Source: a virus | Direction: 5' to 3' (one strand) | IMG/VR virus record: IMGVR_UViG_3300025483_000052 | Span: 1-28,620 of that record | DNA: 28,620 nt | In this document: in pieces, positions 1-28,620 of the stretch | Layout: each line of letters starts with the position of its first letter | How positions within the stretch are numbered: position 1 is the stretch's first letter | Program-made: the position numbers and the translations under genes | The notes under the pieces: generated by a model | The model's input: the letters and a program-made list of their open reading frames with translations, nothing else | The model's database searches: none | Told to the model about the DNA's origin: nothing

Positions 1-2654
1 TTCCAGACGCTGACGCAACAACTTCTGGTTTCGCTCTTGTAAGTAATGCGGGTGGTGTACTCAGTTGGGCAGCAGCAGGCGCTACAACTACAAGCGATAC
101 ATCAACAAACGCTAACGAACTGATTTACTTTGGTGATACCACTAGTGGTGCTGTCACAGCAGTACATCATGATGCAGGCTTGACATATAACCCAAGCACT
201 GGTACATTGACAAGTGACGCATTTGCTGGTGTTGCATCCTCTGCTACAACTGCTGTAACTCTTACAGGTCTCACTTCAACAGTTACAGAACTGAACAAAG
301 TTGACGGTGGTACTGCTGCATCTTCAATCACTGCTGCTGGCGCAGATAGAGTTGTTTACAACGATGCTGGTGTAATGAAGCAAGTTGCTCTAACAACGCT
401 TGACACATACTTTAGCGGTACAACAAAGACATTAACGAATAAGACGCTTACGTCGCCAACACTTAATACTCCATCGATTGGTACAAGTTTTACATTTGAT
501 AGTATTACTGTTGCTGGCATTCAAACAAGCGCTGAGTCTTTCGTTGATAATGATACATCACTGATGACTTCTGGTGCGATTAATGACCGTATAGCAGTAG
601 TAGCACAAGCAACAATCGATGCTGATAATTCTGTTATGCAACTCAACTCAGCCGCTACGAAATCTGCCGGTGACTTGACATTCAACGATAGCGTTGCTAT
701 GAATTTTGGTACTGACACTGACGCTGAAATCTATCACACTGGTTCACATCTATACGCTGATATCAACACTGGTTCTTTCTTTATTCGTGATGGCGCTGAT
801 AGTAATGCAACAATATTTTCATTTACACCATCAACTTCTGCTCTTTCAATCACAAACGCAGATGCTGCTGCTGCTGGACCAACTATAACATTAAGACATG
901 ATAGTGCATCTCCTGCTGCGTCTGATGAATTGGGCCAAATCTTTTTCCAGATGGACAATGCTGCTGGCGTAAATCATAGCTACGCATACATTGATGCTAG
1001 AGTTGTGGACCCAACAACTGATGGTGAAGACGGTAGTATATCACTTTACACAGTAGCAGCAGGTACTCTTAGAGAGACTATTAAAGCAGATTCCGGTGTT
1101 GCAACACTATATCATAATGGTAGTGCTAAACTCGCTACTGCTTCTGGTGGTGTGACAATTACAGGCACGGCAACAGCAACAACCTTCTCTGGTTCTGGCG
1201 CTTCTTTGACTGCTCTTCCAGCAGCAAGTTTAACGGGCACTATTGCTGACGATAGACTACCTGCTTCAATCTCATCTGACATTACTGGAACTGCTGCGAA
1301 AGTAACAGTTACAAATAGCGCTACAAACACGAATTTTCCGGTGGTCTTTCACAATGAATCGAATGGTTTGCTAGATGACACTGGTGCATTAAGATATAAT
1401 CCAAGCACGGGTACATTACTTGTTCCAAATCTTACTGTAGCAGGAACAACCACACAAGTTGATACTGTTACAATGAATGCGGCAAATGCCATAGTGTTTG
1501 AAGGTGCGACTCCTGATAACTTCGAAACAACATTAACCATTACAGACCCAACAGCAGATAGAACAATTACTTTACCAAACGTATCGGGTACTGTTGCTCT
1601 AACGTCTAGCGACATTACAGGCAATGCTGCTACTGCTACTACACTTGCGACTGCCAGAACAATTGGTGGCGTATCCTTTAACGGTGGTGCTAATATTAAT
1701 CTACCGGGTGTAAATACTGCTGGTAACCAAAACACCTCTGGTTCTGCTGCAACTCTAACTACTGCCAGAACTATCGGTGGAACTTCGTTTGATGGTAGCG
1801 CTAACATTGCAGTCGCACTTGCTGCTACTGCTACTAAACTTGCAACAACAAGAGCAATTCAAGTAAGTGGTGCTGTAACTGGTACTGCAAACTTTGATGG
1901 TAGTGGTGCAATTAATATCGTTACTACTGCTACTTCTGACCCAACAATCACACTTGGTGGGGATTTGTCAGGCAGTGCAACATTAACAAATCTTGGTAAT
2001 GCCACATTAACAGCAACAATTGCCGCAACTTCTGTTGAAACTAGTATGATTGCTGCTGATGCTATTACTGGTGCTAAGATTGCTGATAACGCAATTAACT
2101 CAGAACACTATGTAGATGCCAGCATTGATAATGAACATATTGCTGCTGATGCTATTACTGGTGCTAAGATTGCTGATGATGCAATTAACTCTGAACACTA
2201 TGTAGATGCTTCTATTGATACTGTGCATATAAGTGATGATGCGGTGACCAACGCTAAAATTGGTAATTCGGCTGTAGGCGCTGATCAGCTCGCTTCTAAT
2301 GCGGTAACCAACGCTAAAATTGGTAGTGATGCAGTAACTGGTGCTAAGATTGCTGATGATACAATTAACTCAGAACATTATGCTGCTGGTAGTGTTGACG
2401 CAGAACATTTAAACGTTACAGGCAACGGTACAACCTCACAGTTTTTGAGGTCTGATGGTGACGGTTCGTTTACTTGGGCTGTACCAGCAGGTGTTACAGC
2501 CGTAACAATCAATAAGACAGCGACGGGACAAAGCTCATACTCTGTTTATGATGTGTCTTTAACAGGTTCTATTTCTGGTAGTACTATAACCTTGAATCTT
2601 ACTGTTGATCATTTTGCGGATACTGGTGGCGACGGTGATGGTGATGGTCCATAA
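1..2654 (+). CDS. Tail fibre / receptor-binding fibre protein, 5' end outside window
   Basis: The frame is open from base 3 with no stop, so at least 883 residues are visible and the true start lies left of the window. A TTG at 180 is in frame but has the same low-complexity fibre sequence before it and is not a credible start. The protein is rich in Thr, Ala, Gly and Ser. Its fibre-type repeats include YNPSTGTL (twice), TARTIGG-SF-G-ANI (twice) and, near the end, tandem 30-residue DAITGAKIAD-AINSEHY units. The C-terminus is a short beta-rich tip ending in Asp-Gly repeats. Its place upstream of gene 13 matches the fibre and baseplate-appendage region of T4-like phages. The expected role is a trimeric fibre for host attachment; the receptor is unknown. 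The module around LTNKTLTSP and TSAESF-DNDTSLMTS is shared with the 1929-residue fibre downstream. Confidence 0.85.
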   Translation, partial: PDADATTSGFALVSNAGGVLSWAAAGATTTSDTSTNANELIYFGDTTSGAVTAVHHDAGLTYNPSTGTLTSDAFAGVASSATTAVTLTGLTSTVTELNKVDGGTAASSITAAGADRVVYNDAGVMKQVALTTLDTYFSGTTKTLTNKTLTSPTLNTPSIGTSFTFDSITVAGIQTSAESFVDNDTSLMTSGAINDRIAVVAQATIDADNSVMQLNSAATKSAGDLTFNDSVAMNFGTDTDAEIYHTGSHLYADINTGSFFIRDGADSNATIFSFTPSTSALSITNADAAAAGPTITLRHDSASPAASDELGQIFFQMDNAAGVNHSYAYIDARVVDPTTDGEDGSISLYTVAAGTLRETIKADSGVATLYHNGSAKLATASGGVTITGTATATTFSGSGASLTALPAASLTGTIADDRLPASISSDITGTAAKVTVTNSATNTNFPVVFHNESNGLLDDTGALRYNPSTGTLLVPNLTVAGTTTQVDTVTMNAANAIVFEGATPDNFETTLTITDPTADRTITLPNVSGTVALTSSDITGNAATATTLATARTIGGVSFNGGANINLPGVNTAGNQNTSGSAATLTTARTIGGTSFDGSANIAVALAATATKLATTRAIQVSGAVTGTANFDGSGAINIVTTATSDPTITLGGDLSGSATLTNLGNATLTATIAATSVETSMIAADAITGAKIADNAINSEHYVDASIDNEHIAADAITGAKIADDAINSEHYVDASIDTVHISDDAVTNAKIGNSAVGADQLASNAVTNAKIGSDAVTGAKIADDTINSEHYAAGSVDAEHLNVTGNGTTSQFLRSDGDGSFTWAVPAGVTAVTINKTATGQSSYSVYDVSLTGSISGSTITLNLTVDHFADTGGDGDGDGP
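2049..2228 (+). repeat. Tandem 90-bp coding repeat in fibre gene
   Basis: Two nearly identical 90-base units start at 2049 and 2139. Each encodes 30 residues of the form IAADAITGAKIAD-AINSEHY followed by a variable Asp-rich stretch. A third, degenerate partial copy begins near 2331 (AVTGAKIADDTINSEHY). They are in frame, so they are part of the fibre shaft rather than a separate element. Confidence 0.85.
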
Positions 2655-2668
2655 TAAAGGAGTATAAA

Positions 2669-3001
2669 ATGGTAGAAGTAGTTCGTGCAAACATCACAAT
2701 CAATCAGTTTCGTGCAAAAGAAGAAGGCGCTCTTGGTAAGGTTGTCAAGTTTGTAGAGTGGACATATGATTGGACACACAGTGATTATCCGGGCGCAACA
2801 GTAGAAAGTATGTTTGTTACTGCTCTTCCAGAAGCAAGTGCTGATGGTTTTGTAGCGTTTGATGATATTACAAGAGATGTTCTTATTGATTGGGCTTTGT
2901 CAGTAGAGAGTGCGACTTTAGATAAAATCGAACCTCACGCTATGGCACAACTTCCTCAAGAGTATGCTCTGTCTCAAACAACAGTTTATCATATCGGATA
3001 A
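2669..3001 (+). CDS. Small hypothetical protein of the fibre module (110 aa)
   Basis: I do not recognise a defined function. The ATG at 2669 follows AAAGGAG at good spacing, 14 bases after the fibre stop, so it is probably co-translated in the same late transcript. The protein is mixed alpha/beta with no signal peptide or membrane segment. It has a Trp-rich stretch early on (VEWTYDWTHSDYPG) and a C-terminal half rich in acidic residues. Small proteins of this size behind fibre genes in T4-like phages can be fibre chaperones or small virion proteins. That is inference from position only. A different reading is a non-structural accessory protein. Confidence 0.7.
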   Translation: MVEVVRANITINQFRAKEEGALGKVVKFVEWTYDWTHSDYPGATVESMFVTALPEASADGFVAFDDITRDVLIDWALSVESATLDKIEPHAMAQLPQEYALSQTTVYHIG

Positions 3002-3006
3002 CAACA

Positions 3007-3534
3007 ATGGCAGTCACAACATACGCAGCATCTGGACAACTTTCTCTTAGCGCATTTAGAACAACAGTTGTAGGCGCTAGTGATTCTGTTTCTATGAGCA
3101 AACTTGTTGATAGAGGCGCATCTACAAGCACCACAACAACTGATATATTTTATTTTGGTACAAATGTTCCGTGGAACGAGTCTGGAACAGTCGGTACTAA
3201 TCTTAGTATTCCAAACAGAACAACGAGCGATCCTACTCCCGCAGTAGCTATTAGTGACTTTCACGGAGCTATTCCGTGGTTCTGGACATTTAGACATAAT
3301 CAGTGGGCTTATGGTAAGTATCAATCAGGTTATGAATACGATGATGCCTCCAAAGGTTACGTCTCGACTTACGGCACAAAACTAACGTGGGACAATGTGC
3401 TTGTGCATACTTTAACCACAAGTTTTCCGGCTTCAATAACCACAGGCGGATACACATACTATAGAGGTCAATATACTGGTACTTCTCAAGCAACTTTAGG
3501 TAGCTCTGGCATTTATAGAATTGGGAGAGATTGA
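3007..3534 (+). CDS. Putative virion structural protein (175 aa)
   Basis: The ATG at 3007 comes 5 bases after the previous stop and has no clear Shine-Dalgarno sequence, so translation is probably coupled to the upstream gene. The N-terminus contains ASGQLSLSAFR and a later segment reads AVAISDFHGA. This pair of 'x-LSLS-F' and 'ISDF-GA' motifs is familiar to me from small virion and fibre-associated proteins of marine phages, but I cannot name a family. The C-terminal half is rich in Tyr and Trp and looks like a beta-rich globular tip. It lies between fibre genes, so a tail-appendage role is likely but unproven. Confidence 0.65.
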   Translation: MAVTTYAASGQLSLSAFRTTVVGASDSVSMSKLVDRGASTSTTTTDIFYFGTNVPWNESGTVGTNLSIPNRTTSDPTPAVAISDFHGAIPWFWTFRHNQWAYGKYQSGYEYDDASKGYVSTYGTKLTWDNVLVHTLTTSFPASITTGGYTYYRGQYTGTSQATLGSSGIYRIGRD

Positions 3535-3536
3535 TA

Positions 3537-4157
3537 ATGACTATTGAATATAGAGACCCTATTGATGGCGAAGAGATGGGAAATCTGTCTCAAGCAGAAA
3601 CAGATGAGATGGGTAAGATTTTATATGATGTGAGAAAACACAATTTAGCAGGCAAAATTGTAGCGGGTAATCGAAAACATCATACAGAGGAAGCTGCTAG
3701 TGTTGCTTGCAAATCAATTACTAAGTTAGACGATGTTTTTCTTATTCGTGCCTTTGATGGCGACAAATGTGTAGGCTTTAGATTTATTAAACCCGCTAAG
3801 TATTCTTCTCTTGCTACACCTAGAAACTCAGAAGAAGAAGCCAAGTATGGTCACATTAGAGATTGGTGGTTAAGTCAGGGATTGAAGATTTCAGAAGGTC
3901 TTGCTCCGGGTCTTTTTGCTGCTCATAAAGATTATGCTGGTCAGGGTATTGCCTCTACAGTTAGAAATCTTTGTAATGTAGAATCTAAAAGAAGAGGGTA
4001 TGTCTGGATTGCTGGGCATGACATTGAAGATAAAAGTCGGTGGGACTGGACAATGCACTACTATGAAAAGAACGGTATCGTTCCTGTTTTTAGTGACATT
4101 GATTGTCCTAATGAACTGGGTGGATATGGAAAAATTTATTACTATAAATTAGTGTGA
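3537..4157 (+). CDS. GNAT-family N-acetyltransferase-like protein
   Basis: The ATG at 3537 (protein begins MTIEYRD) is preferred over an in-frame TTG at 3531 that overlaps the previous stop codon. A GGGAGAG Shine-Dalgarno sequence lies in the end of the upstream gene. The C-terminal half carries a GNAT motif A: DYAGQGIAS at residues 132-140, where the Q-G-x-A loop would bind the acetyl-CoA pyrophosphate, followed by a helix and by a beta-strand with GYVWIAGH. Near the end, HYYEKNGI matches the usual GNAT motif B region. The substrate is unknown. In a fibre cluster it might modify a fibre protein, a host surface component or a small metabolite, which is inference. The last ten codons have a second, diverged copy at 4733-4762. 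Confidence 0.72.
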   Translation: MTIEYRDPIDGEEMGNLSQAETDEMGKILYDVRKHNLAGKIVAGNRKHHTEEAASVACKSITKLDDVFLIRAFDGDKCVGFRFIKPAKYSSLATPRNSEEEAKYGHIRDWWLSQGLKISEGLAPGLFAAHKDYAGQGIASTVRNLCNVESKRRGYVWIAGHDIEDKSRWDWTMHYYEKNGIVPVFSDIDCPNELGGYGKIYYYKLV

Positions 4158-4181
4158 AAACAAACATTTGGAAAATAAAAT

Positions 4182-4730
4182 ATGACACTTGAATTTGAAA
4201 TTAAACCTATAGTCCTTATTGATTATCTAGTAACGAAGTTGCCAGATGTTGACAATGAAGCACTTGCACATCAAATAGAACTTTATAAGGGCAAAAAATT
4301 CTCTCACGATGAAAATGATGGCCATTACGAAGATAGTGATTTACCTAATAGCAAACCAATAAACGACTTTAAGGAAATTCTTTTATCTTCCTTAGCTTTT
4401 GTGACAAAGCAAAACGTGAAAATTTCTAGAACTTGGGGTCATGTAACAGTTCCGCACGATTCCACTGAATATCACAATCATCTGGAATATATAAACGGAA
4501 TGCCTAGTGGTAGAGATGATCCACTTTCTTGTATTTACTATTGCAAGATACCAGAAAATAGTGGAGACGTAACTTTTCGTGTGACGGCAGGGATTAGAGA
4601 ATACGCAGTAACAGAAAAAGCGGAAGTTGGTAAATTAATTGTTTTTCCAAGTGAAGTTTATCATATGACGGGAAAAAATGCGAGTAATGAAAATCGTATT
4701 TCCATCAATAGTAATTTTAAAATTATTTAA
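4182..4730 (+). CDS. 2OG-Fe(II) oxygenase-like protein (182 aa)
   Basis: The protein shows the layout of phage 2-oxoglutarate/Fe(II) dioxygenases. A His cluster YHNHLEY has H98 and H100 as likely first metal ligand(s). It is followed by the double-stranded beta-helix strand LSCIYYCKIPENSGDVTF, then GKLIVFPSEVYH with distal H161, and R172 in NRISINSNF as the likely 2-oxoglutarate carboxylate contact. Its length fits the small phage members of this superfamily. Such enzymes hydroxylate proteins, nucleic acids or small molecules, and the substrate here is unknown. A weak GGAAA lies before the start, with 24 bases between it and the acetyltransferase stop. The gene appears to have been placed between the acetyltransferase and a duplicate of that gene's 3' end, which suggests acquisition by recombination. 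Confidence 0.72.
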   Translation: MTLEFEIKPIVLIDYLVTKLPDVDNEALAHQIELYKGKKFSHDENDGHYEDSDLPNSKPINDFKEILLSSLAFVTKQNVKISRTWGHVTVPHDSTEYHNHLEYINGMPSGRDDPLSCIYYCKIPENSGDVTFRVTAGIREYAVTEKAEVGKLIVFPSEVYHMTGKNASNENRISINSNFKII

Positions 4731-4762
4731 TGGGAAAAATCTATCACTACAAACTTATATAA
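4730..4762 (+). pseudogene. Remnant 3' end of an acetyltransferase-type gene
   Basis: The bases spell MGKIYHYKLI and then TAA, starting on the last base of the oxygenase stop codon. The acetyltransferase gene ends in GKIYYYKLV and then TGA. Over the 30 bases from the Gly codon to the stop, 22 are identical. Three of the changed codons are synonymous and two are conservative or aromatic swaps (Y/H, V/I). This is best read as a leftover gene end from a recombination or duplication event rather than an expressed peptide. The TAA stop overlaps the late promoter at 4758. Confidence 0.6.
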
Positions 4763-4765
4763 ATA
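4758..4765 (+). promoter_or_regulatory. T4-type late promoter (-10 element)
   Basis: An exact TATAAATA lies 26 bases upstream of the ATG at 4792. T4 late transcription uses this octamer with the phage sigma factor gp55. It would drive the small-gene cluster 4792-5779. Confidence 0.8.
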
Positions 4766-4791
4766 CAAGAAAAGAAAAAGGTATGTAGAAT

Positions 4792-5121
4792 ATGGCTATC
4801 AAGTCTAACATTATCATAGACCAAGGGTCAGATTATACGGTGACTGTTGATTTGACAGACGCTAATGGTAATACTATGGTATTGTCTGGTTATAGTGGTC
4901 GGGCATCAATGAGAAAGAGTTTTACATCTACTACGAGCAAAGACTTCACAGTTTCTATAAATGGTTCTGCGGGTGAAGTTACTCTCTCAATGGACTCTGA
5001 TTATACTGCAAATATAGCAGCAGGCAGATATCTTTATGATGTTGAAGTTATATCTTCAGCAAATGTGGTCACAAGAGTTTTACAAGGTATTGCTACGATA
5101 TCACCAGAAATCACTAGGTAG
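4792..5121 (+). CDS. Putative beta-sandwich virion protein (109 aa)
   Basis: The start ATG follows AAAAAGG within the leader of the late promoter. The sequence is a single small all-beta domain: it opens MAIKSNIIIDQGSDYTVTVDL and later has LSGYSGRASMRKSF, GEVTLSMDSDYTANI and GRYLYDVEV. The pattern of alternating strands, 'D-QG-xYxVTVDLTD' and 'L-GYSG-A-MRK' resembles small phage baseplate or appendage proteins of the BppU N-terminal type. That is family-level recollection and not a firm match. It is followed at 5 bases by the next gene, so the two are likely made together and may interact. Confidence 0.65.
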   Translation: MAIKSNIIIDQGSDYTVTVDLTDANGNTMVLSGYSGRASMRKSFTSTTSKDFTVSINGSAGEVTLSMDSDYTANIAAGRYLYDVEVISSANVVTRVLQGIATISPEITR

Positions 5122-5126
5122 AAAAA

Positions 5127-5561
5127 ATGGCGATAACGGCTGTAGTTCAAACACCATCACAGATAGCTGCTGAAGTAAAGACGACTGGTCGGATTATTCC
5201 GTCAAGGGCTGTAATTTCAGCATCAACTCTTGCCAGCTTATCCGATGTGTCGCTTGTCACTACGACAGCGACTTCTGTAATGATGTACAACTCTGGCACT
5301 TCTACGTTTCAGTTGAAAGAGCATCCTTATCTAGATCACACACCGGGTGTTTTAACTGCTAACTCCGCTGTTCTAGTGGACGCTAATTCACATATTGATT
5401 ATGTTAGTACAACAAATTTTAGAATACAAAGTTCAGGTGGAAGCACGGCATATATCAATGAAATTGTAACAACCGTTGATGATTCTGCTAATACTGATCA
5501 ATTGGCAACAGCATCTGCTGTGAAAAACTACGTTGACAATCTTGACGGTGGCACATATTAA
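5127..5561 (+). CDS. Putative fibre-associated structural protein (144 aa)
   Basis: The ATG lies 5 bases after the previous stop, with AGG a few bases upstream. The composition (Ser, Thr, Val, Ala) and phrases such as MMYNSGTSTFQL and LATASAVKNYVDN resemble fibre shaft pieces. It lacks the long repeat arrays of true fibres, and at 144 residues it is short. It ends in DGGTY, the same five residues that end the 478-residue fibre encoded downstream. A role as a short fibre, collar or adaptor piece is inferred. Confidence 0.62.
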   Translation: MAITAVVQTPSQIAAEVKTTGRIIPSRAVISASTLASLSDVSLVTTTATSVMMYNSGTSTFQLKEHPYLDHTPGVLTANSAVLVDANSHIDYVSTTNFRIQSSGGSTAYINEIVTTVDDSANTDQLATASAVKNYVDNLDGGTY

Positions 5562-5575
5562 TTAAGGAATGTTTA

Positions 5576-5779
5576 ATGATGGATGAAAATTATGATACGT
5601 TGAAAATATTTTGCGATAAGCAAAAGGTTATGATTGCTGATTTGCTATCTAAAGTTCTAATGCTTGAGACTAAATTAGAAATTTTACAAGTATCGATGAA
5701 TAGCGCAGAAACTATAAATACTAATAACAATAAAAAAGAAAGTGATCCATCAATAAGATCACCGTTCAAGAACCGATAG
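5576..5779 (+). CDS. Small coiled-coil protein (67 aa)
   Basis: The start is ATG at 5576 or the adjacent ATG at 5579; TTAAGGAATG provides a Shine-Dalgarno sequence. Residues about 8-45 have a heptad-like spacing of Leu, Ile, Met and Val (LKIFCDKQKVMIADLLSKVL), consistent with a short coiled coil. The tail is polar and Asn/Lys-rich and ends RSPFKNR. No family is recognised. It could be an oligomerising fibre adaptor or chaperone. A late-promoter octamer for the next gene lies inside its 3' half. Confidence 0.6.
   Translation: MMDENYDTLKIFCDKQKVMIADLLSKVLMLETKLEILQVSMNSAETINTNNNKKESDPSIRSPFKNR
5713..5720 (+). promoter_or_regulatory. T4-type late promoter inside a coding region
   Basis: An exact TATAAATA lies inside the 67-residue gene, 68 bases upstream of the GTG start of the 478-residue fibre. 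The position suits that fibre, and the octamer encodes part of TINTN in the host reading frame. Confidence 0.65.
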
Positions 5780-5788
5780 GAGATCAAA

Positions 5789-7225
5789 GTGGCGTCAACT
5801 ATTCAAATTAAAAAAGGGTCTGGTGCGCCAGGAAGTCTCGCTTATGGTGAGTTGGCGGTAGACGCAGGCAATAAGATTCTTTATGTGGGCAACTCTACCA
5901 GTGGTGTCATTGAGATTTCAAGAAACACTATTGACGGCGTTGATATTACTGATGGTTCTAACACAGTAGCTATCAATGCTTCTAGTGGCACAGAGAATTA
6001 CACGCTTACTCTACCAGGCAATGATGGCGATAATACTCAGGTTCTAACTACAAATGGTAGTGGTGTTCTTTCTTGGACAACTCCTACCACTGGTACAATA
6101 ACTAAAACTGGCACTCCAGCAGATGGTCAGGTTTCTGTTTGGACAGGTGCTACAGAGTTAGAAGGCGATGCTGCTCTCACGTTCGCAACCGCCTCTGATA
6201 CACTGAATATTGGCGCATCAAATGATGGTACACTAACTATCGGTGGTGTTACAATCATCAACAATGCTGGCTCTGGTGCTGTTGCTCTTTCTGGTATCGA
6301 CTCTCTTGATGCTACGACTGAAGCGACGATTGAAGCTGCTATTGACACACTCTCAAATCTAACTTCGATTGGTACTATTGCTACTGGTGTTTGGGCTGCT
6401 ACAGACGTTGCTGTAGCCCACGGTGGTACGGGTGCTTCAAGTGCCGGAGATGCGAGAACAAATCTTGGTTTGGTGATTGGTACTGATGTTCAAGCATATG
6501 ATGCTGACCTTGCAGCTATTGCAGGCCTCACATCTGCTGCTAACAAGCTGCCATATTTCACGGGTTCTGGCGCTGCTGCTGTTGCTGATTTTACTGCTTT
6601 TGGTCGCTCAATTGTAGATGACGCTGACGCAGCGGCAGTAAGAACAACGATTGGTGTAGACGCTGCTGGCACTGATAACTCAACCGATGTGACTCTAGCC
6701 GGTTCACTAGATTATCTTACAATTTCCGGTCAAGAAATTACAAGAGGTGCTATCGTTCTTACAACTGACGTAAGCGGCACTCTTCCTGTAGGTAACGGTG
6801 GTACTGGAGCAACAACTTTAGGCGACAACCGAGTACTGACGGGTGCTGGCTCTTCTGCTATTTCCGCAGAAGCGAATATGACTTTTGATGGGTCTACATT
6901 AGCTGTTGCTGGTGATGTTAATATTACAGGCGACTTGAGTGTTGCTGGTAACACTACAATCACAGACACGACAACAATCTCTGTTGAAGATTCGATGCTC
7001 AAACTTGCGTCGAATAACACAGCTACGGACTCGGTTGATCTTGGGTTCTATGGTGTTTATAACGATAGTGGTGTCAAATATGCTGGCATCCTCAGAGATT
7101 CTTCTGATGGCACTGGCGTCTTTAAAGTTTGGGGTGGATTTACTTCTGAGCCAGGCGTAACAGCTAACTTTGCTCAAGGCGCTCTTGTTCAACTTGATGC
7201 TATTATCGACGGTGGAACGTACTAA
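5789..7225 (+). CDS. Tail fibre protein (478 aa)
   Basis: The start is GTG at 5789, chosen because AGGAGA lies 7 bases before it and the N-terminus then reads MASTIQIKKGSGAPGSLAYG. That matches the start of the 1929-residue fibre and of many phage fibres, which open with a short basic strand and a GEL/GEI turn. The body contains AHGGTGASS-AGDARTNLG, AYDADLAAIAGLTSA and NGGTGATTLGDNR, typical shaft repeats of phage fibres. The C-terminal part, about residues 395-470, includes SVEDSMLKLASNN and FYGVYNDSGVKYAGILRD, probably a globular tip. No S74 chaperone is present, and the protein ends DGGTY. It is probably a second, shorter host-recognition fibre. Confidence 0.82.
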   Translation: MASTIQIKKGSGAPGSLAYGELAVDAGNKILYVGNSTSGVIEISRNTIDGVDITDGSNTVAINASSGTENYTLTLPGNDGDNTQVLTTNGSGVLSWTTPTTGTITKTGTPADGQVSVWTGATELEGDAALTFATASDTLNIGASNDGTLTIGGVTIINNAGSGAVALSGIDSLDATTEATIEAAIDTLSNLTSIGTIATGVWAATDVAVAHGGTGASSAGDARTNLGLVIGTDVQAYDADLAAIAGLTSAANKLPYFTGSGAAAVADFTAFGRSIVDDADAAAVRTTIGVDAAGTDNSTDVTLAGSLDYLTISGQEITRGAIVLTTDVSGTLPVGNGGTGATTLGDNRVLTGAGSSAISAEANMTFDGSTLAVAGDVNITGDLSVAGNTTITDTTTISVEDSMLKLASNNTATDSVDLGFYGVYNDSGVKYAGILRDSSDGTGVFKVWGGFTSEPGVTANFAQGALVQLDAIIDGGTY

Positions 7226-7284
7226 TATATATTAGTAGATGTAAAAAATAGAGTGGGTGGGGATTATTCCTTTCATCTTCCTCT

Positions 7285-7296
7285 CCTTATATAAGG
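7285..7296. promoter_or_regulatory. 12-bp palindrome in leader of giant fibre gene
   Basis: CCTTATATAAGG is a perfect 12-base palindrome ending 8 bases before the ATG at 7305, and it overlaps the AAGGG Shine-Dalgarno sequence. It holds TATATAAG rather than the TATAAATA seen elsewhere, so it may be a degenerate late promoter, an operator or a small RNA hairpin that could affect ribosome access. The 79-base gap around it shows no clear terminator. Confidence 0.35.
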
Positions 7297-7304
7297 GATA
7301 AGAA

Positions 7305-10300
7305 ATGGCTTCTACGATTAAGGTAAAACGCAGTTCCTCGTCAGGAGCAGCGCCAAATACGACTCATATTTCGACAGGTGAAATCGCACTGAATACCGCA
7401 GATGGTATTCTATATTCATCTGATGGGTCTAGCGTATTTGAGATTGGAGCCAATCTCTCATCCTTGTCTGTTGCGGGCCTTGCTTACCCAACATCTGATG
7501 GCAGTAGTGGTCAAGTTTTAACTACTAACGGTTCGGGCACTTTAAGTTTTTCTACTGTTTCTGGCAACGATGGCGATATCACTGGAGTAACAGCAGGAAC
7601 TGGATTAAGTGGTGGTGGTGCTAGTGGAGCAGTCACACTAAACATTGACTCTACAGTTGCTACCCTTACTGGGTCTCAAACTCTCACAAACAAGACTCTC
7701 ACATCACCTTCTATCGGCACAGGCTTCACTCTTGATAGTGTTACTATTGGGACGATTCAAACATCTGCTGAATCCTTTGCTGATAATGACACAAGCCTAA
7801 TGACTTCAGCAGCGATTGCTGATAAGATTGAGGCTTATGGTTACAGCACTACTACTGGTGATATCACTGGAGTAACAGCAGGAACTGGATTGAGCGGTGG
7901 TGGTGCTAGTGGAGCAGTCACACTAAACATTGACTCTACCGTAGCAACACTTACTGGGTCTCAAACTCTCACGAATAAAACTCTCACATCACCATCGATT
8001 GGCACCGGGTTTACTTTCGATAGTGTAACTCTTACGACTGTTCAAACTTCTGCTGAATCATTTGCTGATAATGACACATCGTTGATGACCTCTGCTGCTA
8101 TTGATGATAGAATCAATGCTGCTGGTGGTGTGTCAGCACTTAATGATCTATCTGATGCCAAAACATTAGATAGCGGACAGACGATTGGTATAGGCACTAA
8201 TGCTCTAGCTAACGATGACGGATCAGATAACTTTAACACCGCATTGGGTTATAAAGCTGGTGAAGACATTACTTCAGGCACTGGTGGTGTGTTTGTTGGT
8301 TATGAGGCGGGACTACAGGCCACTACATCAAATTATCCTATTGCTATCGGCTATGAAGCAATTGGTGTAGGCGTTATGACTGGTACTGATAACACCGCTA
8401 TTGGTCGTCAAGCTGGCAATGATTTGACCAGCGGCACCTACAACGTCATGATGGGCTATCAAGCAGGCTTTAACGCCACTACTGCTTCAAACTCTATTGC
8501 TATTGGTAAAGGTGCAATTGGCACGGGAATTCTTAGTGGCGACAATAACATAGTTTTTGGCAATGGAGCAGGTGATGCTTTAACCTCTGGCGCTGGTAAT
8601 TTCATTGCTGGAACTGGTGCAGGCGCAACTATAACTACTGCTTCAAACTCTATTGCTATTGGCAACTACGCTATGGGCACCGCTACTATAACTGGTGCTG
8701 ACAATATTTCTTTTGGCTTCTTTACTGGTAAGGGATTAACCTCTGGTTCGGGCAACTTCTTTGCTGGCTCCCGGGCGGCACAAGCTGTAACAACTGGTAT
8801 ACGAAATGTCGCCATTGGATATGAGGCACTTGCTGTTGGTGTTCTTACTGGTGATTATAATGTTGCTGTTGGATTTAACGCCGGTAACGATTTAACCACC
8901 GCATCATACGGTATCATGATGGGCTATCAAGCAGCCTCTAATGCCACTACTGCTGAACGCACTATTGCTATTGGGTATAACGCAATTTATAGTGGTGTTC
9001 TTACTGGTGCTGACAATATCGCTATTGGCTCTAATGCCGGACAGGATTTGACCAGCGGCGCATACAACAACTTTATGGGCTATCAAGCGGGCGATAGCGC
9101 AACAACCGGCAGTTACAACATTGGTCTTGGTTATGATGCGATTGGCTTAGGTGTTACTACTGGTAATTATAATATCGCTGTTGGCTACCGAGCAGGTTAT
9201 GATTTAACCAGCGGTGCCTCAAACGCCATGTTAGGCTATCAAGCAGGCACTAACGTAACTACGGGGGCCGACAATACAATTCTCGGCCCATCTGCCGGTG
9301 ATGCGCTTGTTGATGGTTCAAATAACATCATCATTGGACATGATGCTGCTGCTTCAGCAACAAATGTATCAAACGAAATTACTATAGGTGACACAAATGT
9401 TACTAAGTTTAGAGTACCGGGTTTAAACTTCATTATCAAGGACTCTACGGCTACTGAAGATTATGTCCTTACCGTGGATGCAAGTGGTGAAGCTGGTTGG
9501 GAAGCTGCTGGTGGTGGTGGCGCTGAAGCCCTTAATGATTTATCGGATGCTGTTACAAACTCATCAGGTGGCACAGTTGGTATAGGCACTGATGCTTTAG
9601 CTAATGATGATGGTTCAGCAAACTTCAACACCGCTTTGGGATATAAAGCTGGTGAAGATATTACTGCTGGCACTCACGGTCTTTTCTTGGGATATAATGC
9701 TGGCCTTAACGCAACAACTGCTTCTGGAACTATTGCTGTTGGCTCTCAAGCAATGGGCTTGGGAATAACAACAGGTAATTACAATACTGCTATAGGCTAT
9801 CAGTCAGGCTATGATTTAACCAGTGGCACATACAACTTCTTTGGTGGCGCTCAAGCAGGTGCTAACGCAACTACTGCCACTGGAACTACTGCTCTTGGTT
9901 ATATTGCACTTGGCTCAGGTGTTCTTACTGGGAATTATAATACGGCTGTTGGCTATCAAGCGGGCCAAGATTTAACCAGTGGCACATACAACTTCTTTGG
10001 TGGTTGGGCAGCTGGTGCTAACGTAACTACTGCTGATTATACAATCGCTATTGGCGCTCAAGCGATTGGTGTAGGTGTAACAACTGGTGACCACAATATT
10101 GCGCTAGGACGTTATGCTGGCTACGATTTAACCAGTGGAGGTCATAATTTCTTTGCGGGCTTTTATGCCGGATTTAATGTCACAACAGGCACCCACAACA
10201 TATCTCAGGGCTATCAATCTGGCTATGACGCAACTACCGGCTCATACAACATATTCCAGGGCTATCAAGCAGGCTTTAACGCCACTACTGTCTCTAACAC

Positions 10301-13094
10301 AATTGGTATTGGTCGCCTTGCATTCGGCTTAGGTGTTCTTACTGGCGGTTACAACACTGGTATTGGCTATCAAGCTGGCTACGATTTAACCAGTGGTGCC
10401 TACAATAATTTTATGGGCTATCAAGCAGGCGCTAACGCAACTACTGCCACTGGGACTATTGCTATTGGCGCTGGCGCAATTGGTTTAGGTGTTCTTACTG
10501 GCAACTACAATACGGTTGTTGGTTATAACGCTGGCTATGATTTAACCAGCGGCACCTACAATCATTTTATGGGCTATCAAGCAGGTTTTAACGCCACTAC
10601 TGCCACTAACACTGTCGCTATTGGTCAAAGCGCACTTGGCAATGGTGTTCTGACTGGCGCTGATAATATTGCTATTGGCTATCAAGCTGGCTACGATTTA
10701 ACAGGTGGTTCAGAAAACAATTTTCAGGGTTATCGAGCAGGCTATAACGCAACTACTGCTGACAAAACAATCGCTATTGGTCATCAAGCGATTGGCTTAG
10801 GTGTTCTTACCGGTGATTATAATATCGCTATCGGCTATCAAGCTGGTTATGATTTGACCAGTGGCACCTACAATAATTTTATGGGCGATAGAGCAGGCAC
10901 TAACGTAACCACAGGATCGCACAATGTATTTCAAGGCTTTATAGCAGGCTTTAACGCCACTACTACCGACTTTAGCGTTGGTATAGGCTACGCAGCTTTT
11001 GGTTTAGGTGTTCTTACTGGTGATAGTAATGTCGCTATTGGTAATGCTGCTGGCTACGATTTAACCAGCGGCGCATATAACGTCATTATGGGCTTACAAG
11101 CTGCCTATAACGCAACTACTGGCGACAGTAATGTTGCTATTGGTAGAGCGGCTATTGGCGCAGGTGTTCTTACTGGTGATAGTAATGTCGCTGTTGGTTA
11201 TCTAGCCGGTTATGATTTGACCAGCGGCACATACAACAACTTTATGGGCTATCAAGCAGGCGCTAACGCAACTACTGCCGATAACACTGTCGCTATTGGT
11301 ACTAATGCAATTGGATTAGGTGTTCTTACGGGGATTCGCAACGTAGCTATTGGCTCTCAAGCTGGTTATGATTTAACCAGCGGCACCCATAACAACTTTA
11401 TGGGCTATCAAGCAGGCTATAACGCAACTACTGCCGATAGCAACATCGCTATTGGCCGTACCGCAATTGGCTTAGGTGTTCTTACTGGTGATAGTAATGT
11501 CGCTGTTGGTCATAGTGCTGGCTACGATTTAACCAGTGGTGCCTTCAACGTCTTTATGGGCTACGTAGCAGGCGCTAACGTAACTACAGGCGCTGACAAT
11601 ACAATTCTTGGCCCGAATGCTGGTGTCGCACTAATAACCGGCAGCAACAACATCATCATTGGACACGATGCTGCTGCTTCAGCAACAAATGTATCTAACG
11701 AGATTACATTAGGCGATGCGAATATCACGGATGTTAGAATACCTGGCGTTGGATTTTATATTGATGGTAGCGACGTTGGTATTGGAACATCGGCTCCTCG
11801 TGCGCCGTTGCACGTTGCTCCCCAGCACGGCGCATCGGATGCTATTAATGTATTGGTCTCGCAGTATAGGCCCAACATTGTTCTCGAAGACCTTTCTGGC
11901 AGTGCAGTAGATTTCCAGTTTTTTGTTGAAGATGATGCGCTTCAGTTTAGATACGGTGACGCATCCACTGATACGAAATTAGCATCCGAAGCAATGCGAA
12001 TCGACAGCGGAGGCGACGTTGGTATTGGTCAAACCAGCCCGTCAGCGAAACTTGATATTGTGGGCACTGCTAACGAAACAGTATTAGAAATTACCTCTAC
12101 TGATAATAATACAGCACAAGCCTTTACTGGTGTCCTGATTGACACTAATATGAGTGGATCAGGAGCAACTGGTGCAGATAGAGAACATTTTGGATTGTCT
12201 ATCGACACCGATTCAAGTGCCACTGGCGGCGACACCAGCGATGAACATCGTGTTAGAAGTCTGCGTATTGATACAGATGTTACTGGTGATAGTGATATCG
12301 TCAACGGCATTTACAACACTGTTCGTACATCTCACTCTAGTGGTACGATAACTCAATCTATCGCTGATTATAACTTAGTTGAAGCAGATGGCTCTGCTGG
12401 TGTTACCAGCGCATATGCCAGTTACAATCTTGCTTATTCTGGCGGTAAAGTTGATAGTGGTTTGTACGGTGTTTATGCAAGGACTTTGCTACAAGCTGGT
12501 CATACAAATGATGGCTCTATGAATATGTATGGTATGTATTCTGAAGTAGACACAACAGCGAGTATCAATGTTTCCGGCGTAAGCAATATATATGCTTATT
12601 ATGCACTTGTTGATGATAATGATACAGCAAGTGGAAACTCATACTGCTTCTATGGAACATCAGATGGTGGCTCAACCACAAACTATGGTATATACATTGC
12701 TGCTGGTACTACAATTAACTATCTGACTGGTGAACTCAGAGTGACTGGTGATGTTACTGCTTTCTACTCAGATGAAAGACTTAAAGATTTTGCTGGTAAT
12801 ATTCCTAATGCACTAGATAAAGTTAAGAGTTTGAATGGTTACTATTATTATGAAAACGAAAAAGCAAAAGAATATGGCTATGACAACCCAGAACGTCAAG
12901 TTGGTCTTAGCGCACAAGAAGTAGAGAAAGTTCTACCAGAAGTTATCGCTGAAGCACCGATTAATACAGAATACAAAACAGATTATAAGACTGTTAAATA
13001 TGAAAAAATGATACCACTTCTTGTTGAAGCAATGAAAGAACAACAAGAACAGATCGAAAAACTTACCGCTGAAATTGAAAAATTGAAGAGATAA
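7305..13094 (+). CDS. Giant tail fibre with YadA-head-like repeats and S74 self-cleaving chaperone (1929 aa)
   Basis: The ATG follows AAGGGAT. The N-terminus MASTIKVKRSSSSG is like that of the 478-residue fibre. Residues about 91-280 are two tandem copies of a 95-residue module. Residues about 278-700 and 742-1475 are two arrays of 17-residue units such as IAIGYQAGYDLTSGTYN and FMGYQAGFNATTA, grouped as 52-residue super-repeats. The AIG-x-x-A spacing resembles YadA/Hia-type adhesin heads, which fold as left-handed trimeric beta-rolls. Residues about 1490-1560 hold VGIGTSAP and VGIGQTSPSAKLDI linkers. The C-terminus has the S74 endosialidase-type intramolecular chaperone: SDERLK with S1822 and K1827 as the expected cleavage pair, GLSAQEVEKVLPE, and a final coiled coil. 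Cleavage before S1822 would release about 108 residues once trimers form. Expected role: the main long host-binding fibre. Confidence 0.88.
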   Translation: MASTIKVKRSSSSGAAPNTTHISTGEIALNTADGILYSSDGSSVFEIGANLSSLSVAGLAYPTSDGSSGQVLTTNGSGTLSFSTVSGNDGDITGVTAGTGLSGGGASGAVTLNIDSTVATLTGSQTLTNKTLTSPSIGTGFTLDSVTIGTIQTSAESFADNDTSLMTSAAIADKIEAYGYSTTTGDITGVTAGTGLSGGGASGAVTLNIDSTVATLTGSQTLTNKTLTSPSIGTGFTFDSVTLTTVQTSAESFADNDTSLMTSAAIDDRINAAGGVSALNDLSDAKTLDSGQTIGIGTNALANDDGSDNFNTALGYKAGEDITSGTGGVFVGYEAGLQATTSNYPIAIGYEAIGVGVMTGTDNTAIGRQAGNDLTSGTYNVMMGYQAGFNATTASNSIAIGKGAIGTGILSGDNNIVFGNGAGDALTSGAGNFIAGTGAGATITTASNSIAIGNYAMGTATITGADNISFGFFTGKGLTSGSGNFFAGSRAAQAVTTGIRNVAIGYEALAVGVLTGDYNVAVGFNAGNDLTTASYGIMMGYQAASNATTAERTIAIGYNAIYSGVLTGADNIAIGSNAGQDLTSGAYNNFMGYQAGDSATTGSYNIGLGYDAIGLGVTTGNYNIAVGYRAGYDLTSGASNAMLGYQAGTNVTTGADNTILGPSAGDALVDGSNNIIIGHDAAASATNVSNEITIGDTNVTKFRVPGLNFIIKDSTATEDYVLTVDASGEAGWEAAGGGGAEALNDLSDAVTNSSGGTVGIGTDALANDDGSANFNTALGYKAGEDITAGTHGLFLGYNAGLNATTASGTIAVGSQAMGLGITTGNYNTAIGYQSGYDLTSGTYNFFGGAQAGANATTATGTTALGYIALGSGVLTGNYNTAVGYQAGQDLTSGTYNFFGGWAAGANVTTADYTIAIGAQAIGVGVTTGDHNIALGRYAGYDLTSGGHNFFAGFYAGFNVTTGTHNISQGYQSGYDATTGSYNIFQGYQAGFNATTVSNTIGIGRLAFGLGVLTGGYNTGIGYQAGYDLTSGAYNNFMGYQAGANATTATGTIAIGAGAIGLGVLTGNYNTVVGYNAGYDLTSGTYNHFMGYQAGFNATTATNTVAIGQSALGNGVLTGADNIAIGYQAGYDLTGGSENNFQGYRAGYNATTADKTIAIGHQAIGLGVLTGDYNIAIGYQAGYDLTSGTYNNFMGDRAGTNVTTGSHNVFQGFIAGFNATTTDFSVGIGYAAFGLGVLTGDSNVAIGNAAGYDLTSGAYNVIMGLQAAYNATTGDSNVAIGRAAIGAGVLTGDSNVAVGYLAGYDLTSGTYNNFMGYQAGANATTADNTVAIGTNAIGLGVLTGIRNVAIGSQAGYDLTSGTHNNFMGYQAGYNATTADSNIAIGRTAIGLGVLTGDSNVAVGHSAGYDLTSGAFNVFMGYVAGANVTTGADNTILGPNAGVALITGSNNIIIGHDAAASATNVSNEITLGDANITDVRIPGVGFYIDGSDVGIGTSAPRAPLHVAPQHGASDAINVLVSQYRPNIVLEDLSGSAVDFQFFVEDDALQFRYGDASTDTKLASEAMRIDSGGDVGIGQTSPSAKLDIVGTANETVLEITSTDNNTAQAFTGVLIDTNMSGSGATGADREHFGLSIDTDSSATGGDTSDEHRVRSLRIDTDVTGDSDIVNGIYNTVRTSHSSGTITQSIADYNLVEADGSAGVTSAYASYNLAYSGGKVDSGLYGVYARTLLQAGHTNDGSMNMYGMYSEVDTTASINVSGVSNIYAYYALVDDNDTASGNSYCFYGTSDGGSTTNYGIYIAAGTTINYLTGELRVTGDVTAFYSDERLKDFAGNIPNALDKVKSLNGYYYYENEKAKEYGYDNPERQVGLSAQEVEKVLPEVIAEAPINTEYKTDYKTVKYEKMIPLLVEAMKEQQEQIEKLTAEIEKLKR
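7575..8144 (+). repeat. Tandem 285-bp in-frame duplication
   Basis: The unit at 7575-7859 repeats at 7860-8144, exactly 285 bases (95 codons) later. The first 80 or so bases of the two copies are nearly identical. Each copy carries GDITGVTAGTGLSGGG, then LTNKTLTSPSIGTGF, then TSAESFADNDTSLMTSAA. The high identity suggests a recent duplication or ongoing gene conversion. Confidence 0.85.
8136..9400 (+). repeat. YadA-head-like repeat array 1 in giant fibre
   Basis: The array opens with ALNDLSDA and IGIGTNALANDDG and closes with NNIIIGHDAAASATNVSNEI. By my count it has six super-repeats marked by G-(V/I)-x-(T/S)-G turns. Units are diverged in sequence but keep the I-A-I-G core. Confidence 0.8.
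9528..11720 (+). repeat. YadA-head-like repeat array 2 in giant fibre
   Basis: It has the same opening (ALNDLSDA, GIGTDALANDDG) and closing (NNIIIGHDAAASATNVSNEI) blocks as array 1, but by my count about eleven super-repeats. The marker ggtgttcttactgg recurs mostly every 156 bases; one interval is about 204 bases, equal to one extra 16-17-residue unit. Array 2 units are more alike than those of array 1. Confidence 0.82.
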
Positions 13095-13102
13095 TGCATT
13101 CT

Positions 13103-13110
13103 TATAAATA
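13103..13110 (+). promoter_or_regulatory. T4-type late promoter before gene 13
   Basis: An exact TATAAATA lies in the 40-base gap after the giant fibre gene, 24 bases before the gene 13 ATG. It probably drives genes 13-17, which have no further promoter between them. Confidence 0.85.
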
Positions 13111-13134
13111 AAAAGAAACTCACAGGAGCCTTAT

Positions 13135-13875
13135 ATGGCACAGCCAACTACAAAAGCAGAATTTAAAGAGTGGTGCCTCAGAAAACTAGGTAAGCCAGTG
13201 ATTGAGATTAACGTTGATGATGATCAAGTTGATGACCGCATTGATGAAGCATTGTCATATTACTGGGACTATCATTTTGATGGTACAGAGAAAACGTTTC
13301 TAAAGCACGTTCTCACTTCTACTGATATCACAAACAAATATATCACTATCGCAGAGAACATCATTGGTGTAGTAAATATTTTTGATATTGGCGACTCTCT
13401 TTCCGTCAATAATATATTCAACATTCGCTATCAGTTTGCTCTGAATGATATGTATGATATGAGTTCATACAGACTTTCTGAGTATATGATGGCAATGCAA
13501 CACATTCAGTTTATTGAAGAGATGCTCGTTGGTAAGCAGCCTATTCGCTACAATCGTAACGTCAATCGTCTTCATATTGATATGGATTGGGAAAAAGTAT
13601 CTGCTGGCGAGTATATTGTTGCAGAGTGCTATCAGATTGTTGACCCAGCAACGTATGCTGATGTTTACAAAGACCGTTGGCTACAGAACTATGCCTCAGC
13701 AAAGATTAAGTATCAATGGGGTTCGAACCTCACAAAGTTTAATGGAATGCAACTACCCGGTGGTGTAACATTCAACGGTGAACAAATTCTTGCTGATGCA
13801 CGAGAAGAGATTCAACGTCTCGAAGATGATATGATTAGTTCTTATTCCTTGCCCGTACATGATATGACAGGATAA
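13135..13875 (+). CDS. 13: gp13-like neck protein (head completion)
   Basis: The N-terminus (TKAEFKEWCLRKLGKPVIEI) followed by VDDDQVDDRIDEALSYYWDYHFDGTE is the signature opening of T4-type gp13 relatives. Later the protein has YVVAEC-like YIVAECYQI and WLQNYASAKIKYQWG. gp13 forms the neck ring below the portal with gp14 and prepares the filled head for tail joining. It is shorter than T4 gp13 (246 against about 309 residues). CAGGAG serves as the Shine-Dalgarno sequence. It is first in the promoter-led 13-17 group and five bases ahead of gene 14. Confidence 0.9.
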   Translation: MAQPTTKAEFKEWCLRKLGKPVIEINVDDDQVDDRIDEALSYYWDYHFDGTEKTFLKHVLTSTDITNKYITIAENIIGVVNIFDIGDSLSVNNIFNIRYQFALNDMYDMSSYRLSEYMMAMQHIQFIEEMLVGKQPIRYNRNVNRLHIDMDWEKVSAGEYIVAECYQIVDPATYADVYKDRWLQNYASAKIKYQWGSNLTKFNGMQLPGGVTFNGEQILADAREEIQRLEDDMISSYSLPVHDMTG

Positions 13876-13880
13876 GATTT

Positions 13881-14543
13881 ATGGCAACTTCAGTATACTT
13901 CAATAACTTTGAAGCCTCTATGGAACAATATCTCATAGAAGATTTGGTTATTGAGTCAATCAAAATACACGGACATGATATCTACTACATCACAAGAACC
14001 GCTGGTGCATTAGATGACGTTCTGAATGAAGATGACCTCTCTGAATACAAGAGAGCGGACTTCATTGATATGTACATCAAGAACTTTGATGGCTTTGAAG
14101 GTGAAGGCGACTTCCTATCAAAGTTTGGATTAGAGATTCGTGATGAGATGACACTGACGATTGCCAGAAGAACATTTGAACTTGACGTGTCAACCTATAC
14201 AGGAAACGATAGACCGCTTGAAGGCGACTTGATTTACTTTCCACTCAACAAGAAGATGTTTGAGGTTAAGTTTGTTGAGCATGAGCCAGTGTTCTATCAG
14301 ATGGGCGCTCTACAGATGTACGATTTGAGATGTGAAATGTTTGAATATTCACAAGAGACTTTCAATACAGGTGTGGCAGAGATTGATACATTGTTTGCTG
14401 GTTTTGAGACAACTTCTAACACATCAATTGAGTTCCTTGAAACACAAGACTCATTTGCTGATAACAGCACTATTGAAACAGCAGCGGATAGTATCATCGA
14501 CTTCTCTGAAGCTGATCCTTTCTCTGAAGGAGGCAGGTTCTAA
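13881..14543 (+). CDS. 14: gp14-like neck protein
   Basis: The start (TSVYFNNFEASMEQYLIEDLVIESIKIHG) is typical of gp14 of T4-like phages. The central part has DEMTLTIARRTFE, GDLIYFPLNKKMFEVKFVEHE and FYQMGALQMYDLRCEMFEYS, which match the conserved core. gp14 sits with gp13 at the head-tail junction. The protein is 220 residues, a little shorter than T4 gp14, and its C-terminal tail is acidic and Ser/Thr-rich. There is no strong Shine-Dalgarno sequence, so translation is likely coupled to gene 13. Its stop codon TAA overlaps the ATG of gene 15 by one base. Confidence 0.9.
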   Translation: MATSVYFNNFEASMEQYLIEDLVIESIKIHGHDIYYITRTAGALDDVLNEDDLSEYKRADFIDMYIKNFDGFEGEGDFLSKFGLEIRDEMTLTIARRTFELDVSTYTGNDRPLEGDLIYFPLNKKMFEVKFVEHEPVFYQMGALQMYDLRCEMFEYSQETFNTGVAEIDTLFAGFETTSNTSIEFLETQDSFADNSTIETAADSIIDFSEADPFSEGGRF

Positions 14544-15601
14544 TGTTTGGTCATAGTTTTTATCATGGTTCTCTTCGCAGATATGTCACGGTATTTGGTA
14601 CGCTATTCAACGAGATTTTAATTTCTCGTGTCAACAATAGTAGTGTAACAAAGAAGCAGTTTCGTGTGCCTATCGCTTATGGTCCAATGCAGAAGTTTCT
14701 TGCAAGGATTGAAGGCGACCCAAGTCTGAATAGCCCAGCATCAGTCTCTCTTCCTCGTATGTCATTTGAGATGACAAATCTCACATATGATCCAGACCGT
14801 AGATTGACTGGTAGGATTCGTAACACAAAAACAGAGTCTTCTAATAACAATATTCTAACGACACAGTTTGCACCAGCACCATACAATATGGATTTTACCT
14901 TGTCTATTATGGCAAAGTATTCTGAAGATGGTACTAAGATTCTAGAGCAGATATTGCCGTTCTTCAAACCAGAATGGACTGCTTCTGTCAAACTTGTCGA
15001 TTCGTTGAATGAGTATTTCGATATACCAACAATCTTGAACTCTATTAGTAGTGAAGAAGTGTATGAAGGAGACTTCAGCACAAGAAGAGTCGTAATCTGG
15101 ACACTGGGATTTACAATGAAGGGTTACTTCTTTGGTCCAGTCACCACTAAGAAAATCATCAAGTTTGCTAACGTCAACTTCTATAGTCAGTTTGCAAACG
15201 GTGATTATTCTAACAGTTCAATGGAAAGCGTCAAGGTATTCCCAGGCTTACTAGCAAATGGTGACCCAGCAGGGTTTGTTTCAAGTCAAACAGTTCGTGC
15301 TACAGCAAACGCTCAGATATCTGGTGATAGCGTATCATCGTTTGAAATTCTCAACAATGGTATTGGTTACAATAGCGCTACTGTTACAATCTCTGCTCCT
15401 GATTCGGGCAGTAACACTGCAACAGCAAGTGCTAATGTTGTCAACGATGGTATTCGTGAAATTATTCTTACAAGCGGTGGCTCCGGTTACTCAACGACAC
15501 CAACAGTTACAATCTCAGTACCAGATAACGAATCAGTTGACCACTCACTAATCAACAAAGACGATGATTTTGCATATATTGTTATTGTAGAGGATAGTTA
15601 G
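14543..15601 (+). CDS. 15: gp15-like tail sheath stabiliser / tail terminator with C-terminal extension
   Basis: The first 240 residues match gp15 of T4-like phages: an opening MFGHSFYHGSLRRYVTVFGTLFNEI, then IAYGPMQKFLARIEGDPS, then LPRMSFEMTNLTYDPDR and YNMDFTLSIMAKYSEDGTKILEQILPFF. gp15 caps the tail tube and sheath and joins the tail to the neck. T4 gp15 has about 272 residues and this protein has 352. The extra length, about residues 250-345, contains two related segments (GIGYNSATVTISAPD and GSGYSTTPTVTISVPD) about 40 residues apart, so it looks like a small repeated beta domain added near the C-terminus. Gene 16 begins on the base after its stop codon. Confidence 0.9.
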   Translation: MFGHSFYHGSLRRYVTVFGTLFNEILISRVNNSSVTKKQFRVPIAYGPMQKFLARIEGDPSLNSPASVSLPRMSFEMTNLTYDPDRRLTGRIRNTKTESSNNNILTTQFAPAPYNMDFTLSIMAKYSEDGTKILEQILPFFKPEWTASVKLVDSLNEYFDIPTILNSISSEEVYEGDFSTRRVVIWTLGFTMKGYFFGPVTTKKIIKFANVNFYSQFANGDYSNSSMESVKVFPGLLANGDPAGFVSSQTVRATANAQISGDSVSSFEILNNGIGYNSATVTISAPDSGSNTATASANVVNDGIREIILTSGGSGYSTTPTVTISVPDNESVDHSLINKDDDFAYIVIVEDS

Positions 15602-15988
15602 ATGGATGATGAGACTATCACTGATGCTTTAGGGTTAGAACCAGTAAAGTATGAAAGTGTTTCAGTCATTATTCCTGAAAAGACAGATAATGATATTGAA
15701 AACGACTTCAAATATACAAGAGAAAATCTGTATTCTGTCATTGAACAAGGCAACCATGCACTTGAGCAGATGATAGATGTTGCTCGTGCTTCAGAGCATC
15801 CAAGAGCGTACGAAGTTGTATCTACTCTAATGAACACTCTTGTAAATGCTAACAAAGACCTACTCGACCTTTCTAAAAAGAAGCAGGAACTTGCTCCTAA
15901 AGAAGACTTTGGTGGACCACAGACAGTGAACAATAATCTGTTTGTTGGTTCGACAGCCGACTTACAGAAAGCGTTGAAAGAACTATAA
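15602..15988 (+). CDS. 16: gp16-like terminase small subunit
   Basis: A protein of 128 residues directly upstream of the large terminase and overlapping it by one base (TAATG), as in T4. The N-terminus is acidic (MDDETITDALGLEP). The middle is helical with YTRENLYSVIEQGNHALEQM, and LVNANKDLLDLSKKKQEL follows, consistent with the coiled-coil oligomerisation core of gp16. The C-terminus has VNNNLFVGSTADLQKALKEL, a motif common in small terminases of T4-like phages. It would recognise DNA and regulate gp17 during packaging. T4 gp16 is longer (about 164 residues). ATG at 15602 follows the gp15 stop without a gap. Confidence 0.88.
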   Translation: MDDETITDALGLEPVKYESVSVIIPEKTDNDIENDFKYTRENLYSVIEQGNHALEQMIDVARASEHPRAYEVVSTLMNTLVNANKDLLDLSKKKQELAPKEDFGGPQTVNNNLFVGSTADLQKALKEL

Positions 15989-17619
15989 TGAACATCGAAA
16001 GACTTGGTTATAATGGAAACGCAAATCTAAAAAGAAAAGACACTCGGATTGAATGGACACAAGAACTCGTAGCAGAGTATGTCAAGTGTGCAAAAGATGT
16101 GGTCTACTTCGCCGAAAAGTATATTCAAATCGTTCATGTTGACCACGGTCTTATTCCTATTGCGTTATATGATTATCAAAAAGAAATCATAGAAAAATCC
16201 CAAGACTCCAGAAATGTTATTGTCAATACCTCAAGACAAGCGGGTAAGACGACAACTGCTGCTGTTCTCATTCTGCATTACATTTTGTTTCAAGAACATA
16301 AGACAGTAGCATTGCTCGCTAACAAAGGTGATGCAGCAAGAGAGATTCTTGACCGTATCAAGATTGCCTTCGAAGCACTTCCAAGATGGATTCAACAAGG
16401 CGTAGTCGAGTGGAACAAAGGGTCTGTTGAGTTTGAGAATGGATGTAAGATTATTGCTACTGCAACAAGCAGTAGTGCGATTCGTGGTAAATCTGTATCA
16501 TATCTCTATATTGATGAAACAGCATTCGTAGAGAATTGGGATTCATTCTTCGCTTCAGTCTTTCCAACAATCTCTTCTGGTGAGACAACAAAGATTCTAC
16601 TAACCTCTACACCAAACGGTCTCAATCATTTCTACAAGACTTTTCAAGGGGCAAAAGAAGAGCGTAATGGATATGCTTTTGTAGAAGTTCCTTGGTATAA
16701 AGTGCCGGGTCGAGGCGACAAATGGAAGAAAGAAACCCTTGCTTCTATGGACTTTGATGCACAGAAGTTTGCTCAAGAGTTTGAGTGTGAGTTTCTGGGT
16801 AGTTCTGGTACACTCATTGACGGGTCTAAACTCAAGCAACTATTTCACAAAACGCCCATTCAAGACCAAGCCGGTATCAAAGTATACGAGCAACCGCAAA
16901 AAGATAGAATGTATGCTTGTGTGGTTGATGTGTCAAGAGGTAAAGGTTTAGACTATTCAGCCCTTCAGATCATCGATATTACGACAATGCCGTATCAACA
17001 GGTATGTGTATACAAAGATAGTCTTGTCGCACCTATCGAATATACTGATGTTATACATAGAATGACAACATATTATAATAATGCACACACTCTAGTTGAG
17101 GTAAACGATATTGGTGGGCAAGTGTCTGATTTGCTACATTATGAATACGAAATTGAAAATTTAATATCAACTGAATCTGCTGGTAGGTCTGGTAAGAGAA
17201 TATCAAGTGGGTTTAGTGGTAAGAACATCGATAAAGGTATTCGAACAACAAAGTCGGTGAAGGCTACTGGATGTTCTATTCTAAAGATGATGGTAGAGCA
17301 AGACCAAATTATTATTAACGACTTTGACACTATCAATGAACTTTCAAAGTTTTCTAGAAAAGGTAATAGCTACGAAGCAGAATCTGGGAGCCATGACGAT
17401 TTAGTTATGTGTTTGGTTCTGTTTGCTTGGTTATCATCACAACAATATTTTAGTCAGATTACAGATATTAATACTCTTACGAAACTGAGGCAACGAAGCG
17501 AAGAACAAATGATGCAAGACCTCTTGCCTTTTGGTTTCTATGATGCTGGTAACAATGATTCCACACAAGACATTGTTCATGTTGATCGTGGGAATGGAGA
17601 ATGGTTATCGTCTCAGTAA
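15988..17619 (+). CDS. 17: gp17-like terminase large subunit (packaging ATPase and nuclease)
   Basis: The N-terminal ATPase has Walker A SRQAGKT at residues 82-88, Walker B SYLYIDE at 171-177 with the catalytic Glu, and coupling motif TSTPN at 206-210. The C-terminal RNase H-fold nuclease has D314 in CVVDVSRGKG, E371 in LVEVNDIGG and an acidic pair D470-D471 in GSHDDLVM. These fit the metal-binding residues of T4 gp17, although the third acid is assigned by pattern. The enzyme cuts concatemeric DNA and pumps it through the gp20 portal. It has 543 residues against 610 in T4 and appears complete. No intein or intron interrupts it. Confidence 0.96.
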   Translation: MNIERLGYNGNANLKRKDTRIEWTQELVAEYVKCAKDVVYFAEKYIQIVHVDHGLIPIALYDYQKEIIEKSQDSRNVIVNTSRQAGKTTTAAVLILHYILFQEHKTVALLANKGDAAREILDRIKIAFEALPRWIQQGVVEWNKGSVEFENGCKIIATATSSSAIRGKSVSYLYIDETAFVENWDSFFASVFPTISSGETTKILLTSTPNGLNHFYKTFQGAKEERNGYAFVEVPWYKVPGRGDKWKKETLASMDFDAQKFAQEFECEFLGSSGTLIDGSKLKQLFHKTPIQDQAGIKVYEQPQKDRMYACVVDVSRGKGLDYSALQIIDITTMPYQQVCVYKDSLVAPIEYTDVIHRMTTYYNNAHTLVEVNDIGGQVSDLLHYEYEIENLISTESAGRSGKRISSGFSGKNIDKGIRTTKSVKATGCSILKMMVEQDQIIINDFDTINELSKFSRKGNSYEAESGSHDDLVMCLVLFAWLSSQQYFSQITDINTLTKLRQRSEEQMMQDLLPFGFYDAGNNDSTQDIVHVDRGNGEWLSSQ

Positions 17620-17621
17620 AA

Positions 17622-17661
17622 TATCGTTTTTTATAAATAATAGAAATATTCAATAACGATA
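17622..17661. repeat. Inverted repeat flanking the gene 18 late promoter
   Basis: TATCGTT at 17622-17628 and AACGATA at 17655-17661 are perfect 7-base inverted repeats around the late promoter, with a 26-base spacer. It could be an operator or a chance A+T-rich match. Confidence 0.3.
17632..17639 (+). promoter_or_regulatory. T4-type late promoter before gene 18
   Basis: An exact TATAAATA lies 49 bases upstream of the sheath gene ATG, in the only sizeable gap after gene 17. Confidence 0.85.
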
Positions 17662-17688
17662 AATCTCTATCACAAGGAGAAATGAACT

Positions 17689-19551
17689 ATGCCATTTCAA
17701 GTAAGCCCAGGTGTTAATGTGTCGGAGATTGATCTCTCGACCGTAGTTCCTGCCGTATCAACAACAGAAGGTGTCATTGTCGGCACTTTTACACAAGGTC
17801 AAGTAGAGCAAACAACTCTTATCACTTCTGAGGAAGATTTAGTTGCTCGCTTCGGTAAGCCAAACTCAAACAACTACGAAACATTCTTCACTGCTTCTAA
17901 CTTCCTATCATATGGTAACAAACTATACGTTACTCGTGTCACAGCCGCAGATGCTGTAACTGCTTCTGCTTCTGGTAACACGACACTTCTTATCGAAACA
18001 CGCACAGAATCAGAAGCACTTTCTGGTCAAGGCGAGTTCGTCGCTCAATCAGCGGGCACATGGGGTAACAATCTAAAAATCTCAGTATGTTTTGATGCTG
18101 CTGATTTTTCCGAAGATATTACGCTTGCAACAGGTATCGCTACAGGCGCTACTACAGTTGGATGCGCTAATACGCAGTTAAATACCGCTGTTGGTGGTTC
18201 AAACGGCACTACAAATCTAGCTGCCGGTGACGTTCTTCGTGTTGGTAACTCCTCTATTGGATTTCAAGATTTAACCGTTGTATCAACAGCACTTGATGAT
18301 GATGATGCTGGTGTTATCACTTTTGCTCCAGCATATCGTCTATCAGACACTTCGCCTACAGCAGCAACTCGTAAGTGGGCACATTATCTGAATGTTGATG
18401 CTGCGCCTGGCACCGCCAACTCCCATATCGTCGTTGTTGACGAAGATGGTGGTATTTCTGGTACAGCAAACACAATCCTCGAAGTCTATGCTGATGTTAG
18501 TAGAACAGATGGTGACTTAGATGATCAAGGTAATTCTATTTTCTACAAAGATGTGATCAACGAGCGTTCAAACTACATTTGGACAACTGCCGCTTCACTT
18601 GCTGATGGTGCCAACTATACATCATTTTCAAATGGTTCCGAAGGCACAAACGGCACCGAATCAACGATTGCTCTATCAAGACTTGCTAGAGGTATCGACC
18701 TCTATCAAAATGCAGAAGAGATTGATATCTCTCTTGTTCTTGCTGGTAAAGCAAACACAGTTATCGCTAACTATCTTATCGATAATATCGCTGAAGTTCG
18801 TAAAGATTGCGTTGTATTCATCTCACCAGAACGTGGTGATGTTGTTGAGCAAGCACTCGGTGCTGAACTTGATCAGGTTCTAGCATTTGAAGCTGCTCTA
18901 TCTCCATCATCATACGCTGTTGTTGACTCTGGTTACAAATATCAGTATGACAAATATAACGATAAGTTCCGCTATGTTCCACTCAATGGCGACATTGCTG
19001 GTCTTTGCGTTCGCACAGATGACACTCGTGACCCGTGGTATTCACCTGCTGGTTACAACCGTGGCATCATCAAGAACGTTGTCAAACTAGCATACAATCC
19101 TAAAAAAGGCGAACGTGATCAACTCTATAAAGCTGGCGTAAATCCAGTGATTACACAAGCTGGTCAAGGTACACTTCTCTTTGGTGACAAAACACTACTT
19201 GATAAACCAAGCGCATTTGACCGCATCAACGTTCGTCGTCTCTTTATCGTTCTTGAAAAAGCGATTGCGACTGCTGCTAAGTATTCACTCTTTGAATTCA
19301 ATGATGAGTTTACACGGGCACAGTTCCGCAATCTAGTTGAGCCATTCCTTCGTGACGTACAGGGTCGTCGTGGTATCTATGACTTCAGAGTTGTTTGTGA
19401 TACAACAAACAATACAAGCGGAGTTATTGATCGCAACGAGTTTATTGGTGACATTTATATTAAGCCTGCTAAGTCAATTAACTTCATTCAGTTAAACTTT
19501 GTTGCAGTTAGAACTGGTGTAGAGTTTGAAGAAATTGTAGGTAAGTTCTAA
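17689..19551 (+). CDS. 18: gp18-like tail sheath protein
   Basis: The N-terminus MPFQVSPGVNVSEIDLSTVV, then TTEGVIVGTFTQG, and ASNFLSYGNKLYVTRV, is characteristic of T4-like contractile sheath subunits. Conserved C-terminal parts include NRGIIKNVVKLAYNPKKGERDQLY, GINDV-equivalent AGVNPVI, FDRINVRRLFIVLEKAI and the closing FIQLNFVAVRTGVEFEEIVGKF. The C-terminal strand forms the inter-subunit mesh that drives contraction. The protein is 620 residues against 659 in T4. AAGGAG precedes the ATG and the gene has its own late promoter, as expected for a protein needed in well over a hundred copies per virion. Confidence 0.96.
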   Translation: MPFQVSPGVNVSEIDLSTVVPAVSTTEGVIVGTFTQGQVEQTTLITSEEDLVARFGKPNSNNYETFFTASNFLSYGNKLYVTRVTAADAVTASASGNTTLLIETRTESEALSGQGEFVAQSAGTWGNNLKISVCFDAADFSEDITLATGIATGATTVGCANTQLNTAVGGSNGTTNLAAGDVLRVGNSSIGFQDLTVVSTALDDDDAGVITFAPAYRLSDTSPTAATRKWAHYLNVDAAPGTANSHIVVVDEDGGISGTANTILEVYADVSRTDGDLDDQGNSIFYKDVINERSNYIWTTAASLADGANYTSFSNGSEGTNGTESTIALSRLARGIDLYQNAEEIDISLVLAGKANTVIANYLIDNIAEVRKDCVVFISPERGDVVEQALGAELDQVLAFEAALSPSSYAVVDSGYKYQYDKYNDKFRYVPLNGDIAGLCVRTDDTRDPWYSPAGYNRGIIKNVVKLAYNPKKGERDQLYKAGVNPVITQAGQGTLLFGDKTLLDKPSAFDRINVRRLFIVLEKAIATAAKYSLFEFNDEFTRAQFRNLVEPFLRDVQGRRGIYDFRVVCDTTNNTSGVIDRNEFIGDIYIKPAKSINFIQLNFVAVRTGVEFEEIVGKF

Positions 19552-19558
19552 TAAAAAC

Positions 19559-19566
19559 GATAAATA
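19559..19566 (+). promoter_or_regulatory. Variant late promoter before gene 19
   Basis: GATAAATA, one base off the consensus TATAAATA, lies 25 bases before the tail tube ATG and two helical turns from AAAGGAG. The change at the first base may set a lower expression level than for gene 18. Confidence 0.55.
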
Positions 19567-19591
19567 GTATTAAACAAAGGAGTTAATATAA

Positions 19592-20140
19592 ATGGCTTTC
19601 AACATTCAAGAGATTAGAAGCCAATTAGTGCTAGGGGGAGCGAGAGCATCGCTCTTCCAAGTACAAATTTCTAATCCGGCAAACGGCGCAGGTGACATTA
19701 AAGTTCCATTCATGGTCAAAGCAGCACAGATACCAGCATCCACAACGGGTGTGATTGAAGTGCCATATTTTGGTCGCAAGATTAAAGTTGCTGGCGACAG
19801 AACATTTGCTGAATGGACAGTTACTATCATCAACGATGAAGACTTTCTCATTCGTAACGCAATGGAACAGTGGTCAAACTCAATCAACTCTCACGCTGGT
19901 AACATCCGTGAGTTTGGTTCTGCTTCACCTCTACTATATAAGTCTAATGCTCAGATTACGCAGTTCTCAAAGACTGGTGTTCCTATTCGTGAGTATACTT
20001 TCAATGGTATGTTTCCAACTGAAGTTTCTGCTATTGAAATGGCTTGGGAAACAACTGATACGATTGAAGAATTTACAGTTACGTTCCAATACGACTTCTG
20101 GGAAGTATCTGGTGGCGTAACAGGCAACTCAACCGCCTAA
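19592..20140 (+). CDS. 19: gp19-like tail tube protein
   Basis: MAFNIQEIRSQLVLGGARAS followed by LFQVQISNP, PFMVKAAQIPASTTGVIEVPYFGRKIKVAGDR and FAEWTVTIINDEDF is the conserved tail tube sequence of T4-like phages. The C-terminal half has FGSASPLLYKSNAQITQFSKTG and AIEMAWETTDTIEEFTVTFQYDFWEV. Subunits stack as hexameric rings to form the rigid tube inside the gp18 sheath. The length of 182 residues is slightly more than T4 gp19 (163). AAAGGAG lies before the ATG. A distant relative of this fold is encoded at 27770-28267. Confidence 0.95.
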   Translation: MAFNIQEIRSQLVLGGARASLFQVQISNPANGAGDIKVPFMVKAAQIPASTTGVIEVPYFGRKIKVAGDRTFAEWTVTIINDEDFLIRNAMEQWSNSINSHAGNIREFGSASPLLYKSNAQITQFSKTGVPIREYTFNGMFPTEVSAIEMAWETTDTIEEFTVTFQYDFWEVSGGVTGNSTA

Positions 20141-20148
20141 TATAAATA
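20141..20148 (+). promoter_or_regulatory. T4-type late promoter before gene 20
   Basis: An exact TATAAATA begins directly after the gene 19 stop codon, 59 bases before the gene 20 ATG. The transcript would open with the hairpin at 20158. Confidence 0.85.
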
Positions 20149-20157
20149 GATTCATAT

Positions 20158-20180
20158 GGGGGCTGGTACATCCAGTCCCC
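20158..20180 (+). promoter_or_regulatory. Stable hairpin in the gene 20 leader
   Basis: GGGGGCTGG pairs with CCAGTCCCC over a TACAT loop: nine base pairs including one G-U. It sits about ten bases after the late promoter octamer, so it would form the 5' end of the gene 20 transcript. No T-run follows, so it does not look like a standard terminator. A 5'-protective or processing role is possible. Confidence 0.6.
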
Positions 20181-20207
20181 TCCAATCTATAGAGGTATAA
20201 TATCAGT

Positions 20208-21764
20208 ATGGCAAGAAATCTATTCGGCTTTGAAATTAAGAGAAAAAAAGAAAATGCAGAAAGCATTGAATCGTTCGCTCCTCCGGTGGATGACGACGGC
20301 GCTACAGTTGTAACTGCTGGTGGTACATATGGCACATATGTCGATCTAGAAGGTTCTGCAAAGAATGAAGCAGAGCTTGTCACAAAATATCGCAATATGG
20401 TACAACAGCCCGAAGTGCAAAGAGCAGTTGAAGATATTGTAAATGAAGCAATTGTGGTGACTGATGATAGAAAAGTTGTTGAGTGCGTTACTGATGACGT
20501 AGATCAACCAGATTCAATTAGAAAAAGAATTCGTGAAGAGTTTGACGAAGTTGTTCGCTTGTTAGATTTTTCCAATATCGGTTATGATGTTTTTCAGAAG
20601 TGGTATGTTGATGGTAGACTTTACTATCACGCTATCATTGATGACACAAACGTCCGTGAGGGTATCAAAGAACTTCGTTTTATCGACCCAAGAAAGATTC
20701 GTAAGATAAAAGAAGTTGAACAGAAGCGTGAAGGTGAAATTTCACTTCAAAAAGTAAAGAATGAATATTACGTTTACAATGAAAAGGGATTCAACACTGC
20801 AAGTGCTGCTTCGGTAGGCTCTGCTGGTGGAATGGATGGTACAAAAGGTATCAAGATTGCAATAGACTCAATTGTTCATACAACGTCTGGTATTCTAAAC
20901 GAAAACAATTCTCTCGTTCTTTCTCATCTACATAAGGCAATCAAGCCTATGAATCAGTTGAGAATGCTTGAAGATGCTGCTGTTATCTATCGCATCTCTC
21001 GTGCGCCAGAGCGTCGTATTTTCTATATTGATGTTGGCAATCTGCCTAAGATGAAAGCAGAGCAATATCTAAGAGACATGATGGCAAAGCACAAGAACAG
21101 GCTTGTTTATGATGCATCTACTGGTGAAGTTCGTGATGACCGTAAATTTATGACAATGCTAGAAGATTTTTGGCTTCCAAGAAGAGAAGGTGGTAGAGGA
21201 ACAGAAATCACTACACTTCCAGGTGGTCAAAATCTTGGTGAGATGGATGATATTTTATATTTTCAAAAGAAGGTATATCAATCGCTTAATGTTCCCATTT
21301 CAAGACTCGATACAGAAAATGGCTTCTCTCTCGGCAGAGCTTCTGAAATTACAAGAGATGAAGTTAAATTTTCTAAGTTTATTAATCGTCTTCGTAATCG
21401 CTTCTCTATGCTATTCAACAAGGTTCTTGAGAAGCAATTGATTTTAAAGGGTGTGATTGCACCAGAAGATTGGGCTAATATCAAAGCAGGCATTCGCTAC
21501 GACTTTATGCATGATAACCACTTTGAAGAATTAAAGCAAGCGGAAGTTTTACAGAATCGTCTACAGATTGTTGCTGAGATTGATGAATACACTGGCAAGT
21601 ATTACTCTGAAAAGTGGGTTCGCACGAACGTTCTTCAGCAGTCAGAAGACGAAATGAAAGAAATTGATGAACAGATTGAAGAAGAGGGTGAAGAGAACGG
21701 CGACGAGTTTGACGATGAAATGGATGATAATGAAGCGGACGAACAAGAACCTGAACAATCTTAA
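20208..21764 (+). CDS. 20: gp20-like portal protein
   Basis: The protein has 518 residues, close to T4 gp20 (524). It has the conserved portal features LVTKYRNMVQQPEVQRAVEDIVNEAI, the FDEVVRLLDF-NIGYDVFQKWYVDGRLYYH segment, ELRFIDPRKIRKIKE and RISRAPERRIFYIDVGNLPKMKAEQYLRDMM. Further on come EDFWLPRREGGRGTEITTLPGGQNLGEM and YQSLNVPISRL. The dodecameric portal nucleates prohead assembly, docks gp17 during packaging and later holds the neck. The C-terminus is very acidic (EEGEENGDEFDDEMDD), more so than I would expect for the portal core, and may contact the prohead core. The ATG follows AGAGG. Prohead core genes follow at once. Confidence 0.96.
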   Translation: MARNLFGFEIKRKKENAESIESFAPPVDDDGATVVTAGGTYGTYVDLEGSAKNEAELVTKYRNMVQQPEVQRAVEDIVNEAIVVTDDRKVVECVTDDVDQPDSIRKRIREEFDEVVRLLDFSNIGYDVFQKWYVDGRLYYHAIIDDTNVREGIKELRFIDPRKIRKIKEVEQKREGEISLQKVKNEYYVYNEKGFNTASAASVGSAGGMDGTKGIKIAIDSIVHTTSGILNENNSLVLSHLHKAIKPMNQLRMLEDAAVIYRISRAPERRIFYIDVGNLPKMKAEQYLRDMMAKHKNRLVYDASTGEVRDDRKFMTMLEDFWLPRREGGRGTEITTLPGGQNLGEMDDILYFQKKVYQSLNVPISRLDTENGFSLGRASEITRDEVKFSKFINRLRNRFSMLFNKVLEKQLILKGVIAPEDWANIKAGIRYDFMHDNHFEELKQAEVLQNRLQIVAEIDEYTGKYYSEKWVRTNVLQQSEDEMKEIDEQIEEEGEENGDEFDDEMDDNEADEQEPEQS

Positions 21765-21768
21765 TGAT

Positions 21769-21776
21769 TATAAATA
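21769..21776 (+). promoter_or_regulatory. T4-type late promoter before the prohead core genes
   Basis: An exact TATAAATA lies between the gene 20 stop and the 73-residue core gene, 12 bases before the ATG at 21789. Transcription would start very close to that ATG, so the promoter may chiefly serve the gene at 22043 and gene 21. Confidence 0.75.
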
Positions 21777-21788
21777 TATGGAGTTGAT

Positions 21789-22010
21789 ATGATGGTAGAA
21801 CATAGCGTAGTAGATTTATTGAAACATGCTCACGAAAATCAACCAAATGATTTTAAAAATGCGTTTCAAGATATAATGCAGGATAAACTTGGTGCTGCAA
21901 TCGATGCTAGAAGAGAAGTTATTGCACAGCAGATGATGAATGGTGCCGAAGAGGAAGACTTTGATTTAGATGTTGACCTCGACGATGAGCCAGAAATTGA
22001 TAGCGCATAA
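21789..22010 (+). CDS. 67: gp67-like prohead core protein
   Basis: A 73-residue protein between portal and protease genes, the position of T4 gene 67 (80 residues). The helical part (DFKNAFQDIMQDKLGAAIDARREVIAQQMM) precedes a strongly acidic tail (EEEDFDLDVDLDDEPEID), the same layout as T4 gp67, which is a core component cut to small peptides by gp21. The start may be the ATG at 21789 or the next codon at 21792; TGGAG lies upstream. Assignment rests on size, layout and position rather than on a long match. Confidence 0.78.
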   Translation: MMVEHSVVDLLKHAHENQPNDFKNAFQDIMQDKLGAAIDARREVIAQQMMNGAEEEDFDLDVDLDDEPEIDSA

Positions 22011-22042
22011 GAATAAAAAACCAAATTATAAGGAAACCACAA

Positions 22043-23917
22043 ATGCTATCCTTTAAAGATTTACAAGAAGTGCTACAGCCAAAAGCTGCTGGCGAGAAAC
22101 GTTTTAAAGACAAACACGTTGCTGATACCATCGATTATCCACTAAATGACGCTGAAATCAATAAGGGTACAAAGAAGTCTCCTGCAAAGAAGAAGCGTAT
22201 TGCTGATAGTGAAGAAGGTAAAGACGCTGCTGTTTATGAGGAACTAGAGCAGCTAGAGCAGGATGATTTGAACGATCTGATGCAATATGCATTAGATGAG
22301 GGTTTGAATTTTCACGAACTTACTGAAGAGCAATTAGATGAACTTATTGCTGGGCTTATCAAAAAAGGTGTCAAAAAGGTAGGTGGCGCTATTAAAGGTA
22401 GAGTTACTACTTCTGGCAGAGCCGACAGGCTTAAAAAGAAAGCTACCGCACTTCAGAAAAAGAGAGATGATAAAAATACTATCAGAAAAAGTAAGATAGA
22501 CATACGGAAAGCTAAATCAGGTATAAAAAGAGACGCCCGAAGTGGGACAGATAATAGAGAAATGGCGAGAAAGCGCCTTCAGAAGGCGCAGGCTAGGCGA
22601 AACGAAGAGATGACTCCCGATCAAGAGAAGAAGCGGGAAGAAATCGTTATGGCTATGAAGAAGGATAAAGAGAAGCTACAGTCTCGCTATGGCGAAAGCT
22701 GGAAGGCTGTAATGTATGCTACTGCTACAAAGCAAGCGATGAGTGAATCTTTTGAACTTGACGAAGCATTAAATCCAAAAGATAAAAAGGTTGTAGATGC
22801 GTTCTATGATGGTAAGTCTATGGATGGTAAAATGTTATCAACTGATGGAAAGAAGTTAGAGAAAACTGGAATGGGTGGTCAAACAATTGCATCTAAATCT
22901 GGCAATAAGTTCAAGATTGTTGCAAAAATGGATAGTAAGTCTACTCAAGATGTAGTAAAGTATATTGAAAAATCATTTCCCAAAAATGTAATTGAAGAAG
23001 TCGAACTTGATGAAGCCCTACCTCCACATCTTGCCAAGTATATTGGAAAAGATGGAGATTTCACACCAGAAGTGAAGAAGCGGTTAGGAAAAGATTCTAT
23101 GAAGAGAATGCAAGTTCCTTCTAAAAAGAAATCTAACGTTAAAGATGTTACACCAAAGGGCTATGGTCCAGATGAAGAACTGGATGAAAGCGCAGCGGGT
23201 ATTGCTCAACTCAAAAAAGCATATGAGCCACTGCGTGATAAGAAAATTAGTTTAGATAACGCTAAGAAGCTATCTGCTATTATGGATAAGTTTGCTGACG
23301 ATAAAGCAATGCTTATGAAGTTAGTCAAAGCAGACATTCCTTTTGTGACTCAAAGCGCAGTTACAAAACTTATTACGAAGCACAATATGAAGGGTGCTGA
23401 GATTAATAAGATGATGAAGGAAGAAAGGGCCTTAACAACTGATGCTCGTTATAAAACATTTAGAGAAAAATTGTTGAAGTTGGGCTATCAGAAAGCTGAT
23501 ATTGATGAAAAAGCCCCTAAAATAAAATTTGATGATATTATGAATAGAAAAGAGAAGCCAAAAACTTATCAAGTCGATATTGATGGTGGTAGAGCAACAG
23601 TAACCGCTGCTAGTGAAAAAATGGCAATTCAAAAAGCTATGACTCAGATGAAAATCAACAAGAGCATTAAACCTCTTCCTAAAGCTACAGTAAAGGTTAT
23701 GGAAGAAGTTGACCTTGATGAAGCGTTCAAGATTAACCCTGTCAACGTTAAACTTGATGATGGCAGCATGGTAAAAATCTCAAAGGATGATGCTTCTGCT
23801 CTGAATGGTCTATACAATTCGCTGAACCCAGCAAATGCAAAGACGATGATTAAAAAAATGATGCAAGATAAAAAAACATATGGTGAAATCCTTGCATTCG
23901 CCAACCAAGCAATGTAA
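22043..23917 (+). CDS. Large modular prohead-core polyprotein (624 aa), gene 68 position
   Basis: The N-terminus (SFKDLQEVLQPKAAGEKRFKDKHV) is like core proteins encoded between 67 and 21 in marine T4-like phages. T4 has only the 141-residue gp68 here. Residues about 115-235 are very basic and helical and end with RYGESWKAVMYATATKQAM, a motif I know from such phages. Then similar linkers recur: FELDE-A, VELDE-A, EELDE-S and DLDE-A, at cut positions after E241, E324, E382 and E560. An IDE-K occurs after E489. L/I-x-E is the cleavage rule of the T4 prohead protease gp21. Between the sites lie small, separate-looking domains of 83, 58, 178 and 64 residues. I infer a core polyprotein cut during head maturation, with its fragments kept as internal head proteins or lost. 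AAGGA precedes the ATG. Confidence 0.72.
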   Translation: MLSFKDLQEVLQPKAAGEKRFKDKHVADTIDYPLNDAEINKGTKKSPAKKKRIADSEEGKDAAVYEELEQLEQDDLNDLMQYALDEGLNFHELTEEQLDELIAGLIKKGVKKVGGAIKGRVTTSGRADRLKKKATALQKKRDDKNTIRKSKIDIRKAKSGIKRDARSGTDNREMARKRLQKAQARRNEEMTPDQEKKREEIVMAMKKDKEKLQSRYGESWKAVMYATATKQAMSESFELDEALNPKDKKVVDAFYDGKSMDGKMLSTDGKKLEKTGMGGQTIASKSGNKFKIVAKMDSKSTQDVVKYIEKSFPKNVIEEVELDEALPPHLAKYIGKDGDFTPEVKKRLGKDSMKRMQVPSKKKSNVKDVTPKGYGPDEELDESAAGIAQLKKAYEPLRDKKISLDNAKKLSAIMDKFADDKAMLMKLVKADIPFVTQSAVTKLITKHNMKGAEINKMMKEERALTTDARYKTFREKLLKLGYQKADIDEKAPKIKFDDIMNRKEKPKTYQVDIDGGRATVTAASEKMAIQKAMTQMKINKSIKPLPKATVKVMEEVDLDEAFKINPVNVKLDDGSMVKISKDDASALNGLYNSLNPANAKTMIKKMMQDKKTYGEILAFANQAM

Positions 23918-23928
23918 GGGAGAGAGCA

Positions 23929-24219
23929 ATGGCAGCAATCAAAATTGTAGCAAACACAGTAGCAGTAACAACGACTCATGCTGAAATTACTGATAGTAGA
24001 ATTCAAAGAATTTACAATAGTAACACAACCGTTGTTGCGAATGTAGAGTTTGGTGCAAACAGCACTGCGGTCACTAAGATGATTACTGTTGGTCCCGGTG
24101 CTACTGTCATGGTAGATGTTGGATCACTCAGAGATGGTGATGCTGGTGATCAAGAAATACATATTAGTCTAAACGCAGCATGTAACCATGTTTACAGAAC
24201 ACCAGTTTCAAACGGTTAG
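23929..24219 (+). CDS. Small beta-rich protein of the prohead cluster (96 aa)
   Basis: The ATG follows AGGGAGAG and lies 11 bases after the previous stop; the gene 21 ATG follows 9 bases after its own stop. The sequence is rich in Val, Thr and Ala. It has alternating strands (KIVANTVAVTTTHAEI, RIYNSNTTVVANVEF, MITVGPGATVMVDVG) and ends HISLNAACNHVYRTPVSNG. There is no signal peptide or membrane segment. T4 has no gene here apart from 68. The fold guess is a small beta-sandwich, compatible with a capsid-decorating or head-internal protein, but no family is recognised and the role is inferred from location only. Confidence 0.6.
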   Translation: MAAIKIVANTVAVTTTHAEITDSRIQRIYNSNTTVVANVEFGANSTAVTKMITVGPGATVMVDVGSLRDGDAGDQEIHISLNAACNHVYRTPVSNG

Positions 24220-24228
24220 GACAAGGCA

Positions 24229-24897
24229 ATGAAATTAATCTGCGAAGTAAACGATGATGTTAAATACATCACAGAAGCTGCTGAAGATGGTAAGCCTAAA
24301 AACTACTTCATTGAAGGCGTCTTTATGCAAGGCGACCTCAAGAATCGCAATGGGCGTGTCTATCCTTCTGAAGTTATTGCGAAAGAAGTGAAGAGATATA
24401 ATAAAGAATTCGTAGAGAAGAATAGAGCTTTTGGTGAACTCGGACATCCTGATGGACCAACCATCAACCTTGAACGAGTATCACATATGATTACTGACTT
24501 GCATCAAGAGGGTTCGAACTTTGTTGGTAAAGCAAAGATTATGGACACTCCAATGGGTAAGGTAGTAAAAAATCTTATGGATGAAGGTGCTACACTTGGA
24601 GTATCGTCTCGTGGTATGGGATCAATTAAGCCAACCAAACAAGGTATTATGGAAGTGCAAGGTGATTTCATGCTTGCTACTGCCGGTGATATTGTTGCTG
24701 ATCCATCTGCTCCAGACGCTTTTGTAAAAGGTATTATGGAGGGGTCAGAATGGATTTATGATATCGCTTCTGGTAGCTGGATGCGGGAACAAGTGGTCGA
24801 ACAGATGGTTGCAGAGACCAAGAAACTTTCACCTCGCAAACTTGAGGAACAAAAGTTCAAACTATTCGCAAAATTCTTAAATAATATTTCAAAATAA
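24229..24897 (+). CDS. 21: gp21-like prohead core protease
   Basis: A 222-residue protein with the T4-type prohead protease pattern (Peptidase_S77): GVFMQGDLKNRNGRVYP, GELGHPDGPTINLERVSH with H73 as likely catalytic His, LGVSSRGMGS with S126 or S127 as nucleophile, and AGDIVADPSAPDAFV with D154 or D158 as possible third residue. The spacing from His to Ser agrees with T4 gp21 (H85, S140). It cuts core and capsid proteins after the L/I-x-E rule before packaging. AAGG lies before the ATG. The 624-residue protein two genes upstream carries repeated LDE sites that fit this enzyme, as does gp23 downstream. Confidence 0.95.
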   Translation: MKLICEVNDDVKYITEAAEDGKPKNYFIEGVFMQGDLKNRNGRVYPSEVIAKEVKRYNKEFVEKNRAFGELGHPDGPTINLERVSHMITDLHQEGSNFVGKAKIMDTPMGKVVKNLMDEGATLGVSSRGMGSIKPTKQGIMEVQGDFMLATAGDIVADPSAPDAFVKGIMEGSEWIYDIASGSWMREQVVEQMVAETKKLSPRKLEEQKFKLFAKFLNNISK

Positions 24898-24904
24898 AAA
24901 TTTT

Positions 24905-24912
24905 TATAAATA
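24905..24912 (+). promoter_or_regulatory. T4-type late promoter before gene 22
   Basis: An exact TATAAATA lies in the 50-base gap between genes 21 and 22, 35 bases before the ATG of the scaffold gene. Confidence 0.85.
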
Positions 24913-24947
24913 AAGAAAATAACTAATAAACTCTAAGGAGACAACAC

Positions 24948-25904
24948 ATGTCAGATCAAGAACTTGATCAGTTAGACGAATTGAAAGCATCTGCTGGGGA
25001 TGAGTCCGAAGTAATGGACCCAACCCCAGTTAATGCTAAGAAGCGTAAAGCTGACAAAGCAACCGCTAAAGAAGCCGCTGATGCGGAAGATAATGACGAA
25101 GATGACGAAGATGACGAAGATGAAGAAGATGACGAAGCAAAGGTCATTAAAGCATCTGCAAAGAAAAAGGCTGGTAAATCTATGGACGAAGCAGTAAACG
25201 AAATCTTTAGTGGTGAAGACCTATCCGAAGATTTTAAAGAAAGAGCTGCTGTTCTCTTTGAGACAGTTGTTCTAGAGAAAGTTAATGTCGAAGTCGAACG
25301 CCTAGAAGAAGAATTTTCTTCTAAGCTAGACGAACAGGCAGAATTAGCAACAGAAGACCTCACTAAGAAGGTTGACGCATATCTAGATTATGTTGCAGAA
25401 CAGTGGATGGAAGAAAATACGCTTGCAGTTGAAAGCGGCATTCGTTCCGATATTGCAGAGTCCTTCATCGCTGGTCTCAAAGAACTTTTCTCAGAGCATC
25501 GTATTGATGTACCTGAAGAAGAAGTCGATCTGGTCGCTGAAATGGCAGAGAAGATCGAAGAGCTTGAAAAGAGCCTCAACGAACAAATCGATACTAATAT
25601 CGAGGTTTCCAAAGAGCTTGATGAAGCTAAGAAGTCCGATGTATTTGATACCCTTTCCGAAGGCCTCGCATACACACAGGCTGAAAAGCTGCGTTCACTT
25701 ACGGAAGGTCTAGAATATGTAGACCTTGATGATTACAGCCGTAAGGTCGAAATCATCAAAGAAAACTATTTCGGCAAATCAGCAATTGTTGAAGAGACAG
25801 ACGAATTAGACCCAGTAAATGAGGAATCAGATACAAAGTATGTTGATCCTCAGATGGCGCTATACGCTAAATCTATCAGCAAGACTTTTAGAAATATCAA
25901 ATAA
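24948..25904 (+). CDS. 22: gp22-like major prohead scaffold protein
   Basis: Gene position between 21 and 23 and the highly charged, helical composition identify the scaffold. The protein is 318 residues (T4 gp22 is 269). It has an extreme acidic block at residues about 48-62 (DNDEDDEDDEDEEDDE) after a Lys-rich segment. Long coiled-coil regions follow, then a conserved C-terminal part with DTLSEGLAYTQAEKLRSLTEGL, VEIIKENYFGK and YAKSISKTFRNIK. It fills the prohead core and would be degraded by gp21, and it contains several L-x-E triplets. CTAAGGAG precedes the start. The acidic block is longer than needed for the family core and probably accounts for the extra length. Confidence 0.93.
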   Translation: MSDQELDQLDELKASAGDESEVMDPTPVNAKKRKADKATAKEAADAEDNDEDDEDDEDEEDDEAKVIKASAKKKAGKSMDEAVNEIFSGEDLSEDFKERAAVLFETVVLEKVNVEVERLEEEFSSKLDEQAELATEDLTKKVDAYLDYVAEQWMEENTLAVESGIRSDIAESFIAGLKELFSEHRIDVPEEEVDLVAEMAEKIEELEKSLNEQIDTNIEVSKELDEAKKSDVFDTLSEGLAYTQAEKLRSLTEGLEYVDLDDYSRKVEIIKENYFGKSAIVEETDELDPVNEESDTKYVDPQMALYAKSISKTFRNIK

Positions 25905-25912
25905 TATAAATA
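25905..25912 (+). promoter_or_regulatory. T4-type late promoter before gene 23
   Basis: An exact TATAAATA begins directly after the gene 22 stop codon, 38 bases before the major capsid ATG. Confidence 0.87.
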
Positions 25913-25950
25913 ATTACATCAAATATTCTTAGTTAAGGAGAATCTTCCAA

Positions 25951-27231
25951 ATGTTAAACGAAGAACTAAACACCAAGTGGCAGCCTATTCTGGAGCATCC
26001 AGACCTCGAAGGGATTAGCGATCCACATAAGAGAGCAGTAACTGCTATTATTCTAGAAAACACACAAGTGGCTTTGAGAGAAGGTAGTGCTTGGTCAACC
26101 AACACACTACTTAACGAAACACTAGCGAACAACATTGGTGACGGCGCAACTAACGTTGACACTTATGATCCCGTTCTTATCTCTCTCGTTCGGCGCTCTA
26201 TGCCAAACCTGATGGCTTATGATATCTGCGGCGTTCAGCCAATGACTGGTCCTTCTGGTCTCATCTTCGCTATGAAGTCTCGCTTCGCTAACACAGCTAA
26301 CCTTCTTGACACAACGCAAGAAGCGCTGTTCAACGAAGCTGATACCGACTTCTCTGGTACAGGCACACACGCTAATGCTCTCGGTGCTGGTTCCGAAACA
26401 ACGGGTACTGGCGTAACTACAGCTAATATGGAAGCCAATACTGCTTACGAAGAAATGGGTTTCACAATCGACAAGGTTACTGTTACAGCCAAGTCTCGTG
26501 CGCTCAAAGCAGAGTACACAACTGAACTAGCACAAGACCTAAAGGCTATCCACGGTCTTGACGCTGAGACAGAGCTTGCTAACATTCTTTCTGCCGAAAT
26601 TCTTGCAGAAATCAATCGTGAAGTTATTCGTACAATCTATCACACAGCTAAAGCTGGCGCACAGAGCGACACAGCATCCGCTGGTACTTTCGACCTAGAC
26701 GTTGACTCTAATGGTCGTTGGAGCGTCGAGAAGTTCAAAGGTCTCATGTTCCAGATTGAGCGTGAAGCCAATGAGATTGCCAAGCAGACCCGTCGTGGTA
26801 AGGGCAATGTTCTAATTTGCTCTTCTGATGTTGCTTCTGCTCTTCAGATGGCAGGTGTTCTAGATTACGCTCCTGCTCTTGCTAACAAGCTAAACGTTGA
26901 TGACACAGGCAACACATTTGCTGGTGTTCTAAACGGTCGCATGAAGGTCTATATCGACCCATATGCAGGCGCTAACTACATGATCGTTGGCTATAAGGGT
27001 TCTAGCGCATTCGATGCTGGTATCTTCTACTGCCCATACGTTCCATTGCAGATGGTTCGTGCGGTTGGCGAAAATAGCTTCCAGCCTAAGATCGGCTTTA
27101 AGACTCGCTACGGCATGGTCGCAAATCCGTTCGCTACTTCGGCTGGTGACGGTGTTATTGACAACACGAGTCCTTCTTCTGCTAACCAGAACATCTACTA
27201 TCGCAGAGTGGCTGTTTCTAACATCATGTAA
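25951..27231 (+). CDS. 23: gp23-like major capsid protein
   Basis: The protein has T4-type HK97-fold capsid landmarks: YDPVLISLVRRSMPNLMAYDICGVQPMTGPSGLIFAMKSRF, then MGFTIDKVTVTAKSRALKAEYTTELAQDLKAIHGLDAETELANIL, and GVLNGRMKVYIDPYAG, VGYKGSSAFDAGIFYCPYVPLQM near the end. It forms the hexamers of the head. The N-terminal part should be removed by gp21; a candidate site is L54-N55-E56, just before the conserved NIGDGATNVDTYDP region. It is 426 residues against 521 in T4. AAGGAG lies before the ATG. Codon use here, with more C-ending codons, looks more optimised than in the fibre genes. A strong terminator follows. Confidence 0.97.
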   Translation: MLNEELNTKWQPILEHPDLEGISDPHKRAVTAIILENTQVALREGSAWSTNTLLNETLANNIGDGATNVDTYDPVLISLVRRSMPNLMAYDICGVQPMTGPSGLIFAMKSRFANTANLLDTTQEALFNEADTDFSGTGTHANALGAGSETTGTGVTTANMEANTAYEEMGFTIDKVTVTAKSRALKAEYTTELAQDLKAIHGLDAETELANILSAEILAEINREVIRTIYHTAKAGAQSDTASAGTFDLDVDSNGRWSVEKFKGLMFQIEREANEIAKQTRRGKGNVLICSSDVASALQMAGVLDYAPALANKLNVDDTGNTFAGVLNGRMKVYIDPYAGANYMIVGYKGSSAFDAGIFYCPYVPLQMVRAVGENSFQPKIGFKTRYGMVANPFATSAGDGVIDNTSPSSANQNIYYRRVAVSNIM

Positions 27232-27262
27232 GATAAGAGTAGGGTTAACCTACCAAACGACG

Positions 27263-27290
27263 AAAAGGGAGAGCTTCGGCTCTCCCTTTT
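27263..27290. terminator. Bidirectional intrinsic terminator after gene 23
   Basis: GGGAGAGC and GCTCTCCC (27267-27274 and 27279-27286) form a perfect 8-bp stem over the extra-stable TTCG loop, with AAAA before and six T after on the plus strand. Read on the minus strand the same stem is followed by TTTT, so it can also end the convergent gene whose stop codon begins at 27293. A weaker GTAGG/CCTAC hairpin lies just upstream at 27239-27253. Confidence 0.92.
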
Positions 27291-27563
27291 TTATTGTTTA
27301 AACGCTTTGTTGAGTGCTTTGTTTGCAACAGCAGCCAGTGAGTTTTGATTATTGATTGATACGCAGACGCTGTTCATCAACTCACTAATGTTTGCGCTCT
27401 TACCAATCACATCTAGTAGTTTGTGTAGGGCATCGTCGCTATCGTAACCGTCAGTCTCGTAGTTGCTTTTGCCACGAACTTCTGTACGATAGCCAGACTT
27501 GCTATCAACAATGGTCAGCACATACAAGTCTGTGTCACGAGTGAGTTTCAACTTGTATCCCAT
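27291..27563 (-). CDS. Hypothetical early protein on minus strand (90 aa)
   Basis: I do not recognise a family. The start ATG (27563) is well set by AGGAGGA seven bases upstream on the minus strand. It overlaps the end of the next minus-strand gene by 29 bases, so the two form a unit. The protein is soluble-looking: an N-terminal beta part (YKLKLTRDTDLYVLTIVDSKS and GYRTEVRGKSNYETDGYD) and a C-terminal helical part ending NKALNKAFKQ. The opposite strand and host-type promoter suggest early expression, unlike every other gene here. Small early T4-like proteins often modify host functions, but nothing in the sequence says which. It ends at the shared terminator. Confidence 0.72.
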   Translation of the reverse strand: MGYKLKLTRDTDLYVLTIVDSKSGYRTEVRGKSNYETDGYDSDDALHKLLDVIGKSANISELMNSVCVSINNQNSLAAVANKALNKAFKQ

Positions 27564-27672
27564 TACATATTCCTCCTAAAAACATCATAACAAGAACCAT
27601 AGCAGCAATGAGCATGTTAGGCAGCGCAAAGAGTGTTTTCTTCGTAACGATGATTTTAACAGCGGTTTTCAT
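27535..27672 (-). CDS. Small membrane protein on minus strand (45 aa)
   Basis: The start chosen is the ATG at 27672. A longer version beginning at 27723 would need an mRNA start upstream of the predicted promoter -10 box, so it is unlikely. The protein begins MKTAVKIIVTKKTLF and then has one hydrophobic stretch of about 20 residues (NMLIAAMVLVMMFLGGICNG), giving a positive N-terminus and a single membrane helix. The Cys lacks a good lipobox. GAGAGAGA before the ATG is a modest Shine-Dalgarno sequence. Single-helix early phage proteins can act in superinfection exclusion or membrane inhibition. That is inference from size and topology. Confidence 0.6.
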   Translation of the reverse strand: MKTAVKIIVTKKTLFALPNMLIAAMVLVMMFLGGICNGIQVETHS

Positions 27673-27692
27673 GTCTCTCTCTTTCTCTATCG

Positions 27693-27700
27693 TATAAATA
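27693..27700 (+). promoter_or_regulatory. T4-type late promoter for the 27770 gene
   Basis: An exact TATAAATA on the plus strand lies 69 bases upstream of the 27770 ATG and only one base from the -10 box of the opposing minus-strand promoter. After the terminator at 27263, this is the only good source of late mRNA for the following genes. Confidence 0.75.
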
Positions 27701-27701
27701 T

Positions 27702-27730
27702 AATATAAGCACTTTCTCACCAAATGTCAA
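27702..27730 (-). promoter_or_regulatory. Sigma70-type (early) promoter for the minus-strand island
   Basis: On the minus strand TTGACA (27730-27725) and TATATT (27707-27702) are separated by exactly 17 bases, an almost ideal host sigma70 promoter. The -35 side also reads TGCTTGA, close to a T4 MotA box, but its distance to the -10 box is too long for a T4 middle promoter. Transcription would start near 27695, just before the 45-residue gene. Confidence 0.8.
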
Positions 27731-27737
27731 GCACTTT
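27707..27737. repeat. Direct repeat of AAGCACTTT spanning the minus-strand promoter
   Basis: AAGCACTTT occurs at 27707-27715 and again at 27729-27737, 22 bases apart, about two helical turns. One copy abuts the -10 box and the other overlaps the -35 box. This looks like a pair of regulator sites, though chance is possible. Confidence 0.4.
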
Positions 27738-27743
27738 TTTTAA

Positions 27744-27757
27744 TTTTTTTAAAAAAA
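27744..27757. other. T7A7 palindromic tract
   Basis: Seven T followed by seven A directly upstream of the 27770 gene, with a second T-run at 27734-27740 just before it. Such tracts bend or stiffen DNA and may act as an UP-like element for the minus-strand promoter, since they lie just upstream of its -35 box. Confidence 0.45.
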
Positions 27758-27769
27758 TATGGAATAAAT

Positions 27770-28267
27770 ATGGCTCAAAACTTTCTCTCCCCTATAGGGT
27801 TTAGGTTCGCTCTACAGAGAGCGCCTAACATCGAATACTATGTGCAAGCAGCTACAATACCTTCGCTCACTGCTGGGTTCGTCACTGTAGGCACGCCATT
27901 CTCTAATCTCTCCTTCAGTGCAGATAAGATAGAGTATGGGGATTTTGCATTGACGTTTCGTGTAGATGAAGATATGAAGAACTATCTTGAAATACACAAC
28001 TGGTTAATCGGAATCACATTCCCCGATAACTTTGATGAGCATAAAAATCTTGTTACTAGAAATTTAGGTGATAACTCTGGTATCTTCTCAGACGCCACGC
28101 TCACAGTTCTGAACTCTACAAAGAATGTCAATGTAGAAGTAACGTTTGAAGACCTAATGCCAACATCAATCTCTGATATTCAGTTAGACGTAAGAGCATC
28201 AGACATTAATTATTCTGAAGCCACTGCAAATTTCAGATATAAAAGGTTTACAATCAAGACTGTTTGA
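27770..28267 (+). CDS. Tail-tube-fold protein (second gp19-like protein), 165 aa
   Basis: The opening (FLSPIGFRFALQRAPNIEYYVQAATIPSL) and the middle (KIEYGDFALTFRVDEDMKNYLEIHNWLIGITFP) follow the layout of tail tube proteins: an N-terminal strand, a loop of the 'AA-IP' type as in gp19 (KAAQIPAST), and a central 'FRVDED---Y-EIHNW' segment. gp19 has TVTIINDEDFLIRNAMEQW at the same place. I recall similar proteins annotated as structural in marine T4-like phages. It could be a tube-initiator or baseplate-hub protein comparable in role to T4 gp48/gp54, or a tube-end variant. The Shine-Dalgarno sequence is weak (GGA). The gene is driven by the late promoter at 27693. Confidence 0.65.
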   Translation: MAQNFLSPIGFRFALQRAPNIEYYVQAATIPSLTAGFVTVGTPFSNLSFSADKIEYGDFALTFRVDEDMKNYLEIHNWLIGITFPDNFDEHKNLVTRNLGDNSGIFSDATLTVLNSTKNVNVEVTFEDLMPTSISDIQLDVRASDINYSEATANFRYKRFTIKTV

Positions 28268-28301
28268 TATATAATACTTACTGAACTAAATGGAGTTTAA
28301 T

Positions 28302-28620
28302 ATGAAGATTGCTACTGATTTTATTTTGAATGGAAAAACAATTAAGGATAACGATACTTATATTCTAACTGATAATTCACACTTGAAAAGAAGCGTTGTA
28401 TCTAGCACGTTGCTTCATCCAAAACAAACAACTCGTGGGCATGAGCATGAGGGGCAAGAAGAGGTATACATCTTCATCCAAGGCAGTGGTTTTATGTACT
28501 TAGATGAGCATCAGTTTCCTGTGAAAGCAGGTGATGTGATTGCAATTGGCGATGGTGTGTTTCATAGAGTAACTAACTCCACAGACGAACCGTTGTATTT
28601 TATATGTGTATTTGAAGGAG
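28302..28620 (+). CDS. Cupin-domain protein, 3' end outside window
   Basis: The ATG follows TGGAG at good spacing, 34 bases after the previous stop. At least 106 residues are visible. Cupin motif 1 is present as G46-HEHEGQEEVYIFIQG with metal ligands H47, H49 and E54, and motif 2 as GDVIAIGDGVFHRVTN with H88 and N92. The spacing matches the canonical motifs exactly, so a metal-binding beta-barrel is very likely. Cupins include isomerases, dioxygenases, sugar epimerases and simple ligand-binding proteins, and the substrate cannot be read here. It is unusual next to tail genes. It may act in sugar or nucleotide metabolism, or may be an auxiliary metabolic gene taken from a host. Confidence 0.85.
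   Translation, partial: MKIATDFILNGKTIKDNDTYILTDNSHLKRSVVSSTLLHPKQTTRGHEHEGQEEVYIFIQGSGFMYLDEHQFPVKAGDVIAIGDGVFHRVTNSTDEPLYFICVFEG

Follow-up and report, generated by a model that had tools for sequence, protein, structure and literature searches.

How does a phage come to encode, among its prohead genes, a protein of 624 aa that is built of small unlike modules joined by nearly identical residues? The protein is found in a marine, T4-like phage that is represented by an uncultivated virus record of 28.6 kb. The whole stretch of DNA analysed, 28,620 nucleotides, is referred to here as the window, and related loci and contigs carry L numbers.

Results

Position of the gene

The genes of the window follow the order tail sheath, tail tube, portal gp20, gp67-like, 624-aa ORF, 96-aa ORF, gp21 protease, gp22 scaffold, gp23 capsid and tail-tube-like protein (Table 1). 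The named capsid proteins nearest to its gp23 are those of HTVC008M, Melnitz and DLP6 (~64-66% identity). The gp21 of the window shares 38% identity over 143 aa with that of phage RB3, the GEL-HP and GVSSRG stretches included. As the first-pass annotation had stated, gp21 lies two genes downstream of the polyprotein gene, with the 96-aa ORF in between. Small ORFs of like size and place before gp21 are common in marine T4-like phages (89 aa in S-SM2, 105 aa in DLP6). The first-pass annotation had also placed the protein in the position of T4 gene 68. This is correct for the position, between the gp67-like gene and gp21 and together with the 96-aa ORF, but not for sequence homology: hhalign found no similarity to a T4-type gp68, that of RB3 (probability 0.6%, E=0.099). 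The name gp68 fits the polyprotein by position only and, by the hhalign test, not as a homologue.

The 624-aa protein had no match in Pfam, PADLOC or PDB sequence searches and none in PHROGs at E<=0.001. Similarly, no recognisable effector or peptidase domain was detected in the chain by Pfam or PADLOC. In gp23, comparison by eye placed LNE/T (the slash marks the putative cut) at the counterpart of FLTE/AEIGG in RB3, MIAE/Q in S-SM2 and FLSE/A in Mosig.

Table 1. Features of the locus and of related loci; coordinates without a prefix refer to the window, and a slash marks a putative cleavage site
Feature	Coordinates	Strand	Basis or remark
gp67-like prohead core gene, 73 aa	21789..22010	+	phrog_1064 'prohead', E=2.5e-5; order kept in relatives
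Likely ribosome-binding site AAGGA, 8 bases 5' of ATG	22030..22034	+	Read from sequence
Modular polyprotein gene, 624 aa, stop codon included	22043..23917	+	ORF; 51 related loci
Capsid-targeting-like MLSFKDLQE, putative gp21 site L7-Q8-E9/V10	22043..22069	+	E9 at least 90% conserved (alignment A1)
N-terminal block, residues 10-241	22070..22765	+	Alignment A1; hhalign to minimal proteins 99.8%
Joint 1, FELDE/A242	22757..22765	+	Shuffles, breakpoints, linker codons
Module ALNPKDKK, 83 aa	22766..23014	+	Also in second polyprotein gene (L144, L145, L149)
Joint 2, VELDE/A325	23006..23014	+	Breakpoints, linker codons, shared-module edge
Module ALPPHLAK...DVTPKGYGP, 58 aa	23015..23188	+	L011, L022 carry AQKMFMFKTK...DVTPKGYGP instead
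Joint 3, EELDE/S383	23180..23188	+	Breakpoints, linker codons
Module SAAGIAQLKKAYEP, 107 aa, predicted helical	23189..23509	+	Core recurs in HTVC008M gp132
Joint 4, ADIDE/K490	23501..23509	+	Relatives have IDE/A or LDE/A
Module KAPKIKF...ATVKV, 71 aa, predicted alpha/beta	23510..23722	+	Missing from L008, L011, L019
Joint 5, VDLDE/A561, precedes C-terminal domain	23714..23722	+	Homologous to minimal proteins' single joint
Conserved C-terminal domain AFKINPV...EILAFANQAM, 64 aa, pLDDT ~85	23723..23914	+	Alignments, model
96-aa ORF between polyprotein and gp21	23929..24219	+	Without family match
gp21 prohead protease, Peptidase_S77	24229..24897	+	E=3e-36
gp22 scaffold	24948..25904	+	phrog_237, T4_CASP
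LNE/T in gp23, place of mature N-terminus (T4-type FLTE/AEIGG)	26110..26118	+	By-eye comparison
Second-family members	L144:3700-6486, L145:4527-6872, L149:1578-3278, L033:3744-5141, L002:4338-5453
Second-locus neighbours with targeting-like starts	L144:585-3692, L145:724-1008, L033:294-1520, L144:7597-8109
phiN3 gp65, minimal slot protein	L170:3917-4324

Minimal slot proteins and proteins with extra modules

A scan of viral contigs for relatives of the polyprotein gave 51 loci, and the slot between gp20/gp67 and gp21 is kept in nearly all of ~40 loci; L002, L033 and L034 belong to a second locus described below. A further scan was anchored on gp21, which samples the slot irrespective of similarity to the polyprotein. 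The slot proteins found in this way span 130 to 839 aa, and the longer ones have more joints (Spearman rho 0.80; n = 45 distinct proteins, kin counted separately). The shortest are those of phiN3 (gp65, 135 aa), L102 (136 aa), L093 (176 aa) and L039 (177 aa). These minimal proteins, which the first-pass annotation did not include, consist of an EKRFKDKH-type N domain and a C domain with a FAK-type ending, which usually meet at one [LI]xE joint (LTE/M, LDE/A, IAE/D). Long slot proteins have extra modules between the two domains. The 624-aa protein aligns to the profile of the minimal proteins with an hhalign probability of 99.8%, and phiN3 gp65 with 99%. The family phrog_26626 matches minimal relatives, and L075, L087, L088 and L022 match it through the N domain. 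The phage phiN3 is a cultivable Sinorhizobium phage, in which gp65 is annotated only as hypothetical; its putative cut sites follow MKSFKQLVE and SEALLE.

The N-terminal block of the window protein is itself composite: a conserved EKRFKDKH domain is followed by an optional insert (~residues 68-187), missing from L003, L005 and L007, and by a KREEIVMAMKK...MYATATK domain. Some slot proteins, a minority (L030, L041 and L111 among them), have a different C-domain linker that lacks a clear site.

The joints as candidate gp21 sites

All five joints that had been proposed for the 624-aa ORF were confirmed (FELDE/A242, VELDE/A325, EELDE/S383, IDE/K490 and DLDE/A561). Shuffling the protein 20,000 times gave expectations of 0.045 for LDE[AS] and 0.16 for [LI]DE[ASK]; the motifs were observed four and five times, respectively, counts that none of the shuffles reached. 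For the loose motif [LI]xE, the 10 occurrences in this protein compare with 5.9 in shuffles and are not significant (fraction of shuffles reaching 10, 0.055). Since LDE[AS] is enriched and loose [LI]xE is not, the signal lies in a stereotyped joint and not in mere glutamates. The loose count, not being above chance in the 624-aa protein, was dropped as evidence. Two further LDE, absent from the first-pass annotation, lie inside the first module (LDE/G at 86 and LDE/L at 100). The five joints all fall in predicted coil or low-confidence stretches, which gives weak support to protease sites, the model being of low confidence as a whole (pLDDT 57, pTM 0.24); for the same reason the Foldseek search of this model against the PDB (nothing below E=0.87) was uninformative. 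Modelled alone, the 83-aa ALNPKDKK module gave a pLDDT of 59.

The cleavage rule of T4 gp21 is after L/I-x-E (PMC9026906). The joint ahead of the C domain can be located by homology, and 19 distinct strings were compared, leaving out four that belong to another C-domain subfamily or gene. E occupies P1 in 18/19, and every string has L, I or M at P3, but P2 is free (D, S, E, T or M, as in LTE, ISE, IEE, LME and MDE). In relatives, [LIM]xE is thus kept at these 18 homologous joints. In L089 the glutamate of this joint has been lost (ESTELDG/VFKAG), a possible natural uncut variant.

Counting related sequences as separate, the motif [LI][DE]E[AS] is enriched over shuffled sequences in slot proteins (54 vs 3.3), gp22 (39 vs 13.9) and gp21 (13 vs 2.4), and not in gp20 (5 vs 6.3), gp23 (0 vs 2.7) or gp18 (0 vs 1.4). 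Of the T4 counterparts, gp22 is cleaved into several pieces and gp21 also undergoes processing, whereas gp20 does not (PMC9026906, PMC5694885). The L/I-x-E motifs at the polyprotein joints occupy conserved, exposed places, as a substrate would require. From the motif, its position, the targeting-like N-terminus and the predicted disorder, we infer that gp21 would cleave at the joints.

An N-terminus resembling the T4 capsid-targeting peptide

The T4 ipIII gene starts with MKTYQEFIAEA (from the T4 record). Similar starts ending in [LI]xE, a feature that had escaped the first-pass annotation, are found in slot proteins: MKTYKQLIAEV in L102, MKTYKEIISEV in L082, MKKFQAFIKEV in L028, MKTFKDIINEV in L093 and MLSFKDLQEV in the window. 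Targeting of IPIII is governed by residues 4 and 7, and its processing by residues 8 and 10 (PMC9026906). All four have counterparts in MKKFQAFIKE of L028, and the starts of relatives resemble IPIII more than MLSFKDLQE/V of the window does. In a slightly looser form, the targeting pattern was present in 20 of 35 distinct slot starts, a few of which are probably not the slot gene. Its background in HTVC008M was 3/182 ORFs, UvsX among them, and 3/797 internal methionines. We regard the start as good, though not conclusive, evidence that the protein is targeted to the head, the pattern being short and not specific.

Exchange of modules at the joints

Breakpoints were taken from pairwise global alignments of close relatives; the ends of ungapped BLAST matches were discarded as too noisy. 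Among 13 close relatives, 95 of the 192 breakpoints lay no more than 8 aa from a joint, where 31.8 were expected; related sequences were counted separately, so that the counts are not independent. For example, L005 has an additional 77-aa module ahead of the C domain, and L007 has two additional 55-aa modules as well as a different second module. L011 and L022 carry the modules AKYELYHKD and AQKMFMFKTK, the former present twice in L022. The TLASY module of the L014 type matched no named phage by tblastn.

The ALNPKDKK module recurs in a different gene, that of a 929-aa protein on contig L144. The two copies have ~95% DNA identity across 249 bases; the identity starts at the first base after the left LDE and stops just past the right LDE codons, and the flanking DNA is unrelated except for the linker. 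With its edges at the LDE codons, the module thus behaves as a joint-bounded DNA unit. The check proposed in the first-pass annotation, whether relatives gain or lose modules at LDE joints, thus has a positive outcome: modules are exchanged at joints, as both the breakpoint counts and this shared module bear out. The stronger claim that each module boundary is an LDE site does not hold: other breakpoints lie away from LDE, after VYEE (residue 67), near residue 186 and after KMMKE (~residue 460).

The linker consensus, derived from 56 distinct upstream modules, is K-E-E-V-[ED]-L-D-E-A. The leucine of the joint is CTT in 36/47 distinct modules, compared with 27% elsewhere in these genes. Because the protease rule does not call for the upstream KEEV, the linkers also resemble common DNA words of a kind that would favour recombination. 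Codon use in the linkers varies less than in the remainder of the genes, which suggests an added role as recombination anchors and supports the earlier proposal that repeated linkers aid exchange. The two roles are compatible with each other, and some of the joint conservation may be due to DNA exchange.

A second polyprotein locus

A second family of modular polyproteins has LDE-type joints and modules in common with the slot gene. Members or relatives are present in the isolates HTVC008M (gp132), Melnitz (its gp20), Cr30 (gp064) and P-TIM68 (gp159). A cytidyltransferase-like gene adjoins or closely precedes the polyprotein gene in L144, L145, L033, L034, HTVC008M, Cr30 and P-TIM68. Before the polyprotein gene of L149 and Melnitz lies a long ORF of similar position; the one in Melnitz starts like the L144 nucleotidyltransferase, and the one in L149 was not so identified. 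LDE[AS] is rare or absent in the proteins of the isolates, some of whose domain boundaries nevertheless show [LIM]xE; the tight LDE-A/S linker therefore characterises the uncultivated group. In the papers searched, neither HTVC008M nor P-TIM68 had a virion proteome that informs on these proteins.

Several neighbours of the second gene have targeting-like starts, namely MKKFSELIE/A (a 1036-aa nucleotidyltransferase fusion), MKTFKGLLE/S, MIKFKSFITE/E (DUF6267) and MKTLLQMTE/V (an NT5C-type nucleotidase). By these starts, the operon as a whole looks as if it were head-targeted. In addition, the end of the L149 polyprotein, EDNMSAYTAAITKGVK, resembles the C-termini of gp22 from Mosig (AMAAYTAAISKTK) and from the window (QMALYAKSISKTF), a possible shared core-binding tail.

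Discussion

A probable modular prohead-core polyprotein and alternative readings

The gene probably encodes a capsid-targeted prohead-core polyprotein that was expanded by module insertion and is cut by gp21. The ancestor would have been a two-domain core protein of ~135-180 aa with a targeting-like start, an EKRFKDKH domain, usually one [LI]xE joint and a C-terminal domain. It would have grown as extra folded modules were inserted at the joint. The N-terminal peptide probably docks the polyprotein to the core, and gp21 would then cut after the [LI]xE sites in the prohead, giving mostly basic peptides of ~7-12 kDa. With its own cut site at its end, each module could be gained, lost or replaced through recombination, also with the second polyprotein gene, and the reading frame would be kept.

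The same linkers could be short shared DNA words that act as recombination anchors and nothing else, without any proteolysis. The uniform codons, the conserved stretch that extends upstream into KEEV, and the movement of modules between genes with their edges at the linker would all fit. We consider this improbable, however, since the joints located by homology keep P1=E and P3=L/I/M though P2 and the surroundings differ, a pattern that a DNA anchor does not explain. Moreover, gp22 and gp21, the T4 counterparts of which are known or presumed to be substrates of gp21, show an excess of the motif that gp20, gp23 and gp18 do not, and the minimal protein too has an [LI]xE joint. Repeated short acidic motifs are able to mediate multivalent binding, and the LDE repeats could be such motifs, which would hold scaffold or capsid like beads on a string in a protein that works uncut. 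The predicted disorder at the joints is in keeping with this. Against it, the motif matches both the gp21 rule and the site that ends the targeting-like peptide, its P2 is unconstrained, just as the protease rule allows, and it sits at joints between domains, so that we find this reading very unlikely.

The fate of the released pieces is a separate matter. They may be scaffold or space-filling debris that leaves the prohead and not cargo, a reading that overlaps with the polyprotein cut by gp21 and to which we give somewhat less than an even chance. The slot is that of a core protein and not of an internal-protein gene, no module belongs to a recognisable enzymatic or counter-defence family, and most T4 gp22 and gp67 fragments leave the prohead. 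However, the polyprotein starts like the T4 internal proteins, which are retained in the head; its modules are basic and of internal-protein size, and the set of modules differs between close relatives, as one would expect of a changing cargo more than of a geometric scaffold. Rather doubtfully, we put forward that the modules are cargo cassettes that move as DNA between at least two capsid-targeted polyprotein genes, and that gp21 releases them as a changing set of internal proteins, ejected with the DNA and serving, for example, in anti-defence. The variable module content among close relatives fits cargo, but no module has a recognisable function.

Relation to known head proteins

The polyprotein shares with T4 gp67, gp68 and gp22 the gene order gp20-67-[68]-21-22-23 and a presumed head-interior setting; the T4 proteins are cut into fragments by gp21. 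The minimal relatives (135-177 aa) are also about the size of T4 gp68 (141 aa). Unlike the T4 proteins, slot proteins reach 839 aa, have exchangeable modules and show no detectable similarity to gp68. Cyanophages have been reported to be without gp67 and gp68 altogether (PMC2984593).

A 9-10-residue N-terminal peptide that ends in [LI]xE is likewise found in T4 IPI-IPIII and Alt (MKTYQEFIAE, compared with MKTYKQLIAE in L102). The pieces are also basic and of similar size: those predicted beyond residue 241 of the window protein have 58-107 aa and a pI of 8.8-9.7, and T4 IPI* has 76 aa and a pI of 9.0. In T4, however, every internal protein has a gene and a targeting peptide to itself, whereas the window polyprotein has several modules behind one targeting peptide, with repeated sites as joins. 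The internal proteins of T-even phages are a highly diverse defence set with only the targeting sequence in common (PMC3012670). Core fragments of T4 are mostly lost from the head, whereas its internal proteins are retained and many of them ejected (PMC9026906).

In phiKZ and SPN3US, head-interior proteins are likewise extensively processed after a glutamate motif, by the gp21-like gp175 and gp245 (PMC5694885, PMC9026906). What is removed in those phages is a propeptide, in some cases by cuts at several sites, and the sections consulted describe no swappable module cassette. Polyvalent proteins are shuffled multidomain phage proteins, predicted to be packaged and possibly processed, which have been compared with viral polyproteins (Iyer et al. 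2017, PMC5512222). They differ in having recognisable enzymatic domains and often an embedded peptidase, whereas the modules of the window polyprotein are small and unrecognised and the presumed protease, gp21, would act in trans. The phrog_26626 family, whose function is unassigned, and phiN3 gp65 form the minimal slot family; they have a homologous N-terminal region and differ from the window protein in lacking inserted modules. The open-access literature searched contained no description of a swappable module layout in head proteins processed by a gp21-type protease. Judged from the sequences, the protein is a gp68 counterpart by position, resembles the internal proteins by its N-terminus and, by architecture, a viral polyprotein cut in trans.

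The minimal version in phiN3 gp65 and the modular proteins of the second kind in HTVC008M, Melnitz, P-TIM68 and Caulobacter phage Cr30 make these proposals testable at the bench. If they are true, dozens of unannotated small domains would be candidate ejected proteins, and the diversification of head-internal proteins in T4-like phages outside the T-evens would be explained without a gene and a targeting peptide for each cargo. The system would then be a bacterial-virus counterpart of the polyprotein logic of RNA viruses, with one targeting signal, many cargo modules and a maturation protease acting in trans.
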